Positions 1 through 64,000 of a DNA stretch of 64,000 nucleotides are shown here, piece by piece. The position numbers and the translations under genes are program-made. The first letter of the stretch is position 1; the number at the start of each line of letters is the position of its first letter. The notes under the pieces were generated by a model. That model had not been told where the DNA came from. It did not search any database and saw only the letters and a program-made list of their open reading frames with translations. This DNA is from an uncultured Spirochaetaceae bacterium (GTDB lineage: Bacteria; Spirochaetota; Spirochaetia; Sphaerochaetales; Sphaerochaetaceae). The stretch spans positions 1 to 64,000 of the forward strand of contig CALXLH010000037.1 in assembly GCA_944389145.1 (NCBI GenBank), read 5' to 3'.

Positions 1-64
1 AGCTCAGCGGGAGAGCGCTTGCCTTACAAGCAAGATGTCACAAGTTCAATCCTTGTATCCTCCA
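1..64 (+). tRNA. tRNA-Val (anticodon TAC), 5' end cut off
   Basis: Seen: D-arm from position 1, anticodon stem CTTGC/GCAAG at 18-22 and 30-34, seven-base loop CTTACAA with anticodon TAC at 25-27, T-arm ACAAG-TTCAATC-CTTGT at 40-56, 3' acceptor strand 57-63 and discriminator A at 64. The 5' acceptor strand lies before the window. The CCA end is not encoded, so it must be added enzymatically. A Rho-independent terminator follows at once. Confidence 0.93.
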
Positions 65-73
65 CTCATCCAA

Positions 74-97
74 CTCCTTGCAGTGCAAGGAGTTTTT
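74..97 (+). terminator. Rho-independent terminator of the tRNA-Val gene
   Basis: CTCCTTGC (74-81) pairs with GCAAGGAG (85-92) around a three-base loop and is followed by five T (93-97). It ends the tRNA transcript ten bases after its 3' end. Confidence 0.85.
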
Positions 98-107
98 CAT
101 TTAATCA

Positions 108-1349
108 TCAGTCTCCGGAAGGCTTGCCGGACGACGGTCTTTCCAGCTTCTCGCATGACTTCTGGATGATGAATGACCTGAGCCCGACAGCAACGGCACC
201 GACAGCTCCCGAATATTCATCATAATCCACGAATTCAATATGGACATCTGATTCTGTTATTCCATATGTGTTCTTGAAGATAAGCGACCTAAGATGTTCC
301 CTCGCCTCTGAAGAATTGAAAAGCCTGGACTCTATGATCATAAGCTCGGGACTCGTGAAGTTTATCACGTTCGATATCGAAAGCGCCAGATAACCATAGG
401 CGTTTTCAAGCACGCGTCTGATTATCCCATTGCCAGAATCCGCTTCAGCTATGATCCGGGGAAAGTCATCGTACGGATCGCCGCTTAAGCCTATATCATC
501 GATATCACCATTCGCGATAAGCCTCTCGCATTCTGATATTATCGCCTTTTCTCCAGCGATGCTCTCAAGGCAGCCTCTCTTTCCGCATGTAGGACAAGCA
601 GGCCCCTCGGGATCAACGATCGAATGCCCTACCTCGCCAGATCCTATGACGGTACATAATGAATCTGGATATGATTCCGCCATAAAGCAGCCGATTCCCT
701 TGAAGATGAAATAATATGAGAACCAGTCATGCTCCGGTTCCCTTGAAAATAGATCATAGGCTATCACGCGTGCCTTGACGTTATTCTCGACTATCGTAGG
801 CACTCCTATCATCGCAGATAAATCATCAGCAAGCCGCTTTCCATTCCAATCTTCATTCGAGGACCGCCTTATCGTCCCGGAATCCTCATCGATAAGCCCC
901 GGCAGCGCTATGGAAAACCCCAGCACCCTTTCCCGATATGGAATGAGGAAGGAAGATGCATATGAAGCTACCTGCCCAGCCATTGCATCGTATGAATAGG
1001 AAGAAAGCCTGAAGGAAGCCCTGTCGATCACCCTTCCTGTGATATCAGAAACAACAAGGACAGCCCTATATGGATTGATCTCCATTCCCGCGATCAGGCC
1101 ATAATCAGGATTTGGCTCAATCAAGGAAGGCGTCCTGCCGACAGATGCATGGCCAGAAGGCTTCTTCTCTATTATGAATCCTTCCCTAAGCATTGATTTT
1201 ATATTTGTCGTAACGGTCGGAAGCGTTACTCCTAGCGTCTCTGCCAGATCAACGCGGCATATCGGATAATTCCGGAATATCATCTCACGGATCCTTATGA
1301 TATTCCGGATCTTTATGTCATGAAGACCGTTCGAGCCACTCGGATTCAA
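108..1349 (-). CDS. ROK-family transcriptional regulator
   Basis: NagC/XylR-type sugar-responsive regulator. An N-terminal winged helix-turn-helix (about residues 8-60) precedes a ROK sugar-binding domain containing the Zn motif CPTCGKRGCLE (about residue 252), preceded by the E-V-G-H element. The usual ATP phosphate loop D-I-G-G-T is replaced by M-E-I-N-P, so it probably binds a sugar without phosphorylating it. Start choice: a TTG at 1349 has GGGAGGG six bases upstream and gives the usual short N terminus ending G-S-N-x-x-D-I-K. A GTG at 1385 is possible but has no good ribosome site. It lies 101 bp downstream of the sulfatase stop, on the same strand, and may sense a sugar brought in by one of the neighbouring operons. 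Confidence 0.85.
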   Translation of the reverse strand: MNPSGSNGLHDIKIRNIIRIREMIFRNYPICRVDLAETLGVTLPTVTTNIKSMLREGFIIEKKPSGHASVGRTPSLIEPNPDYGLIAGMEINPYRAVLVVSDITGRVIDRASFRLSSYSYDAMAGQVASYASSFLIPYRERVLGFSIALPGLIDEDSGTIRRSSNEDWNGKRLADDLSAMIGVPTIVENNVKARVIAYDLFSREPEHDWFSYYFIFKGIGCFMAESYPDSLCTVIGSGEVGHSIVDPEGPACPTCGKRGCLESIAGEKAIISECERLIANGDIDDIGLSGDPYDDFPRIIAEADSGNGIIRRVLENAYGYLALSISNVINFTSPELMIIESRLFNSSEAREHLRSLIFKNTYGITESDVHIEFVDYDEYSGAVGAVAVGLRSFIIQKSCEKLERPSSGKPSGD

Positions 1350-1450
1350 TAAAATCCCTCCCGTTTCTTTCCTATATCGTAACACAATGTATGGATCTTA
1401 CAGAAGTAAACGGAAATACAGGACATTCACTAGTATACCGTGCCACGAAT

Positions 1451-2845
1451 TCATTCCTTCTTACATTCCGCAATATGTTCCCTTAGTAGGACTTTTTGGA
1501 TGAAGCTATCCAGTAAGGGATCCTTAGCAGCTTCCAGATTTTCCTTCATCCGTTGCCGAAAGTGCTGAATGATATCCCTGTACTCAACGGCATCAATAAG
1601 ATTGACAAGGGCATTGGGATCCTGCTCGACATCATAGAATTCCTCAACTACCCTGTATTGGAAGAGATGAACCCTGTCCTTAATGTAATCATCCTCCTTT
1701 GCTGCTTCCTGCATGGCACTAAATGTCAAACCTTCTGTTGATTCATTCATAAAGACATTTCTGCCATCTGACCAGTCATTAAAGATATATGCAAATCGCT
1801 TATTCTGAACGCATCGCATCGGATAGCTCCTAGCCATCTTCGTTACAGCATTATTCGCCGTCTTAAAGAACATCGTGAAGATATCCTCATTCACTTCCTG
1901 CCCCGCAAGGATGGCATTCTTGAATGATTTACCATCAAAGCCACTAATCTGTCTTAACCCAAGTATGTCAAGTATCGTAGGAGCGAAATCAACACCAGAT
2001 ATCAATGCATGGCAAACCTGCCCTCCCTTTATCCTCTCAGGCCACCGCAGGATATATGGACTCCGAGTACTATTCTGATAGCAGTTTGTCTTTGCGAACG
2101 GGAAAGCCATCCCATTATCACTAAGGAAGAGAACAAGCGTATTTCTTTTGTAACCGTTTTCTTCCAAGGCATCCAGAATCCTTCCTATCGTGGCATCCCC
2201 ACGATGCACGGAAGAATAATACTGAGCAAGTTCCTTGCGGATATCCGGAAGGTCAGGCAGATGTCCTGGCACATAGACCTCATCAGGCGAATACATCTTT
2301 GGAGCCGTCGTATGATGTCCAAAATACCTTATCTCATCATCTGCCCCCGCAAATGGCCGATGAGGATCATGAGAGTTGATCATTGCAAAGAATGGCCTAC
2401 CTGAATCCTTTGCATTGCGAAAGAATTCAAAGGACTTCTCATAATACACCTCTGGATCACGTCCCCACCCGTTTTCCTCATTATAGACAGCCACATATTC
2501 ATCCCAGAAGAACTTACGTCTCGGTGCTACATGATCCTCTTTTCCGATAATCCCATTATAATATCCATTATCATGGAGAACCTGCGTGAGGGTTGTCACA
2601 CTCTCATCGATATCTTCAAAGCCACGAGCTCCATTATGATTAGGGAAAAGTCCTGTGAGTATAGCAGAGCGAGATGGCTGGCATACACCTATCGTTACAT
2701 GGGAATGCTCGAATACCATGCCTTCTGCAGCAAGCTTATCAAGATTAGGCGTTATGCCATCCATCGGATTTCCATAACATCCTGGAGAATCATAGTTCAT
2801 ATCATCAAACGTAAGCAGAAGTATATTCAGATCAGGCATTTGCAT
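1451..2845 (-). CDS. Sulfatase (S1 family, formylglycine type)
   Basis: 464-aa alkaline-phosphatase-fold sulfatase that would hydrolyse a sulfate ester. Seen: metal-binding D-D at 14-15, the C-Q-P-S-R maturation motif at 55-59 (the Cys is converted to formylglycine in this family), H-D-P-H at 159-162 and S-D-N-G at 242-245. No signal peptide is visible, so the enzyme should be cytoplasmic and act on an imported sulfated compound. Its ATG follows AAGGAG and overlaps the end of tctA by 14 bp, so the two genes are translationally linked. A cytoplasmic sulfatase needs an anaerobic maturase (anSME) or FGE; none is in the window. The substrate is unknown; sulfated sugars or polyols fit the operon best. 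Confidence 0.9.
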   Translation of the reverse strand: MQMPDLNILLLTFDDMNYDSPGCYGNPMDGITPNLDKLAAEGMVFEHSHVTIGVCQPSRSAILTGLFPNHNGARGFEDIDESVTTLTQVLHDNGYYNGIIGKEDHVAPRRKFFWDEYVAVYNEENGWGRDPEVYYEKSFEFFRNAKDSGRPFFAMINSHDPHRPFAGADDEIRYFGHHTTAPKMYSPDEVYVPGHLPDLPDIRKELAQYYSSVHRGDATIGRILDALEENGYKRNTLVLFLSDNGMAFPFAKTNCYQNSTRSPYILRWPERIKGGQVCHALISGVDFAPTILDILGLRQISGFDGKSFKNAILAGQEVNEDIFTMFFKTANNAVTKMARSYPMRCVQNKRFAYIFNDWSDGRNVFMNESTEGLTFSAMQEAAKEDDYIKDRVHLFQYRVVEEFYDVEQDPNALVNLIDAVEYRDIIQHFRQRMKENLEAAKDPLLDSFIQKVLLREHIAECKKE

Positions 2846-4316
2846 TTACTCCTTTCATGTGCTTATAAGCCCTCTTGATGTATGGGAAAAGAAGGATTAT
2901 CAAAGAAATCAGCAGGAAGGCCATTGCAATAGGCCTATGCAGGAAAATCGAAAGAGATCCTTCTCCCAGTGTTATCGAACGCCTCAGGTTATTCTCAGTA
3001 AGCTGGCCAAGAACCAATGCGATTGGAAGCGGCGCAATCGAGAAATCCGCACGTTTCAACAGATAACCGATTACTCCAAAAGCCAACATTATCATCACAT
3101 CAAAGGCATAGTTCCTTATCGCATATGCTCCTAATAGGCAGAAGACCATTATTGATGGAACGAGAATGCAGAACGGAACTTTCGTGACATGTGCAAACGC
3201 ATGCACGAAGAACTCACCCTGCAGAAGCATGAAGATATTGATAAGCAGAAGTCCTCCCATGATGCAGTAGACCCAGAATTTATCAGAGGTAAAGAGATCA
3301 GGTCCCGGGGTTATCCCTTGCATCGTTAATGCCCCGAAAAGCACGGCAACTGCCGTATCACCAGGAATACCAAGCGTCAGCATCGGAATCAGAGTCGCTC
3401 CTGTTACTGCATTGTTTCCTGATTCTGGTGCAACGACACCCTCAATGATTCCAGTACCAAACATATCTGGATTCTTTGAACGAGCTTTTGCAGTATTATA
3501 ACTTAAGAAAGCAGCTAGAGCTCCTCCTGTTCCTGGAATTGCACCAATAATAATTCCAATGATCGAGCTCCGAAGGAGCGTCTTCCAATATCGAAGTATC
3601 TCAAAGATCTTTATCGATGCCTTCTTGAATTCCACGCTCTTAGTGACTGACTCCTGTCCCGTATAGCTTTTCAGAAGTATCTCGCTTATCGCAAAGACCC
3701 CCAGCATCAATGCAACTGTCTGTACACCACCGAGGAGCTCGCTCCTGCCAAACATGAATCTGGCGTTCCCCGATATCGAATCGACACCTATCGTTGACAC
3801 GAGCAATCCGAGACCGGCAAGCATAAAACTCTTTGATATCGATTTACCGCTTATCACGACAACAACGACAAGTCCGAAGATGCAAAGAGAGAAATATTCT
3901 GGCGCACCGAACTTAAGAGCCATTGAAGCAAGCATAGGAGCGAAGAACATTAATGAGAAGCAGCTGAGGATACCGCCAACACAACTTGCAACAAGGGCGG
4001 TCTTCAATGCATCTCCTGCTCTTCCCTGCTGGGCTAATGGATATCCATCAAATACAGTAGCCGCAGCGTTAGGGGTGCCGGGTGTGTTGATCAGGATTGC
4101 TGTTATGGATCCACCATATACACCCCCACAGTATGCTCCAAGAAGAAGATACATCCCTGGTATTGAAGACATACCGAATGTAAATGGCAGAAGAACAGTT
4201 ATCGCAAGCACTACGGACAACCCTGGAAGTGCACCGATTATTATTCCTGCAGCCAAGCCAATATTCATCATCAGGAGATTAAATGGGTTAATAATATTCA
4301 ATAATACATCAATCAT
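2832..4316 (-). CDS. tctA: Tripartite tricarboxylate transporter large membrane subunit TctA
   Basis: 494-aa integral membrane protein with about a dozen hydrophobic segments. It carries family-typical elements: G-L-P-G-L near residue 30, G-G-V-Y-G-G-S followed by N-T-P-G-T-P near 65-80, and a second, related half around 260-320 (G-T-G-G-A, T-L-G-I-P-G). TctA forms the translocation path of TTT transporters, driven by an ion gradient and fed by the TctC receptor. ATG at 4316 has AAGGAG upstream. It sits between tctB (11 bp upstream) and the sulfatase. TTT systems carry small carboxylates and, in known cases, sulfonated C3 acids, so the cargo here cannot be told from sequence. Confidence 0.94.
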   Translation of the reverse strand: MIDVLLNIINPFNLLMMNIGLAAGIIIGALPGLSVVLAITVLLPFTFGMSSIPGMYLLLGAYCGGVYGGSITAILINTPGTPNAAATVFDGYPLAQQGRAGDALKTALVASCVGGILSCFSLMFFAPMLASMALKFGAPEYFSLCIFGLVVVVVISGKSISKSFMLAGLGLLVSTIGVDSISGNARFMFGRSELLGGVQTVALMLGVFAISEILLKSYTGQESVTKSVEFKKASIKIFEILRYWKTLLRSSIIGIIIGAIPGTGGALAAFLSYNTAKARSKNPDMFGTGIIEGVVAPESGNNAVTGATLIPMLTLGIPGDTAVAVLFGALTMQGITPGPDLFTSDKFWVYCIMGGLLLINIFMLLQGEFFVHAFAHVTKVPFCILVPSIMVFCLLGAYAIRNYAFDVMIMLAFGVIGYLLKRADFSIAPLPIALVLGQLTENNLRRSITLGEGSLSIFLHRPIAMAFLLISLIILLFPYIKRAYKHMKGVNANA

Positions 4317-4327
4317 TATTCATCTCC

Positions 4328-4816
4328 TTATGGAAGCGGGACATACAAGACATATTCGAAAATGACGAACATGATGAATACAACAACCAATACGCTCACA
4401 TAGTACTGCCATTTCCTTCCACCCATTACGAACAAGGCAATCGGCGTCACGATTATAGATGCAGCGATATACCCTATCGCTGAGAAAAGAATCGCATATA
4501 CGACGCAAAGCACCAAGATAGCCAGAGCCTTCAACTCCTTCCCTACATCCATATGTTCTGTGTTCTCTACTCCAGATCTGCGAAGAACAGAATAAGAATG
4601 TAGATTCCTGACAATCTGGATAATCGCGGCAATACCCATTATTCCAGATGCGAAATAAGGAAATAATCTGCTCTCTGAAGAGCTTTCACCTGCCAGCAAC
4701 CCGCTCTTGACATTTATCTCGGTAGGTATTGCGAACAAAATCATGAAGAGCGCGAATGCAAGGAATGCTATAGAGGCAATCAGATTACGTTTTACCTCTC
4801 CATATGTAATCATCAC
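4328..4816 (-). CDS. tctB: Tripartite tricarboxylate transporter small membrane subunit TctB
   Basis: 162-aa protein with four predicted membrane helices (about 12-32, 48-65, 90-120, 130-158), the size and layout of TctB. Sequence similarity within this family is low, so the call leans on its position between tctC and tctA. ATG at 4816 follows AGGAGG; a second ATG is next to it. The gap to tctC is 7 bp. Confidence 0.88.
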   Translation of the reverse strand: MMITYGEVKRNLIASIAFLAFALFMILFAIPTEINVKSGLLAGESSSESRLFPYFASGIMGIAAIIQIVRNLHSYSVLRRSGVENTEHMDVGKELKALAILVLCVVYAILFSAIGYIAASIIVTPIALFVMGGRKWQYYVSVLVVVFIMFVIFEYVLYVPLP

Positions 4817-4823
4817 ATTCCTC

Positions 4824-5795
4824 CTATAGCGAATCGATAACGGACTTGTAGGCTTCCTGCGCGTTACGAAGAATCTCCGTTATCTCTTCTTCAGGAAGGA
4901 CCCTTGTAGGCTGCTTGTTCATAGTTGCCAAGAAATCAGTAAAGCTCTCAGATCCGATTGCCTCATCAAGCCTTGCCTTTATATAAGAGACTATCTCGTC
5001 AGGAGTATCTGCCTTGATCATGATCCATGTCATGCCCATAAAATTGCTCATACCCTCTATTCCAAGCTCCAATGCAGAGGGGACATCCGGAGCAAGGTCG
5101 CTTCGCTCATCGGAAAGAACCATGATGCACCTGTACTGGCCATTATTCACCCTATCCATGATGAGATCTACATCATTGACGATGAAATCGACATCACCGC
5201 TCATGACAGCAGTATCAGCCTCAGCAGATCCATTATAGGAAACATACGATGCATGTTCTCCATTCTCAATCTGATTAATTAGATTCAACGCAGCAAGATG
5301 TCCAACGGAACCTGTATTCGGCGAGGTAAAATGTATAGTCTCTCCAGCGTCAAGCGCTGCCTGGATGTCATCCCAAGAATAATACGGAGATGAAGCAGAA
5401 ACTCCAATGGCATTAGGAATCGCATCGTTTAGAAGAGAAATGTACCTGAAATCATCAAAGTCATAAGTCAGATCAAGCAGAAGTGGCTGAATCAATGTTC
5501 CAGCGGCTCCAGAACATGTCAGCGTATATCCGTCTGCAGGACGTGATGCAACCTCTGCCAACCCAAGTGTCTGGCTGGCCCCAGCCATATTGGAAATAGC
5601 AAGCGGCTGACCAAGATCAAGGCTCTCATCCAGTCCTCTGACAAGAATATCCATCGTAGCGCCAGCTGCAGCAGGAACAACGAAATTAACAGTCTTTCTA
5701 GGATAGGATTCCACAGAATTCCTTTCACCAGATCCTCCTGCAAATACAGAAGATACCATAAGAATAACCAATAAAACGGAAATGACCTTTCTCAT
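4824..5795 (-). CDS. tctC: TTT transporter periplasmic substrate receptor TctC
   Basis: 323-aa Bug/TctC-type receptor. A signal peptide (residues 1-19, ending S-S-V-F-A-G-G-S-G) is followed by the mature domain starting near Y-P-R-K-T-V-N-F-V-V-P, then A-G-A-T-M-D-I-L-V-R and P-A-D-G-Y-T-L, all standard for the family. There is no lipobox Cys. The start ATG at 5795 follows AAGGAGG. It lies 69 bp downstream of the dehydrogenase and first among the transporter genes. The receptor decides the cargo; Bug proteins normally bind a carboxylate through two water-bridged loops. Confidence 0.93.
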   Translation of the reverse strand: MRKVISVLLVILMVSSVFAGGSGERNSVESYPRKTVNFVVPAAAGATMDILVRGLDESLDLGQPLAISNMAGASQTLGLAEVASRPADGYTLTCSGAAGTLIQPLLLDLTYDFDDFRYISLLNDAIPNAIGVSASSPYYSWDDIQAALDAGETIHFTSPNTGSVGHLAALNLINQIENGEHASYVSYNGSAEADTAVMSGDVDFIVNDVDLIMDRVNNGQYRCIMVLSDERSDLAPDVPSALELGIEGMSNFMGMTWIMIKADTPDEIVSYIKARLDEAIGSESFTDFLATMNKQPTRVLPEEEITEILRNAQEAYKSVIDSL

Positions 5796-5864
5796 TTCTT
5801 TCCTCCTTTTTATCTCACAAGCGGGAATATACGACAGAAATCAGCAGTTACTGTCCTGCTTTCC

Positions 5865-6881
5865 CTATATTCTTACTATGACCTTCATATAATCCTGAGG
5901 ACTACGGATCATGTCCTCAATGGTATCCTTGAATTCTTCCATGGTGATAACCTTCGTTATCATCTTCCTTGCAGGAAGGAATCCATCAGCAATCAGCTTG
6001 ATTGCCTCAGGAAACTTATCCTTGGAATTACGCGAGGTTAATATATCAAGCTCTTTCTGCATGCAACGAATAGTATTGACCTGTACGATATCCTTAGGCC
6101 ATCCAAGCAAGACACAGCGGGCTCCATGTCTGACATATTCATGAAACGTTAAAAGGCTAGCAGGAGAACCGGTGCAGTCAATGAAGGCATCTGCAAGATT
6201 GCCATCGTTGACGGATCTGATGAATTCAGGCAACTCATTGCCCTTGTTATTGAATGCGTAAGGAATCCCGAGAGAAATAGCATCATCAAGTCGAGCCTGA
6301 ATTATATCAACGATAATCGGAGTGGCTCCTCTGCTCATAACGCCAAAGGCTGTAAGGATGCCTATCGGTCCTGCCCCCATCACCACACATACCTCACCCT
6401 TCGAGATCATTCCTCTGGCAACTCCATGTAAGCCGATGGAAAATGGCTCTGCAAGAGCCGCATCTATATCATCGATACAATCCGGAAGCTTATGAATCAG
6501 AGAAACCGGATGGCTTACGTAATCCATCATCATCCCAGAAGTATGCACCCCAGCAACATGCAGATGTTCGCAGTTATTATAGCGTCCGATAACGCACTCA
6601 TGGCATTCTCCGCATGGAATATAGGGTTCAAGGGCAACTCTATCTCCATTCTTCAACCCTTTGTCATTAGGCGCTATATCCTCAATCACGCCAATTCCTT
6701 CATGGCCGATTCCAACAATCGGATATCGAACTGTCGGGTTCGATCCCTTGTATGCCGTTATATCTGAGCCGCAGATGCCACAACAGACCATTCTTACGAG
6801 TGCAGAATCAACACTCCTTACCGGCATATTCAGCTCTTGGCATATGACCTTCCCTGGCTCAGGCATTGTCAGCGCATGCAT
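5865..6881 (-). CDS. Zinc-dependent alcohol/polyol dehydrogenase (MDR family)
   Basis: 338-aa medium-chain dehydrogenase. Catalytic Zn ligands: C37 in G-I-C-G-S-D, H60-E61 in G-H-E-G. Structural Zn: C90, C93, C96, C104. NAD(P)-binding motif G-A-G-P-I-G at 169-174. Closest in pattern to sorbitol/threonine/idonate dehydrogenases, oxidising a secondary or primary alcohol of a sugar acid or polyol. First gene of the leftward operon with tctCBA and the sulfatase. ATG at 6881 follows GGAGG, and a perfect operator sits 12 bp upstream, so expression is very likely under the divergent LacI protein. The substrate is not determined. Confidence 0.92.
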   Translation of the reverse strand: MHALTMPEPGKVICQELNMPVRSVDSALVRMVCCGICGSDITAYKGSNPTVRYPIVGIGHEGIGVIEDIAPNDKGLKNGDRVALEPYIPCGECHECVIGRYNNCEHLHVAGVHTSGMMMDYVSHPVSLIHKLPDCIDDIDAALAEPFSIGLHGVARGMISKGEVCVVMGAGPIGILTAFGVMSRGATPIIVDIIQARLDDAISLGIPYAFNNKGNELPEFIRSVNDGNLADAFIDCTGSPASLLTFHEYVRHGARCVLLGWPKDIVQVNTIRCMQKELDILTSRNSKDKFPEAIKLIADGFLPARKMITKVITMEEFKDTIEDMIRSPQDYMKVIVRI

Positions 6882-6892
6882 AGAACCTCCAT

Positions 6893-6912
6893 TTGCGTAA
6901 ACGTTTACGCAA
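6893..6912. promoter_or_regulatory. LacI-type operator, perfect 20-bp palindrome
   Basis: TTGCGTAAACGTTTACGCAA is a perfect palindrome with the central C-G step typical of LacI/GalR operators. It lies between the -10-like element and the ribosome site of the dehydrogenase operon, so a bound repressor would block transcription. The LacI gene beginning at 7024 is the obvious partner. Confidence 0.85.
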
Positions 6913-6922
6913 CTCTATACAT

Positions 6923-6952
6923 ATATCCTACTGCAGTTTTTTATGTTGTCAA
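6923..6952 (-). promoter_or_regulatory. Probable promoter of the dehydrogenase-tctCBA-sulfatase operon
   Basis: Reading leftward, a consensus -35 TTGACA (6952-6947) is followed 18 bp later by a -10-like GGATAT (6928-6923). The -10 match is imperfect and alternative registers exist. The start point would fall just upstream of or inside the operator at 6893-6912. Confidence 0.55.
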
Positions 6953-6993
6953 TTAAAATCTTATGATATACCCTTGAATAAGAATTTGTATTT

Positions 6994-7013
6994 TTGCGTA
7001 ATCGTTAATTCTA
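6994..7013. promoter_or_regulatory. Possible second, degenerate LacI operator
   Basis: TTGCGTAATCGTTAAT repeats the left half of the perfect operator with a decayed right half. It lies just upstream of the LacI ribosome site and could mediate autoregulation or looping with the site 100 bp away. Only the left half-site is convincing. Confidence 0.45.
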
Positions 7014-7023
7014 AGGAGTTTGT

Positions 7024-8058
7024 ATGGCAGCAACCATGAAGCAGATCGCTTCGATTGCAGGAGTTTCAATAGGTACGGTCGACAGAGCATTGAAAGACAA
7101 GGGCCGCGTGGCCCCAGATGTTGCCAGAAGAATAAAGGAAATCGCAAAGCAACTCGATTATCATCCTAACACGATAGCTAAATCGCTTGTAAATAAAAAT
7201 AAAAACATAACAGTCGGTGTCATTACGCATATAAAGCCAAATAGATTCTATTCAGATGTAATGAAGGGAATCGAGAATGCCGCAAAGGAAATAGCGGATT
7301 ATAACGTGAATGTGCGTATTGCATATGGTTCTGAATTCAATCATGAAATACAGCTTGAACAAATAAACAAGATGATTGAGGATGGCATTTCAGCTCTAGC
7401 AATAGTTCCCATAGATAATCCAGCAATAGAAAATAAGCTTAAAGAATTACAGGAAGGCGGATTACCGATTTTCTTTCTCGGGGCCTTCCTGGATAATGTC
7501 AAGCCAATGGCATATATCGGTACGGATTATGAGAAGGCAGGAAGGATCGGGGCAGGACTTCTTCATCTCCTAGCATCAGATAATAAGGCAAATGTGCTTG
7601 CATTCAGCCCAACGCTAAATATGTTCAACCATAAGACAAGAATCGAATCGCTAGATAAGACGTTGAAAGAAAGATATCCAAATATACAACTGAAGGGAAC
7701 CATAGAGCTAATGCAAAACCCTTTCCAAAACTATGTCATGGTTCGTGACATACTGAAGAAAGACAATGATATTGATTTCTTATTCACTACATCACAGCAA
7801 AATGTAATTGAGGCAATCAGAGATACTATCAAGGAAACCGGTCGGACTATAAGAGTCATAGCTGTCGATTACAACGAGTTTGCAAGGAAAGGCATGCAAG
7901 ACGGATTCATTGCAGCAACGATAAGTCAGCAGCCGGAATTACAAGGATATCGATGCATACATATGATATTTGACTATCTAGTAAGAGATATAAGACCAGA
8001 AACCGAAAAGTACTTCACAGAGCTACGAATCTTAATAAACGAAAGTCTTGATGGCTAA
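7024..8058 (+). CDS. LacI/GalR-family transcriptional regulator
   Basis: 344 aa. N-terminal helix-turn-helix (residues 4-28: M-K-Q-I-A-S-I-A-G-V-S-I-G-T-V-D-R-A-L), hinge helix near P-N-T-I-A-K-S-L at 48-55, then a periplasmic-binding-protein-like effector domain. ATG at 7024 follows AAGGAG. Divergent from the dehydrogenase/TTT/sulfatase operon with operators in the shared spacer, so it should control that operon in response to the imported compound or a product of it. The gene is visibly AT-richer than genes after 14 kb. The effector is unknown. Confidence 0.93.
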   Translation: MAATMKQIASIAGVSIGTVDRALKDKGRVAPDVARRIKEIAKQLDYHPNTIAKSLVNKNKNITVGVITHIKPNRFYSDVMKGIENAAKEIADYNVNVRIAYGSEFNHEIQLEQINKMIEDGISALAIVPIDNPAIENKLKELQEGGLPIFFLGAFLDNVKPMAYIGTDYEKAGRIGAGLLHLLASDNKANVLAFSPTLNMFNHKTRIESLDKTLKERYPNIQLKGTIELMQNPFQNYVMVRDILKKDNDIDFLFTTSQQNVIEAIRDTIKETGRTIRVIAVDYNEFARKGMQDGFIAATISQQPELQGYRCIHMIFDYLVRDIRPETEKYFTELRILINESLDG

Positions 8059-8292
8059 ACATGAGATAGCCTGCAAAATAGTCCGTTTCTCTACAGCGCG
8101 GATCCTGTCAGCTCGAGCTTCCTTCGAAAACCTCAAATCATACTCCATACAGAAATCCATATCACATGGCAAAGAAGACCGTCATCGCTTATCGATGCAT
8201 TCTGCCTTCGCAGCTTCTGTAATCAGAGGGAGGACATCAATCCTGATCTGCGGGACTGATCCTTGATTGCCGGCGCATCAGGCCTCCTCGAT

Positions 8293-9555
8293 TCATACCC
8301 CATTCTGCCCTAGGGCTTTGAACATACGCCGCTTATATTCCTCTACCCCGTTCTGATCAAATGGGTTCACACCGAACAGAAGGCAGGAAAGCGCACAGGA
8401 AAACTCAAAGAAGTAGAAGACGCGTCCCCATGAATAGGCATCACATCCATCAGCATCCAGTCTTATGCAGGGAACGCCGGCAGAGGAATGGGCTCCGATC
8501 GTCGCATCGATCGCAATCCTGTTCATCTCTGCAAGATCCTTCCCTTCGATGTACTCAAATCCATCTGCATATGATGAGGCCGGAATGATCAATGAAGAAT
8601 CATCTGGCATCGAGAGGAATGTCTCAAAAAGATTTCGGGCCCCTTCCTGGACAAGCTGGCCAATGCTATGAAGATCTTCCGTATAGATAGACGTAGCAGG
8701 ATATATCCCAAGGCCATCCTTTCCTCCACTCTCTCCATACATCTGCCTCCACCATCGTCCAAAGAGCCTCAGGGAAGGCTCCTCTGATACAAGCTGCTCG
8801 ATGCAGAAGCCTTTTTCATATAACAGCCGCCTTGCGATCGCATAGGACGCTGCGGCAGAATCAATACCATGCCGGACTTCCTCATCCATCTGGTCGGAAA
8901 CACCCTCTACCAGCCGGTCCACGTCTATTCCAGCTACAGCCATAGGGAGAAGTCCTACCGCGGAATGGGCAGAATACCTGCCGCCAATATCCTCCGGGAA
9001 CGCTAGGAACGTATATCCATTTTCCCTCGATATCCTTTCAAGGGAGGAACCTATCGTCCCTGTGGCTATGATCCTTCTTCCTGCATCAGCCTTTCCATAT
9101 CTCTTCTCAAGATATGAGCGCAGGACACGGAAATGGCTGCCAGGCTCGAGCGTTGCGAAGTTCTTGGCAATGACGTTAACATATATCTCATTCCGTCCAT
9201 CAAGCTCTTCCAGAAGCCTGGAAAGCGCTCTAGGAGAAAGTCCATTGCCGGCATATCTGACATTATGCCTGAAGCCATCACCAAGAGCATCTATGGCAGC
9301 CTGAGCGGCCTGGTTAGATCCACCGACCCCGACAAGGACGAATAGATCGCCATCGGATCTTATCCTGTCGGAAATCGAGTGGATCTCATCCATTACCGGA
9401 GCTGAGAATGAGGCTTTACCCATCCATCCCTTCAAGCCAGCAAAGCTTTCAGGGGAAATCAGAAGCTTCAAGGCAGACAGACAATCCGTATCTTCCTTCA
9501 ATGCAGCTATCTCATCATTCAATGAAGCGTCTTGATATGCAAGGGAAAACCTCAT
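8293..9555 (-). CDS. Phosphoglucose-isomerase homologue with altered phosphate loop
   Basis: 420-aa protein of the compact bacterial PGI type. Kept: G-G-S at 78-80, the family signature D-I-G-G-R-Y-S near 190, catalytic-base region G-E-S-G-G-K (E275), H296 in L-H-S-I-G-Q, and the C-terminal signature N-P-F-D-Q with Lys408. Changed: the loop that is normally S-K-S-G-T-T (or S-K-T-F-T-T), which grips the 6-phosphate, reads A-K-N-F-A-T at 130-135. So aldose-ketose isomerisation chemistry seems intact while the group held at C6 may differ. ATG at 9555 follows AGGAGG; an upstream extension to 9645 would overlap the receptor gene and lacks a ribosome site. Last gene of the ABC-transporter operon. 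It could still be an ordinary PGI. Confidence 0.85.
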   Translation of the reverse strand: MRFSLAYQDASLNDEIAALKEDTDCLSALKLLISPESFAGLKGWMGKASFSAPVMDEIHSISDRIRSDGDLFVLVGVGGSNQAAQAAIDALGDGFRHNVRYAGNGLSPRALSRLLEELDGRNEIYVNVIAKNFATLEPGSHFRVLRSYLEKRYGKADAGRRIIATGTIGSSLERISRENGYTFLAFPEDIGGRYSAHSAVGLLPMAVAGIDVDRLVEGVSDQMDEEVRHGIDSAAASYAIARRLLYEKGFCIEQLVSEEPSLRLFGRWWRQMYGESGGKDGLGIYPATSIYTEDLHSIGQLVQEGARNLFETFLSMPDDSSLIIPASSYADGFEYIEGKDLAEMNRIAIDATIGAHSSAGVPCIRLDADGCDAYSWGRVFYFFEFSCALSCLLFGVNPFDQNGVEEYKRRMFKALGQNGV

Positions 9556-9568
9556 CACACTCCTCCTA

Positions 9569-10567
9569 TCAGTTACTGAAGATCGCCTTGACGAAGCTAT
9601 CCTCATATGTATCAGCAATGGTAAGATTGCCGGTAACGTTCGCACTCTGAACAGCCTTGAGGTTCTCTAGCATCGTCGAGAAGCTATCCGTCATGTAGTA
9701 ATCACGGAACTCTGCCTCAGTCGGGAACATGACATCAGGGAGCTGCGCAGTAAGCTCATTAGTAGGCTGCTGGGCATAGGTCGAGGCATATGCGCATGCC
9801 TGTTCCGGATTCTCTGCCCTGAATATCTGAGCCTTCACAAGGGCATTGATGAACCTCTGCGACACGTCCGGATTCTTATCTATGAAATCCTTATTCGCTA
9901 CCCACACAGACGGGAATGCATACTCTGGATAGGTCTGATTCGTCGCCAGGACAACGGCCTCATCCCCAAGGGCAGTCTTAAGGCTTGTGGTCGAAGGCTT
10001 CCATCCTGCCCATGCATCTATGGATGCATCTCCATATGTCGACGGGATATTATCATTGCTGATATTGAGTATCCTGATATCAGATTCCGACATTCCATTA
10101 GCCTGGAGCGCGACCTTCAGGAGCGTGTGTCCTGCAGCTCCTTCCTGGACTGCGACAGTCTTGCCCTTGAGATCAGAGATCTGGGTGATGCCGCTGCTCT
10201 TCCTGGTAACGATCTCTTCCGTCAGGGCGATATTATCCAAGGCGACTATATCTACCTGTCCGCTGAAGGCAAGCCATGCGGCTCCGCTTCCGATGAATCC
10301 GAAGTCAGCCTGCCCTGCAACCATCGCAGCGATCTCAGGAGGACCGGATGTATACATCTGCAGCCTTACATCAAGATTCTCCTCCTCGAAGAAGCCCTCA
10401 TTCATAGCAGTCGCGATTGCTGTCGAACCTCCGATCGTCGGATGGTATATGACATTCAGCCTGTCCGGGGCATTGCCGGCAGTCGCAGCTGCCTCCTCTC
10501 CTGCTCCGCTAGCGAAAAGCGCTGCAGACGCGAGAAGAACGCAAAGAATAACCATCATCCTTTTCAT
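9569..10567 (-). CDS. ABC transporter substrate receptor, nitrate/sulfonate/taurine type
   Basis: 332 aa. Signal peptide 1-20 ending A-L-F-A-S-G-A-G-E, then an SsuA/TauA/NMT1-like domain: Y-H-P-T-I-G-G-S-T near 40, E-G-F-F near 60, G-Q-A-D-F-G-F-I-G-S-G near 88, L-K-G-K-T-V-A-V near 130. This family carries aliphatic sulfonates, taurine, nitrate or thiamine precursors. ATG at 10567 follows GGAGGAT. It sits between the TIM-barrel gene and the PGI homologue, downstream of its permease and ATPase genes, which is an unusual receptor position. Ligand specificity cannot be read from sequence. Confidence 0.92.
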   Translation of the reverse strand: MKRMMVILCVLLASAALFASGAGEEAAATAGNAPDRLNVIYHPTIGGSTAIATAMNEGFFEEENLDVRLQMYTSGPPEIAAMVAGQADFGFIGSGAAWLAFSGQVDIVALDNIALTEEIVTRKSSGITQISDLKGKTVAVQEGAAGHTLLKVALQANGMSESDIRILNISNDNIPSTYGDASIDAWAGWKPSTTSLKTALGDEAVVLATNQTYPEYAFPSVWVANKDFIDKNPDVSQRFINALVKAQIFRAENPEQACAYASTYAQQPTNELTAQLPDVMFPTEAEFRDYYMTDSFSTMLENLKAVQSANVTGNLTIADTYEDSFVKAIFSN

Positions 10568-10598
10568 AAGGATCCTCCTTTTCCTCCTATGCGGAGTT

Positions 10599-11468
10599 TT
10601 ATCTCATCAGATATCCATCCAGCCTTGCCTTCTGGATCGCCATTGCCTTCCGGACCTTCTCAGGATCGCCTTCGTACATGCAATCCTCAAGCTCGAAGCT
10701 GAGATCTGCAGGGCTGTCCTCACCAAGGATGGAGAAGAAGCGGCCCCAATTGATCTCACCGTCCCCGATTATCGTATGACGCCACCACTGGTTTTCCTCA
10801 AAGCCCTTCTCACGGGCCGTGTTATGCAGGATTCCAACATCTCCAAGCTTGTCGCGGAAGAGAGCCGTATCCTTCAGATGTACATGGAATATCCTGTCCT
10901 TCCACTTTTCCAAAGGCTCATAGACATCAATCATCTGCCATACGAAATGTGACGGATCATAGCAGATGCCAAGCACTTCCGGGCTGAATTCAGGGAAGAT
11001 CCTTCCCCACATATACGGAGATATCGCGATATTCCTATACATCGGGCAGTTCTCGATCAGGATGCGGACCCCGAGATGCCTTGCCTTCTCCGTGAGTATC
11101 CCGAGGAAATCAAGAGCAGGCTCAAGGCTAAGGAGCGGATTGCATCCACCCTCCGGCGGAATCGACCTTGATCGGCTTATCCCTGTAGAGCAGATAAGCT
11201 TAGGGATAGAAAGCTCCGAGCAGGTCTCAAGCTTGGAGAACAGCTCTTTCCGGAAGGATCCGGCAACCGCAGCATCATCATCTATGAAATTGCGGCAGAA
11301 GATCATCGCCCCGATGGAGATGCGCCTTGCAGCCTCCTTCAGCGAACCTTCAACGCCAGGGCCGACTTCAAGGAAATCATACCCAAGCGACAATGCTATA
11401 TCCGCAATCCTATCCAGATCACGCAATCCAGCCCACACGAACGAATTGGTATGGAATCCATTCCTCAT
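10599..11468 (-). CDS. Sugar phosphate isomerase/epimerase, TIM-barrel family
   Basis: 289-aa xylose-isomerase-like/AP-endonuclease-2-fold protein. Probable metal ligands lie in the usual order: E in I-E-N-C, D-P-S-H, H-V-H-L-K-D and the C-terminal S-F-E-L-E-D. Members isomerise or epimerise free or phosphorylated ketoses and inosose-type compounds. ATG at 11468 shares ATGA with the upstream stop and has GGAGAG in place; a GTG two codons earlier is less likely. Its place after a Gfo/Idh oxidoreductase suggests the two act in sequence on the imported sugar. Confidence 0.87.
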   Translation of the reverse strand: MRNGFHTNSFVWAGLRDLDRIADIALSLGYDFLEVGPGVEGSLKEAARRISIGAMIFCRNFIDDDAAVAGSFRKELFSKLETCSELSIPKLICSTGISRSRSIPPEGGCNPLLSLEPALDFLGILTEKARHLGVRILIENCPMYRNIAISPYMWGRIFPEFSPEVLGICYDPSHFVWQMIDVYEPLEKWKDRIFHVHLKDTALFRDKLGDVGILHNTAREKGFEENQWWRHTIIGDGEINWGRFFSILGEDSPADLSFELEDCMYEGDPEKVRKAMAIQKARLDGYLMR

Positions 11469-12490
11469 ACGCACTCTCCGCCATCGGCTCTCTGCAGGAT
11501 ATCCTCTACATAGACGGCCTCGTCAAATGAAGCATTCTGATTAGCCTTTCCCTCTATTCCATCGATAAATGAGCTTATCTCCTTCCTGAACCAATCATCG
11601 AAAGGAATATCCTCATCGGCCTGCAGGACCTCGATGCGTCCGGTGTATCCTCCGTCACGGTCCTTCTCCCAATAGGTAAGCTCGCCCTTTCCTCTCAAGG
11701 AGACCTCTATCATTCCCGCGTCACCGGTTATCAGAAGCCTTAGGTCATCCATTCCAATCCGGCTCACTGCATAGGATGCAACCGTATCGCCCTTCCGGCA
11801 GATCATCACGGCAGAGTCATCATTCTCCACGGCACCGGTCCCCCCATCGAAGCTTCTTTCCCTTATCGATGTCGAAGAAAAGCAGGAAACCTCATCAAAG
11901 CGGATTCCAGTAAGGAAATATGAGACATCTACGAGATGGGAGCCGAAATCTCCGATAGCGCCGCTTCCAGAGCGCCTGCGGATCATGCGCCATTCAAGAG
12001 GATTGCCAGGATTCGCAAGCCGCTTACCTCCGAAGTGGCCATCTATCGTATAGATCGAGGAGAATCTCTCATCAATGATCTTCCTGGCTTTCTGGACGAT
12101 CGAACAATAACGGTACACCATGCCTACCATGGAATATGCATTGCCGCTCCTCGCCAGGTCTGCCAGCACCCTGCATTCTGAGACATCCATTGCCAATGGC
12201 TTCTCGACCAGGACGGACACTCCTCTTGCCAAAGCCTTCTCTGCATATTGGAAATGGAACGCGTTAGGCGTACATATGCTTATGGCATCCACGAGATCAA
12301 GCAAATCATCAAATGAATCGACGGCCTTCGCATCAAGGCCATGGGAGATGATCCATGCCTCTGCCGCCTCCCTGTTGATATCATATACGCCACATATCCT
12401 GCACCGTTTTTCCTCATCGATATAGCCTTGAGCATGATAATGAGCGATGGATACGGTTGCGCCTACGCCTACGATACCTATACGAAGCAT
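11465..12490 (-). CDS. Gfo/Idh/MocA-family oxidoreductase
   Basis: 341 aa. Rossmann motif G-I-V-G-V-G at residues 4-9, the conserved E-K-P-L-A-M near 94-99, and the dimer/substrate domain with G-D-F-G-S-H-L-V-D (about 170-178). The family oxidises or reduces sugars, often at C3 or C1, with tightly held NAD(P). ATG at 12490 overlaps the ATPase stop by one base (TAATG) and has GGAGGTGAAGAG in front; the longer frame back to 12532 lies inside the ATPase gene. Part of the ABC/isomerase operon. The substrate is not determined. Confidence 0.9.
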   Translation of the reverse strand: MLRIGIVGVGATVSIAHYHAQGYIDEEKRCRICGVYDINREAAEAWIISHGLDAKAVDSFDDLLDLVDAISICTPNAFHFQYAEKALARGVSVLVEKPLAMDVSECRVLADLARSGNAYSMVGMVYRYCSIVQKARKIIDERFSSIYTIDGHFGGKRLANPGNPLEWRMIRRRSGSGAIGDFGSHLVDVSYFLTGIRFDEVSCFSSTSIRERSFDGGTGAVENDDSAVMICRKGDTVASYAVSRIGMDDLRLLITGDAGMIEVSLRGKGELTYWEKDRDGGYTGRIEVLQADEDIPFDDWFRKEISSFIDGIEGKANQNASFDEAVYVEDILQRADGGECV

Positions 12491-13323
12491 TATCTCTTCA
12501 CCTCCAGATATTCCTGATACACGTTCTCCCATATCGCGTTCTTATACTCATTGAATCTCGGCATGAGCTTCGTCGCCTGGTTGCGGGGATATGGAAGATC
12601 TACATCGATGATCTCCTTGACCCGGCCGGGCCTGGCGCTCATTATCACGACACGAGAAGCAAGGAGGACAGCCTCCTCGACATCATGCGTTATGAAGAAG
12701 CAGGTCTTCTTCTCCGTATCCCAGGTCTTAAGCAGATCTTCCTGAAGCTGCGCCCTTGTCTGGGCATCTAGCGCGCCGAATGGCTCATCCATCAGAAGGA
12801 CCTCAGGATTCATGGCATAGCCTCTTGCGATCGCAACACGCTGCTTCATTCCGCCAGACAGCTCCTTAGGATAGGAATCGGAGAAATCCTGAAGGTCAAC
12901 CATCCTGAGGTATTTCTCGCTTATCTCGGCCTTCTCCGCCTTGGTAAGCTTCCTATACCTTGCCTCACCTGTCGAAGGATCCGTCTCCTTGATGTACTTG
13001 TATGCAAGGCCGAATTCGACATTCTTCTTGACAGTGAGCCATGGAAAGAGCGCATATTGCTGGAATACCACGCCTCTGTCATTGCCGGGTCCTACTATCG
13101 GATTGCCATTGATAAGAACCTTGCCTTCCGAAGCATGCTCAAGGCCAGCTATTATGTTGAGCAAGGTAGTCTTGCCGCATCCCGACGGGCCTACGACACA
13201 TACGAATTCATTTTCATATATCCCTAGGTTAACACCATTCAGCGCGATGACTTCCTTTCCGTCATGCGACAGGAACCTCTTCTTCACACCTTCAATGGAT
13301 ATCTTCTTCTTCCTTTCGTCCAT
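12490..13323 (-). CDS. ABC transporter ATPase, SsuB/TauB type
   Basis: 277 aa. Walker A G-P-S-G-C-G-K-T (about 43-50), Q-loop V-F-Q-Q-Y, signature L-S-G-G-M-K-Q-R, Walker B V-L-L-M-D-E-P and switch I-T-H-D are all present. It has a charged insertion of about 20 residues (T-D-P-S-T-G-E-A-R-Y) before the helical domain. ATG at 13323 overlaps the permease stop (TGATG), with GAGGTGG upstream; a GTG at 13332 is too close to that site. Energises import with the permease upstream and the receptor at 9569-10567. Confidence 0.95.
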   Translation of the reverse strand: MDERKKKISIEGVKKRFLSHDGKEVIALNGVNLGIYENEFVCVVGPSGCGKTTLLNIIAGLEHASEGKVLINGNPIVGPGNDRGVVFQQYALFPWLTVKKNVEFGLAYKYIKETDPSTGEARYRKLTKAEKAEISEKYLRMVDLQDFSDSYPKELSGGMKQRVAIARGYAMNPEVLLMDEPFGALDAQTRAQLQEDLLKTWDTEKKTCFFITHDVEEAVLLASRVVIMSARPGRVKEIIDVDLPYPRNQATKLMPRFNEYKNAIWENVYQEYLEVKR

Positions 13324-14162
13324 CACTGCCACCTCGTTAGTTTCTTCTCTGCAAGAAGCAGAAGGCGATCGAGTATGAAGCCGATAACGCCAATACAGAT
13401 TATTCCCAGCATCACCTTATCCATCCGGAAATAAATCTGGGCAGTCTGTATCATGCTTCCTAACCCATAGAAGGTTCCCGTCATCTCTGCGGCGATGAGC
13501 GTGGTCAGCGCAGTGGAGACTCCAAGCCTGGCAGCCGTAAGGATGAAAGGAAAGGCGCTAGGGACCACAACCCTGATGAAGATAGACAGATCTCCTGCGC
13601 CGAACGTATATGCAGCCTTGACTAACGTGAGATCAAGATTCTTCACACCCTGATAGATCGTCACGGTCATCACGAGGAATGATGTGATGAAGATTACGCT
13701 TATCTTCGATCGCTCCCCGGTCCCCATGAGAAGGATCACAAGGGGAATCAGCGCGATAGGCGGAATGGTACGGAAGAACTGGATCCATGGATCTAGGATG
13801 TTGCGGAAGGTCTTATACCATCCCATGAGGAAGGCAACAGGCAAGGCTATCACGAAAGCTATGAGCCATCCTCCGAGAACCCTCCTGAATGACCAGTAGA
13901 TATGCTTAAGGAGCAGATAGGCCTCAAACTGCCCGTCAGAGCCATCGCTCATAAGCTCAGGCATGGCATCATTCACGATGTCCTGCGGGCCAGCAAGGAT
14001 AACCCCTACTCCTGGAAGAATCGACAATAGGTACCATAGGAGTACCCCGCACAGTACTGAAAGGACCATCGTAAGCACCCTTACGCGAGCCGAACCATCA
14101 GAAAAGTCCTTCAGCTTCCGTTCCTTCTGCTTAGGAACACCCTTATTCATCTTCGAGAGCAA
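13323..14162 (-). CDS. ABC transporter permease, SsuC/TauC type
   Basis: 279-aa permease with six hydrophobic segments and the E-A-A-like coupling loop (A-Y-T-F-G-A-G-D at about 195-202). The first 25 residues are strongly basic. Probable start TTG at 14162, which has AGGAGG six bases upstream; the next ATG (14150) is 18 bases from that site. First gene of the operon, preceded by a good promoter with an inverted repeat at its start region. Confidence 0.92.
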   Translation of the reverse strand: MLSKMNKGVPKQKERKLKDFSDGSARVRVLTMVLSVLCGVLLWYLLSILPGVGVILAGPQDIVNDAMPELMSDGSDGQFEAYLLLKHIYWSFRRVLGGWLIAFVIALPVAFLMGWYKTFRNILDPWIQFFRTIPPIALIPLVILLMGTGERSKISVIFITSFLVMTVTIYQGVKNLDLTLVKAAYTFGAGDLSIFIRVVVPSAFPFILTAARLGVSTALTTLIAAEMTGTFYGLGSMIQTAQIYFRMDKVMLGIICIGVIGFILDRLLLLAEKKLTRWQ

Positions 14163-14180
14163 GGCATCCTCCTGTTAATT

Positions 14181-14197
14181 AATTAAATCTTTTAATT
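14181..14197. promoter_or_regulatory. Inverted repeat between promoter and first gene of the ABC operon
   Basis: AATTAAA-TCT-TTTAATT is a perfect 7-bp inverted repeat immediately downstream of the -10 element at 14198-14203, where a repressor would block initiation. The nearby ROK regulator (108-1349) is one candidate binder; this is inference only. Confidence 0.5.
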
Positions 14198-14225
14198 ATT
14201 GTACACCGGAAAAGCCAGCCGTCAA
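14198..14225 (-). promoter_or_regulatory. Promoter of the SsuCBA-like operon
   Basis: Leftward -35 TTGACG (14225-14220), 16-bp spacer, -10 TACAAT (14203-14198). Five of six bases match consensus in each box. Confidence 0.75.
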
Positions 14226-14318
14226 GCAAAATGGAATATGCGGATTCCCGCGGGAATGCAGGCACGGCAATACGGGAAACATAGACGACTGGGGCTATCG
14301 CCATGCTAAGATACATGC

Positions 14319-14855
14319 ATGAGAAGATTGCTTGCCCTAATATCAGCCATGCTCATCGCATCATCGCTCTTCGCCTCATACAGCATAGCGCTTCCGGAGA
14401 GAGGATACCCTCATTTTGCCGTGATCAGCAGAGATGGAGACACGATAGCGCTCGATGATTACATCTGGTATAAGCCATGGAACGGGCTGCTTCTGGAAAG
14501 GATCGATGATGGTATCTACTCTGTGGATGAAGGAGGCAGGTCAGTGCTCCTGGTCGAGGAAGGCGCGGATATCACAGATATAAGGGATGCATTGCGCTTC
14601 AACGATGGGATAGGGATGATAATATCAGCCCTGCCCGTGCTCGACACTAAGGCAATGGAAGCAGAAGGCGTCATGGACGCAATCATCACGCACAGGCTTC
14701 CTGCGCGCGAGAAGGCAAGGCTTGCGGCCCTTGGCTTCACTATCGAGGAGCGGCGGCCAGGCGAGGTCGTGGACATCGGCAGAAGGGTGCAGGAGGAAGA
14801 GAGGATCCTGGTAACCTGCCCTCACTGCCACCACGCATTCAGCATCTATCTCTGA
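14319..14855 (+). CDS. Secreted protein of unknown function with C-terminal CxxC
   Basis: 178 aa, not recognised. A signal peptide (1-20, ending S-L-F-A-S-Y) leads to a soluble domain and a C-terminal C-P-H-C-H-H that could bind a metal. The only rightward gene in this stretch; its last 17 bp overlap the end of the YoaK-like gene on the other strand. No Shine-Dalgarno is visible. A -10-like TAAGAT (14307-14312) lies seven bases before the ATG, so the mRNA might be leaderless. Length and composition are consistent with a real gene. Confidence 0.65.
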   Translation: MRRLLALISAMLIASSLFASYSIALPERGYPHFAVISRDGDTIALDDYIWYKPWNGLLLERIDDGIYSVDEGGRSVLLVEEGADITDIRDALRFNDGIGMIISALPVLDTKAMEAEGVMDAIITHRLPAREKARLAALGFTIEERRPGEVVDIGRRVQEEERILVTCPHCHHAFSIYL

Positions 14856-15486
14856 GCTCCACGGCAGCCATCACGGCGGCTGCGGCTATGGGAACGAACG
14901 CGAACCAGATGCTTGGTATGCCGAAGCGCTGCCAGAGAAGGAACTGGACGGCAACGCCGAGATGGAACGAAAGCAGCGTGAGGCCGAACACATGCATCCT
15001 CGATACCCTTGCGCTCTCCTTTCCCTCCACTATGCTGACTATTCCGGCAAGGAACTGCCTGAGGTTATTCGTAGAGAAGACGGAGGAGCAGACGAAGCCA
15101 TAGGCTCCCTTGAACGTACACCATTGGAACGCCATGGCAAAGAATATCGGATAGAGACCGAGGATGTGGTTCATATCCTCAGGGAAGAAGCCCAGCATAA
15201 GCGTTGCGGCCGCATCGATCGAAAGGCTGATGAGCTTCAGCTGGCGCGGCCTTCTCTCCCCTATCGCTATCGCGAGCACGATCGACGCGGAATAGAGGAT
15301 CAGGACCCCAAGCCGATATAGGAAGTCCTCTATATCATTTCCAAGGAGATCGCTGATGAGGCTGATCATATTCATCGTCTGGGCCGAACCGAACGTCAGG
15401 CGGCAGATTATCGCATAGAGGCCGAAGAGTCCGCCGATGAAAGCCGCGGTATAATGCAGCACGGCCTCCCTATGCTCGGCACTCAT
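14839..15486 (-). CDS. YoaK/DUF1275-family membrane protein
   Basis: 215 aa with about six membrane segments and typical DUF1275 features: an N-terminal G-G-L-F-G-L-Y, a central N-H-I-L-G-L-Y-P-I-F-F-A-M-A-F-Q and the following T-N-N-L-R-Q-F. Function is unknown in the family. Starts with ATGA overlapping the EamA stop, so it is co-transcribed with that transporter. Confidence 0.85.
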   Translation of the reverse strand: MSAEHREAVLHYTAAFIGGLFGLYAIICRLTFGSAQTMNMISLISDLLGNDIEDFLYRLGVLILYSASIVLAIAIGERRPRQLKLISLSIDAAATLMLGFFPEDMNHILGLYPIFFAMAFQWCTFKGAYGFVCSSVFSTNNLRQFLAGIVSIVEGKESARVSRMHVFGLTLLSFHLGVAVQFLLWQRFGIPSIWFAFVPIAAAAVMAAVELRDRC

Positions 15487-16427
15487 TCAGTCACGGCTCC
15501 GTATTTCCTGTTGACGACATATATTCCTGCAGATACGAGGACGAGCGCCAGAAGCTTATTGAGCTGCAGCGCCTGATCGACCTCTCCAAGGAAGATCGCG
15601 GACAGGAGCACGCCGAAGAGCGGTGTCATGAAGTTGAATATCGATACGCGGCTTACCGGGTTGTTCTTCATCAGTATTCCCCACACCGAATACGCGACCG
15701 CTGAGATCAGGGCAAGGTACAGGAGGAGGATATACGCAGATAGCTGGGGAACGAGGTCTATGCGGCCTCCGAGGGCAAGGCCTGCCACGATCATCACGAA
15801 GCCGCCTGCTATGAACTGATAGCCGCTCAGCATCACGACGCTGAAGCGCGCAGAGTACTTCTTCACAAGTATTCCTGAGAGAGCGAGGCTCAGCGTTGAT
15901 AGAAGCACGAGGCCCTCGCCGGCAAGAGAGAAGTGGAATACGGTACCGCCGGAGAATGATACATTCATCACGATCAGGCCTCCGAAGCCCATCACGCAGC
16001 CGATGATCTTAGGAAGCGTAAGGCGCTCATAGCGGAAGACGAGGGAAGCAAGAAGGATCGAGAAGAAGCCGCTCGCACCTGAAAGGATGGTACCGGTAAC
16101 GCCGCTTGTATGGGCAAGGCCGACATAGAAGCAGAAATACTGGACCATCGTCTGAGCCAGGCTCAGCTTGAGGATCGAAGGCCAGGAGCCCTTCTCCGGC
16201 GTTATCAGATGGCCGGCCATCACGGACTGCACGATTATGACGAGTATGCCCGCAAGGAAGAAACGTATGCCGGCAAAGAGGATGATTGAGACAGTATCAG
16301 AGCTGGCAATGCCGAATATCTCATATCCGATCTTGATGGCAGGCGTCGCGCTGCCCCAGAGGAAGCAGCTCAGCATAGCTAGCAGGAATACGACAGGAAG
16401 CCTGCTCAGATAATCTTTCTTTTCCAT
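15483..16427 (-). CDS. EamA/DMT-family transporter
   Basis: 314 aa with ten predicted helices arranged as two EamA repeats (about 10-150 and 165-305). The N-terminal repeat has the usual F-L-W-G-S-A-T-P start. Drug/metabolite superfamily members export amino acids, nucleosides or other small metabolites; the cargo is not predictable. ATG at 16427 follows AGGAGTG. Last-but-one gene of a leftward run. Confidence 0.9.
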   Translation of the reverse strand: MEKKDYLSRLPVVFLLAMLSCFLWGSATPAIKIGYEIFGIASSDTVSIILFAGIRFFLAGILVIIVQSVMAGHLITPEKGSWPSILKLSLAQTMVQYFCFYVGLAHTSGVTGTILSGASGFFSILLASLVFRYERLTLPKIIGCVMGFGGLIVMNVSFSGGTVFHFSLAGEGLVLLSTLSLALSGILVKKYSARFSVVMLSGYQFIAGGFVMIVAGLALGGRIDLVPQLSAYILLLYLALISAVAYSVWGILMKNNPVSRVSIFNFMTPLFGVLLSAIFLGEVDQALQLNKLLALVLVSAGIYVVNRKYGAVTE

Positions 16428-16479
16428 GATCCACTCCTAAGGAAAACCCAGAAGAAGCTAATCCAAAGATGAAAAAGGT

Positions 16480-17943
16480 TCAATAGATAGCAGAGAAATC
16501 CGTAGGAGAAGGAATGGCTGCATGGGGAAGGGAAAGAGCGCTGATCAGGAGATCCTGCATCTCCTCTGAATATGTCCTCACGACAGAGGCCTCCCTATAT
16601 GCCTCATAGCCACCGGTACCGCAGGCACGGTAGCTGTTGACGACGACACGCAGCATCGTCTCCGGATGAGCAAGGAGATCGATGCCGTTCCTCTCCATCC
16701 GCACGACGCGCTCTCCCCGAGGCCTGCGGTAATCGAAGGCGTATGACAGCCCGCGATAGAAATCGAAGTTGTATCTCTCCTTCTTGCCAGGAGAGAAGAA
16801 AGGCGACTGCACTGGACCGGATGTACTGCTGTCTATGAAGCAGGCAGAGCGCTCCATAGCCCTCCGGAGAAGGCCCGCGCTCATCGAAAGGAGCGTGAGG
16901 TTGTTCGAGAACGGATAAGAGGCAAGCAAGGACCCCAGAGTGACATCAGGACCTATCGATACAGGCTCATTGGCAAGGGAGGCGACAGAGACATCTGCAC
17001 CGGTGAGCGAGAGCTGGATATCATTGATGAAATCCACGAGGGAAGAGCCATGGATGGCGCTCTCAACCTCTCCCTCATCCTCAAGGATGCCATCGACATG
17101 CCCGATCACCGCAGAGAGCGACGCATTCACCTCAGCCTCGATACCGCTTGAGAGGAGAGAGGCTATACGCCCCTTCAGAGGAGTTGATGCAGAACATCGG
17201 ATAAGGCGCTCTGCGTGAGAGCCGTCGCGTCCAAGCTCAAGCTCCGCAGCCCACTCCCCCCGGCATCCAGCCTGAAGCGCGATGGTATCTCCGATACGGA
17301 ACGGCTCGATCGTCTGGTGCTGATGCGCGGTAAGAAGGTAGTCAAAGCCGAGTGCGGCGATCTCCTCTCCCCTGTTCTCCATCCCTCCGCCGAAGCCCCC
17401 ATGGTAGATGCAGATCGACCAGTCGGGACGAAGCGATTCCATCTCTTTCCGTTCCCGCTCAAGCGCCTTGACCGCATCGGTGAGCCTAAGGCCTTCGAGC
17501 TTCTCTCCATCCCAGATATTCACATAATCCGTAACAGCCCCGGTTATGAAGATGCGCAGCCCTTCCCTTTCGATCAGGAGATGATGCCTGATGCCCAGCC
17601 GTCCGCGCTCGTCCTCCACGTTAGCGGCCACGGGAACGGCATCAAGATCGGACAGGAGAGCCTCGAGCATGTCATAGCCGAAATCAAAATCATGGTTTCC
17701 CGGAGTGAACACGCAGAGTCCAGCGGCATTGAAGAGAGAGGCCATCGGCAACGGCCTCCTGCCGGAGAGCAGCGCCTGCCGCATCACAGGCGAGCCCTGA
17801 AGGACATCTCCGCCGTCTATGATGATGCCTTCATCGGAGAATGCAGAGGAAAGATGGGCATATCCCATATCCTTCGTACCCTCATGGATATAGTCATATG
17901 GAAAGATATATGAATGCGTATCGCTAGTGAAGTAGACCTTCAT
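16480..17943 (-). CDS. 5'-nucleotidase/metallophosphatase, cytoplasmic
   Basis: 487 aa. Calcineurin-like metallophosphatase domain: D-T-H-S at 8-11, G-G-D near 43, G-N-H-D-F-D near 85 and T-A-H-Q-H near 205 in place of the usual G-H-x-H. A UshA-type C-terminal 5'-nucleotidase domain follows. No signal peptide, unlike most UshA proteins, so it should act inside the cell, resembling the YunD type. ATG at 17943 follows AGGAGGAAGAG and shares ATGA with the upstream gene. A longer frame to 18033 is not supported. Confidence 0.88.
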   Translation of the reverse strand: MKVYFTSDTHSYIFPYDYIHEGTKDMGYAHLSSAFSDEGIIIDGGDVLQGSPVMRQALLSGRRPLPMASLFNAAGLCVFTPGNHDFDFGYDMLEALLSDLDAVPVAANVEDERGRLGIRHHLLIEREGLRIFITGAVTDYVNIWDGEKLEGLRLTDAVKALERERKEMESLRPDWSICIYHGGFGGGMENRGEEIAALGFDYLLTAHQHQTIEPFRIGDTIALQAGCRGEWAAELELGRDGSHAERLIRCSASTPLKGRIASLLSSGIEAEVNASLSAVIGHVDGILEDEGEVESAIHGSSLVDFINDIQLSLTGADVSVASLANEPVSIGPDVTLGSLLASYPFSNNLTLLSMSAGLLRRAMERSACFIDSSTSGPVQSPFFSPGKKERYNFDFYRGLSYAFDYRRPRGERVVRMERNGIDLLAHPETMLRVVVNSYRACGTGGYEAYREASVVRTYSEEMQDLLISALSLPHAAIPSPTDFSAIY

Positions 17944-18671
17944 ACTACTCTCTTCCTCCTGAAATGGCGCGGCAGCAGGTACATCGGCAGCCAGCAGGCC
18001 GCTGCGATGACAGGAAAGGCAAGCACGTACCATCCTCCCACGTACCGTTCGATGAATCCCAGCGGATTTCCGCTCTCGCCGCCATTGAGGAAGAAGAAAT
18101 TCGTTCCAAGCCTCTCATTGGCTATCACGGCAACGGCTGCCAGCATCCCGAACGGCACGATCGAATACCTCAGGCGCGCAAAGGACGGCTGGAAGCCCCC
18201 GAAAAGCAGCATCGATGGGTATATCACGAGAAGGATATGGACGGAGAAGCTATGGATCGACTCATAGTTGCAGCAGGGAAGCACGGCAGTCCAGTTGGGA
18301 AAGGCCAGCGCCATGATCGCGGTCGGAAGCGTGACCGCATACAGGAACTCGGCAACCTTATCGCTCTCGGTGACTGCATGAAGGACCACGGCGAATATGG
18401 ATATCGAGCAGATATGCAGCGGCAGGAATGCCCAGTCCCATTGCCCCGTAACGATCGGGACGATGTCCTTGTATAGCTCATCTATGAGCGTCAGTGCCGC
18501 AAGGATGCGACGGATGAGCCTCCGCCTCCCTTCCTCGGAATCCCTGTAGATCCGTCCGAGAATGACGATGGCCAGAAGAGCGCATGCAAGCCACAGGATA
18601 TGCCCGGGAGAATAGGAGCCCATCCCATGGCCCGGCTCGATCGTGAACTTCGTCTTCGTGAACATGTCCAT
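17940..18671 (-). CDS. YwaF/TIGR02206-family membrane protein
   Basis: 243 aa with about six helices and the family hallmark P-L-H-I-C-S near residue 85 and a conserved N-Y-E-S-I-H-S-F segment near 135. The family's function is unknown. Overlaps the nucleotidase start by four bases and follows the kinase gene by five bases, so it belongs to the long leftward gene run 21.1-16.5 kb. Confidence 0.83.
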   Translation of the reverse strand: MDMFTKTKFTIEPGHGMGSYSPGHILWLACALLAIVILGRIYRDSEEGRRRLIRRILAALTLIDELYKDIVPIVTGQWDWAFLPLHICSISIFAVVLHAVTESDKVAEFLYAVTLPTAIMALAFPNWTAVLPCCNYESIHSFSVHILLVIYPSMLLFGGFQPSFARLRYSIVPFGMLAAVAVIANERLGTNFFFLNGGESGNPLGFIERYVGGWYVLAFPVIAAACWLPMYLLPRHFRRKRVV

Positions 18672-18676
18672 CGCGC

Positions 18677-19204
18677 TCAGCGTCCGGTCTTCCCTTCAGC
18701 GGCTTCTATGATCATCGAGGCAATCTCATCCGGCGATAGCTCATCGGTATCGATGAGGATGTCGGCAACGGCCTCGGGCTTCGTGTTGTCTATGCCATAG
18801 ATATCCATATAGCGGCGGGTATTGGCCTTATCGCGATCCATGGTCTCTGCATAGCGCTCCTCATAGCTTCCGCCCTCCCTCTTGAATATCCTCCTGGCAC
18901 GCGTCTCAGGGGTGGCTCTCAGATATACCTTGAGATCAGCCTTCTCCAGCATCCAGATCGCAAGGCGCGATCCAAGCACGCAGTCAGGCACGGCCATCGC
19001 CATCTCCGTCTGCCTCCGGTCAAGCTCCCTGTCGATGCTGTGATCCGTCTCTGCCATGCGGCTGAGGGTCCAGAAGTCGACGCCCTTCTCCGATGCGAGC
19101 TGCCGGAATGTGAAGTTTATCATAGGATAGCCAAGGCGCTCCGACACGAGCTTCGTGACCGTGGTATTGCCGCATCCGCTCTCTGATGAAATCGCGATCC
19201 TCAT
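18677..19204 (-). CDS. Cytidylate-kinase-like P-loop kinase
   Basis: 175 aa. P-loop G-C-G-N-T-T at residues 10-15 and a R-A-T-P-E-T-R-A-R-R-I lid-like stretch near 107-117, with a C-terminal D-x-D-x-L element. It resembles the short archaeal-type/cytidylate kinase-like family that phosphorylates (d)CMP, but the substrate is not certain. ATGA overlap with YicC upstream means coupled translation. Confidence 0.8.
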   Translation of the reverse strand: MRIAISSESGCGNTTVTKLVSERLGYPMINFTFRQLASEKGVDFWTLSRMAETDHSIDRELDRRQTEMAMAVPDCVLGSRLAIWMLEKADLKVYLRATPETRARRIFKREGGSYEERYAETMDRDKANTRRYMDIYGIDNTKPEAVADILIDTDELSPDEIASMIIEAAEGKTGR

Positions 19205-20064
19205 TCTATGTTCCTTATCTGTTCCCTTATGTCCTCGATATTATCCTTCATCGAGACGACAGCAAGGTTTATCTCCACCAGCTGGCTCTTGGAGGCGATC
19301 GTATTGCACTCCCTCTGCATCTCCTGGCAGAGGAAATCAAGCTTCTTGCCGACAGGCTCTGAAAGTCCCAAAAGCCTCCTGAACTCGGCGGTATGGACGC
19401 GGAGGCGCGAGAGCTCCTCGTTTATCGAATACCTGACAAGGAGGGCGCCAAGCTCCTGCATGAACAATGGGCTATCATTCCCCTTCTCTCCGGTAAGCGC
19501 CTCATACTTCTCCGCCAGGAGAGAGCCGAGATGCGCCTCAAGCTCGCCAGCGCGGGACTCGATAGAGGCAAAGGATGCCTCGAACTCATCCATGAGCCTC
19601 GAAAGGTCCGAGCGGGTTCCCTCTCCTTCCCTGTCCTTCTCCGCAGAGAGCATCAGCAAGGCTTCGTCAAGGGCGGCTGTGAATGCATCAAGATAGATAT
19701 CAGAGGAAAGCTCGGAATCAGGAGATACGAGGCCATCCACCGAAAGGTAGTCCGAAAGCATCGGCTTTACGCCGGTCCTTCCCTCTATGGCGGCAAAGGC
19801 CCTCATGTACTCATCGAGAAGCCCCTCATCTACATTCACGCGAACCGATGAGCGCAGTATATGGAGCTTGCCAGACACCTCTATATGGCCGCGTGCGGCA
19901 ACATCCTTCACGCGGGAATCCACGAGGGTCTCGAAGGGGACGAGCGGGAACGATAGGTTCTTGGATATATCCAGATAACGGTTGTTATAGCTCTTGATCA
20001 CGATCTCGATGACAAAGTCATCAGTGCGGCGCACCGCATGGCCGTATCCTGTCATGCTTCTCAT
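19201..20064 (-). CDS. yicC: YicC-family protein (RNase-associated)
   Basis: 287 aa. N-terminal R-S-M-T-G-Y-G and the N-N-R-Y-L-D motif define the YicC family. The C-terminal half holds K-L-D-F-L-C-Q-E-M-Q-R-E and N-T-I-A-S-K-S, also diagnostic. Known members influence RNA decay and have been reported as endoribonucleases; the role here is inferred. Start is uncertain: ATG at 20064 gives the usual N terminus but has no Shine-Dalgarno; a TTG at 20100 would overlap the upstream gene. Linked by ATGA to the kinase gene. Confidence 0.9.
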   Translation of the reverse strand: MRSMTGYGHAVRRTDDFVIEIVIKSYNNRYLDISKNLSFPLVPFETLVDSRVKDVAARGHIEVSGKLHILRSSVRVNVDEGLLDEYMRAFAAIEGRTGVKPMLSDYLSVDGLVSPDSELSSDIYLDAFTAALDEALLMLSAEKDREGEGTRSDLSRLMDEFEASFASIESRAGELEAHLGSLLAEKYEALTGEKGNDSPLFMQELGALLVRYSINEELSRLRVHTAEFRRLLGLSEPVGKKLDFLCQEMQRECNTIASKSQLVEINLAVVSMKDNIEDIREQIRNIE

Positions 20065-20089
20065 ACGATGAGTATATGTAATGAAAGGC

Positions 20090-20512
20090 TCAACGCGCAA
20101 GGACCGTATTGACCGTTATCGTACGGCCGATGGAGGAAGATGCCCCGGAGATAAGCTCCATGGCCCTCTCCCGGCTTCCTGTGATGAACGCTGCTGAAAG
20201 GCGGCGCGGTACCGGAGAGTATATGACATTGTCGATAAGGCGCATGAAGGCGCGGTATGGGGCAAGGCTCCCGTCTCCGATGACGACGACGAACGACGCC
20301 GAGGAAATGGCACTGACCCACGGGCGTGGAGATGAAAGCACGTCCAGCGATGGGATGAATACAAGGGCTGCAGGTCCATCATCACGGATGATGCGGGCCG
20401 CCTCCCTTGCATCTGCAGTCGCAAAGGACTCTCCTATAGGAACGAAAAGAGAGGATGCTTCTACAGACATCCTCACCTTCTCATCATCTTTCTTCCTCGA
20501 TCTAAAGATCAT
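20090..20512 (-). CDS. Conserved-looking hypothetical protein
   Basis: 140 aa, family not recognised. Alternating hydrophobic strands (A-A-L-V-F-I-P, F-V-V-V-I-G-D-G) suggest a small alpha/beta fold. ATG at 20512 lies one base after the stop of the zinc-ribbon gene, which argues for translational coupling; the frame upstream of it runs through that gene and is not used. Sits 25 bp before yicC. Confidence 0.6.
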   Translation of the reverse strand: MIFRSRKKDDEKVRMSVEASSLFVPIGESFATADAREAARIIRDDGPAALVFIPSLDVLSSPRPWVSAISSASFVVVIGDGSLAPYRAFMRLIDNVIYSPVPRRLSAAFITGSRERAMELISGASSSIGRTITVNTVLAR

Positions 20513-20513
20513 C

Positions 20514-20678
20514 TTACTTGGAAAGCTTAGCGTTGCATTCCTTGCAGATCTTGACCTTGTTCCCATCGATCTCCTTCTCGTAAAGGCACTTGATGGAAGT
20601 CCTGTTGCAGACCGGGCAAGTAGCCCTGCCATTGTTGAACTGATCGCGGATACCTGTTCCTCTATGTGCTTTGGACAT
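20514..20678 (-). CDS. 54-aa zinc-ribbon protein
   Basis: A small gene: ATG at 20678 with AAGGAGAGG in front, TAA at 20514. The protein has two Cys pairs, C-P-V-C at 21-24 and C-K-E-C at 45-48, as in a zinc ribbon of the ribosomal or RNA-binding kind, with basic flanks (M-S-K-A-H-R-G-T-G). No named family recognised; it may be a ribosome-associated or RNA-related factor, given its place ahead of yicC. The strong ribosome site and intact Cys pairs make it credible. Confidence 0.75.
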   Translation of the reverse strand: MSKAHRGTGIRDQFNNGRATCPVCNRTSIKCLYEKEIDGNKVKICKECNAKLSK

Positions 20679-20732
20679 TTTCCTCTCCTTATAAGAATTA
20701 CCGTGCTACTGTAACCCAAAACAGGATCGGCG

Positions 20733-21125
20733 TCAATCTCCGGACGTGCTATCGTCCTTCGAACCTTCCTCGTGCACCGTCGCGTCTATCGCTTCGGTCC
20801 TAGCCTTCTCCGCCTCAGCCCTGTCGGCCTTCCTCTCCTTCTCCCGGACCTCCCTATCCTCCTTATCGCGATGGAGATTGAGGATGAAGGATATCACCAG
20901 AGCCACCAGGCCGCCGTTGAAAAGCATATGGCCGAATGTCGCGGCTGCATGGCCTGAGCCGTATCCTGAGGTGACATACCTCACATGATAGCTGACGAAG
21001 CCATGATCGAAGCTTCGGATATAGCCGTGAGGGGAATCAAGATAGATCCCGTATACCGAAAGACCGACTCCAATAACGATAAGCACTATGGCTATCACAA
21101 GCGTTATAGCTGCGCTTTTCCTCAT
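20733..21125 (-). CDS. Small membrane protein with charged C-terminal tail
   Basis: 130 aa, not recognised. Two hydrophobic segments (about 8-28 and 60-80) and a tail of about 40 residues almost entirely charged (D-K-E-D-R-E-V-R-E-K-E-R-K), probably helical. ATG at 21125 has GGAGG seven bases upstream; the frame extends to 21173 without a ribosome site. First of the zinc-ribbon/yicC gene run. Confidence 0.62.
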   Translation of the reverse strand: MRKSAAITLVIAIVLIVIGVGLSVYGIYLDSPHGYIRSFDHGFVSYHVRYVTSGYGSGHAAATFGHMLFNGGLVALVISFILNLHRDKEDREVREKERKADRAEAEKARTEAIDATVHEEGSKDDSTSGD

Positions 21126-21201
21126 TTCATTGCCTCCATGATCAGAGATAGCATCAGAGAAGGCAGAAGTCATCAGGGTTCACCGAATCTCTACAGAGAC
21201 T

Positions 21202-21798
21202 CTACCGATCTGTCACCTTCATGGCATGTATCGAGGTGATATCTCCCAGATCAGGGTTCGCGTCCTTCTCTATCGCCCTTATAGAAAAGCCGATCATGGA
21301 AAGCGCCATCAGCACATCCTCGGGCACATAGCGCTTCATGTAGATCTTCTCATCCATGGCGTACCAGGCATCTACAAGCTTCTTCGGATACGGTGATATC
21401 TTATCCGTGGAAGGAAACGAAAGATAGAGGCTGCCGCCATCCAGGAGAGCATCATGCAAGGCGAAGAGATAAGGCGTGAGCTCCCTGGTATCGAGCCCGC
21501 TTATCGCCAGCACCGATACCGCGATATCGAAGCCTGAGCCTTCATAGGAGGCGAATGGCTCATTGACAGCGATCAGGGCCCCATCCTCCGAGCAGGCATC
21601 ATCAAGCACTGCCCTGTCCTCGCTTACGGCGACGATGCGCGCCTCGCCATACATCGCGCGGAACACGCCCGAAAGCAAGGCAGAGGCAGATCCGGAAAGG
21701 AGTATGCTGCCAGCGCCTTCCCTCATGCACTGCAGCTCTCCCGCATATCTGAAGAGATCAGCGTTATCAAGCATCCAATAGCCAAGCAGCGTTCTCAT
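21202..21798 (-). CDS. SAM-methyltransferase-like protein
   Basis: 198 aa. The fold looks like a class I methyltransferase: a motif-I-like strand and loop (I-L-L-S-G-S-A-S near 32-39), a strand ending in an acidic residue (I-V-A-V-S-E near 55-60), F-D-I-A-V-S-V-L near 90 and L-L-D-G-G-S-L-Y-L near 118. Glycines in motif I are poorly kept, so cofactor binding or activity is uncertain. It opens a spacer of 21 bp after the acetyltransferase stop. Confidence 0.62.
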   Translation of the reverse strand: MRTLLGYWMLDNADLFRYAGELQCMREGAGSILLSGSASALLSGVFRAMYGEARIVAVSEDRAVLDDACSEDGALIAVNEPFASYEGSGFDIAVSVLAISGLDTRELTPYLFALHDALLDGGSLYLSFPSTDKISPYPKKLVDAWYAMDEKIYMKRYVPEDVLMALSMIGFSIRAIEKDANPDLGDITSIHAMKVTDR

Positions 21799-21819
21799 AG
21801 CACGAATATAGCAGAGATG

Positions 21820-22305
21820 CTAGAGGATGGAATAGTACGGCACGATATCCTCATAATGCCCATCCCTCATGCGAAAGCCTCCGGGGATCATTCCAAGCGG
21901 CGTGAAGCCAAGGCGCTCATACAGATGCCTTGCGTGGACGTTCGTGCGCACGACAGCATTGAACTGCATGATCCTGAAGCCCTCCTTCCTCGCACTCTCC
22001 ATCGCATCAAGCACAAGGCTCTCTCCGATATGAAGGCCGCGGAGGGTCTCGGACACGGCAAAGCTGCAGTTGCAGATATGGCCGCATCTGCCAACGTTGT
22101 TAGGATGGAGGATATAGAGCCCGGCGATCATCCCATCCATGACAGCGACCGCGCTCCGCGTCTGAGAGGAGAAGAAGGTACGTCCGGATGAAAGCGAGAG
22201 CGTCTCCTCCTGAGGAAAGGCAATGCCCTCTTCCACCACCTCGTTCCAGATCGATACCATAGCCCCCAGATCCTCCTCTGAGAAGCCTCTTATCATGACA
22301 GCCAT
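21820..22305 (-). CDS. GNAT-family N-acetyltransferase
   Basis: 161 aa. Acetyl-CoA-binding motif R-G-L-H-I-G-E-S-L at about 90-98, the H-A-R-H-L-Y-E-R-L-G-F motif B region at about 128-138 and the typical G-M-I-P-G-x-F-R ending. The acceptor is unknown. It begins 1 bp after the stop of the mtnP gene, so it is probably transcribed with the methylthioadenosine genes. Confidence 0.9.
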   Translation of the reverse strand: MAVMIRGFSEEDLGAMVSIWNEVVEEGIAFPQEETLSLSSGRTFFSSQTRSAVAVMDGMIAGLYILHPNNVGRCGHICNCSFAVSETLRGLHIGESLVLDAMESARKEGFRIMQFNAVVRTNVHARHLYERLGFTPLGMIPGGFRMRDGHYEDIVPYYSIL

Positions 22306-22306
22306 G

Positions 22307-23017
22307 CTAGAACCTCGAAAGCGTATCCTCAGCCATCGATATGAGGATATCGACCAGCTTCATGATCGACTCGCCCTCCATGAACGCCATCCCCTCGGCA
22401 TCGAGGCCGGCAGCCCAGTTTATCGAATAAGCGACAGCTGCGTTGCGTATCCCTGCCTCGCGGAGCAAGGCAGCCTCCGTACCGAGAGTCATCCCGACGA
22501 CATCCCCTCCGATGCGCCTGAATGCCTCGATCTCAGCAGCGGTCTCGAATCGCGGTCCGTTCGTCGTCACATAGACCGCGTTCGACGGGATGGAATAGCC
22601 CCTCATCATGGAGACAGCCATGAACGCAGCCGAAAGCTCGCGATCGAACGCATCGACCATCGGCACATGCCTGACGGCACCTTCCGTACCATCGTAAAAG
22701 GTGTTCTCGCGGCCGAAGGCGAAGTCGATGAAGTCCTTGATGAGCCCGAAGCGGGTGGGTGCGATGAGCTTGGTGATGGATCCCACCGCATAGATCGATA
22801 TCACATCGGTCACGCCCAGCGACCTCAGCTCCGCGATGTTCGCCCTGTAGTTTATCCTGTGAGGCGGCAGGCTGTGTCCCGGCCTGTGCCGTGGAAGATA
22901 CACGATATCATCCTTGATGGAATATATGACCTCACCATATCTGTTTACCTTGGAGACGGTGTTCTCATAGAACCTGCCGTCCCTGTCTATTCCCGTTCCG
23001 CCTATTATCGCCTTCAA
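22307..23017 (-). CDS. mtnP: S-methyl-5'-thioadenosine phosphorylase-type nucleoside phosphorylase
   Basis: 236 aa. Hexameric-free PNP/MTAP family: I-I-G-G-T-G-I at 4-10, L-P-R-H-R-P-G-H and P-P-H-R-I-N-Y-R-A-N-I near 41-60, and T-N-G-P-R-F-E-T-A-A-E-I near 155. It should phosphorolyse methylthioadenosine (and perhaps 5'-deoxyadenosine or purine nucleosides) to adenine plus pentose 1-phosphate. The last four bases of the upstream mtnA-like gene overlap its ATG, which agrees with product transfer to an isomerase. Confidence 0.9.
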   Translation of the reverse strand: MKAIIGGTGIDRDGRFYENTVSKVNRYGEVIYSIKDDIVYLPRHRPGHSLPPHRINYRANIAELRSLGVTDVISIYAVGSITKLIAPTRFGLIKDFIDFAFGRENTFYDGTEGAVRHVPMVDAFDRELSAAFMAVSMMRGYSIPSNAVYVTTNGPRFETAAEIEAFRRIGGDVVGMTLGTEAALLREAGIRNAAVAYSINWAAGLDAEGMAFMEGESIMKLVDILISMAEDTLSRF

Positions 23018-23949
23018 ATCACACCGTCCTTGGTTATTATCCCTGTCACGAGCTCCGGGGGAATCATATCGAAGAGAGGATAGAGCATCCTTGCCCCGGA
23101 TCCAGGCTCGCCCCAGCCCTCCCTGCTTTCCATAATGATAGCATCACGCCTCGCCTCCCTGTCTATCGAAAGGGAGAACGCATAATATGGAATGCCATAG
23201 AATGACGCGGCAATCGCATCAGAGAGCGTCCCGGTCTTGTTCACGACCGTCCTGTCGGAGAGGACAAGATCGGATGCTGTCATGAAGCGGTCTATCTTCC
23301 CTTCTGCCATGAAGTGGGCCCCCATGGCGTCGGTTATCAGGAAGCATCTGATGCCCATCGCCCTCAGGGACGGCTCTGTCAGCCTCGCCCCCTGAAGGTA
23401 AGGACGCGTCTCCGGCACATATACGGTGACATCCTTTCCATTCTCCACAGCCTTCCTGACAGAGAGCATGAAGGTATGCTCCGGAAAGCAGCGCGTGAGG
23501 ATCCCGTCCCCATCCCCGATAAGGGCCTCCCCCACGTCCGATACACGGTCATAGAGATCATCATAATAGGCAAAGGCCTCATCGATCGCTTCATCCAGAT
23601 CCTTGCCGCAATCAGCCTCATCAAGAACCGCAGAGAGCGTGCGCCTCATCGTAGAGTTCGTCGGGCGGGCTGCAGAGAGCAGTGCCGCCGCCTCCCTTAT
23701 ATCCTCACCCCTGCGGTAAGCGAGTCGAAGTGCATGGAGCGCCACCTCAAGGGGGCCTCCACCCTGAGTGACCATATCACGGATGGCGCGTGCCGCATCC
23801 TCCGTGCTGCGGCACTCTACCTCGACATGCTCTGACGGAAGACGCCGCCTGTCAGTAACATAGAGCCTGTTCCCCTCCTCTCTCGCGATCCAGCCATGGC
23901 GCAGGAACGGAGGAAGCAGGTCCTCAACGCTCCTTCCAGAAATCGGCAT
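23014..23949 (-). CDS. mtnA: Divergent methylthioribose-1-phosphate isomerase (MtnA/eIF2B family)
   Basis: 311 aa. MtnA-like order of motifs: I-R-D-M-V-T-Q-G-G-G-P (normally R-G-A-P), a Cys in I-L-T-R-C-F at the catalytic Cys position, E-T-R-P-Y-L-Q-G-A-R-L-T, L-I-T-D-A-M-G-A-H, A-S-D-L-V (catalytic Asp position) and V-V-N-K-T-G-T. So both catalytic residues seem kept but surrounding loops differ, and the sugar 1-phosphate used may differ. ATG at 23949 overlaps the deaminase end by 26 bp; ribosome site weak, so the start is uncertain. Overlaps mtnP by ATGA. Confidence 0.8.
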   Translation of the reverse strand: MPISGRSVEDLLPPFLRHGWIAREEGNRLYVTDRRRLPSEHVEVECRSTEDAARAIRDMVTQGGGPLEVALHALRLAYRRGEDIREAAALLSAARPTNSTMRRTLSAVLDEADCGKDLDEAIDEAFAYYDDLYDRVSDVGEALIGDGDGILTRCFPEHTFMLSVRKAVENGKDVTVYVPETRPYLQGARLTEPSLRAMGIRCFLITDAMGAHFMAEGKIDRFMTASDLVLSDRTVVNKTGTLSDAIAASFYGIPYYAFSLSIDREARRDAIIMESREGWGEPGSGARMLYPLFDMIPPELVTGIITKDGVI

Positions 23950-24421
23950 GATCGCTGCAGATCGCGGAGAGGAGCGCCTTGTCCTCCGTAGGACCAAGGA
24001 CCTCTATCTCCTTCTGACCGTGGGCTATGACGTCACGGGAGGAGAGAGAGAACGTAGGATTCTCCTCATTATCCCCCGTGAAGAGGAGCAGATCCTTCTC
24101 TGTCGCGCCAAATACAAGGCGCCTCACGTTCGTCCAGTAGAGGGCTCCGGTACACATGCAGCAGGGCTCGAAATTGGAATAGAGCGTGCACTCGGAAAGT
24201 TCCTCCGGGCTGTAGCGCCTGGCGGCCTTGAGAAGCAGAAGCGTCTCGGCGTGGTAGGCACTCCCGCCCTCCTGGAATTCGTTTCCCTGCTCCAGAAGGA
24301 TGTTCCCATCCTTATCCGCAAGGAGCGCCCCGAAAGGATGATTGCCCTTCTTCATAGATTCCCTTGCTATCTCAACGCAGCGCATGAGCAGCGCCTTGTC
24401 CTTAACAGTCATTCCGTCCAT
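23924..24421 (-). CDS. Nucleoside/guanine deaminase, CDA fold
   Basis: 165 aa. Zn-dependent deaminase with H-A-E near residue 54 and P-C-C-M-C near 85-89 (the P-C-x-x-C motif), and a GuaD-like C-terminal half. It removes an amino group from a purine or pyrimidine base, perhaps guanine or adenine; the latter would fit as the fate of adenine released by MtnP. ATG at 24421 (or 24412); earlier starts would run through the promoter of the divergent FKBP gene. First gene of the leftward mtnA-mtnP-GNAT run. Confidence 0.85.
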   Translation of the reverse strand: MDGMTVKDKALLMRCVEIARESMKKGNHPFGALLADKDGNILLEQGNEFQEGGSAYHAETLLLLKAARRYSPEELSECTLYSNFEPCCMCTGALYWTNVRRLVFGATEKDLLLFTGDNEENPTFSLSSRDVIAHGQKEIEVLGPTEDKALLSAICSDHADFWKER

Positions 24422-24467
24422 GGCCTGATGGTAGCACAGGCCTCCATGCAAACTCCATATGGTTTTA

Positions 24468-24496
24468 TTGACCGTACAGTTCCATTGGCTTAGATT
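24468..24496 (+). promoter_or_regulatory. Promoter of the FKBP gene
   Basis: -35 TTGACC (24468-24473), 17-bp spacer, -10 TAGATT (24491-24496), then AAGGAGG and the ATG at 24528. Confidence 0.75.
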
Positions 24497-24527
24497 AAGG
24501 AGGAAACACGCCAAAAAGGGGATTAAT

Positions 24528-25811
24528 ATGAAAAAGACCAGGATTCTCGCAATCCTTCTGATGCTTACGGCTGCGCTTTCGATGGTCGGGGCAGAAGGAC
24601 TGAAGGAACAGGGAGCTGATGAGACTCTCGTCAAGGTTGTCTCCATAGAGAAGGGAGATGACGGCAACTGGCGCATCAACGCGCTCAGGGAGGATGGGAC
24701 GGAGGTGATCTACATCTACGGCGATGAGAGCACATCTACCTATCCGCTCGAGAACATCGAATCCGATGACTACCTGATGATCCGCGACAATGGGATATCC
24801 ACGATGAGCATACCGCCTCAGATGCAGGCGATAAACGTAAGATACGTAACGCCGGCGGTCATCAACGGACTCATCGCAGCTGATTTCTACACGCCGGTGC
24901 AGCATCCGGGACTCACGCTGGATATAACCGAGATCGATGATGAGGATATCCTCTCTCGCTTCAGCTTCGCCTATGGCTATATCTCGATGCTAGGGCTCAA
25001 CCGTAGCTCGCTCTATCCGCACGCCGGTTACTTCGCACGCGGTATCATCGATGCGGGGGCTGCTGACGAGGTCGAACCGATGCTCACGGTCGAAGAGATG
25101 AACACGGCCCTTACCGAGTATATCTCGGAGTATATCGAGAAGGGACTTGTCACGGATTACGGCGAGCTGTGCACGACGAAGGACCAGATCATGGAGCTTG
25201 GCACTCCGGAGACCCTTCCTGACAGATTCGCCTACGCATACGGTTACTTCAGCTTCCTCAATCTCATCTACAGCGGCCTTGAGGTGTATCCAGATGAGTT
25301 CGCCTACGGAGCGCTGACCGCAAGCTACGGCTCGGTGATGCCATACACCATCGAGGAGATGAACGGATTCATCGAGGAGTATGTCGCAGAGCTTCAGGCT
25401 GAGTATCAGGCATGGGTGGAAGAGATGAGCGCGGATAACCTAGCCGCGGCAGAGAGCTTCCTTGCCGACAATGCATCCAGGGAAGGAGTCATCACGCTCG
25501 ACTCGGGATTGCAGCTTGAATACACCTACGATGATACAAGCGAAAGCGCAAGGCCGGCGGAAGACAGCATAGTAGTCGTGGACTACACGCTGACACTGAT
25601 GGATGGAACAGTGATGGATCAGGGAGAAGGTGCCGAATTCTCGCTGCAGAACCTCATCCCAGGCTTCAGCGAGGCAGTGATGCAGATGAACGTCGGAGAC
25701 AGCGTCAGGGCCTATGTCCATCCTTCCCTCGGATACGGAGAGAACGGTACCCAGACGATACAGCCGAACTCGCTTCTGATCTTCGACATAACGCTTGACA
25801 GCATAAGGTAA
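24528..25811 (+). CDS. Exported FKBP-type peptidyl-prolyl isomerase
   Basis: 427 aa. Signal peptide 1-22 (ending S-M-V-G-A-E). Two FKBP_N-like repeats, each with F-A-Y-G-Y or A-Y-G-Y-F followed by a Y-P-x-x-(G/F) turn (about 145-180 and 235-270), then an FKBP catalytic domain at 330-427 with V-D-Y-T-L, the L-I-P-G-F-S-E-A loop and L-G-Y-G-E-N-G. It should assist folding of envelope proteins in the periplasm. The region 30-140 is not recognised. Its own promoter is visible and a terminator follows. Confidence 0.88.
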   Translation: MKKTRILAILLMLTAALSMVGAEGLKEQGADETLVKVVSIEKGDDGNWRINALREDGTEVIYIYGDESTSTYPLENIESDDYLMIRDNGISTMSIPPQMQAINVRYVTPAVINGLIAADFYTPVQHPGLTLDITEIDDEDILSRFSFAYGYISMLGLNRSSLYPHAGYFARGIIDAGAADEVEPMLTVEEMNTALTEYISEYIEKGLVTDYGELCTTKDQIMELGTPETLPDRFAYAYGYFSFLNLIYSGLEVYPDEFAYGALTASYGSVMPYTIEEMNGFIEEYVAELQAEYQAWVEEMSADNLAAAESFLADNASREGVITLDSGLQLEYTYDDTSESARPAEDSIVVVDYTLTLMDGTVMDQGEGAEFSLQNLIPGFSEAVMQMNVGDSVRAYVHPSLGYGENGTQTIQPNSLLIFDITLDSIR

Positions 25812-25832
25812 TAACAAGAGCAATCAAGCACG

Positions 25833-25869
25833 AAGGGCCGTACCAAGGCAGTAGCCGAGGTCGGCCCTT
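25833..25869 (+). terminator. Hairpin after the FKBP gene
   Basis: AAGGGCCG (25833-25840) pairs with CGGCCCTT (25862-25869) across a 21-base loop, followed by ATTCTG. The T-run is poor, so termination may be partial. Confidence 0.5.
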
Positions 25870-25941
25870 ATTCTGTAGTCGCCGATTACATATACCTTCA
25901 GATATTGCCTTGCTATCCAATATCCCATCACATACAATTCC

Positions 25942-26330
25942 AGCAAGGAGAAAATCCTCACCTCTCGCAGGAGGATCGTCCGTAGCGTCAACACGGAGAT
26001 GCTTTCCTCTTACTGGAACATCGGAAGGCTTATCGTCGAGGATGAGCAGAAGAATCAGGAAAGAGCCCAATATGGAGAACAGACGCTGAAGCATATCTCA
26101 AGAAGGCTTAAAGCAGAACTTGGAAATGGCTTTTCCATTTCAAATCTTCAGTTCATGCGTCGATTATTCCTTGTATATCCAAATCAACAGACACTGTCTG
26201 ACTAATTAAGCTGGTCCCATTACTGTGAGCTTCTTGCAATCTCCGATAACTGAAAATACAGATGTATCACTGTCAGAGAAATCAAAAGGCTACTATAAAA
26301 GGCTGTCTTCAGTGATGCCGCTCTGATGTA
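25942..26330 (+). pseudogene. Decayed YhcG/DUF1016 PDDEXK nuclease N-terminal fragment
   Basis: Reading the + strand, V-R-S-V-N-T-E-M-L-S-S-Y-W-N-I-G then G-R-L-I-V-E-D-E-Q match the start of DUF1016 (YhcG) proteins. After L-S-D a TAA (26203-26205) interrupts L-S-D-x-L-S-W-S-H-Y-C-E-L-L-x-I-S, which is the normal continuation. Further stops (26251, 26296) and a frame change follow, and the nuclease half is missing. No start codon with a ribosome site is present. Remnant of a full gene, beside an accessory surface-protein block. Confidence 0.85.
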
Positions 26331-26393
26331 TATAGCAACCGCCTCCTTGTATTTTCCACCATCGTTGGTAGTCCAAGCATCGACAGAAACGAT

Positions 26394-27137
26394 CTAATTG
26401 ACTGTCAGTTTTATCTCATGCATATTTCCTGCAACAGGCGTGATAGTGCCAGCAAGTGTTGTTTCGGTACTATTCACCTTCAGCTTCTTTATTTCAGTAC
26501 CCGGCACCACATTGGCCTCATAGGTCGTGTCATTGACCTTATGCATGGTTATCCAGCCTTGGCTTGCACCATCAGCGCTTACTGTACCTTCCGTATTTAT
26601 ACAAGAGGTATATCCATAGACCTTGACGCTTGTCACGTCTACAGCCCGCGTTCCAGTAAGCTCTACCCTCACCTTCGCAAGCTGATGGTTGAAACTTAGA
26701 TTAATAGTATCACTGAGTTTAGCATCAGGTATGACAGCTTTCAGCACATAGGAAAGTCCATCTGACTGATCACTGAGATTTACCGTTTTATCGATAGGAT
26801 ACCATGCAATGATGTCAGCGGTAGGTGCTGGCCAGTAGAGAGTCCTATCAGATAACAATATATTCTCAGGATTCAGAGTATAGAGGGCAGTACCGGCACC
26901 CAGCTCCACGCCTATCTGTTCGGAACCATCCCAGTCCCATACGCTGTTGCCAGATTCATTTTCTACCACCTTCGCACCACGGGGCCGCCCTCCATCCCCG
27001 GATATCGTCACTGATGATATGACAAGTGGATACTTCCCTTCAGGAAGCTCTGTTCCTTCTTCCATTATCCCGCTCTGCGTGCAGGAGGCGATGATGATAA
27101 GCGATATAATCAATGTCGTAATGCATATTCGTCTCAT
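26394..27137 (-). CDS. Fimbrillin-like lipoprotein
   Basis: 247 aa. Lipoprotein signal peptide with lipobox I-I-A-S-C (Cys19). The body resembles Bacteroidota fimbrillin-type proteins: W-D-W-D-G near 70, W-P-A-P-T-A-D-I-I-A-W-Y-P near 104-116 and F-N-H-Q-L-A-K-V-R-V near 150. Such proteins are surface-anchored or pilus subunits. ATG at 27137 follows GGAGGAGAGG. Distal gene of a three-gene lipoprotein operon. This family is unusual for a spirochaete, so acquisition is suspected. Confidence 0.75.
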   Translation of the reverse strand: MRRICITTLIISLIIIASCTQSGIMEEGTELPEGKYPLVISSVTISGDGGRPRGAKVVENESGNSVWDWDGSEQIGVELGAGTALYTLNPENILLSDRTLYWPAPTADIIAWYPIDKTVNLSDQSDGLSYVLKAVIPDAKLSDTINLSFNHQLAKVRVELTGTRAVDVTSVKVYGYTSCINTEGTVSADGASQGWITMHKVNDTTYEANVVPGTEIKKLKVNSTETTLAGTITPVAGNMHEIKLTVN

Positions 27138-27147
27138 TCCTCTCCTC

Positions 27148-28008
27148 CTATATTGTCACGGTGCCGGAACCAGAAGCACCAGCAGTCCATCCTGCTATTG
27201 TCGCTGTTTCAATCTCTAACCCTTTCAGTGAAACCTTGACGATGAAGCTGTACTCATATCCTGGCTTAAGGATCAGGGATGTGTCCGTGTCAGAATTGGA
27301 TAAGGTGCCAAAGAAGTTAATACCACCAACAAAGGCAACTCTAATCCTACCTCCAGCATCTACCTCCTGAGGAATGAGGATCAACGATGTTTCAAGGGTA
27401 TCTGAAATAGGAACAGTCAGATTTTCAGATGTCGTAACGTCATTTGCGGGTTCAGCTGTACCATTTCTCGTATCGAACATACCCTCTTGCATAAGTCCGG
27501 AAAGGGTGAATCCGGTTGGCTTGAGACTATCAAAACTTATATTATCGCCTGCTTCGAATCTGATCGTCACCTTGCTCATGACGTGCTTGAATCCATGCTC
27601 TCCCGTGAATGATATCGCAGGACTCGCAGAGGATGCTTCCGCTCCTGTTGCATAGAGGAAGTCTATTTTCTTCTGATTATCTCCTTTCTGATTCTCCGCA
27701 GACGTATCTATCGGTATTGCTGGAGCATCCCCGGAGTATGGATAGTAGGCGCTGAAGGTAACAGGATTGCTGTCGGTGAATACGATGGCCGTATCCTCCG
27801 GACTGAAGCCCCCTTCTCCATAGATGTATTGGACATTCTCATAGTCTCCGCCGGTTATGCCTATCTTGTCATCAGCACTGAATCTAGACTGCCCTGCATC
27901 TCCCTTGACCACCGCTGCTACGGGAGCGGTATCAAGGGTGGTCCTGCCGTCATTGGAGCAGGATATGATCATCGTTGCCGCAAGGAATATAAATGCTATC
28001 CGTCTCAT
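27148..28008 (-). CDS. Fimbrillin-family lipoprotein
   Basis: 286 aa. Signal peptide with lipobox M-I-I-S-C (Cys17). Typical fimbrillin order: F-S-A-D-D-K-I-G-I-T near 43, F-S-A-Y-Y-P-Y near 85, F-K-H-V-M-S-K-V-T-I near 140, L-I-L-I-P-Q near 210 and a terminal I-A-G-W-T-A-G-A-S-G-S-G. ATG at 28008 follows GGAGGGGG; a longer frame to 28047 overlaps the upstream gene. It lies 10 bp after the poly-G lipoprotein stop and 10 bp before the second fimbrillin-like gene. Confidence 0.8.
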   Translation of the reverse strand: MRRIAFIFLAATMIISCSNDGRTTLDTAPVAAVVKGDAGQSRFSADDKIGITGGDYENVQYIYGEGGFSPEDTAIVFTDSNPVTFSAYYPYSGDAPAIPIDTSAENQKGDNQKKIDFLYATGAEASSASPAISFTGEHGFKHVMSKVTIRFEAGDNISFDSLKPTGFTLSGLMQEGMFDTRNGTAEPANDVTTSENLTVPISDTLETSLILIPQEVDAGGRIRVAFVGGINFFGTLSNSDTDTSLILKPGYEYSFIVKVSLKGLEIETATIAGWTAGASGSGTVTI

Positions 28009-28018
28009 ATCCCCCTCC

Positions 28019-28432
28019 TCACATTTCCATGTCCACGGAGTTTCCATCTCCGGGTGTCCAGATGCCTATATCAGGTTCGCCTACGGAAGCGGGGACATCG
28101 GGATCATCGGGAGTGATGTAGCTCCACCCTGCATAGAGCGTGATGCTATCCATTATCGGAATCTTGAAGTCAAAGATCGTGGTCCTTGCTTCGTCCGCAT
28201 ACCAGCGCGTGAAGCGGTAGCCTGGACGGTATGGATCCTCAGGCTCTTCAAGAAGTTCTCCATCGATCACAGAGACGATGGCCTCCCCTCGGAGCCTTCC
28301 TCCATTGGGATCGAATGTGACGGTATGAGTGAGGGGACCGCTATCGCTGCATGATGAGAGCAGGAGCAGTAGGCAGAATGCTACCCCCCCCCGTAGGATT
28401 CTTGAAAAATGCTGTCCCTTATGTGTATTCAT
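28019..28432 (-). CDS. Lipoprotein with InlB-type B-repeat, likely phase-variable
   Basis: 137 aa. Signal peptide and lipobox L-L-S-S-C (Cys28), then one Listeria-Bacteroides (InlB B) repeat: T-V-T-F-D-P-N-G-G at about 37-45 to L-Y-A-G-W near 100. The coding sequence contains nine consecutive G (28384-28392 on the + strand as C) at codons 14-17, between the start and the hydrophobic core, so slippage would switch the whole lipoprotein off. No Shine-Dalgarno is seen before the ATG. First gene of the operon with two fimbrillin-like lipoproteins. Confidence 0.75.
   Translation of the reverse strand: MNTHKGQHFSRILRGGVAFCLLLLLSSCSDSGPLTHTVTFDPNGGRLRGEAIVSVIDGELLEEPEDPYRPGYRFTRWYADEARTTIFDFKIPIMDSITLYAGWSYITPDDPDVPASVGEPDIGIWTPGDGNSVDMEM
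28384..28392 (-). repeat. Poly-G tract (9 G) inside a lipoprotein gene
   Basis: Nine G in a row on the coding strand. With the present length the frame is open; a gain or loss of one G shifts the frame before the lipobox. Homopolymeric G tracts drive phase variation in treponemes and many other host-associated bacteria. Confidence 0.85.
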
Positions 28433-28468
28433 AGATTAATGATAAATGGGGAATGGTAGGAATGGAAT

Positions 28469-28500
28469 AAAAAACGGGACCACCCTCCTTGAGCAGTCCC
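28469..28500 (-). terminator. Terminator after the InlB-repeat secreted protein
   Basis: On the minus strand GGGAC (28500-28496) pairs with GTCCC (28480-28476) and is followed by a G and six T (28474-28469). It separates the 28525-29682 gene from the lipoprotein operon downstream. Confidence 0.65.
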
Positions 28501-28524
28501 ATCGTCATGGATCTGGCAATCGCC

Positions 28525-29682
28525 TTACTCGGCGCTTACGGTGAAATCAGATGTCCAGGCATCACCGTCCCTATCGGTAACGGTTACGGTAAGCGTATGA
28601 TCACCAGCCTCGGTAGCGACGACCCTGAGTCCAGTCATCTTCAGCGAGCTCCCGTCATTGAGGAAGGAGACCTTGCCTCTTCCCGTCAGCACGGTAAGGC
28701 CCTCGCTGCCAGTCACTTCTATCGAGAGCGACCTGAGATCCTCCGTGCCGCTATTGGTAAGGGTGAACTCGAGCTCCTCCTGCGTATTGAGCGGAAGTGC
28801 CGCGATATCATAAAGGGAACCCTTGAGATCATTCATCTCAACCTTCTTCCAGAGAGCTGTGAAGATAGCGCCGTTTCCCTCGAGCTTATATTCCTCATCG
28901 AATGGTGCCAGGTACTCCCCTGTCGTCTCATCGACCCAGCCTGCGAACACATAGCTATCATCAGGAGCCGTAAGCACTGGAATCGTCACGCTGTCGCCCG
29001 TATTGATATCATCAAAGGAACTTTCCACTCCCGTGACAGGATCTTCGAAGAGGACCCTTGTCGTCCATATCGCATAGAGCGTCTGGCTGGTAAGAGGAGC
29101 TGATATCGTCTCTCCAGCCTGATACGTCACCTCATCAGGGGTCACGCCCCAACCGACCAGCACGCCGGCCATCGAGGAATCGACACCGATCTCATCAGCC
29201 GTCGGAAGCGTTATCTCGCTGCCTGGCACGACAGAGATGGAACGGCTATAGCTATAGCTGAACGTATCAGAGGATGAACTCCATTCGTAGCTGAGCGTCG
29301 GGCAGTAATATGAGCTGTTGCTGTAGAGCCACTTTGCATGTTCCATCGCGCTCGCATCATCTTCCTTGAGTATCGCAGAAAGAAGCGCATCCGTATCCTC
29401 CTTGCTCATCGATAATGACGCGACCGCCCGGTAATCATTCCTCGCTGCCATTGCCTTCTGCATATTGCCGGCATCCATTGCCTTCTCATAGCTGCGGATC
29501 GCCTTTGACCTGTCATTGGCAATCCTCTGGCTCAATTCATCATATGTATCGATAGCCGCAGCCACATCACCTGCCGCTACATCCTCAGAGAACTTCTGAT
29601 AAAGGTCAGCCGCTGCCGCCGCACTAAGCACCATGCATGCGACAAGAAGCATCGCAATCGTAGATATGATTCTCTTTCTCAT
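28525..29682 (-). CDS. Secreted protein with two InlB-like repeats
   Basis: 385 aa. Signal peptide 1-25 (ending S-A-A-A-A-A-D). Residues 26-110 are helical (K-F-S-E-D-V-A-A-G-D-V). Two B-repeat-like units follow: about 155-207 (ending L-Y-A-I-W) and 208-280 (F-A-G-W ... F-T-A-L-W). The C-terminal 90 residues look like an Ig-like beta-sandwich (L-E-F-T-L-T-N-S-G-T near 305). ATG at 29682 follows GGAGG and GAGAGAAG. Probably exposed outside the inner membrane; role unknown. It shares its repeat type with the lipoprotein next door. Confidence 0.78.
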   Translation of the reverse strand: MRKRIISTIAMLLVACMVLSAAAAADLYQKFSEDVAAGDVAAAIDTYDELSQRIANDRSKAIRSYEKAMDAGNMQKAMAARNDYRAVASLSMSKEDTDALLSAILKEDDASAMEHAKWLYSNSSYYCPTLSYEWSSSSDTFSYSYSRSISVVPGSEITLPTADEIGVDSSMAGVLVGWGVTPDEVTYQAGETISAPLTSQTLYAIWTTRVLFEDPVTGVESSFDDINTGDSVTIPVLTAPDDSYVFAGWVDETTGEYLAPFDEEYKLEGNGAIFTALWKKVEMNDLKGSLYDIAALPLNTQEELEFTLTNSGTEDLRSLSIEVTGSEGLTVLTGRGKVSFLNDGSSLKMTGLRVVATEAGDHTLTVTVTDRDGDAWTSDFTVSAE

Positions 29683-30132
29683 CTTCTCTCAACCTCCACC
29701 ATCAAATCTAATCATTTATCCATGCGATATGGTGAAGAAGGCATGAAGTTTTCTTGATGATATAAAGAAAAGGCATGCATTCTGATGGCAGTTGCATATA
29801 TACCGGGAGTGACAACAATATCAAGAATGCTAATATCGATTCACTTATCATATCATAATCATGATCAACTACATATCTTATTTAGGATTATAATATGATT
29901 ATTATATATAAACAATCTTTTTATATATGCTTATGAATCATTTCCATAAGCAATGATATCCAAACAGATCATGATCATATTGATTGCTATCAGAACCCAT
30001 CAGACCGATATGGCTATGCATGGCAACGATATCATAAGCACGATAAACGATATCCATACCATAAAGGAATGCTTAGATAAGATATGGCTATCATAGCCTG
30101 GGCCTGCGGAAGCACAGGCCCGGGGATGTGTC
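29683..30132. other. 450-bp AT-rich intergenic region without a supported gene
   Basis: Much richer in A+T than its neighbours, with many overlapping ATATC/GATAT/ATCATGAT words and short palindromes. An 8-bp hairpin TGCTTATG/CATAAGCA (29928-29935 and 29945-29952) and a GC hairpin GGGCCTG/CAGGCCC (30100-30106, 30115-30121), the latter just after the cupin stop, are the clearest structures. No convincing promoter or coding region was identified. Confidence 0.6.
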
Positions 30133-30483
30133 TCATACGAGCGCATCATCGATCGTATAGGCTCCAAGGGAACCGGCCTTCACCTGTATGCAGACATAGC
30201 TAAGGGGGCTGTCTGCGGCTGCGAAGAACTGGCGCCTGCCCGCCGGGGCGATCCTCACCCAGTCGCCTTCATTGAGATCGACCTCCTCGCCATCAATCAC
30301 AGCCTTTCCCCTTCCCGAGAGGATAAGGTATATCTCCTCATTCGCCTTATGCGCATGGACGAATGGGACGGAAGAGCCGGCATCCAGCGTATTGACGCTG
30401 ATCTCTGCGCCTGTAAGCCCAAGCTTATCATGGAGCTCTGTCCTTGCACCTTCCACTTTCCCGATCTTCGTGTAATTACTCAT
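30133..30483 (-). CDS. Small cupin-domain protein
   Basis: 116 aa. Cupin motif 1 begins G-A-S-like with V-H-A-H-K-A-N-E-E-I-Y near 43-53 and motif 2 has G-D-W-V-R-I-A-P-A-G near 73-82; metal ligands H43, H45, E49 are kept, while the His of motif 2 is replaced (A-G-R-R-Q). Small cupins bind or sense ligands or act as isomerases; no function can be set. ATG at 30483 follows GAAGGA. Divergent from an HxlR regulator, with a palindrome in its leader. Confidence 0.85.
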   Translation of the reverse strand: MSNYTKIGKVEGARTELHDKLGLTGAEISVNTLDAGSSVPFVHAHKANEEIYLILSGRGKAVIDGEEVDLNEGDWVRIAPAGRRQFFAAADSPLSYVCIQVKAGSLGAYTIDDALV

Positions 30484-30491
30484 TTCCTTCT

Positions 30492-30507
30492 CATTATGCA
30501 CATAATG
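30492..30507. promoter_or_regulatory. Palindrome in the cupin leader, candidate HxlR operator
   Basis: CATTATG-CA-CATAATG is a perfect 7-bp inverted repeat just upstream of the cupin ribosome site, in the spacer shared with the HxlR gene. Confidence 0.5.
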
Positions 30508-30577
30508 TATGGACGCACGCCGGGAATGAAAAGTACGCACAAAAAGGTAACTGCGCGCAATCTTCCAGATACGTGCT

Positions 30578-30913
30578 ATGATAATCGTCATGAAGACAAG
30601 GTCCGAACTCCCAGAGTGTCCCGTTGCTACCACAGTCAGCCTTATAGGAAGCAAATGGAAGCTCCTCATCCTACGCAATCTCTCTGATCGCACATGGAGA
30701 TTCAATGAGCTGTGCAGGTCGCTTGAGGGAATATCGCCGAAGGTACTTGCAGCAAGTCTCAGAGAACTTGAGGAAGACGGCATAGTATTCAGGAAGGATT
30801 ATCTGACGAATCCTCCGAAGGTCGAATACGGACTTACGGAGCTGGGTCTCAGGCTTCAGGATCTGCTGGATGTGATGGCAGAGTTCGGAAGATACTATAA
30901 AAGTATCATATAA
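30578..30913 (+). CDS. HxlR-family transcriptional regulator
   Basis: 111 aa. The family signature C-P-V-A-T-T-V-S-L-I-G-S-K-W-K-L-L-I-L spans about 14-32, with a winged helix and the typical I-S-P-K-V-L-A-A-S-L-R-E-L-E-E-D-G-I recognition region at about 52-70. The N-terminal Cys may sense electrophiles or redox state, as in several HxlR members. ATG at 30578 or 30590; neither has a strong ribosome site. Likely controls itself and the divergent cupin gene. Confidence 0.88.
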   Translation: MIIVMKTRSELPECPVATTVSLIGSKWKLLILRNLSDRTWRFNELCRSLEGISPKVLAASLRELEEDGIVFRKDYLTNPPKVEYGLTELGLRLQDLLDVMAEFGRYYKSII

Positions 30914-31143
30914 ATATCGTAATTGTATGATTAATCTATCATAAACATATTTATTCATATTGATTAGATATCGATATGCTAAGTGGGCATATAACCTCCT
31001 GTCGATGATAGCAGCTGCCAGCGCTTGTACCTGCTTACGATATTAAATTATATATATTTCATACCTAAATAAGAATTATTTATTAAGTATTTATTTTGAT
31101 GAAAAAGCCATGCCCATCGGCGATAATATCCCTGGAGGAACAT

Positions 31144-32214
31144 ATGAAGAAACTTATCCTGATTACGGTTACGCTGGGCATTGCTGCATCAATGCTCTTC
31201 GCATCCGATTACCCCACGCTTGAGGGGGAAGTCGCTTCCATCTCAAAATACGGCAATGCAGAGACAAGCATAACCGGAGAGGATGCCTATGCCGCAGGCT
31301 ATGAGCCTGGGGACCTCGTACAGCTGAGCGTCGCGGGATTCTCCGGCATCGTGCCCATGGGAACGAACTACAGCGATGTGGACAGCGGGGAGACTATCGT
31401 GGTGATATCAGATGAGGGAGTGAGCATAGCAATCAACTATGGCTCATTCGAGACGGCATCGGGCGCCGTCACAGGAAGCCCTGTCGTCATAGATATGGCC
31501 GAGAAAGGCGGATATCTTGAGGAGCATGCCATAAGGCAGCTCGTGCGCACAGATTCAAGGGAAGACTATGGCTCTGATGAGATCTTCGCGAACTTCCGCA
31601 TGGTCGATGAGGGAAGGATACAGCCAGGAATCCTGTATAGAAGCTGCAGCCCCGTAAGAGGAGACAGCCGCGCGCCATATGCGGACAGGCTTGCCGAGGC
31701 AGCAGGAATCAGGACGGTAATCAACCTTGCAGACAGCGAGGAGTCGATGGAGGCGGGACTGGCGATGGCTCCATACTATTCATCTCTCGCAGCTGACGGC
31801 TCTGTGATCACCCTTGATATGGCTGTGGACTTCTTCTCCCCGGACTTCACCTCAAAGCTGGCAGAGGGCCTCAGGTTCATGATATCCCACGATGCGCCCT
31901 ACCTCATCCACTGCAATGAGGGCAAGGACAGGGCTGGCATGGTTGCAGCCCTGCTGGAAGCGCTCTGCGGTGCATCGATGGATGAGATCATCGCCGACTA
32001 CATGGAGAGCTATGAGAATTACTACGGCGTAGAAAAGGGTACGGAACAGTATGACATGATCTCATCGATCATAACGGACTTCTTCATGACGATGAACGGA
32101 CGTCCTTTCCCGTGGGATGCCGTCGGCACCGTTGCGGAGAACTACGCGAGGAATACGATAGGGCTCACCGATGATGAGATATCATCGCTGAGGACGATCC
32201 TCACGGAAGGCTGA
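31144..32214 (+). CDS. Exported tyrosine-phosphatase-like protein with N-terminal SAM_HAT-like domain
   Basis: 356 aa. Signal peptide 1-20 (ending S-M-L-F-A-S). Residues 25-125 resemble the C-terminal domain of SAM hydroxide adenosyltransferases: Y-S-D-V-D-S-G-E at about 77-84 and a G-V-S-I-A-I-N-Y-G-S-F near 95. The C-terminal half is a Cys phosphatase: R-S-C-S-P near 165, V-I-N-L-A near 195 and the P-loop H-C-N-E-G-K-D-R-A-G at about 257-266. ATG at 31144 follows GGAGG. The combination is unusual; substrates are unknown, but the protein should act in the periplasm. Confidence 0.82.
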   Translation: MKKLILITVTLGIAASMLFASDYPTLEGEVASISKYGNAETSITGEDAYAAGYEPGDLVQLSVAGFSGIVPMGTNYSDVDSGETIVVISDEGVSIAINYGSFETASGAVTGSPVVIDMAEKGGYLEEHAIRQLVRTDSREDYGSDEIFANFRMVDEGRIQPGILYRSCSPVRGDSRAPYADRLAEAAGIRTVINLADSEESMEAGLAMAPYYSSLAADGSVITLDMAVDFFSPDFTSKLAEGLRFMISHDAPYLIHCNEGKDRAGMVAALLEALCGASMDEIIADYMESYENYYGVEKGTEQYDMISSIITDFFMTMNGRPFPWDAVGTVAENYARNTIGLTDDEISSLRTILTEG

Positions 32215-32251
32215 AACGGATAAGGACGGGCACCGCGCCCGTCCTATTCTC

Positions 32252-34030
32252 TCATGAGAGCGACCTGTCAGCCCTCTCCACCATGGAGCGCTGCCATCCA
32301 AGAAGCCTGTCGTGCAATGCTCCGGCACCGCCCCTGACATCAGCCATTACCCTCACGACAGGCTCGGTACGCGAACGGGAGAGCCAGAGACTGGCGACAG
32401 GACGGCCATCAGCGGCATTGAATATCACGCGGTAGCCGCCAGAGGATGGGCATGGCCGGTGCTCCCTGCCCATGCCCGCCTCCTCATGGCAGCCCTCATA
32501 CTGCCTCACCTCGTATGATACGGCTCCGTCGGGCATGTTCGCCTCAGCCTCATTCGTAAGCATCCTTTCATATTCATCCTTCAATGCATCGAAATCGGTA
32601 CTTCTTATCCGCATCACCGCATCCGGAGAGAATGCCGGCGTCATATAGTATCGAGGGAACGAAGCGAGGAGCGAGGAGAGCGTTTCCCGGCGCTTCCTAC
32701 CGCAAAGAGCCTTAGTAAGGAATCCAAACAAGCCTGGAACGGCCCATAGCTTGGCAATGGTCATGACAGAGTTCATCGGATCGCGGACCTTGGAGGGATG
32801 GATTATGCAGCCTCCATTGCTGCCTTCCCCGCACAGGGGAACATAGTAGCCATCCTTACGAAGCTCCTCCGCAAGCGTCACGACGTTCGCCTCTCCAATA
32901 TCGGCACGGAAGACCTCCGCGCCGAGGCGGTGTGCCATCTCATCGATGAGGAGGGATGTAGGACCATTGGCAGCAACAGCGACCTTCCTATGGCCTTCCA
33001 TCACCGCGTGCGCAAGCTCGATGGCCGCCACAAGGGCGAATACCGTCTGGGCGCTCAGGTCATGAGCGCTCCGGCCTCGACCGATATACACGAGGTTTCC
33101 CCTGTCCCCGTCGTTGTCAGGGGTATAACCGAGAAGGAATGACGGATCGACGGCATGCGCCCTCTGCAGAAGCCTCTTTGCCGTATCGAGGTTACGTCCT
33201 TCCGGGACTATCGCATGCTCGACCTGGCCAGGAACGGAGCTGCAGCACCACACCCCGGCTCCATGACGGCGCAGGAACGGGACATCTATCGAAGAGGCCC
33301 TGGCAGAGCCGTTGAAATCTATCACGACGCCGAATGGAATCAGGAAGGAGGAATCTGCATGGGCTGTCTTCTCTACGAAGCGCGAGTAATACGAAAGCGC
33401 ACGGCGCTTCACCGCCTCATGGCGGGAAAGCACAGCGCTGAAGGCTTCTTCCGCAACCGATGCTGAGAGAAGGCGCATCCTATCGGCAAGCCCCTCATCA
33501 ATATCCCTAAGGAATATGGCCTTCACCTTCTCCGCCTCGGCACCGGGAAGCACACCTCCGCCAAAGCCGAACTTGAAGCCATTGTGTCCTATGGGATTAT
33601 GAGACGCCGAGATATAGTAGAAGCCATCGAAGCCTACCTTCGAATAAGCCATGATCTCAGGAGCCGCAGATATGCCAAGAAGCGAGAGATCTGCGCCGAG
33701 CGCTATGAAGATACGCGCGGATATCTCCATCAGCAGCCTTCCAGTCGGGCGTGCGTCAGAGCCAAGGAGTATCCTCGGCCTCTCCTTTCCCAGATAGCGG
33801 AAGAACGCGGAAGCGGCCGCGGCAGCCAGGATCCTGTCCTCTGGGGAGATATCCCCGCCCCTGCCCTCATCCCCTTCAGCAGAGAATACGGAACGCCATC
33901 CGGATACGGAGAGTATGTAATGCGAGAGAGCCGCATTCAGAGCCTCGATCGAAGCATCCGCATCCTTGAGGGGATCGCACGCGCTATCTGAGATGAACGC
34001 TCCTGTCGACTTATCATAGAATTTCATCAT
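32252..34030 (-). CDS. Phosphohexomutase (phosphoglucomutase/phosphomannomutase superfamily)
   Basis: 592 aa. Catalytic phosphoserine loop S-A-S-H-N-P at about 139-144, metal loop D-N-D-G-D-R near 307-312 and sugar loop G-E-G-S-N-G near 398-403. It interconverts hexose 1- and 6-phosphate; an N-acetylglucosamine or glucose phosphate preference cannot be read with certainty, though the G-E-G-S-N-G loop and the length resemble eukaryotic-type or Bifidobacterium-style mutases. Two ATGs in a row (34030, 34027); AAGGAG suits the second. Starts 7 bp after the NahK-like kinase stop. Confidence 0.88.
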   Translation of the reverse strand: MMKFYDKSTGAFISDSACDPLKDADASIEALNAALSHYILSVSGWRSVFSAEGDEGRGGDISPEDRILAAAAASAFFRYLGKERPRILLGSDARPTGRLLMEISARIFIALGADLSLLGISAAPEIMAYSKVGFDGFYYISASHNPIGHNGFKFGFGGGVLPGAEAEKVKAIFLRDIDEGLADRMRLLSASVAEEAFSAVLSRHEAVKRRALSYYSRFVEKTAHADSSFLIPFGVVIDFNGSARASSIDVPFLRRHGAGVWCCSSVPGQVEHAIVPEGRNLDTAKRLLQRAHAVDPSFLLGYTPDNDGDRGNLVYIGRGRSAHDLSAQTVFALVAAIELAHAVMEGHRKVAVAANGPTSLLIDEMAHRLGAEVFRADIGEANVVTLAEELRKDGYYVPLCGEGSNGGCIIHPSKVRDPMNSVMTIAKLWAVPGLFGFLTKALCGRKRRETLSSLLASFPRYYMTPAFSPDAVMRIRSTDFDALKDEYERMLTNEAEANMPDGAVSYEVRQYEGCHEEAGMGREHRPCPSSGGYRVIFNAADGRPVASLWLSRSRTEPVVRVMADVRGGAGALHDRLLGWQRSMVERADRSLS

Positions 34031-34037
34031 TCTCTCC

Positions 34038-35084
34038 TTATTTAAGTATCATATCTATATCATAACAATCAGAATTGCCAAAGAAATCATCCATATCTTC
34101 TATTAATTTAATCTGATTTCTAGTGCGTATCAGGTTATGTTCTGGATAATCCGTACGGTAATATACATCACCATTGATATAATCTGTCAGGAATCTCAGC
34201 GCCATTATGAAGGTGATAGTCCTGCCGGATTCGGCAAACAGCGAACGTTCCATCGGGGTGAGCATGGGGTTATCATCAAGGTATCCATGCGCCATGGCCC
34301 TGAGGTATCCCGGCATGAAATGCACCTTGGACAGATCCCGCTCATCCTCTTCCGCGGCCGATGCGCCGGAACGGATCATGTCACCGGTATCGAAGAGGAT
34401 CGTGCCAGGCATCACGGTATCGAGATCGACGAATGTGATATAGCTGCCGTCGATCCTGCTGAAGAGGACGTTCTGAAGCTTCGCATCGTTATGGGTGACG
34501 CGGGAAGGAAGCGCGCCGGATGAGTACAGCCGCGATATCCTCACGGCCCTGTCCCTGCTTCCTTCCATGAATGCGATCTCAGGCGATACGGAAGCTGCCC
34601 TTCCTGCAGCATCCCGCGAAAGTGCCTCCTCGAACTGGGAGAAGCGGTAATCCATATCGTGGAAGCATGGTATCGTCTCATGCAGCCTCTCTCCGGGAAT
34701 GTCCCCAAGGACCGTATGGAATGATCTCAGCGCCGCGCCCATGCGGTATGCCATATCCTCGCTCTCGATCCGGTCATAGCTAACCGAATCCTCCACGAAG
34801 CCATAGATGCGGTAAAAGCCTGTATCATCGCTGTAGTACGGCCTTCCATCCGATGCATAGAGCAGTTCCATCCGGGGAATGGAGCGGAGAATGAGCGCGA
34901 CGTTCTCCATCATCTCCTCAGGATGCGGGAATATCGAGGTGTTGACTCTCTGCACGAGGAAGGCCCCCCTCTCCGTCTCCACCTTATATGATGCGTTGAT
35001 ATGCCCAGTCGTCAGTTCCTTCACGGAAGAGACGCCTGTCAGTCCGAACCTGCCTGCTATGTCTATAACGTCAAAAGCTGCCAC
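34038..35084 (-). CDS. N-acetylhexosamine 1-kinase-like APH-family kinase
   Basis: 348 aa, phosphotransferase (APH) superfamily. Kinase loop T-H-N-D-A-K-L-Q-N near 197-205 has the catalytic Asp and the metal-binding Asn; F-V-D-L-D-T-V-M-P-G near 220 gives the second metal Asp. The N-terminal G-H-I-N-A-S-Y-K-V and L-V-Q-R-V-N match Bifidobacterium NahK, which makes GalNAc/GlcNAc 1-phosphate. Co-transcribed with a mutase that could turn the 1-phosphate into a 6-phosphate. Other hexose kinases of this superfamily are possible. Confidence 0.8.
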   Translation of the reverse strand: MAAFDVIDIAGRFGLTGVSSVKELTTGHINASYKVETERGAFLVQRVNTSIFPHPEEMMENVALILRSIPRMELLYASDGRPYYSDDTGFYRIYGFVEDSVSYDRIESEDMAYRMGAALRSFHTVLGDIPGERLHETIPCFHDMDYRFSQFEEALSRDAAGRAASVSPEIAFMEGSRDRAVRISRLYSSGALPSRVTHNDAKLQNVLFSRIDGSYITFVDLDTVMPGTILFDTGDMIRSGASAAEEDERDLSKVHFMPGYLRAMAHGYLDDNPMLTPMERSLFAESGRTITFIMALRFLTDYINGDVYYRTDYPEHNLIRTRNQIKLIEDMDDFFGNSDCYDIDMILK

Positions 35085-35165
35085 ACCGCGATTATATCAT
35101 CAATGAAGGATATATGCTTGACTCATTTCGATTCCTGTCCAGGAAGCATTGCCGCCATGCCGGCC

Positions 35166-35873
35166 TCATGATCCAAGCCTTGAGCGAAGGTAATCAAGCT
35201 CCTCTTCAACGCTGATCGCACCCGCATGGCTCTCAACCACATAGAGAGGCCCGATGCGCCTTATGCTCTCCATCAGCGCCATCGTCTTCTCCCTATCATA
35301 GCTGCCGCCTGTCTCCAGGTCGGAAGCCGATGATATCTCACCAGAGGCAGCATCGCCCAAGAAGAGTACGCCATCCTCCGGAACATAGAGCAGCGTAGAG
35401 TCATCCGTATGCGGAGACTCGCTATGAAAGATCCAAGCGCTCGCATCACCCAGGCCGATCATCAGGCTGCCATTGCAGATGATGTCAGGAAGCCTTATCG
35501 ATATTTCCTCAGGACAGGAATACTCCTTCCTCAGGAAATCATAATCATCGGCTATCGAGGATGCATATATCCTCTCCTTAGGCGCCTTCATATCCTCAAG
35601 CAGATGGTCATAGGTGCCCCTGCCTGCGATCGAGAGGCCGTTGATCGCCGCAATGCCATAGCTGTGATCCCAATGGTAATGAGATATCACGGTCAGGCTA
35701 GGAAGCGGGAGCCCCTCGCCTTCCAGCTCCGAATAGAAGAGCCGGACATGCCTGCACGATGCTCCAGCATCGAACGCCAGCGAAAGGCGCGTCCCTCTCA
35801 CATACCCAAGGAGAGGCCTGTCCGATGAGGGATCAGGCTCCAGGAAAGAGATCCTTTCAGATATCCTCTTCAT
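35166..35873 (-). CDS. Metallo-beta-lactamase-fold hydrolase
   Basis: 235 aa. Dinuclear-metal motif S-H-Y-H-W-D-H-S at about 64-71, S-P-H-T-D-D at about 152-157 and G-D-A-A near 173, then a C-terminal S-H-A-G near 213. The family contains glyoxalase II, lactonases and phosphodiesterases; nothing narrows the substrate. Separate from the kinase operon by 81 bp. Confidence 0.85.
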   Translation of the reverse strand: MKRISERISFLEPDPSSDRPLLGYVRGTRLSLAFDAGASCRHVRLFYSELEGEGLPLPSLTVISHYHWDHSYGIAAINGLSIAGRGTYDHLLEDMKAPKERIYASSIADDYDFLRKEYSCPEEISIRLPDIICNGSLMIGLGDASAWIFHSESPHTDDSTLLYVPEDGVLFLGDAASGEISSASDLETGGSYDREKTMALMESIRRIGPLYVVESHAGAISVEEELDYLRSRLGS

Positions 35874-35970
35874 GCCCAGAGGCTAGCAGATGGATCTCAC
35901 ATAGGCAAGCATGCCGGATCTATGCCTCATTACGCTTCTATCGTGCTAGAATCTGGGAAGGAGGATTTGT

Positions 35971-37053
35971 ATGACAGGGAAGCTTGGCTTCGGGCTGATG
36001 AGGCTGCCGAAGGACGGTGACGGAAGGATAATGCTCGATAAGACCTGTGAGATGGTCGATGCATTCATGGCTGCAGGTTTTACGTATTTCGATACAGCGT
36101 ATGTATATGAAGGATCGGAGGAGATTGCGGGCAAGGCCATCGTCTCTCGTTATCCGCGGGACAGGTACACGATGGCGTCAAAGATGAATGCAGCAAGGAT
36201 ATCCGATACATTATCCCCATACGGCATGTTCCGCGAGCAGCTTGAGAGAACGGGGCTTGAGTACTTCGACTACTATCTCCTGCACTCGCTGCAGGATGGC
36301 AGCGCCGAGGAAGCGGAGGCCAAGGGCTGCTGGGAGGCCGTGAACAGGCTCAAGGCCGAAGGAAGGATACGCCACCTCGGATTCTCCTTCCACGGCGGTC
36401 CGGAGCTTCTTGAGGACATCCTGACCAGGCATCCTGAGACAGAGTTCGTGCAGCTCCAGATAAACTACCTGGACTGGGAGAGTCCGATAATAAGGGCCCG
36501 TGAGAACTACGAGGTCGCGCGCAGGCATGGGCTTCCTGTCGTCATAATGGAGCCTGTCAAGGGCGGCATGCTCGCGTCGATCGGCCACGGCATCCTCGAA
36601 GAGGGAACGGCACCTTCGCTGGCGCTCAGGTTCGCAGCGGGGCTTGATGGGGTGCTTGCAGTGCTTTCAGGGATGTCGACGCTTGAGCAGGTAGAGGATA
36701 ACATCAGGACATTCAGCGATATGAGGAGCCTGACCGATGATGAGAGGGCAAGGCTTGAGAAAGTCGTGAAGGCGCTCAGGAGCGAAGGCATGATAGAATG
36801 CACATCCTGCCGCTACTGCACCAGGGGATGCCCGAAGGGAATAGCCATCCCGGATATCTTCAATGCCATCAATGACCTCAGGGCATTCGGGGAGCATAAC
36901 AGGCCGCGATTCTTCTACCGTGACATGCTTGCCTCCGGCAAGACTGCAAGGGCCTCGGAGTGCATCGCCTGCGGCAGATGCAGCCGTACCTGCCCTCAGC
37001 ATCTCGATATCCCGAGGCTGCTGAAGGAGGCGTCGGCCGTCCTCGATGACTGA
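35971..37053 (+). CDS. Aldo/keto reductase with C-terminal ferredoxin-like domain
   Basis: 360 aa. AKR barrel: F-D-T-A-Y-V-Y near 40 (catalytic Asp and Tyr), K near 72 in S-K-M-N and L-L-H near 108. The C-terminal region (about 275-360) has two Cys clusters, C-T-S-C-R-Y-C and C-I-A-C-G-R-C, as for two 4Fe-4S centres, each followed by C-P. This subfamily probably receives electrons from ferredoxin in anaerobes. ATG at 35971 follows AAGGAGG. Converges on the ABC exporter genes. Confidence 0.9.
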   Translation: MTGKLGFGLMRLPKDGDGRIMLDKTCEMVDAFMAAGFTYFDTAYVYEGSEEIAGKAIVSRYPRDRYTMASKMNAARISDTLSPYGMFREQLERTGLEYFDYYLLHSLQDGSAEEAEAKGCWEAVNRLKAEGRIRHLGFSFHGGPELLEDILTRHPETEFVQLQINYLDWESPIIRARENYEVARRHGLPVVIMEPVKGGMLASIGHGILEEGTAPSLALRFAAGLDGVLAVLSGMSTLEQVEDNIRTFSDMRSLTDDERARLEKVVKALRSEGMIECTSCRYCTRGCPKGIAIPDIFNAINDLRAFGEHNRPRFFYRDMLASGKTARASECIACGRCSRTCPQHLDIPRLLKEASAVLDD

Positions 37054-38955
37054 TCAGTCGAGTTCTACCGCTCCTGTGTAAAGCCTGTAGTACACGCCCT
37101 TCTGGGCAATCAGCTGGTCATGGTCTCCCCTCTCGATGATATGGCCGTGATCGAGGACCATGATGGCGTTGGAATTGCGGACAGTGGAGAGCCTGTGCGC
37201 TATGACGAATACGGTACGGTTCTCCATCAGCTTATCCATGCCGTCCTGTACCAGTGCCTCGGTATAGGTATCTATCGAGCTCGTTGCCTCGTCCATGACG
37301 AGGACAGGAGGATCGGCGACAGCCGCACGGGCGATGGACAGAAGCTGCCTCTGCCCCTGTGAAAGGCTCTCGCCATTGTTGGTAAGCATCGTATCATAGC
37401 CATCAGGCATCATCATTATGAAGTCATGGGCGTTGGCAAGGCGCGCGGCAGCCTCCACCTCCTCATCGGTGGCATCAAGGCGGCCGAACCTTATGTTCTC
37501 CCTGATGGTGCCCGTAAACAGGTTAGTATCCTGAAGGATCATGCCGAGCGAGTGGCGGAGGTCAGCCTTGCGGATCTTGTTGATGTTTATCCCATCGAAC
37601 CTTATCTTGCCATCCTGGATATCATAGAAGCGGTTGAGAAGATTCGTTATGGTGGTCTTTCCGGCACCCGTCGATCCTACGAAGGCAATCTTCTGCCCGG
37701 GCTTCGCATACAGCGATATATCATGAAGGACGGTCTTTCCCGGAACATAGCCGAAATCGACGTCTATCATCACTATATCACCGCGGAGCGGAGTGTATGT
37801 CACAGGGCTTCCATCCTTATGGGGATGCTTCCAGGCCCAGTGCCCGGTATGGGCAGAGGACTCCGTAACCGATCCATCAGGACCTTCCGTCACATTGACA
37901 AGCGTGACATAGCCGTCATCGGTCTCGCTCTTCTCGTCAAGGATCTCGAATATCCTCTCAGCGCCGGCAAGGGCCAGCAGCACCGTGTTCATCTGCTGCG
38001 ACATCTGGTTCACGTTATTGGAGAACGCACGCGAAAGCTGCAGGAACGCGGCAAGCGCTCCGAGGGTATATCCAGCGCTCCATCCTCCGGTAAGCATCAC
38101 GAACAGCGCTCCTGCTATCACAAGGGCGACATACTGGAGGTTGCCGAGATTCATCGTGACAGGCCCCATTATGTTGGCAAGGGTATTGGCCTTCGACATC
38201 GACCTGAAGAGCTCCATGTCCAGCTTCTCGAAGTCCTCCTTGCTCTTCTCCTCATGGCAGAAGACCTTTATCACGCGCTGGCCGTTCATCATCTCCTCTA
38301 TATACCCGTTCACGGAGGCAAGCGTCTCCTGCTGTATCGAGAACTGGCGTCCTGAACGCTTTGATATAGAACCGGTGGCCTTTATCGTTATGAATACGAA
38401 TACTGCCACGACAGCCGACATCAGCAGAGAGTTCATCAGCATCGCCACGACAAGCATCAGGAGCGTTATCCCTGCCTGCATCAGCTGTACCAGGGAGTTG
38501 CTGATCAGCTGGTTCAGCGTATCGGTATCATTGGAGAAGCGCGACATTATCGTGCCATGCGGATTGCGGTCGAAGTATGAGATCGGAAGCGACTCAAGCT
38601 TGCGGAACATATCCATCCTGATATCATAGAGCGTCTTCTGGCTTATTCCGACCATGGTACGCTGCAGCACGTAGCTGAAGGCCACGGACACCGAGACGAT
38701 CAGCGCAAACTGGAAGAGCGCCCTGATGATAGGCGCGAAATCAGGATCCTTTACGCCGATGATAGGCGTGACATACCCATCGATGAACTTCCCGAGGAAG
38801 TTCGAGTAGTATACTGTTGAGAACGCCACGATGATTATGCACAGGACGATGAACGCAAACTGAGCCTTCCTCTTGCCGAACACGATGGAAAGCACGCGCT
38901 TCATCGCCTTTACGGGGTTCTTTGCCGGCGTACCGCCGCGCTGCTGCCTAGGCAT
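37054..38955 (-). CDS. ABC exporter half, ATPase fused to membrane domain (canonical site)
   Basis: 633 aa. Six-helix exporter domain (about 35-330), then the ATPase: Walker A G-S-T-G-A-G-K-T, signature L-S-Q-G-Q-R-Q, Walker B V-L-V-M-D-E-A-T with the catalytic Glu and switch His in A-H-R-L-S. An insertion of about 45 residues (V-T-E-G-P-D-G-S-V near 362) precedes the ATPase. ATG at 38955 has GGGGAGG eight bases upstream and overlaps the partner's stop by 8 bp. It should pair with the gene just upstream as a heterodimeric multidrug or lipid exporter. Confidence 0.92.
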   Translation of the reverse strand: MPRQQRGGTPAKNPVKAMKRVLSIVFGKRKAQFAFIVLCIIIVAFSTVYYSNFLGKFIDGYVTPIIGVKDPDFAPIIRALFQFALIVSVSVAFSYVLQRTMVGISQKTLYDIRMDMFRKLESLPISYFDRNPHGTIMSRFSNDTDTLNQLISNSLVQLMQAGITLLMLVVAMLMNSLLMSAVVAVFVFITIKATGSISKRSGRQFSIQQETLASVNGYIEEMMNGQRVIKVFCHEEKSKEDFEKLDMELFRSMSKANTLANIMGPVTMNLGNLQYVALVIAGALFVMLTGGWSAGYTLGALAAFLQLSRAFSNNVNQMSQQMNTVLLALAGAERIFEILDEKSETDDGYVTLVNVTEGPDGSVTESSAHTGHWAWKHPHKDGSPVTYTPLRGDIVMIDVDFGYVPGKTVLHDISLYAKPGQKIAFVGSTGAGKTTITNLLNRFYDIQDGKIRFDGININKIRKADLRHSLGMILQDTNLFTGTIRENIRFGRLDATDEEVEAAARLANAHDFIMMMPDGYDTMLTNNGESLSQGQRQLLSIARAAVADPPVLVMDEATSSIDTYTEALVQDGMDKLMENRTVFVIAHRLSTVRNSNAIMVLDHGHIIERGDHDQLIAQKGVYYRLYTGAVELD

Positions 38956-40675
38956 CGAGTCCACCTCCCCTCATCTGAGTCTCATAAAGAGTCCTGTATC
39001 CCGCATTGCGCGCCATCAGCTCGTCATGCGTCCCGATATCCTCAATGCGTCCTGAGGACATCACGATGATCTTATCGGCATCCATCACGGAGGAAAGCCT
39101 CTGGCTTATGATGATCTTGGTAAGCCCCTTCACATCCTCCCTGAGAGCCCTCCTTATCGCAGCATCGGTCGCGGTATCGACAGCGGAGGTCGAATCATCC
39201 ATTATCAGTATCCTCGGCTTCTTCAGCAGTGCCCTGGCTATGCATAGCCTCTGCCGCTGGCCGCCTGAGAAGTTCGTTCCACCCTGGTCGACGTGGCTGG
39301 AGAAGCCATCCTTCATCGCGCTGATGAACGGAGTGACGGATGCCACATCGGAGGCCCAGCGGATCTCCTCGGCGGTCGCATCGGCATTTCCCCATCTCAG
39401 GTTCTCCTCGACCGTGCCGGAGAAGAGCGTGTTCTTCTGCAGCACGACCGACACCTGGTTGCGGAGCGATGCCAGCTCATACTCCCTCACGTCGTGGCCG
39501 CCGACGCGGACAGAGCCTGAGGAGGCATCGTAAAGCCGGGCTATCAGCGACACGAGAGTCGTCTTTCCCGAGCCTGTAGGGCCGATGATGCCGATCATCT
39601 CACCGCTCCTGATCTCCAGCGAGATGCCGGAAAGCACCTTGGAGCTTCCGCCATAGCCGAAGGAGACATCATCGAAGACGATCGATCCGTCAGGAACATC
39701 CTTCAGCCCATCGGGATTAGGATCCATCGAAGGCTCCGTGGAAAGCACCTCGGAGATACGTATCATCGATGCCCATGATATGGAGAACATGACGATGACC
39801 ATGCCGACCATCACGAGAGAGGAAAGGATCTGCCCCGTATATGTATAGATGGAAAGAAGCTCTCCGGTCTCCATGCTGCCGATGTTTATGAGCTTCGCCC
39901 CTATGTATGATATCGCGATCATGCAGGCGAAGGTTATCGTCATCATCACAGGGCTGAGGGCAGCCATCATCTTCTGGCCCTTCTCGAAGTTGCGCCGGAT
40001 CACATCAGCGCTCTCTGAGAACTTGCCAAGCTCCTCTTCCTCCCTCACATACGCCTTGACGGTCCTGATGCCATTAAGGTTCTCCTGTACTACCCTGTTG
40101 AATGTATCGTAGCCCTTGAAGGCACGGGAGAAGTAGCCATGGGAGCGGCCGAAGATGATGGCGACAGCGCAGATGACCAGCGGGATAGCGACCGCGAACA
40201 CCGCAGAGAGCGAGCCGCCGTTATGATAGACCATGATGATGGCGAAGATGAACATGATAGGCGCACGCACGAAGATGCGGATCATCATCTGGAATGCCAT
40301 CTGCACGTTCTGTACGTCCGTCGTCATACGGGTTATCAGGGAAGATGTGGAGAAGCGGTCGACATCGGAAAACGAGAAATCCATGATCCTTGCGTACTCA
40401 TCGCGCCTGATATTCGTAGCAAAGCCGGATGAGGCCTTTGCCGCGCTCCAGGCCCCGAGCATCCCGAAGGAAAGCGAGAGCATCGCCGCAAGGACGAGAA
40501 GCACGCTCATCCTTATGATGTAGTCCATGTCGGAGGCCGCTACGCCAACATCTATGATAAGGCCCATCATCGTTGGGATCAGGACCTCCATAGCTACCTC
40601 TCCGACCATGAACAAGGGAGTAATGAATGCATATATGCGATACTCCCTCACACGAGAAAGAAGGATCCTCAGCAT
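38948..40675 (-). CDS. ABC exporter half with degenerate ATP site
   Basis: 575 aa. Exporter membrane domain (about 10-310) and ATPase: Walker A G-P-T-G-S-G-K-T, signature F-S-G-G-Q-R-Q-R, but Walker B I-L-I-M-D-D-S-T has Asp where the catalytic Glu normally stands, and the switch region is S-Q-R-L-S instead of A-H-R-L-S. Such asymmetry is typical of heterodimeric exporters (TM287/288, BmrCD): this half carries the non-hydrolysing site. ATG at 40675 follows GAGGTGATC. Confidence 0.93.
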   Translation of the reverse strand: MLRILLSRVREYRIYAFITPLFMVGEVAMEVLIPTMMGLIIDVGVAASDMDYIIRMSVLLVLAAMLSLSFGMLGAWSAAKASSGFATNIRRDEYARIMDFSFSDVDRFSTSSLITRMTTDVQNVQMAFQMMIRIFVRAPIMFIFAIIMVYHNGGSLSAVFAVAIPLVICAVAIIFGRSHGYFSRAFKGYDTFNRVVQENLNGIRTVKAYVREEEELGKFSESADVIRRNFEKGQKMMAALSPVMMTITFACMIAISYIGAKLINIGSMETGELLSIYTYTGQILSSLVMVGMVIVMFSISWASMIRISEVLSTEPSMDPNPDGLKDVPDGSIVFDDVSFGYGGSSKVLSGISLEIRSGEMIGIIGPTGSGKTTLVSLIARLYDASSGSVRVGGHDVREYELASLRNQVSVVLQKNTLFSGTVEENLRWGNADATAEEIRWASDVASVTPFISAMKDGFSSHVDQGGTNFSGGQRQRLCIARALLKKPRILIMDDSTSAVDTATDAAIRRALREDVKGLTKIIISQRLSSVMDADKIIVMSSGRIEDIGTHDELMARNAGYRTLYETQMRGGGLDA

Positions 40676-40787
40676 TGATCACCTCATATAAAAGAAGAAT
40701 CCGCTATCAAGATACGAGGCGGGCAGGAGGTCCAGCGGGAACCCGTCAGGCCATGAGCGGCAAAGGCCCGCCTAACTCAGAAATCTA

Positions 40788-40817
40788 AGGAAAACGCAGG
40801 ATATGGTCAACATATCC
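40788..40817 (-). terminator. Possible terminator after the GNAT gene
   Basis: GGATATG/CATATCC (40817-40811 and 40805-40799 on the minus strand) is a 7-bp hairpin with a five-base loop, followed by TGCGTTTTCCTT. It would separate the GNAT gene from the ABC exporter genes. Confidence 0.5.
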
Positions 40818-40823
40818 GCAGAA

Positions 40824-41306
40824 CTACACAGAAGCTACATCAAAGGCGATGCGTTCGCTGCCGTCGTATGTATGGATGATGCCGCGCTCAGAGAATCCAT
40901 GGCTCAGGATCAATGAGCGCATGATGGCATTCGCGCGATGGGTATCTATGCGGATATACCCGATCCGGGAGAAGGCGAATGAAAGCGCCTCGGAGAAGAT
41001 GCCATGCTCGCCGCGGCGCGCAGCTATGCGGTGAATGACGCCATATGGCTCATCCGATGACCAGCTGCCCTCGATCCAGCGATAGGTCGCATCATCGATA
41101 ACGGCGAAATAGAACACTCCGGCTATCACGGAGGAACGGACGATAAGATAAAGATTTCCCTCAGCGATATCATCAAGGAGCATGCCGCGCTCAGGATAGG
41201 AGTCGCCCCACTGCGTGGGATTGCCGTTCTCCCTCATGTATTCCCTGGCATCCCTGTAGATATCCTCGATCGCATCAAGATCATCCAGAACGGCCCTGCG
41301 TACCAT
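40824..41306 (-). CDS. GNAT-family N-acetyltransferase
   Basis: 160 aa. Starts V-R-R-A-V-L-D-D-L-D-A-I, with Y-R-D-A near 18 and the H-R-I-A-A-R-R-G-E-H-G-I-F-S-E-A-L motif A near 90-106 and H-G-F-S-E-R-G near 137. Resembles a common anaerobe GNAT group with W-I-E-G-S-W; acceptor unknown. ATG at 41306 is favoured; the frame extends to 41351 through the terminator hairpin of oadG. Confidence 0.82.
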   Translation of the reverse strand: MVRRAVLDDLDAIEDIYRDAREYMRENGNPTQWGDSYPERGMLLDDIAEGNLYLIVRSSVIAGVFYFAVIDDATYRWIEGSWSSDEPYGVIHRIAARRGEHGIFSEALSFAFSRIGYIRIDTHRANAIMRSLILSHGFSERGIIHTYDGSERIAFDVASV

Positions 41307-41312
41307 CACTCC

Positions 41313-41340
41313 CCCGAAAAGAAGCTCCCCCGGAGGGGAG
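41313..41340 (-). terminator. Terminator after oadG
   Basis: GCTCCCC/GGGGAGC (41340-41334 and 41329-41323 on the minus strand) with a four-base loop, followed by TTCTTTTC. Confidence 0.75.
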
Positions 41341-41351
41341 CATATCATCAA

Positions 41352-41489
41352 TCAGTCCTTGTTCTTCTTGCTCGTGAGCTTGTTGAGTATCACGAGGACG
41401 ACGAAGAGGATTCCCATGCCGAGAGCCAGAAGGCCCCAGCACTCAAGGCCGATTGCCACTACTTCCATCAAGCTAGCTTCATGTACCAT
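41352..41489 (-). CDS. oadG: OadG-like small subunit of Na+-pumping decarboxylase
   Basis: 45 aa: ATG at 41489 behind GGAGG, stop at 41352. One membrane helix (about 10-36, with G-L-L-A-L-G-M-G-I-L-F-V-V-L) and a lysine-rich tail, the usual shape of the gamma subunit of oxaloacetate/methylmalonyl-CoA decarboxylases. Directly downstream of oadB (12 bp). The sequence is too short to be certain, but the genetic position supports it. Confidence 0.8.
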   Translation of the reverse strand: MVHEASLMEVVAIGLECWGLLALGMGILFVVLVILNKLTSKKNKD

Positions 41490-41501
41490 GATATACCTCC
41501 A

Positions 41502-42611
41502 TCAACCGACATACGGAAGCACCATCGAGAGGATGAGTCCTCCCGCGAGCACGCTTCCGATCTGACCGGAAACATTGGCACCAAGGGCGAACGGCAGGAG
41601 ATGATTCTGCTTGTCAGCCTCGATACCGACCTTCTGAACGACACGCGATGACATCGGGAACGCGGAGATTCCGGCTCCTCCGATAAGAGGATTGATCTTC
41701 TTGCCTTCCTTGAGGAAGATGTTGGCGATCTTGACGAAGAATACGCCGCAGGCCGTGTCGAAGATGAATGCCACGAGGCCGAATCCCATGATCATGATCG
41801 TCTCGAACTGGATCAGCTTGTCACCGGACATCTGCGGAGCGATGGCAAGGCCGAGCAGCAGCGTGATAAGCGGAGAGAGCATGTTCTGAGCCGCATTGGA
41901 GAGGCTGTCGAGGACACCGCACTCGCGGAGGAGGTTACCGAACATGAGCATGCCGACGAGGGCAGCCGAATCCGGAGCGAGGGTACCGCAGACGATCGTC
42001 GTGATGATCGGGAAGGCGATCCTCGTCGTCTTGGTGACAGAGGATGGCGTGTAGTGCATCTTGATCCTCTTCTCATGCTTGGTCGTCGTCACCCTGAGCA
42101 CGACCGGCTGGATGATGGGAACGAGGGCCATGTAGCAGTACGCCACCACGAGGATAGCCGCAACATAGTTGCTCTGAAGCTGCTGGCTTACGAGTATCGC
42201 GGTCGGACCGTCAGCAGCGCCGATGATACCGATGGATGCCGCATCATGGATCGGGAAGCCGAGCGCGGATGCGACCATCATCGAGATGAAGATACCGCCC
42301 TGTCCCGCGGCTCCGATGAATATGAGCCATGGCTTGGATAGCACGGGTCCGAAATCTATCATCGCTCCAATGCCGATGAAGAGAAGAAGCGGGAACACCT
42401 CCGCTGTCTCGATTCCTACCTCGAAGAGCCATGCGAGGATACCATGATCGACTGCGATGACCGACCCCGGCAGGTTAACAAGGATGGCGCCGAAGCCCAT
42501 CGGCAGGAGAAGCGTAGGCTCCATCTCCTTCTTGATTGCCAGGTAGATCAGCAGGATACCAACCAGGATCATCACCAGATCCTTCCAATTGATTGCCATA
42601 ATACTGTCCAT
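41502..42611 (-). CDS. oadB: Na+-translocating decarboxylase beta subunit
   Basis: 369 aa with about ten helices. OadB hallmarks: P-L-L-L-F-I-G-I-G-A-M-I-D-F-G-P near 73-88, G-A-A-D-G-P-T-A near 130-137 (the Na+-site Asp), N-L-L-R-E-C-G-V near 228 and G-A-N-V-S-G-Q-I-G-S near 345. It carries out decarboxylation of carboxybiotin and pumps Na+. No alpha subunit or biotin carrier lies nearby. ATG at 42611 or, more plausibly given the promoter close by, 42599. Confidence 0.92.
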   Translation of the reverse strand: MDSIMAINWKDLVMILVGILLIYLAIKKEMEPTLLLPMGFGAILVNLPGSVIAVDHGILAWLFEVGIETAEVFPLLLFIGIGAMIDFGPVLSKPWLIFIGAAGQGGIFISMMVASALGFPIHDAASIGIIGAADGPTAILVSQQLQSNYVAAILVVAYCYMALVPIIQPVVLRVTTTKHEKRIKMHYTPSSVTKTTRIAFPIITTIVCGTLAPDSAALVGMLMFGNLLRECGVLDSLSNAAQNMLSPLITLLLGLAIAPQMSGDKLIQFETIMIMGFGLVAFIFDTACGVFFVKIANIFLKEGKKINPLIGGAGISAFPMSSRVVQKVGIEADKQNHLLPFALGANVSGQIGSVLAGGLILSMVLPYVG

Positions 42612-42620
42612 AACGTCCCG

Positions 42621-42649
42621 ATTCTACACGAGGGCTGATGGTTTGTCAC
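42621..42649 (-). promoter_or_regulatory. Promoter of oadB-oadG
   Basis: Leftward -35 GTGACA (42649-42644), 17-bp spacer, -10 TAGAAT (42626-42621). Transcription would begin around 42614, very near the first ATG, so the second ATG (42599) may be the start in use. Confidence 0.7.
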
Positions 42650-42735
42650 CCGCGCATTCCTCATAACCGTTACAAAAACGCGCTACTTTCGGGACAGCTT
42701 TTGATATATGAGGAAATTACGGAAAGGACCAAGAT

Positions 42736-42757
42736 TTTTGTTGACCGGTTAACAAAA
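42736..42757. promoter_or_regulatory. LacI-type operator of the maltodextrin-like operon
   Basis: TTTTGTTGACCGGTTAACAAAA is palindromic apart from one symmetric pair, centred on C-G. It covers the -35 box of the promoter at 42741-42769, so binding would exclude RNA polymerase. The LacI gene at 45900 in the same operon is the likely binder. Confidence 0.8.
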
Positions 42758-42769
42758 CCGATTTAGCAT
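42741..42769 (+). promoter_or_regulatory. Promoter of the maltodextrin-like operon
   Basis: -35 TTGACC (42741-42746), 17-bp spacer, -10 TAGCAT (42764-42769), with the operator overlapping the -35. Confidence 0.7.
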
Positions 42770-42812
42770 TTAATTGGGCCGAAGGAAATCGACCTATGAA
42801 AAGGAGAATGAA

Positions 42813-44144
42813 ATGAGAAAGACCCTATCAATCGCCCTTGTGGCACTGATGGCGCTCTCGCTCTTCGCGGGCGGCAGCTCGGAGTCAAAGGGAACGGAGA
42901 TCTACTTCCTCAACTTCAAGCCGGAGATAGCGGAAGTATATGAGAAGGAGGTAAAGCCCGCCTTCGAGTCAGAGAATCCAGGATATACGCTGAAGGTCGT
43001 CACTGCGGCATCTAACCAGTATCAGTCGACGCTCCGCTCGGAGCTGGCGAAATCGGCACCTCCTGTCATATTCCAGGTCAACGGCCCGGTAGGCGTGCAG
43101 GAGAACATAGATAACGTGGCGCCGATGCAGGATACATCCTTCTATGGACTCCTTGCTGACAAGTCCATGGCCATCACCCTCGATGGCAATGTCGTCGCGG
43201 TGCCATATGCAGTAGAGGGATTCGGAATCATCTACAATGATGCGATCATGCGCGCATACTGCGCCCTTCCTGACAAGGCCGTCGACATTGCCAGCGCTGA
43301 GGAGATAACAAGCTTCGAGACGCTCAAGGCAGTCGTTGAGGACATGACAGCCCATAAGGAAGAGCTTGGCATACAGGGAGTCTTCGCCTCCACATCGTTC
43401 GCTCCTGGCAGCGAGTGGAGATGGACCACCCATCTCGTGAATCCTGTGCTGCAGGCTGAGTATGGCGACAGGGCGGCCACATTCGCGGCAAAGGAGTTCG
43501 GATTCGAGTATAACGAGAACTTCAAGGCCCTCTTCGATCTCTATCTCGACAACTCCGTGACGGCGAAGGGACTGGTGGCCAGCAGGGCCGATGCGGACAG
43601 CATGGCTGAGTTCGCCCTTGGGCAGTGCGCGATGGTGCAGAACGGCAACTGGGCCGCGGCACAGATCCTCGGACAGGCCGGCGTCAAGGTCGCTGAGGAT
43701 GACATAAAGTTCCTGCCGCTCTACATGGGCCTTGACGGAGAGGAATCCAAGGGGCTTAACATCGGAACGGAGAACTACCTCGCGATCAATAAGAACGCCA
43801 GCGCAGAGGCTCAGAAGGGAGCTGATGTCTTCCTTACCTGGCTTTACAGCAGCGAGACAGGAAAGAAGCTCGTGTCTGAGAAGCTGATGTTCATCACGCC
43901 GTTCAGCTCATTCAGCGCCGATGAGGTTCCCGATGATCCTCTCGCGCGCCAGGTGAACATCTGGATGAACAAGGACGGCATCACCAGCGTTGACTGGGTA
44001 TTCCAGGGAATCCCGTCAGAGCAGTGGAAGGCTGACTTCGCTCAGGCGATGCTTGAATACATCAATGGCAACCAGGGCTGGGACAATGTCGTGGCAACGG
44101 CGCAGCAGGCCTGGGCAAGAGAAGCGGAGATAGCCGGAAGATAA
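42813..44144 (+). CDS. ABC sugar-binding receptor (family 1, oligosaccharide type)
   Basis: 443 aa. Signal peptide 1-20 (ending S-L-F-A-G-G-S-S-E), then a MalE/UgpB-like two-domain receptor: A-P-P-V-I-F-Q-V-N near 73, V-P-Y-A-V-E-G-F-G-I-I-Y-N near 132-144, A-M-V-Q-N-G-N-W near 275 and a C-terminal S-E-K-L-M-F-I-T-P-F. ATG at 42813 follows AAGGAG. With MalQ in the same operon the ligand is probably a maltodextrin, though that is inferred from context. Confidence 0.93.
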   Translation: MRKTLSIALVALMALSLFAGGSSESKGTEIYFLNFKPEIAEVYEKEVKPAFESENPGYTLKVVTAASNQYQSTLRSELAKSAPPVIFQVNGPVGVQENIDNVAPMQDTSFYGLLADKSMAITLDGNVVAVPYAVEGFGIIYNDAIMRAYCALPDKAVDIASAEEITSFETLKAVVEDMTAHKEELGIQGVFASTSFAPGSEWRWTTHLVNPVLQAEYGDRAATFAAKEFGFEYNENFKALFDLYLDNSVTAKGLVASRADADSMAEFALGQCAMVQNGNWAAAQILGQAGVKVAEDDIKFLPLYMGLDGEESKGLNIGTENYLAINKNASAEAQKGADVFLTWLYSSETGKKLVSEKLMFITPFSSFSADEVPDDPLARQVNIWMNKDGITSVDWVFQGIPSEQWKADFAQAMLEYINGNQGWDNVVATAQQAWAREAEIAGR

Positions 44145-44161
44145 GGCTGCCGCCGGAAATC

Positions 44162-44196
44162 AAAGCCGTCATTTCCCAGAGATCTGACGGCTTTTT
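44162..44196 (+). terminator. Partial terminator between receptor and permease genes
   Basis: AAAGCCGTCA (44162-44171) pairs with TGACGGCTTT (44185-44194), followed by TTC. Its position inside the operon would give more receptor than permease mRNA. Confidence 0.75.
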
Positions 44197-44210
44197 CAAA
44201 AGAGGTCACA

Positions 44211-45056
44211 ATGGAAAAGACACTAAGGAAGTACTTCCCTCTCTTCGCGCTGCCTGCGCTCATATGCTTCACCATCTCGTTCCTTATTCCGATGGTGTGG
44301 GGAGCAGTACTGTCATTCTGTGAGTTCTCCACCATAACGAATGCTTCATTCGTTGGTTTCGAAAACTACATAAAGGCATTTACCATAGACAATTACTTCA
44401 CATCGGCGTTCTGGTTCACCCTTGCATTCGCCGTCGTGACGGTCATTACGATCAATGTATTCGCATTCGCCCTGGCCCTTCTGCTGACGAAGGGGATTCC
44501 GGGTACGAATATCTTCAGGACGATCTTCTTCATGCCGAACCTGATAGGAGGGATCGTGCTCGGATGGATCTGGCAGATGATCCTCAACGGCTTCCTCGCA
44601 TACTACGAGAAGACGCTCCTTTCAGATGCATCCTACGGCTTCTGGGGACTCGTGATACTGATGAACTGGCAGAATGTCGGCTATATGATGGTAATCTATA
44701 TCGCCGCGATCCAGAACATCCCATCAGATATGCTGGAGGCAGCAAGCATCGATGGCGCCGATGGCAGGACGACGCTCTTCAGGATCGTGATACCTGCGGT
44801 CATGCCCTCGATAACGATATGCCTCTTCCTGACGACGACAAACGGCTTCAAGCTGTACGATCAGAACCTGGCACTCACGAACGGAGCGCCGAACCACGGC
44901 ACGGAGATGCTGGCGCTCAATATCTTCAACACATTCTACTCCAGGGTAGGATTCGAGGGGGTCGGACAGGCCAAGGCCGTGATATTCACGATACTCGTGG
45001 CGGCGATAGCGCTCGCCCAGCTCTACATCACGAGAAGGAAGGAGGTGGAAAGCTGA
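44211..45056 (+). CDS. ABC sugar permease, MalF/UgpA type
   Basis: 281 aa with six helices. The coupling motif E-A-A-S-I-D-G-A-D-G near 175-184 docks the ATPase, and a conserved N-G-A-P near 225 matches sugar permeases. ATG at 44211 follows GAGGT. The gene ends in TGATG with the second permease. No sugar ATPase gene is in the window, so a shared MsmK-like ATPase elsewhere must serve it. Confidence 0.93.
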   Translation: MEKTLRKYFPLFALPALICFTISFLIPMVWGAVLSFCEFSTITNASFVGFENYIKAFTIDNYFTSAFWFTLAFAVVTVITINVFAFALALLLTKGIPGTNIFRTIFFMPNLIGGIVLGWIWQMILNGFLAYYEKTLLSDASYGFWGLVILMNWQNVGYMMVIYIAAIQNIPSDMLEAASIDGADGRTTLFRIVIPAVMPSITICLFLTTTNGFKLYDQNLALTNGAPNHGTEMLALNIFNTFYSRVGFEGVGQAKAVIFTILVAAIALAQLYITRRKEVES

Positions 45057-45898
45057 TGGCCGCAGTAGCAAGCAAGAACACAAGATGGATCATCTTCCTG
45101 ATCCTCATAGCCGTAGCGGCGCTGGTGATCGCACCGATACTCATCGTGCTCATGAACTCCTTCAAGGGAAATATATTCATATCCGGAGGAGGAGCGTTCA
45201 GGATGCCAGACGAGACAAGCTTCGTCGGCATCGCGAACTATGTCAACGGGATAGAGAGGATCGGCTTCTTCTCGGCATTCGCCTACTCTCTCTGGATAAC
45301 GATCGCCTCGGTATTCTTCATCCTCCTGCTGACCTCGATGCTGGCATGGTATATCACCAGGGTGAAGGGCGCGGTGACAAGCATCATCTACTACCTCCTG
45401 GTCTTCTCGATGATCGTGCCGTTCCAGATGGTCATGTTCCCGATGAGCAAGTTCGCCAACATGCTTCATATCGACAACCTACTGGGCATAATCATACTGT
45501 ATGTGGGTTTCGGATGCGGCATGAGCACCTTCATGTTCAGCGGCTTCATAAAGGGCATACCGCTGGCGCTTGAAGAGGCTGCGATGATAGATGGTGCCAA
45601 TCCAGTGACGACATTCTTCCGCGTCGTGCTGCCGATGCTCAAGAGCACCGCCATCACCATCGCGATCCTTGAGACGATGTGGGTATGGAATGACTATCTG
45701 ATGCCGTATCTCGTAATCGGAACGGAGTACAGGACGATACCTGTGGCGATCCAGTACCTGCGCGGAGGCTATGGCTCCGTCGACATGGGAGCGATGATGG
45801 CAATGCTGGTATTCGCGATGATCCCGGTCATCGTGTTCTACCTGGCCTGCCAGAAGCATATCATCAAGGGAGTGCTCGCAGGAGCGGTAAAGGGCTGA
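45056..45898 (+). CDS. ABC sugar permease, MalG/UgpE type
   Basis: 280 aa with six helices and the E-E-A-A-M-I-D-G-A coupling motif near 178-186. The ATG at 45056 overlaps the previous stop by one base and follows AAGGAGG. Forms the membrane pore with the gene before it. Confidence 0.93.
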   Translation: MAAVASKNTRWIIFLILIAVAALVIAPILIVLMNSFKGNIFISGGGAFRMPDETSFVGIANYVNGIERIGFFSAFAYSLWITIASVFFILLLTSMLAWYITRVKGAVTSIIYYLLVFSMIVPFQMVMFPMSKFANMLHIDNLLGIIILYVGFGCGMSTFMFSGFIKGIPLALEEAAMIDGANPVTTFFRVVLPMLKSTAITIAILETMWVWNDYLMPYLVIGTEYRTIPVAIQYLRGGYGSVDMGAMMAMLVFAMIPVIVFYLACQKHIIKGVLAGAVKG

Positions 45899-45899
45899 C

Positions 45900-46928
45900 A
45901 TGGGAAGGAAGAGAGTAACGATACAGGATATAGCGGACCGCACGGGATACTCGAAGACAGCGGTCTCATTCGCGTTCAACTTCCCTTCCAGGATATCGAA
46001 GGAGGCCGTGGAGAGAATACTGGAGACGGCAAGGGAGATGGACTATATCCCCGACCCGATGGCCAGGAACTTCTCTCTCGGCCATCATATGGCCATAGGC
46101 TACCTGATACCGCAGAGCGTCTCGGTCACGCTTGAGAACCCATATATCCAGAGCGTCATGAGGAGCATCGCATCTGTGTGCGAGGATCATGGCTACATGC
46201 TCACGATCATCCCCCCGCTCCACTCCTCGATCGAGGAGGCGGTGAAGAGCGCGACCGTGGACGGAGTCATAGCCATGGGCCTCTCCATGGACCGGGGCAT
46301 GATAGACCTGCTGCGCAGCAGAGGCCTGAGGACCGTCTCGATAGACGGAACGGGCGCAGAGGACCTTCCGTCAGTCTCGATCGATGACGCGGCAGCCGCA
46401 AGGGAGCAGATGCGCACCGTGCTGAGGCTGGGACACAGGAGGATCGCGGTGATATCCCTTCCGAGCGCGGCATACGACGGGAAGCGGCACGGAACGCTCA
46501 TAGAGCGGCGCCTGGAAGGATACAGGGAGGCGCTCAGCGAATGTTCCATGGGCCTTCCTGATATCCTCATGATACAGACCGACGCGACCTTCAGCTCCGG
46601 CTATGAAGCTGTCGGACGCATATTGGAAGAGAGAGGAATCAGCTGTATCGTTACGATGTCAGATATCGTCGCGCTCGGAGCCTGGAGGGCCCTGAGGGGC
46701 AAGGGGCTCCGCGTTCCTGATGATATCTCGATAATGGGATTCGACGGCATTGATGACCATGCCTCGAAGGAGCTTTCGACGGTCATCCAGAGTGCCGATG
46801 ACAAGGGCCGCATCAGCGCGGAGATGCTCTTCTCGATGATAGACGGCAGGGAAGAGGAAGGAATGTCGGTAAAGGTCCCCTTCTCCATCAGGGAAGGAAG
46901 GACGATGAGGGTGTTCGATGGATATTGA
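45900..46928 (+). CDS. LacI/GalR-family regulator of the sugar operon
   Basis: 342 aa. Helix-turn-helix 7-27 (T-I-Q-D-I-A-D-R-T-G-Y-S-K-T-A-V-S-F-A-F), hinge near 55, then the effector domain with G-H-R-R-I-A-V-I near 178 and S-I-M-G-F-D-G-I-D-D near 277. Lies one base after the permease stop. The operator upstream of the operon (42736-42757) is its probable site, giving feedback control. The effector is likely a maltodextrin or its product. Confidence 0.93.
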   Translation: MGRKRVTIQDIADRTGYSKTAVSFAFNFPSRISKEAVERILETAREMDYIPDPMARNFSLGHHMAIGYLIPQSVSVTLENPYIQSVMRSIASVCEDHGYMLTIIPPLHSSIEEAVKSATVDGVIAMGLSMDRGMIDLLRSRGLRTVSIDGTGAEDLPSVSIDDAAAAREQMRTVLRLGHRRIAVISLPSAAYDGKRHGTLIERRLEGYREALSECSMGLPDILMIQTDATFSSGYEAVGRILEERGISCIVTMSDIVALGAWRALRGKGLRVPDDISIMGFDGIDDHASKELSTVIQSADDKGRISAEMLFSMIDGREEEGMSVKVPFSIREGRTMRVFDGY

Positions 46929-48471
46929 AGGAAAGAGATCTGCAGGGATACTGATGCATATAACGTCGCTTCCCTCCAGATATGGGATCGGAGATCTGGG
47001 GCCGGAGGCCTATCAGTTCGCGGAGGACCTCAAGGCGGCAGGAGCCTCGCTGTGGCAGATGCTGCCCCTAGGTCCCACGGGATACGGCAACAGCCCATAT
47101 GCGCAGAGAAGCGCATTTGCCGGCAACGAGCTTCTGATCTCCCCTGAGATGCTGCATATAGCGGGGCTGCTTACCAAGAGCGATATGGACGCTCCATCAT
47201 TCCCCGCAGAGCGCGTCGACTACGGCTTCGTAACGAGGTGGAAGATGCCGCTTCTCAAGAGAGCTGCGGAACGCGCGCTCTCCTCGAGGCAGGAGAGGAT
47301 GGCGCTTGAGACATTCTGCGAGCGCGAGGCCTACTGGCTTGATGACTACGCGCTCTTCATGGCGATCTACGAGAAGCATGGAGATGCCCGCTGGCATACC
47401 GTCTGGAACGAGAAGGAATGCAGGAGGGACAGGAAGGCGCTGGACTCGGTCAGGCGCGATTGCGGAAAGACGATAGGCATCTACAAGGCGATGCAGTACC
47501 TGTTCGATAAGGAGATGACGGCGCTAAGGGAATTCACATCCTCTATCGGCATCAGCACGATCGGAGACATCCCTATATTCGCAGCAGCGGACAGCTCCGA
47601 TACATGGAGCCATATCGATCTCTTCAAGACAGATGCGTCAGGACGCTACAGCGCGGTATCAGGAGTGCCGCCAGACGGCTTCTCATCCACAGGCCAGCTC
47701 TGGGGCAATCCGGTCTATGACTGGAAGCGGCATGAGGAGACAGGATTCAGATGGTGGATAGAGCGCGTGAAGCGCTGCCTGGAGATGACGGATATCATCA
47801 GGATAGACCACTTCAGGGGCTTTGCCGAGTATTATGAGATCAAGGCCGATGCGAAGACCGCTGAGCATGGCATATGGAAGAAGTCGCCTGGCAGGAAGCT
47901 CTTTCAGGCGCTGAATGATGAACTTGGAGAGCTTCCCATCATAGCAGAGGACCTAGGCTTCATGACGCCGTCCGTGATAAGGCTGCGCGACAGCAACGGA
48001 TTCCCGGGCATGAAGATCGCCCAGTTCGGCTTCACCCGGCGCAGGGACGGCTCATTCAACGGCTATGATGACTTCCTTCCCCACAACTATACACGGCGCT
48101 TCGTGGCATACACGGGAACCCATGACAACGACACGACGAAGGGATGGTTCGGAAAGCTTTCCGATGAGGACAGGCATATGGTACGGGAGTATCTCTCATC
48201 GTCTGATGAGGACATCGTCTGGGCCATGATAAGAAGCGTGATGCTCAGCAATGCCGATACCGCGATCTTCCCTATGCAGGACGTGCTGGAGCTGGATTCC
48301 GATGCGAGGATGAACTTCCCCTCCACCTGCAATGACGTGAATTGGAGCTGGAGGATGCGGAAAGGAGCCTTCGATGATTACAGGAAAGGACGGTTCTCAC
48401 ATCTCGCGAGGATATCGGGAAGGACGGGTATCACGGCCGAGGAATACGACAGGATGCAGGAGGATGAATAG
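46918..48471 (+). CDS. malQ: 4-alpha-glucanotransferase (GH77, MalQ)
   Basis: 517 aa. MalQ landmarks: S-A-G-I-L-M-H-I-T-S-L-P-S near 8-20, W-Q-M-L-P-L-G-P-T near 45, the nucleophile Asp in I-R-I-D-H-F-R-G near 285, acid/base Glu in I-A-E-D-L-G near 341 and T-G-T-H-D-N-D-T near 397. Transfers glucan chains between maltodextrins in the cytoplasm. Overlaps the lacI end by 11 bp, tying it to the uptake operon. Confidence 0.95.
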   Translation: MDIEGKRSAGILMHITSLPSRYGIGDLGPEAYQFAEDLKAAGASLWQMLPLGPTGYGNSPYAQRSAFAGNELLISPEMLHIAGLLTKSDMDAPSFPAERVDYGFVTRWKMPLLKRAAERALSSRQERMALETFCEREAYWLDDYALFMAIYEKHGDARWHTVWNEKECRRDRKALDSVRRDCGKTIGIYKAMQYLFDKEMTALREFTSSIGISTIGDIPIFAAADSSDTWSHIDLFKTDASGRYSAVSGVPPDGFSSTGQLWGNPVYDWKRHEETGFRWWIERVKRCLEMTDIIRIDHFRGFAEYYEIKADAKTAEHGIWKKSPGRKLFQALNDELGELPIIAEDLGFMTPSVIRLRDSNGFPGMKIAQFGFTRRRDGSFNGYDDFLPHNYTRRFVAYTGTHDNDTTKGWFGKLSDEDRHMVREYLSSSDEDIVWAMIRSVMLSNADTAIFPMQDVLELDSDARMNFPSTCNDVNWSWRMRKGAFDDYRKGRFSHLARISGRTGITAEEYDRMQEDE

Positions 48472-48474
48472 CAT

Positions 48475-49593
48475 ATGCCAGCTCCGCTGCATCTTCCGGG
48501 GTCCTACATCAAGGAGGCGGAAAGCCTCCTGAGGAAGGCATGCGTGATCGCCTCCCCTTCCCTCAGGGAGGACAGCCGTGTCTCGTTCATCTCAGGATAC
48601 CTGAAGGAAAACGGCATACCATTCACCGTCGATGAGGCAAAGAACGTCATCATTCCGTACTGCGATGATGGAACTGCAGCGCTTGACGTGTATGCCGCGC
48701 ATACCGATGTCGTATTCCCTGACACGGAGGCGTTTCCGCTGAGAGAGGAAGGAACGATGCTCCGCTGCCCGGGAATCGCAGATGACAGTGCCCACTTCGT
48801 GGCCGTGCTCATATACGCGCTGGCATTCCACAGGGAAAGGCCCAGGACTGAGAGAGGCATACTCTTCGTATGCAACAGCGCCGAGGAAGGGCTTGGGAAC
48901 CTCCACGGGACAAGGACGCTGTTCCAGGCCTACGGCAGCAGGATCGCGTCATTCACATCCTTCGACGACATCCTCGGCAGGGGCATCGTCAGCAAGGCAG
49001 TCGGAAGCGAGCGGTACAGGATATCGGTACGGACTGAAGGAGGGCATTCCTATGCTGATTTCGGACGGCCGAACGCAATCGCCATCCTCTCCACCATCAT
49101 CGCCAGGCTCTATCGGCAGGAGGCCCATGGAGCCACCTATAACGTGGGCACGATAGAAGGGGGCACGAGCGTCAACAGCATAGCAGGCAATGCCTCATGC
49201 ACCTACGAGATACGCTCCACAGATGAGGATGAGCTTATGAGGATGAGGAAAAGCCTCGAAGCGATCATCGGCTCATCGCGCGATGATGGCTGGGAGCTGA
49301 CGACGGAGACGATCGGGATAAGGCCATGTGCCCATGGTGCCGACACAGGGAAGCTTGAAAGGGCTGCAGAGGAGATATTCAGGCGTCATGGCCTCTCCGT
49401 AGAGCGCCTCGCCTCATCAACCGACTGCAACATACCGCTCTCGCAGGGAATACCTGCCATCTGCTTCGGCCTCATATACGGAGGAGGAAGGCACACGAGG
49501 GAGGAATGGGTCGACCTCTCGACCTATCCGGAAGGGCTCCAGGCAGGATGGGAGTACATCCTGCTTGTCAGCTCAGATCAGGCCCCTTGCTGA
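48475..49593 (+). CDS. M20-family metallopeptidase (PepT-like)
   Basis: 372 aa. M20 metal ligands: A-A-H-T-D-V near 78-83, a D in G-I-A-D-D-S near 101-106, E-E-G near 140, D in the S-F-D-D-I region near 163 and H in G-R-H-T-R near 342. Exopeptidases of this clan cleave tripeptides or dipeptides. Starts 3 bp after malQ. Its last 21 bp overlap the convergent MFS gene. Why a peptidase follows malQ is not clear. Confidence 0.85.
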   Translation: MPAPLHLPGSYIKEAESLLRKACVIASPSLREDSRVSFISGYLKENGIPFTVDEAKNVIIPYCDDGTAALDVYAAHTDVVFPDTEAFPLREEGTMLRCPGIADDSAHFVAVLIYALAFHRERPRTERGILFVCNSAEEGLGNLHGTRTLFQAYGSRIASFTSFDDILGRGIVSKAVGSERYRISVRTEGGHSYADFGRPNAIAILSTIIARLYRQEAHGATYNVGTIEGGTSVNSIAGNASCTYEIRSTDEDELMRMRKSLEAIIGSSRDDGWELTTETIGIRPCAHGADTGKLERAAEEIFRRHGLSVERLASSTDCNIPLSQGIPAICFGLIYGGGRHTREEWVDLSTYPEGLQAGWEYILLVSSDQAPC

Positions 49594-50736
49594 TCTGGCC
49601 AGCTTGAGGACCATCAGGGCAACCATCATGAAGAGCGCTATGGATATCGTGGCGATGCCTCCGGCAAGGCCTGCGCTCTCCGCGACATGACCTATTATAA
49701 GGGGCATCACGATAGCTCCTATGGTAGCAGTTCCTATGCATGTGCCTGTCGCCATCGTCGAGCTGTTATAGCGCGTGTCCATCGAGGAGAGCGTCGTCGG
49801 ATAGATGCCGCTCATGGAGAAGCCCACTCCCAGGAGCGAGAGGAATATGACGACGGGACTCGAAACGGAGATCATGAGGATGAAGAAGCCTGTCATCAGC
49901 AGCCCCATGACGAGTATCAGGAGGCTCTTGTTCATCCGCATCGAGACAGCGGCGCATACCAGGCGGCCAAGGAGTATCATGATCCACAGGAATGACTGCA
50001 TGGCCGTAGCCACGGATACGGGGAATATGCCCTCATCCTGGAAATAGGTCACCAGCCAGCCGGTAAGGGAACCCTCGGCACAGAGATAGAAGAACATGAT
50101 GAAGGTGTTGATCCAGAAGCCCAGCGAATGCGGTATGCCTCCATCGCCTTTTTCCTTATGGCTCCTTCCGCCCGAGAGCCGGAGCGCGACCGACATGATC
50201 GCGAGGAGCATGGACAGGGCGATCGCCAGCGGAGCGGTACGCCAGCTCAGTCCGGCTGAGGCAATCACGATGAACGGCGAGAGGAACGCGCCGACCGCGA
50301 ATGAGGCATGCAGGAAGTTGAGCCCCGCCGCCTTATTGGCTACGCTCTCCCCTACCACTACGTTCGTTATGTTGGAGAGCGTGCCGCGCCCTATGCCAGT
50401 CAGGGCAAATGCCACGAAGAGCAGCAGGGGATTGCCGGTCACTGCCATCATCAGGAGCCCCAGCACTATTCCCGAGGTAAGTATCGCGGTGCTGAGACGG
50501 CGCCCTATGGCATATGGCAGCACGCCGGCGGCGAACACGGAAACGAGGTTACCTATCTGATGGGCAGACAGCAGCATGCCGCTGACAGAATACGATAGCC
50601 CATACTCGCTGCTGAGGGCCGGAAGCACCGCACCGAGCACCGTCGTCATCATCCCTGAGACGAAGAAAATCACATAGATGCGGTAAAGCAGGCTCCTCGC
50701 CCCCTTCTCCACGCCAAGAAAGCTACCAAGAGACAT
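49573..50736 (-). CDS. MFS transporter
   Basis: 387 aa with twelve predicted helices. Resembles sugar/drug transporters with the loop G-R-R near 65 and G-I-G-R-G near 105-110. ATG at 50736 follows GGAGG; the frame continues upstream through the divergent copper promoter and is not translated there. Cargo unknown. Confidence 0.88.
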   Translation of the reverse strand: MSLGSFLGVEKGARSLLYRIYVIFFVSGMMTTVLGAVLPALSSEYGLSYSVSGMLLSAHQIGNLVSVFAAGVLPYAIGRRLSTAILTSGIVLGLLMMAVTGNPLLLFVAFALTGIGRGTLSNITNVVVGESVANKAAGLNFLHASFAVGAFLSPFIVIASAGLSWRTAPLAIALSMLLAIMSVALRLSGGRSHKEKGDGGIPHSLGFWINTFIMFFYLCAEGSLTGWLVTYFQDEGIFPVSVATAMQSFLWIMILLGRLVCAAVSMRMNKSLLILVMGLLMTGFFILMISVSSPVVIFLSLLGVGFSMSGIYPTTLSSMDTRYNSSTMATGTCIGTATIGAIVMPLIIGHVAESAGLAGGIATISIALFMMVALMVLKLARSARGLI

Positions 50737-50807
50737 CCCAGACCTCCATGAACTGAACATCCGGAATACTGCCACAACGCACAGCCGTTGGCAAGCAGTA
50801 CGGAACC

Positions 50808-50836
50808 TTGATAAGCCGCGGATTATCCTGTATATT
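50808..50836 (+). promoter_or_regulatory. Promoter of the copper operon
   Basis: -35 TTGATA (50808-50813), 17-bp spacer, -10 TATATT (50831-50836). Confidence 0.75.
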
Positions 50837-50842
50837 TTGCAT

Positions 50843-50866
50843 GACACCCCACCCGGGTGTGGTGTC
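50843..50866. promoter_or_regulatory. CsoR-type operator candidate
   Basis: GACACCCCACCCGGGTG followed by TGGTGTC makes a 24-bp palindrome with one mismatched pair and G/C tracts, as CsoR-family sites have. It begins right at the expected transcription start. The CsoR gene is the last gene of the same operon. Confidence 0.7.
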
Positions 50867-50876
50867 AGAGGCATAT

Positions 50877-53474
50877 ATGAAGAAAGAACAGTTCGATATA
50901 ACAGGCATGAGCTGCGCGGCATGCTCGTCCCGCGTCGATAAGTGCGTCAGGGCCACGGCGGGAGTGAAGGACGTATCGGTGAATCTGCTGAAGAACAGCA
51001 TGACCGTTGAATTCGATGAGGCGGAAACCGATGAGGCGCATATCATAGAATCTGTCGAGAATGCAGGCTATGGAGCCTCCGTCAAGGAGGAAGGAGCCGG
51101 AGGCAGGAAGGCAGAAGGGCAGAAGGAAAGGGGCCAGGACCTCCACAGGAAGGAATATGAGGCGATGAGGCGGCGCCTGATCTCCTCGATCATCTTCACC
51201 GTTCCCGTATTCTATATATCCATGGGACATATGATGGGATGGCCGCTGCCATCCTTCTTCCATGGTACGGAAAACGCGATGGTATTCGCACTCACGCTCT
51301 TTATCCTGACCGTTCCCGTCATAGCGATCAACTTCCGCTTCTTCAGGAACGGGTTCCGCTCGCTTCTCCACCGCTCGCCGAATATGGATACGCTTATCGC
51401 GCTGGGTTCCGGAGCTGCTGTCATCTATGGCATATATGCCTTATATAAGATCGGCTATGCGCTTGGACACGGCGATATGGATACGGCGGGGGCCTTCGCG
51501 ATGGATCTCTACTTCGAATCGGCGGCGATGATCCTCACGCTCATCACGCTTGGCAAGTACCTCGAGGCAAGGGCCAAGGGCCGGACATCCGACGCTATAG
51601 CCAGCCTGATGGATCTTGCGCCGAAGACAGCAAGGGTCGAGAGGAACGGAGAGGAGGCCACGATTCCCGTAGAGGAGCTGGTTAAGGGAGATGTGGTGGT
51701 CATCAGGACAGGCGAATCGATCGCTGCCGACGGTGTCATCATCAGCGGCAGCTGCAGCGTCGACGAAAGCGCGATCACCGGAGAATCGATTCCTGCAGAG
51801 AAGGAGGTGGACGGCATCTTGATAGGAGGTACGGTGCTAAGCTCCGGCTTCGTCAGGATGAGGGTGACCCGCACCGGTGATGAGACCACGCTATCCGGGA
51901 TAATAAGGCTGGTGGATGAGGCCACGTCATCGAAGGCTCCGATCGCGAAGCTCGCGGATAAGGTCAGCGGCGTGTTCGTTCCCATCGTCATCACGATCGC
52001 GATCATCTCTGCCGCAGCATGGCTGCTTGCCGGAGAGAGCGTCGAGTTCGCTCTTTCGATAGCGATATCCGTGCTTGTGATATCCTGCCCATGCGCGCTT
52101 GGGCTTGCCACTCCTACGGCCATAATGGTCGGCACTGGGCGAGGAGCCACGAACGGCATCCTGATCAAATCGGCAGAATCGCTTGAGATGCTGCACTCCA
52201 TAGATACGGTGGTCCTGGACAAGACAGGAACGATCACGAAGGGAGAGCCGGAGGTTACCGATATCATCTGCTCGCCAGGCATGACGGCAGAGAATCTGAT
52301 ATCCATCGCCTCCTCGATCGAGCATCCGTCAGAGCATCCGCTCGCCCGCTCCATCGTGCGCAAGGCCGGGGAGATGGGAGTACGGCAGGAAGAGGCATCA
52401 TCATTCTGCCAGACTCCAGGCACGGGAGTGGCGGCAGAGGTGGGCGGAAGGAAGGCCGAAGGCGGCAACAGGAAGCTCCTGGAGCGCCACGGGCTCTACA
52501 CGGAAGAGATCAGAGGCATCGAGGAGAGGCTCTCAGATGAGGGCAAGACCCCGCTCTTCTTCCTGCTCGATGGCGCTCTCATCGGCATCATCGCCCTCTC
52601 GGATACCGTGAAGGACACGAGCCGGAGCGCGATCAGCGAGCTGAGGTCGATGGGGATAAGGACCGTGATGCTCACCGGAGACAATGAGCGGACGGCAAAG
52701 GCCATCGGAGCGAAGGTCGGGGTTGATTCCGTGATCGCGGAGGTACTCCCGGAGGATAAGGAGAAGGAAGTGAGGAAGCTGCAGGAGGGAGGCGCGAAGG
52801 TCGCCATGGTAGGCGATGGGATAAACGACGCCCCTGCCCTCGCCCGCTCCGATATAGGCATCGCCATAGGCGCCGGTACGGATATCGCGATAGAGTCTGC
52901 GGACCTGGTGCTGATGAAGAGCGACCTGATGGACGTACCTTCCGCCGTGCAGCTTGGGAAGGCCACGCTCAGGAACATAAAGGAAAACCTCTTCTGGGCG
53001 CTCTTCTACAATGCGATCTGCATACCGGTCGCGGCAGGCGTGCTCTATCCTGCGCTCGGCATAAGGCTCAGCCCGATGATAGGAGCGTTCGCCATGAGCT
53101 TCAGCTCGGTGTTCGTCGTCTCTAACGCGCTGAGGCTGAGATTCTTCAAGCCGCATCTCTCGGTCCAGGCTGAGGGCGGCAAGAGGGAAAAGGAAGAAGT
53201 ACATATAGCAAGGATGACGTTCGCGAGCACGGACGTTAAGATAGAAGAAGGAGAGAAGATGATGACTAGGAAGGTAGATGTCGAAGGAATGATGTGCCAG
53301 CACTGCGTGAAGCACGTCAGGGAGGCACTTGAGAAGGTAAGCGGCGTAGAGAGCGTCGAGGTATCCCTTGAGGGAAAGGCCGCGACCGTGGTATGCGGTC
53401 CTCAGACGAGCGATGATGCTCTCAGGAAGGCCGTGGCTGATGCGGGCTATGAGGTAACTGGAATTGAAGGCTGA
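50877..53474 (+). CDS. copA: Copper-exporting P1B-ATPase with C-terminal CopZ-like domain
   Basis: 865 aa. N-terminal metal-binding domain with M-S-C-A-A-C (C13, C16); eight-helix membrane part with C-P-C near 404-406; phosphorylation site D-K-T-G-T near 448; H-P loop S-E-H-P near 487; G-D-G-I-N-D near 645. After the last helices a linker of about 40 residues leads to a second metal-binding domain with M-M-C-Q-H-C near 803-808. Pumps Cu(I) out of the cytoplasm. ATG at 50877 follows AGAGG. The C-terminal domain has its own internal ribosome site, so a separate CopZ may also be made. Confidence 0.95.
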   Translation: MKKEQFDITGMSCAACSSRVDKCVRATAGVKDVSVNLLKNSMTVEFDEAETDEAHIIESVENAGYGASVKEEGAGGRKAEGQKERGQDLHRKEYEAMRRRLISSIIFTVPVFYISMGHMMGWPLPSFFHGTENAMVFALTLFILTVPVIAINFRFFRNGFRSLLHRSPNMDTLIALGSGAAVIYGIYALYKIGYALGHGDMDTAGAFAMDLYFESAAMILTLITLGKYLEARAKGRTSDAIASLMDLAPKTARVERNGEEATIPVEELVKGDVVVIRTGESIAADGVIISGSCSVDESAITGESIPAEKEVDGILIGGTVLSSGFVRMRVTRTGDETTLSGIIRLVDEATSSKAPIAKLADKVSGVFVPIVITIAIISAAAWLLAGESVEFALSIAISVLVISCPCALGLATPTAIMVGTGRGATNGILIKSAESLEMLHSIDTVVLDKTGTITKGEPEVTDIICSPGMTAENLISIASSIEHPSEHPLARSIVRKAGEMGVRQEEASSFCQTPGTGVAAEVGGRKAEGGNRKLLERHGLYTEEIRGIEERLSDEGKTPLFFLLDGALIGIIALSDTVKDTSRSAISELRSMGIRTVMLTGDNERTAKAIGAKVGVDSVIAEVLPEDKEKEVRKLQEGGAKVAMVGDGINDAPALARSDIGIAIGAGTDIAIESADLVLMKSDLMDVPSAVQLGKATLRNIKENLFWALFYNAICIPVAAGVLYPALGIRLSPMIGAFAMSFSSVFVVSNALRLRFFKPHLSVQAEGGKREKEEVHIARMTFASTDVKIEEGEKMMTRKVDVEGMMCQHCVKHVREALEKVSGVESVEVSLEGKAATVVCGPQTSDDALRKAVADAGYEVTGIEG
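53259..53474 (+). CDS. copZ: Possible internal start: free CopZ-like copper chaperone
   Basis: Within copA, AAGGAG (53248-53253) precedes two in-frame ATGs (53259, 53262) that would start a 70-71-aa protein carrying only the metal-binding domain with C-Q-H-C. The size equals ordinary CopZ. A protein made from here would deliver Cu(I) to CopA. It is an alternative product of the same reading frame and not proven. Confidence 0.4.
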   Translation: MMTRKVDVEGMMCQHCVKHVREALEKVSGVESVEVSLEGKAATVVCGPQTSDDALRKAVADAGYEVTGIEG

Positions 53475-53730
53475 TAAGGACAGCACGATCAGGAAGATCA
53501 GGATCGCGAGGGGCCAGCTCGATGGGATCATCAGGATGATAGAGGATGACCGCTACTGCATAGATATATCAACGCAGCTGATGAGCACGCTCTCGCTCCT
53601 GAAGAATGTCAACAGGGAGATCCTGCAGGCGCATATACGAAGCTGCGTGAAGGAGGCCCTGGAGACAGATATGGAGAATCCCAAGATCGAGGAAGCCCTC
53701 AAGGTCCTGGAGAAGATGACGGAGCTATAG
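53464..53730 (+). CDS. csoR: CsoR-family copper-responsive regulator
   Basis: 88 aa. All-helical DUF156 repressor with the Cu(I) ligands Cys32, His57, Cys61. Starts probably with TTG at 53464, overlapping copA by 11 bp, with GAGG upstream. It should release the operator at 50843-50866 when copper is bound. Confidence 0.88.
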
Positions 53731-54510
53731 CCTGACTTCCCTATCGCGGCGTATGAGGTTCCTTATTCCCTCTATGCCCACGCGGATGGCAAGGTCGGTA
53801 TCGTGGACCTGCGGGTTCTCCATGCCGGCCTTCTCCCGCTCCTGGTTGGCGACTACGAGGAACGCGGAGCCTGCCCTTGCGCCAAGGAAGGACGCAACGG
53901 TGAATATAGTCGAGCTTTCCATCTCGGAAGCAAGCACTCCCAGCCTCTTCCAGGCCTCCCACTTCGCGCTAAGCTCATATGAGACGGGCATGCGCTCGGG
54001 ATCATGCTGGCCATAGAAGGAATCCTTGCACTGCACGATGCCGAGGTGGCTTCTTGCGCCGAGCGTGGCAGCCCCATCACGCAGCGCCTCTGCGACATCG
54101 AATGAAGCGACTGCAGGGAACTCTATCGGAGCATACTCACGGCTGGTTCCCTCCATCCTGACAGCGCCTGTGGCAATCACGATATCTCCACCTACGACAG
54201 GAATGGCAATGCCGCCGCATGTACCGATGCGGATGAACGTATCGGCACCTGAGGCGAAAAGCTCCTCCACAGCGATCGATGCTGATGGACCGCCTATGCC
54301 TGTGGACGTGACGGAAACGCGCTCGCCCTCCAGATAGCCCGTATAGGTAAGGAATTCACGGCTATCCGCGACCATATGGGCATCATCAAGATATCTCGCG
54401 ATCAGAGGAACCCGCTTCGGGTCTCCGGGCAGGAGGACATAGCGTCCCACGTCACCCTTTCCTATATGCAGATGATACTGCAGTCCTGTTCCATTCATGT
54501 AATCGGTCAT
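53725..54510 (-). CDS. udp: Uridine phosphorylase
   Basis: 261 aa. Udp signature: H-L-H-I-G-K-G-D-V near 13-21, L-L-P-G-D-P-K-R near 26-33, R-I-G-T-C-G-G near 92-98, S-T-G-I-G-G-P-S near 69-76 and M-E-S-S-T near 195. Splits uridine to uracil and ribose 1-phosphate. Stop overlaps the convergent csoR end by 6 bp. Confidence 0.92.
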
Positions 54511-54551
54511 ACCCGATTATCTCACAATGGCCCAGCAGGGGCAAATGGCTT

Positions 54552-55430
54552 TCATCCTGTCCCTTTCCTCACCTCCTCGTGGTAAAAGTAATTCACCATC
54601 ACAGGAGGCGCGTCGAAAGGCAGGCTCATCGTATCATCGTTGCGGACATACAAAAGCCCGCTTCCCGCAGCATAATCCCTCAGCCTCCTGTCAAGCTCCT
54701 CCCAGTAGGCACGGCTGCCATGCAGGAAGATATCCTCATAGAGCGGAAGAAGCTCAGGACGCCTTTCTCGGATATACCCCATCACGGCGGAGCGATAGCT
54801 TCCTCCCCGGAGATTGAGGTTCTCAAGCCATATGAGATTGCACTGCTCCCTCACGCGGTCGATGATGGCCTCCACATCGGTGATGCCGGGGAATATGGGC
54901 GATATGAAGCAGGTCGTGCGGATCCCCTCATCATGGAGCGCCTTCATGGCGGCAAGCCTACGCTCTATGCTGACGGCATTGTCCATATCGCTCCTGAAGG
55001 CCTCATCCAAGGTATTTATGGAAAAACCTACCCTCACAGATGGAAAGCTCCTTAGCAGGTCTAGATCGCGCAGCACGAGATCGGACTTCGTCTGGATGCT
55101 GATCCTTGCACCGCTACCCTGCAGTTCCTCCAATAACGCCCTCGTACGCCTGTATATCTCTTCCTCGGGAAGATAGGGATCGGTGACGGAACCGAAGAAG
55201 AGGTCCTTTCCTGAATATCTCTCAGGATGGCTTATCTTAGGCCAGTGCTTCACGTCGAGGAATGTTCCCCAGGGCTCCGGGTGATTCGTAAAGCGCTTCA
55301 TGAAGCACGCGTAGCAGTACATGCAGCCATGGGTACAGCCGACATATGGATTGACGGCATAGTCTCCGACAGGAAGACGCGTCTTGGTAATGACGCTCCG
55401 TACCTCTATTTCCCTTATGACAGGATCCAT
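54552..55430 (-). CDS. Radical SAM protein, SPL/Rv2578c-like
   Basis: 292 aa. Iron-sulfur motif C-T-H-G-C-M-Y-C-Y near 32-40 (C-x3-C-x2-C), S-V-T-D-P-Y near 80-85 and a K-S-D near 114. This family is often annotated as spore-photoproduct-lyase-like in non-spore-formers; the reaction is not known. Upstream of it lies the tRNA-Val(GAC), with its own promoter in the opposite direction. Confidence 0.87.
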   Translation of the reverse strand: MDPVIREIEVRSVITKTRLPVGDYAVNPYVGCTHGCMYCYACFMKRFTNHPEPWGTFLDVKHWPKISHPERYSGKDLFFGSVTDPYLPEEEIYRRTRALLEELQGSGARISIQTKSDLVLRDLDLLRSFPSVRVGFSINTLDEAFRSDMDNAVSIERRLAAMKALHDEGIRTTCFISPIFPGITDVEAIIDRVREQCNLIWLENLNLRGGSYRSAVMGYIRERRPELLPLYEDIFLHGSRAYWEELDRRLRDYAAGSGLLYVRNDDTMSLPFDAPPVMVNYFYHEEVRKGTG

Positions 55431-55499
55431 TGATTTACCTCACTAATGATATAGCATCGCATATTATCCCTGAATTTTCATGAAAAAAGGCAAAAAGTA

Positions 55500-55529
55500 T
55501 TTACACGGTCTCCCCTTTCCTGCTAGTAT
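55500..55529 (+). promoter_or_regulatory. Promoter of tRNA-Val(GAC)
   Basis: -35 TTTACA (55500-55505), 18-bp spacer, -10 TAGTAT (55524-55529), twelve bases before the tRNA. Confidence 0.65.
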
Positions 55530-55541
55530 AGCAAAGTCGCT

Positions 55542-55613
55542 GGGCGGTTAACTCAGCGGGAGAGTGCCACCTTGACGTGGTGGAAGTCATAGGTTCAAAC
55601 CCTATACCGCCCA
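55542..55613 (+). tRNA. tRNA-Val (anticodon GAC)
   Basis: Complete cloverleaf of 72 bases: acceptor GGGCGGT/ACCGCCC, anticodon stem CCACC/GGTGG with loop TTGACGT and anticodon GAC, T-arm ATAGG-TTCAAAC-CCTAT. CCA is not encoded. Decodes GUC/GUU. Confidence 0.96.
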
Positions 55614-55622
55614 TATCCGTAG

Positions 55623-55652
55623 AGCCTTGCAGCTGTTGGTTGCAAGGCTTTT
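55623..55652 (+). terminator. Terminator of tRNA-Val(GAC)
   Basis: AGCCTTGCA (55623-55631) pairs with TGCAAGGCT (55641-55649), followed by TTT. Confidence 0.85.
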
Positions 55653-55678
55653 CCTATGCGGTAACGTCACTTGCAGGC

Positions 55679-56941
55679 CTATATTCCTGAGCTTCCCACA
55701 AGCCTATTCAGATTCCTGAAATAATCAAGCTTACCCTCATCGATATCCATGCCTAGCAGCGTGAATAGCTCATCCTTCCCGATCCCTGCCTCCTCGAGCG
55801 AATCGGATAGAGAGGCAAGGTCACGGTAGCGGTCGGCGATTCCCGCCCGCTGCAGGTTAATCAGCGAGACGATGCCATTGCCGTTCACGATGATGCTGCG
55901 GAGGGAAAGGGCACCATGGGAGAAGACAGGCTCCTCATCCACCGCATGCATCTCAAGCTCCCTGAGCCTCTCCCAGTCCCCATAGGCAAGGGCCCTGCCC
56001 TTCAGCCTTCCTATCGTGCTGCGTATGCCCTCATCGCAGGGGCATGAGGAGATATCCACAGACCAGAGCAGCCTGAGAGCAGCAGCAGCTGTCCTGAGCA
56101 TCTTGTTCCGGCCGGTATCGCCCAAAGGCCTTCCCTTCGGCCTTGACAGCATAAGGAAGCCGGCATCCTCATGGACCAGGGATGGAACAGGCAGGCGATT
56201 CCCGAGCCACCTTATGATCGCGGCCTCATTGCAAGGATTCCTATGCAGCGAATGACAGATGAGATCACGGTCATGGGAAAGGAGGTCTGGACGAAGCCGT
56301 ATCGTGTCCTTCAAGGCCTCCTCCTCATTGAAGCGCGATATGCGCGAGCTGTCGCCTGTGAGGAGCACAGAAGGAACGGCAGCCCCGTCAAATACGGCTG
56401 GATGGGTGTACTGCGGATACTCCAGAAGGCCATCCTCGAAGCTCTCCACTGCAGACGAAGGCGCCCTCAATGCGCCGTCAAGGAGGCGTATCACGGCCTC
56501 GGCGGCAACTATCGCGGCGCTCTCGCCTCCTGTGAGGATATAATCCCCGATCGATATCTCATCATCAACGTATCTCCGGAAGCGCTCATCCACCCCCTCA
56601 TAGTGCCCTGCTACGAGGATGATATCCTCTTCCTCCGCAAGCTCGTGGGCCATGGATTGAGAGAACCGCTTTCCCTTTGGCCCAAGGAGTATGACCCTTG
56701 ATGAAGGCGTCCTGACGGAATCCAATGCAGAAGAGAGCGTATCGACACGCAGGAGCAGCCCTGGACCTCCGCCATAAGGCGAGTCATCAACGGCCCTGAA
56801 GCATCCGTCCGCATAGTCCCGTATGTCCACTATCCTTATATCCACAAGGCCCTTCTCGGCAGCACGCCGTATGACAGGATATGAGAGGAAGCTGTCGAAT
56901 GAGCCAGGGAAGATGGATAGGAACGTTATTCTCATAGCCAT
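55679..56941 (-). CDS. trmD: TrmD fused to an APH-like pseudokinase
   Basis: 420 aa. Residues 1-235 are tRNA (guanine-37-N1)-methyltransferase: Y-G-G-G-P-G near 57, G-H-Y-E-G-V-D-E-R near 112, S-I-G-D-Y-I-L-T-G-G-E near 130 and G-L-L-E-Y-P-Q-Y-T near 171. The usual D-S-F general-base region is E-S-F. Residues 240-420 match APH(3') kinases (S-S-C-P-C-D, A-D-R-Y-R-D-L) but H-G-D is H-G-A (A344), the metal-site Asn is Ser349 and the I-D-x-G Asp is Asn362, so phosphotransfer is unlikely. Start uncertain (56941 or 56935), no good ribosome site. Not in the usual rpsP-rimM-trmD-rplS operon. Confidence 0.85.
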   Translation of the reverse strand: MAMRITFLSIFPGSFDSFLSYPVIRRAAEKGLVDIRIVDIRDYADGCFRAVDDSPYGGGPGLLLRVDTLSSALDSVRTPSSRVILLGPKGKRFSQSMAHELAEEEDIILVAGHYEGVDERFRRYVDDEISIGDYILTGGESAAIVAAEAVIRLLDGALRAPSSAVESFEDGLLEYPQYTHPAVFDGAAVPSVLLTGDSSRISRFNEEEALKDTIRLRPDLLSHDRDLICHSLHRNPCNEAAIIRWLGNRLPVPSLVHEDAGFLMLSRPKGRPLGDTGRNKMLRTAAAALRLLWSVDISSCPCDEGIRSTIGRLKGRALAYGDWERLRELEMHAVDEEPVFSHGALSLRSIIVNGNGIVSLINLQRAGIADRYRDLASLSDSLEEAGIGKDELFTLLGMDIDEGKLDYFRNLNRLVGSSGI

Positions 56942-57035
56942 GATTCTACCGGAAATGGCCGCAATGCATAAAGCGTATCGGAAACAGGCCTGCCCTGCCG
57001 GATTGGATAGCAGGACAGGCCCGTGCTTCACTTAT

Positions 57036-57488
57036 TCAGACGGCCTTCCTGAATCCAATGGAGAGAGCGAAGGCCCTTAGCTGGCTCTCTGCCAGCATAT
57101 CTATATCATCGATCAGATCGCCGAGCCTGAACCACCGGAGATCAGAATAGTCCCTGCTCCTCTTCGGAGGCACCTTCGATGAAAGCCGCAGGGAATAGAT
57201 CGAGAGCTCCACTTCTGACTCATCGACATCCCAGAAGAGGCGTGCCCTATTGCGTGAATCCAGGATTCCTGTCTCCTCATATGCCACGCGCATCGCAGCA
57301 TCCAGTAGGGAGGGATCGTCGTCCTTCACCGCAGCTTCCGGTATCGACCAGCGGTATGCCGAGCCGAAGAGGTGTCCTGCAGGCCTGCGTCCTAGAAGGA
57401 CCCAGATATCACCATCGGAGTCGATAGTATAGAAGAGGCATCCTGCCCCACGATATGCGATACCGCCTAGTACGTCCTTCAGTTCCAT
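57036..57488 (-). CDS. Nudix-hydrolase-like protein
   Basis: 150 aa with a Nudix fold: a W-S-I-P-E-A-A-V strand-loop and a helix ending A-Y-E-E-T-G-I near 86-92. The Nudix box normally reads R-E-x-x-E-E; here it is R-V-A-Y-E-E, and the leading G-G is missing, so hydrolysis may be weak or changed. It lies upstream of the trmD fusion on the same strand (94 bp). Confidence 0.75.
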   Translation of the reverse strand: MELKDVLGGIAYRGAGCLFYTIDSDGDIWVLLGRRPAGHLFGSAYRWSIPEAAVKDDDPSLLDAAMRVAYEETGILDSRNRARLFWDVDESEVELSIYSLRLSSKVPPKRSRDYSDLRWFRLGDLIDDIDMLAESQLRAFALSIGFRKAV

Positions 57489-57566
57489 AGCTTTCTCCTT
57501 CTACATCCTTAAGATAGCGGATCGTATGAGAAGAAGGCTGTAGTTGATGTGTACTTGGCATGTACC

Positions 57567-58610
57567 TTATCTTATCGCATCGAGGCAGGCCCGGAGGTAC
57601 CCTATCTGGAATGCCATGCCAGAGAGCCATGGCTCCCTGCAGTCCAGGTACGGTGTATGATCAGGGACGACTGGACCTGTGAAGCCATGTTCCGAAAGCG
57701 TCCTTATGATCCCAGGCACATCTATATCCCCATCATCGATGAGAGTCTCCGTGTAACGGGGCAGCTTTCCACGCACGTTCCTCAGATGCACGTAGCCGAT
57801 GGCATCCTTATCACAGAGAGAGGCAACCTCTTTCTCCAGATCGATGCATTCCGGCATCTCCTGCATGGTACCGATGCATAGCTCTGTCCTGCTGCACGGG
57901 CTGGGTACCATATCAACGAGGCGGTGGAAGCCTGAAGGAGTGTTGACGAGCCGGGCATTTCCCCTGAGCCTCTCGACAGGAGGATCATCGGGATGGGCCG
58001 CAAGCACGACGCCACACTCCTCAGCGACAGGCACGATGCGCTCAAGGAAGTAGCGAAGGCGCTCCCACAGTTCCTCGTTGGAGATCACGGGGACATGGAA
58101 TCCGTCCTTCTCTATCTCCGTATTCCATACCATGCCATCTGGAATCGGGATATCCGCAATCGGATCCGAGGCATCGAAGACCATCGTCTCGGCCCCGCCG
58201 CGCGCCGATCTCATCTTCCTGCGGCCATATACGCCGGACAGGCTGAAGTTATAGCCGAGATATCTCACGCCAGCCCTTCCGATATTCCTTATGATGCCCT
58301 TCAGGTACTCGATCTGCTCATCGCGCCCGGGACCGGCAAGAAGCACATCATACCAGTCGAAGGGATTGAGGTTCTCTATGCCATAGAGCTCCAGGCCGAA
58401 TGACTCGATCCGCTTGCGCAGCGAGCTTATCGAATCAAAGGACCAGACGGGGTTGTGGACGCTCATCGTCGTCATCTCATCGCTCTCACCACCCCATGTG
58501 GCGTTATAGGTGTTTAGATGGCAGATAAGGCCATCGCATCCTATCTCCCTGGAAAAGCGGAAGTAATCATCGGTAAGCTTCTCATAGGAAAGATTCAGCG
58601 CGAGCTTCAT
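57567..58610 (-). CDS. uxuA: Mannonate dehydratase-type enzyme (UxuA family)
   Basis: 347 aa TIM-barrel protein. UxuA features: H-P-D-D-P-P near 203-208, L-C-I-G-T-M near 243-248, H-L-R-N-V near 272-276 and D-G-D-I-D near 292. Dehydrates D-mannonate to 2-keto-3-deoxygluconate; related activity on another aldonate is possible. No uxaC/uxuB lies nearby. Overlaps the amidohydrolase stop by ATGA, making it the last gene of the leftward cluster. Confidence 0.88.
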   Translation of the reverse strand: MKLALNLSYEKLTDDYFRFSREIGCDGLICHLNTYNATWGGESDEMTTMSVHNPVWSFDSISSLRKRIESFGLELYGIENLNPFDWYDVLLAGPGRDEQIEYLKGIIRNIGRAGVRYLGYNFSLSGVYGRRKMRSARGGAETMVFDASDPIADIPIPDGMVWNTEIEKDGFHVPVISNEELWERLRYFLERIVPVAEECGVVLAAHPDDPPVERLRGNARLVNTPSGFHRLVDMVPSPCSRTELCIGTMQEMPECIDLEKEVASLCDKDAIGYVHLRNVRGKLPRYTETLIDDGDIDVPGIIRTLSEHGFTGPVVPDHTPYLDCREPWLSGMAFQIGYLRACLDAIR

Positions 58611-59839
58611 GAGTCACCGCCTATCACGGAAGGCGCTATCCAATAGTCGGAAGGAGCATTCCTCCAGTCCACGGCAGCACGGGCATTGCGGTCGAAGACG
58701 ACCTGTCCGTCACGAAGCGTCATCTCGCACCCGAAGCGGTAGCGTCCTCTCATCGATGCCCTTCCGCCATCCTCGAATCCATAGTCACCCTCGCTGAGCG
58801 ACAGCACGGCAACATCGGCAGCGGAGCCTATCGAGAGCGTGCCTAGCTCGCGGTGTCCTATCACAGCGGCCGGATTGACCGTGACGGCGGCGATCACGTC
58901 GTGGAGAGGCATTCCCGCGGAGAGAAGCTTCGACATCACGTTAAGCATATCCTGCACGGGGGCAAGGACATTGGCCGAATAGATATCGGTGGAGATCGTA
59001 TCGGGCATGAAGCCATCCTCCAGCGACGGGATGCACTTGCGGAACCAGAAGGAACGCCTGCCATGTCCAAGGTCGAAGCGTATGCCTCTCTCACGCGCCG
59101 CGAACATGTAATCCATCACATGGCCAGCCTCGTCTAAAAAGTCGAACTGCTGGGCATATACATGCGTGTGGATATCCCCGGGACGGAGATGATGCTCTAT
59201 GAAGTCACGATATGTGCGCTCCCTGCCATTCGGCTGCATATCGATCATGACGGGAAGCGAGGCCCTCTCTCCTGCCTCGGCAGTCCTGTCTATGCTGAGC
59301 CATGGCGTATGGATATCATCGAAGGGAATGCCTACGCGGTAATGCGCGGACTTGAAGCCGACAACCACATCCCGATACTCCCTGGCCATCAGCACGGCAT
59401 CATCCACAAGCATCTCATCAGGCTCCTGCTCCGAGGCCATCCGCAGCATGCCGCCCCGCGCTATATTCAGGAACGCGAAGAGACGCACGCGGGATGTAAG
59501 CATCGTGTCCTTGTAGAACGAAGGGAAATCATCGATGCCGCAGGTACCGGCATCAACGGCCGTCGTTACCCCGCAGCGGAGGCAGAAGGCCTCGCCATCG
59601 AACGCGGGAAGCGCATCGGGACGCCTGGGATACACGGGACAGCTATGCGTATGCATGTCTATAAGCCCGGGAAGCACCAGGAGCCCCGTGCAGTCTATGT
59701 CGAGCCTTCCCCTGTCAGGAAGCGATGGTCCGGCATAGGCCACGAGACCATCGCTTATCCCGACATCTCCGATCATATCAAGAGAGGAAGAGGCATCGAT
59801 GATGCGCCCTCCCCTCAGTACGATATCATAGCCAGGCAT
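58607..59839 (-). CDS. Amidohydrolase/deacetylase, dihydroorotase-like (EF_0837 type)
   Basis: 410 aa. Metal motif D-M-H-T-H near 61-65, a K in V-V-G-F-K-S near 164 (probably carboxylated), H-T-H near 225-227, H-G near 258, D near 289 in S-T-D-I. The family hydrolyses amide bonds of N-acyl amino acids or acetylated sugar acids and is often encoded beside SelA-like PLP enzymes. Begins one base after the stop of the first RidA gene. Confidence 0.85.
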   Translation of the reverse strand: MPGYDIVLRGGRIIDASSSLDMIGDVGISDGLVAYAGPSLPDRGRLDIDCTGLLVLPGLIDMHTHSCPVYPRRPDALPAFDGEAFCLRCGVTTAVDAGTCGIDDFPSFYKDTMLTSRVRLFAFLNIARGGMLRMASEQEPDEMLVDDAVLMAREYRDVVVGFKSAHYRVGIPFDDIHTPWLSIDRTAEAGERASLPVMIDMQPNGRERTYRDFIEHHLRPGDIHTHVYAQQFDFLDEAGHVMDYMFAARERGIRFDLGHGRRSFWFRKCIPSLEDGFMPDTISTDIYSANVLAPVQDMLNVMSKLLSAGMPLHDVIAAVTVNPAAVIGHRELGTLSIGSAADVAVLSLSEGDYGFEDGGRASMRGRYRFGCEMTLRDGQVVFDRNARAAVDWRNAPSDYWIAPSVIGGDS

Positions 59840-59840
59840 A

Positions 59841-60284
59841 TCATCTGATCCTTACGATTACCTCGAACTCGCATGGGATATTCCCGTTCGGCAGGTTATG
59901 GGTTCCCATAGCCGTCCGCGCATGATATCCCCTCTCCTCGAATACCTCCATGATGAAGTCAGAAAACCCATCCATCACATGATCGATCTCATGGAAGCCC
60001 TCGCCGCAATTGACCAGCGCGAAGATCCTCACGAAGCTCTCGACACGGTCAAGCGAGCCAAGGTAGTCCTTCAGCGCGCCGGTGATGATCCTTGCGCACT
60101 CGCGCGCAGCCTCATAGCCGGTGTCCACGCTCAGGTCAGTACCTATCCTCCCCTGATAGAGAGCCTTTCCGGTGAGCTGGTCCTCAGGACCGTGGCCGCC
60201 TACATAAAGAAGGTTCCCTACGCGGCGGAGGACGACATTGCCGCGCTTAGCAGCGAACCTGTCCTCTCTTTCCCAATCCTTCAT
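59841..60284 (-). CDS. RidA/YjgF-family protein, copy 1
   Basis: 147 aa, the longer YjgF subtype. Contains L-Y-V-G-G-H-G-P near 26-33, G-Y-E-A-A-R-E-C near 56 and H-A-R-T-A-M-G near 120-126 with the substrate-binding Arg, followed by a C-E-F-E ending. RidA proteins hydrolyse enamine/imine intermediates released by PLP enzymes. It lies 9 bp after the second RidA gene. Confidence 0.88.
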   Translation of the reverse strand: MKDWEREDRFAAKRGNVVLRRVGNLLYVGGHGPEDQLTGKALYQGRIGTDLSVDTGYEAARECARIITGALKDYLGSLDRVESFVRIFALVNCGEGFHEIDHVMDGFSDFIMEVFEERGYHARTAMGTHNLPNGNIPCEFEVIVRIR

Positions 60285-60293
60285 CTCTCCTCC

Positions 60294-60761
60294 TCAGTCC
60301 CTGATCTTGATTATCGCATCGACGATGACAGGGGCATCATCATTGAGGGCATAGGCGCCCATGGCAGACCGGGCATGCTGTCCGCGCACGCCGAAGACCT
60401 CCACCATGAGATCCGAGAATCCATTCACTACCGCAGGCTGCGAGGAGAAGTCAGCGGCGCTGTTGACAAGGCCCAGGACCTTGACGAAGCACTCAACGCG
60501 GTCAAGCGATCCGATATAATCCTTTATCGTACGGAGCATGTTGAGGCCGCACTGCCTTGCGGCGGCATATCCCTCTTCCTGCGTGAGATTCCCGCCGACC
60601 TTGCCCTTATAGAGAAGCTCTCCGCTCTCCGTATAGGGAAGATGCCCGGATACATAGAGCATATTGCCATCAAGCACGGCTGCAACGGCGCCCTTTCCCT
60701 TCCTGTTCCTTGCTGGAAGCTCGATGCCAAGCGCCTCGAGCCTCTTCTCCACATCGCTCAT
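60294..60761 (-). CDS. RidA/YjgF-family protein, copy 2
   Basis: 155 aa, clearly related to its neighbour (L-Y-V-S-G-H-L-P near 35-42, G-S-L-D-R-V-E-C-F-V near 84, H-A-R-S-A-M-G near 130-136). Overlaps the SelA-like gene by ATGA, so it is probably made with that enzyme. Two diverged copies suggest different imine substrates or a heteromeric trimer. Confidence 0.88.
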   Translation of the reverse strand: MSDVEKRLEALGIELPARNRKGKGAVAAVLDGNMLYVSGHLPYTESGELLYKGKVGGNLTQEEGYAAARQCGLNMLRTIKDYIGSLDRVECFVKVLGLVNSAADFSSQPAVVNGFSDLMVEVFGVRGQHARSAMGAYALNDDAPVIVDAIIKIRD

Positions 60762-61852
60762 CTTCTTTCCTCCTTGAATGCGCAGAGGAGGGACGAGACT
60801 ATATCAGCCTCATCATCGCTCAGGTTCTGCGCGCTTATGATGGCAGAGCTGCCATCCGTTCCTATGAATACGTGATTGTCCTTCATGTAATCCCTGAGAG
60901 CTGCAGCCTCCTCGGGAGACGAGAGGGAGAGGGAGAGGCGCGGATAGCTCTGTCCGACAGAGCCATGGCGTATCTTCTCCATGGGATACGCGCCGCCTAT
61001 GCGCTCCATCATCCGCGCGATCCTCTTCTCTATCGCCTGATAGTACCCATCGGTAGACTGGCTGACGAACTCCTCAACAGCCACGCGAAGGGCAATGGCC
61101 GCCTCTCGGGACACCTTCGCAGAGCGGCATATGCCATGCGCCGGCTCTCCGAAGCGCCTGCAGTCCTCGATATACTCCTTCCGTCCGACGATAAGCCCGC
61201 TCGACTGTGGACCTGAGAGCGTCTTTCCTCCGGAGAATATCACGAGGTCGGCACCCTCCTGGGTAAAGCGCCACAGGTTCTCCACAGGAGGAAGATAGGC
61301 AGCGGCATCGACAGCGACGGGAATGCCGTGGCTGTGAGCGATCTCCGCCGTACGCCTGAGCGATAAGCTCGCCTTATCGTAGGAATGATTGGGAAAGAGG
61401 AAAACGCCTGCGGTCTTCTCGCCTATCGCACCCTCGAGCTCCCACTCCGGAGTCTCATCGACATCCCCTATCAGCCTGACACGGCCTCCTGCAGCCTCGA
61501 TCGACTTGAAATAGCAGTTCATGTTCGAATGGAAGACTATGAACTCATCAGCCCTGCCATCGGTATGGGGCAGGCGCCGGTATGCATACTCCGATCCCCT
61601 CGCCATCATCACCGCCGCAGCCAGCTGCACCCCAGCAGCGGCACCGCCGCAGATGAAGGCATCCTCATTATGGGTAAGCTCGGCGATCTGACGATCGAGC
61701 GTACGCTGCATCGCGTCAAAATCAACGAAAGTGGACGCAGCCTGCATCGCCGCCTCAAGCGCAGAAGCCCCCATACGGCTTCCGCCGTACAGGGTTATCG
61801 TATCATGGGCATTGATGTATCTCTCGATACCGAATCTCCTTAGATAATCCAT
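60758..61852 (-). CDS. SelA-like PLP enzyme (glucosaminate-6-phosphate ammonia-lyase type)
   Basis: 364 aa. PLP Lys in I-F-S-G-G-K-T-L-S-G-P-Q-S near 207-219, N-terminal T-L-Y-G-G-S-R near 19-25. Belongs to the SelA/DgaE fold group that contains D-glucosaminate-6-phosphate ammonia-lyase, which converts a 2-amino sugar acid to a 2-keto-3-deoxy acid with release of ammonia. Two RidA genes downstream fit a reactive enamine product. TGATG overlap with the Gfo/Idh gene. Substrate inferred only. Confidence 0.85.
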   Translation of the reverse strand: MDYLRRFGIERYINAHDTITLYGGSRMGASALEAAMQAASTFVDFDAMQRTLDRQIAELTHNEDAFICGGAAAGVQLAAAVMMARGSEYAYRRLPHTDGRADEFIVFHSNMNCYFKSIEAAGGRVRLIGDVDETPEWELEGAIGEKTAGVFLFPNHSYDKASLSLRRTAEIAHSHGIPVAVDAAAYLPPVENLWRFTQEGADLVIFSGGKTLSGPQSSGLIVGRKEYIEDCRRFGEPAHGICRSAKVSREAAIALRVAVEEFVSQSTDGYYQAIEKRIARMMERIGGAYPMEKIRHGSVGQSYPRLSLSLSSPEEAAALRDYMKDNHVFIGTDGSSAIISAQNLSDDEADIVSSLLCAFKEERR

Positions 61853-62985
61853 CAGAAGAAGAGGCCCGCCTCCTCGGTCGCCCCGTGATAGCCTTCATCG
61901 AGGAAGCCACGGGGTATCGGTTCCGGTCGCGTGAACGTCGACTTCATCTCATGGTATACATGCGATGCGGAGCTCTCCTCTATGCCATAGATCAGCTCAA
62001 GCACATGGTAGGCCATCTCCTTGCTCGTGCGAGGCCTCCTGCCATGATCGAGCGCCCATAGCGCCTCAGAGACGCCCAGTCCCCTTGAGTTCCCGCTATA
62101 TGCATGGGTCGGAGGGAAGACGATCGGCTCCGTCTGTCCCTTCAGCTGCAGCCTGACGTCCCCGCCGAACTTATTCGGATCGGGAAGATAGAGTATTCCC
62201 TCAGTGCCATAGATTGCCAGATACGGCATCTCGTCCTGCGTGGAGTCAGCATTCAGATGAAGCGATCCGAACGCGCCGGATGAAAAGCGGAATGATGCGG
62301 AGACGAGGTTATCGCTCTCGATGGCATAGCCAGTGCCGAAGCCCGGGCGGCTGACCAGGGAATGTATCCTCTCAGGCCTGCTCACCTCAGAGTAGCCGCA
62401 GCATGACGCCACGGGTCCCATGATGCTCAGCATCTCCGTAAGGTAATATACGCCGACGTCCGGTCCTATCCCTCCGTTCTTCTTGCCGGTATATGGATAC
62501 TTGTCGGCCATCAGCCCGCCATCGCGGTTAAGCACCGCCACCGCGCTCGTCGGAGTTCCTATAAGACCGGAATCGACGATGAAGCGTCCAGTCTGGCATG
62601 CCGCACCGAGGAACGTATCGGGGGCGGAGCAGAGCGCAAGGCCCTTCTCATCAGCGATGCGTGACAGCTCATCCGCCTCAGCGATGCTCACGGCAAAAGG
62701 CTTCTCCGTATAGACGTTCTTGCCGCCCTCAAGCAGCTCCTTGATCACAGGATAGTGAGCATTGGGAGTAGTCAGATTGACCACCATCCTGATCGAATCG
62801 TCGGCAATGATCTCCTTGGAGGTCATCACCTTCACGCCGTACCTCGCAGCCTTCTCCTCCGCCTTCGCCGCATCGAGATCGCAGCAGGCCACGACCTCGG
62901 CATTGGAGAACTTCGAGGAGAGGTTCTGGAAGTAGATATCGCTGATGACTCCACATCCGACTATGGCAACCTTTGATCTCGGCAT
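61852..62985 (-). CDS. Gfo/Idh/MocA-family oxidoreductase
   Basis: 377 aa. Rossmann motif I-V-G-C-G-V-I near 7-13, E-K-P-F-A-V near 92-97, then Y-L-T-E-M near 180 in the substrate domain. ATG at 62985 follows GAGGAGG and lies 1 bp after the GH1 stop; an alternative start at 63003 overlaps GH1. Might oxidise the sugar set free by the glucosidase, or a sugar-acid intermediate. Confidence 0.9.
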   Translation of the reverse strand: MPRSKVAIVGCGVISDIYFQNLSSKFSNAEVVACCDLDAAKAEEKAARYGVKVMTSKEIIADDSIRMVVNLTTPNAHYPVIKELLEGGKNVYTEKPFAVSIAEADELSRIADEKGLALCSAPDTFLGAACQTGRFIVDSGLIGTPTSAVAVLNRDGGLMADKYPYTGKKNGGIGPDVGVYYLTEMLSIMGPVASCCGYSEVSRPERIHSLVSRPGFGTGYAIESDNLVSASFRFSSGAFGSLHLNADSTQDEMPYLAIYGTEGILYLPDPNKFGGDVRLQLKGQTEPIVFPPTHAYSGNSRGLGVSEALWALDHGRRPRTSKEMAYHVLELIYGIEESSASHVYHEMKSTFTRPEPIPRGFLDEGYHGATEEAGLFF

Positions 62986-62986
62986 A

Positions 62987-64000
62987 TCAGGCCTCCTCTC
63001 CATTGTTCCTGATCAGATCGCTGTAATAGCGTCCGCTGTCCTTCACTATCCTCTTCTGCGTAGGATAATCGATATAGACAAGCCCGAATCTCTTGCTGTA
63101 TCCAGAGGCCCATTCGTAGTTGTCTGAGTATGACCAGTAGATGTATCCGATGATATTCACCCCTGCATCCATGGCCTTCTTCATCGCCGCGATATGGCGC
63201 CTCATGTAATCGATCCTGTTCGGGTCATGCACGCATCCGTCGAGGGAGATCTTATCGTTCTCCGCCGTGCCGTTCTCCGTGACAAGCACCCTCTTCACTC
63301 CCCACTGGTCCTTAAGGCGCACAAGCATATCGGTAAAGCCGTCGACGGTCATCGGCCAGTCGCAGTCGTTCACGATATCATCACCATGGTTCTGAAACCT
63401 GTAATAGACGGGCCATGCGGAGCTGTCATACCTGACATAGTGGTCGTTGTAGTAGTTGATGCCGACGAAGTCCATCGGCTGACCGATCTCCTTCATCTCC
63501 TCAGGATCGAACTCCGGAACGACTACACCCTGCTCCTTATAGTACTCGACCATCTCCTCAGGATACTTACCGAAGACCAGAGGCTCGATGAACCAGCGGT
63601 TGAGGTAGCCGTCAGCAATCTTCGCGACGCGCACGTCCTTCTCATCGGACGGGTCATATGGACGCCTTCCCATGAGCTTGAGAGCGACTCCGATCTCACC
63701 GGAGGGAACCATCTTCCTGAAGAGCGTCACCGCCTTTCCATGGGCCCTGTGGAGGTTGTGGGAGCAAAGCACCGCAGTCGAGAAGTCCCTGAATCCAGGA
63801 GCCATCCTGCCCTCGTAATAGCCGAGGAAGGTCGTGCAGAACGACTCATTGAATGTCATCCAGTAATGGACCTTGCTGCCCAGCGCCTCATAAAGCACCT
63901 TCGCATACTCCGCGAACCAGTCAGCGCTCTCAGGGTTGGCCCAGCCTCCCCTATCCTGCAGCACCTGCGGCAGATCCCAGTGGTACATGGTGACCATCGG
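62987..64000 (-). CDS. GH1 beta-glucosidase, N terminus beyond the window
   Basis: 337 aa visible, the frame continuing past 64000. GH1 features: H-W-D-L-P near the edge, acid/base T-F-N-E-S (N-E-P is usual), N-Y-Y near 181 and nucleophile V-T-E-N-G near 240. Cytoplasmic type; cleaves beta-glucosides or 6-phospho-beta-glucosides. First visible gene of the leftward sugar-acid cluster. The Ser in place of Pro after the catalytic Glu is a minor oddity. Confidence 0.92.
   Translation of the reverse strand, partial: PMVTMYHWDLPQVLQDRGGWANPESADWFAEYAKVLYEALGSKVHYWMTFNESFCTTFLGYYEGRMAPGFRDFSTAVLCSHNLHRAHGKAVTLFRKMVPSGEIGVALKLMGRRPYDPSDEKDVRVAKIADGYLNRWFIEPLVFGKYPEEMVEYYKEQGVVVPEFDPEEMKEIGQPMDFVGINYYNDHYVRYDSSAWPVYYRFQNHGDDIVNDCDWPMTVDGFTDMLVRLKDQWGVKRVLVTENGTAENDKISLDGCVHDPNRIDYMRRHIAAMKKAMDAGVNIIGYIYWSYSDNYEWASGYSKRFGLVYIDYPTQKRIVKDSGRYYSDLIRNNGEEA

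Follow-up and report, generated by a model that had tools for sequence, protein, structure and literature searches.

Background

TrmD is an essential and highly conserved drug target, and its G36-G37 rule of tRNA recognition is well studied. In the H. influenzae enzyme, Asp50 reads G36, and the Ser198-Gly199-x-His201 motif of canonical TrmD contacts the G10:C25 pair (PMC5372744); the roles assigned to TrmD residues in this report are taken from PMC5372744 and PMC9508554. The only class of TrmD fusion found described in the literature searched is TrmD-Tm1570, exemplified by the Calditerrivibrio nitroreducens protein (PDB 8B1N; PMC11187310), in which TrmD carries an extra C-terminal domain that is a second SPOUT methyltransferase-like domain and in which the SGNH motif is kept.

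In this report, we describe a gene that likewise joins TrmD to an additional C-terminal domain, but that domain derives from an aminoglycoside kinase of the APH(3') type. The gene resides in a 64,000-nucleotide stretch of DNA (hereafter, the window) from an uncultured Spirochaetaceae bacterium whose genome (2.13 Mb in 42 contigs) is 95% complete. The author of an earlier note on this DNA knew of no such protein, and we found no description of a TrmD-APH fusion in the literature searched, a search that most subscription papers lay beyond.

Results and discussion

The TrmD domain of the fusion gene

The fusion gene (TrmD2-psiAPH, 55679 to 56941, minus strand; stop at 55679) can start at an ATG at 56941 (MAMRI...) or at 56935 (MRITF...), which gives a protein of 420 or 418 amino acids, respectively. 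Numbered from the second ATG, the TrmD (SPOUT m1G37 methyltransferase) domain spans residues 1 to 219 (56279 to 56935, minus strand), and the APH(3')-like domain directly abuts its C-terminal side. This architecture had been read from the letters in the earlier note, and it is borne out by Pfam matches for both domains and by predicted structures that agree with them. In the domain search that the note called for, the TrmD family PF01746 is matched with an E-value of 4.3e-45, and both NCBIfam TrmD equivalog models are passed (TIGR00088, 242.8 bits with a cut-off of 195; NF000648, 256.8 bits with a cut-off of 220). In an AlphaFold model whose alignment input was 11 relatives, the TrmD half has the SPOUT fold and resembles S. 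aureus TrmD with a Z score of 21. Across TrmD structures overall, Z is 19 to 21 over about 150 residues, and residues 157 to 184 are modelled badly.

Like the TrmD proteins of TIGR00088/NF000648 with structures from H. influenzae, E. coli and S. aureus, the TrmD half retains the fold, the SPOUT knot with its SAM site, D50, G59 and the catalytic positions R150 (equivalent to R154) and E164 (at the D169 position, where canonical TrmD rows likewise have E or D). These four residues are present in every complete TrmD2 row of the alignment, and the SAM residues are conserved as well. Unlike canonical TrmD, TrmD2 is encoded outside the ribosomal operon and has a distinctive F/Y46-R47-S52 loop near Asp50 (position 46 is F, Y or W, versus mostly H or Y in canonical TrmD). 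The fusion also has no equivalents of His201, Trp207 and Arg208: the SGxH motif reads TGDS in the window, where S196 stands for His201, and F202 and N203 stand for W207 and R208. His201 is 100% conserved in canonical TrmD rows and is retained in most other TrmD2 rows, but is absent from all 17 fusion-clade rows; the Trp-Arg pair that follows the motif is additionally lost in the clade to which the window sequence belongs (hereafter, the window clade).

A second, canonical trmD is located in the same genome, within an ffh-rpsP-rimM-trmD-rplS operon. Because this ordinary copy occupies the usual ribosomal operon, the fusion is a paralogue, which we call TrmD2. Judged by its residues, it is a solitary second TrmD with an intact methyltransferase core and changed tRNA-contact residues, and we predict that it is an m1G37 methyltransferase with altered tRNA recognition.

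The APH(3')-derived domain

Residues 220 to 418 (55682 to 56278, minus strand) have a single Pfam match, to PF01636 (APH; 34.8 bits with a cut-off of 23.2), and PF09936, the SPOUT domain of the TrmD-Tm1570 class, is absent. The NCBIfam APH(3') model APH_3p is matched at 92.4 bits (E-value 3e-26), which is under its equivalog cut-off of 205. The closest solved kinase found by sequence search is APH(3')-IIIa (E-value 2e-11), and the modelled domain superimposes on APH(3')-IIa and -IIIa with a Z score of 22 over about 205 residues at pLDDT above 90.

Like APH(3')-IIIa, -IIa and -Ia, the domain has the C-lobe fold, E60 and the motifs SSCP, HG and AGxADRYRDL. Unlike these enzymes, it is fused to TrmD and has lost strands b1 to b3 with about 50 N-lobe residues, and all four of Lys44, Asp190, Asn195 and Asp208. 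The helical aminoglycoside-binding insert is shortened and mostly lost, and the aminoglycoside-contacting C-terminus (E262, F264) is gone. The catalytic loop, HGDxxxxN in active APH, reads HGALSLRS (H340 to S347; 55895 to 55918, minus strand), such that D190 of APH(3')-IIIa corresponds to A342 and N195 to S347, and the metal-binding Asp208 is replaced by N360 (55856 to 55858, minus strand). The three lost positions listed in the earlier note as A344, S349 and N362 are these same residues; the missing Lys44 and N-lobe stretch go beyond its list. On the evidence of sequence and model, the C-terminal half is thus a predicted pseudokinase, with the kinase fold kept and catalytic residues lost. None of the 11 members of the window clade has Lys44 or the ATP-binding half of the N-lobe, which makes nucleotide binding, an option raised in the note, unlikely.

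Within this clade, the C-terminal domain is less conserved (52%) than the TrmD domain (73%), and its dN/dS is 0.14 to 0.34, versus 0.08 to 0.19 for TrmD (pairs with unsaturated dS). Newly invariant in the C-terminal domain are VNGNG, H231 and W321. We also sought a basic RNA-binding surface in the domain, which is roughly neutral (pI 5 to 8).

Distribution and origin of the fusion

The APH domain query matched 21 of 139 genomes of the family, 17 of them with TrmD fusions and four with standalone APH genes. Relatives carry the names uncultured Spirochaetales, Spirochaetaceae, Sphaerochaeta and Sphaerochaetaceae. Fusion genomes that are at least 90% complete also have a second TrmD match, which is canonical wherever examined. 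The window-type fusion is kept under purifying selection in 11 genomes of one Sphaerochaetaceae lineage. These were assembled independently and share the fusion without stops or frameshifts, which rules out two genes joined by a frameshift or assembly artefact, the outcome that the earlier note had named as refuting its reading. The note also asked whether relatives share the fusion and the lost residues: the fusion and the loss of D190 occur in 11 of 11, and the losses of N195 and D208 are variable. No conserved protein operon surrounds the gene among the genomes compared. A phage origin was considered and rejected, as viral contigs contained no relative; 25 matches to phage records were obtained, none covering 80% of the query, and those listed match TrmD only and lie in unannotated fragments that are probably host DNA. 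Elsewhere in the window, two neighboring minus-strand genes (59841 to 60284 and 60294 to 60761) are alike in sequence and, by eye, RidA-like.

A tree built from 85 TrmD domains places TrmD2 in a clade apart from canonical TrmD (support 100/99). The clade contains all solitary non-operon copies but one unrelated row, as well as tandem copies from Solobacterium, and its members come from gut Bacillota and Sphaerochaetaceae. The APH fusions, together with one sequence that ends at a contig edge, constitute a single sub-clade (95/94). In the kinase-domain tree, a branch with SH-aLRT 94 separates all fused APH domains from the other sequences, and the branch to the window clade is long (1.19). Outside the fusions, the closest kinases come from Treponema-type genomes; most are encoded by standalone APH genes, and they share 44 to 49% identity with the intact fused domain. 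By these trees, TrmD2 was fused a single time, within Sphaerochaetaceae, to a kinase of the APH(3') type whose catalytic residues were lost later.

Fused APH domains are found in several states. Two genomes, G131 and G125 (L014/L032 and L018/L033), have a full-length APH with the Lys, Glu, HGD, Asn and Asp all present. Four sequences (L015 to L017 and L019) have lost the helical insert and C-terminus and retain the catalytic residues. In the window clade (L002 and L004 to L013), b1 to b3 are gone, D190 is replaced by A, S, K, N or R, and N195 and D208 are variably lost. Decay thus followed two routes.

A neighboring tRNA-Val(GAC)

A tRNA-Val(GAC) gene (55542 to 55613, plus strand) is convergent with the fusion gene across a gap of 66 bp. 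We propose it as the substrate. It has C36 and G37 (position 37 at 55577, plus strand) and an A10:U25 pair, and is the sole tRNA with G37 and without G36 among the tRNAs read in the window genome (G000). In all window-clade genomes but one (10 of 11), the two genes lie 66 to 3003 bp apart, and this linkage persists despite flanking protein genes that differ among at least four contexts. Because the linkage is shared by descent, we claim no chance probability for it. It was not found in G065, with unfused TrmD2 or with full-APH fusions.

Among genomes of the family with clear calls, tRNA-Val(GAC) has G37 in 25 of 25 with TrmD2, versus 15 of 74 without it (Fisher p 2e-13); within genus g1, the counts are 7 of 7 and 5 of 28 (p 1e-4). 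When corrected for phylogeny with a five-protein tree, two to four informative pairs remain, all in the expected direction and none opposite, a sample in which the sign test is underpowered and not significant. Six of the seven Bacillota TrmD2 genomes examined also have tRNA-Val(GAC) with G37, and G497 has no match; wherever it can be scored, the TrmD2 clade is confined to genomes with a C36-G37 tRNA.

A strict dependence of G37 in tRNA-Val on TrmD2 is contradicted by 15 Sphaerochaetaceae and seven Erysipelotrichaceae genomes, where tRNA-Val(GAC) has G37 and TrmD2 was not seen. TrmD2 is thus not required for this tRNA. In the seven Erysipelotrichaceae, judged from the loci examined, only canonical TrmD was seen, which makes G37 a background for TrmD2 and not a sufficient cause. 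Two sister species (G054 and G069) have kept the tRNA and have no TrmD2 gene. The A10:U25 pair occurs in A37 versions of tRNA-Val(GAC) as well, and the context of A37 loci revealed no clear separate ancestral locus. In one genome (G044, contigs C36 and C46), a fusion-linked G37 tRNA-Val(GAC) coexists with an A37 version elsewhere, which represents either two loci or contamination.

Proposed function

Our leading, though tentative, hypothesis is that TrmD2 methylates G37 of tRNA-Val(GAC), and that the pseudokinase is a non-catalytic docking or stabilizing domain. Canonical, G36-requiring TrmD should handle this tRNA (C36, A10:U25) poorly, and the changed residues around Asp50 in TrmD2 (F/Y46, R47 and S52), along with loss of His201, would shift tRNA recognition. 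The pseudokinase C-lobe is placed just behind the tRNA-binding C-terminal domain of TrmD, where it could offer a docking or stabilizing surface for tRNA-Val(GAC). Of the partners suggested in the earlier note (a tRNA, a nucleotide or a regulator), we infer that a tRNA is the likeliest. Against this hypothesis, Asp50, the reader of G36, is still present, the C-terminal domain is not basic, and the link to G37 is not strict. We have more doubt about a stronger version, wherein TrmD2 is a dedicated m1G37 methylase that accepts a pyrimidine (C36), kept alongside a tRNA-Val(GAC) that had drifted to G37, and the dead kinase was recruited as a tRNA-reading module that extends the substrate range. If the proposed role is correct, TrmD2 shows how bacteria handle tRNAs that break the G36-G37 rule and offers a testable system of enzyme-tRNA co-evolution. 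The passage from a full-motif kinase to a dead scaffold within one family would also be a rare natural record of the reuse of a resistance-type fold.

Full conservation of the active site and Asp50 is also what would be seen in a redundant m1G37 methylase that acts on the same G36-G37 tRNAs as an extra dose or stress copy, with an APH-derived domain that merely stabilizes the protein or its dimer. The patchy distribution of TrmD2 (12 changes on the species tree) fits such a copy, and in the C. nitroreducens TrmD-Tm1570 protein the TrmD domain on its own has 86% of the activity, an indication that TrmD can do without an added domain (PMC11187310). Since the Tm1570 domain adds so little to m1G37 activity, a purely structural pseudokinase is a live rival. 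However, the loss of His201, W207 and R208 in the window clade, the TrmD2-specific residues near Asp50 and the bias to G37 genomes are unexpected for a redundant copy, and we rank this explanation below both versions of the tRNA-Val hypothesis. We consider it improbable that the C-terminal domain is a functionless, decaying remnant of a bifunctional TrmD2-APH(3') protein, which may have coupled an aminoglycoside phosphotransferase to a methylase. The free drift at catalytic positions, the loss of the N-lobe in one branch and of the insert and C-terminus in another, and the lower conservation of this domain than of TrmD are all suggestive of decay, but dN/dS well below 1, the uninterrupted frames, the newly invariant residues and the confidently predicted fold are not.

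We assign still less probability to a different target, either another RNA (rRNA or non-tRNA) or protection against an antibiotic or nuclease, with the link to tRNA-Val being coincidental synteny. The flanks of tRNA genes are a common landing site, the tRNA contacts of TrmD are altered and the G37 association has exceptions; however, the residues of the G37 and G36 pockets are all retained, and the G37 tRNA recurs in most of the Bacillota genomes with TrmD2. Pseudokinases often serve as ligand-gated regulators, and the retained fold is in keeping with a sensor of a nucleotide or aminoglycoside that regulates TrmD2. We nevertheless judge such a sensor very improbable, given that the ATP-binding strands and Lys44 of the N-lobe are lost, as are the aminoglycoside-contacting C-terminus and most of the helical insert.

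Other TrmD2-type and APH(3')-like genes

In four species of the window's genus (G031, G032, G057 and G058; L149 to L152), a standalone APH(3')-like gene with its catalytic residues complete occupies a fixed site behind polA- and coaE-like genes. In a Treponema-type genome (G335, L158), an APH(3')-like kinase follows a P-loop (AAA_33-like) domain in an open frame of 438 amino acids. Solobacterium metagenome-assembled genomes (L038, 4337 to 6726; L042; L043) carry two differing trmD genes in a rimM-trmD-X-trmD2-...-rplS operon. Finally, a solitary TrmD2-type protein in Pseudoramibacter porci (L044, 5998 to 7203, plus strand) has a C-terminal extension of about 180 amino acids that has no Pfam match and that, by eye, resembles a MarR-type winged helix.
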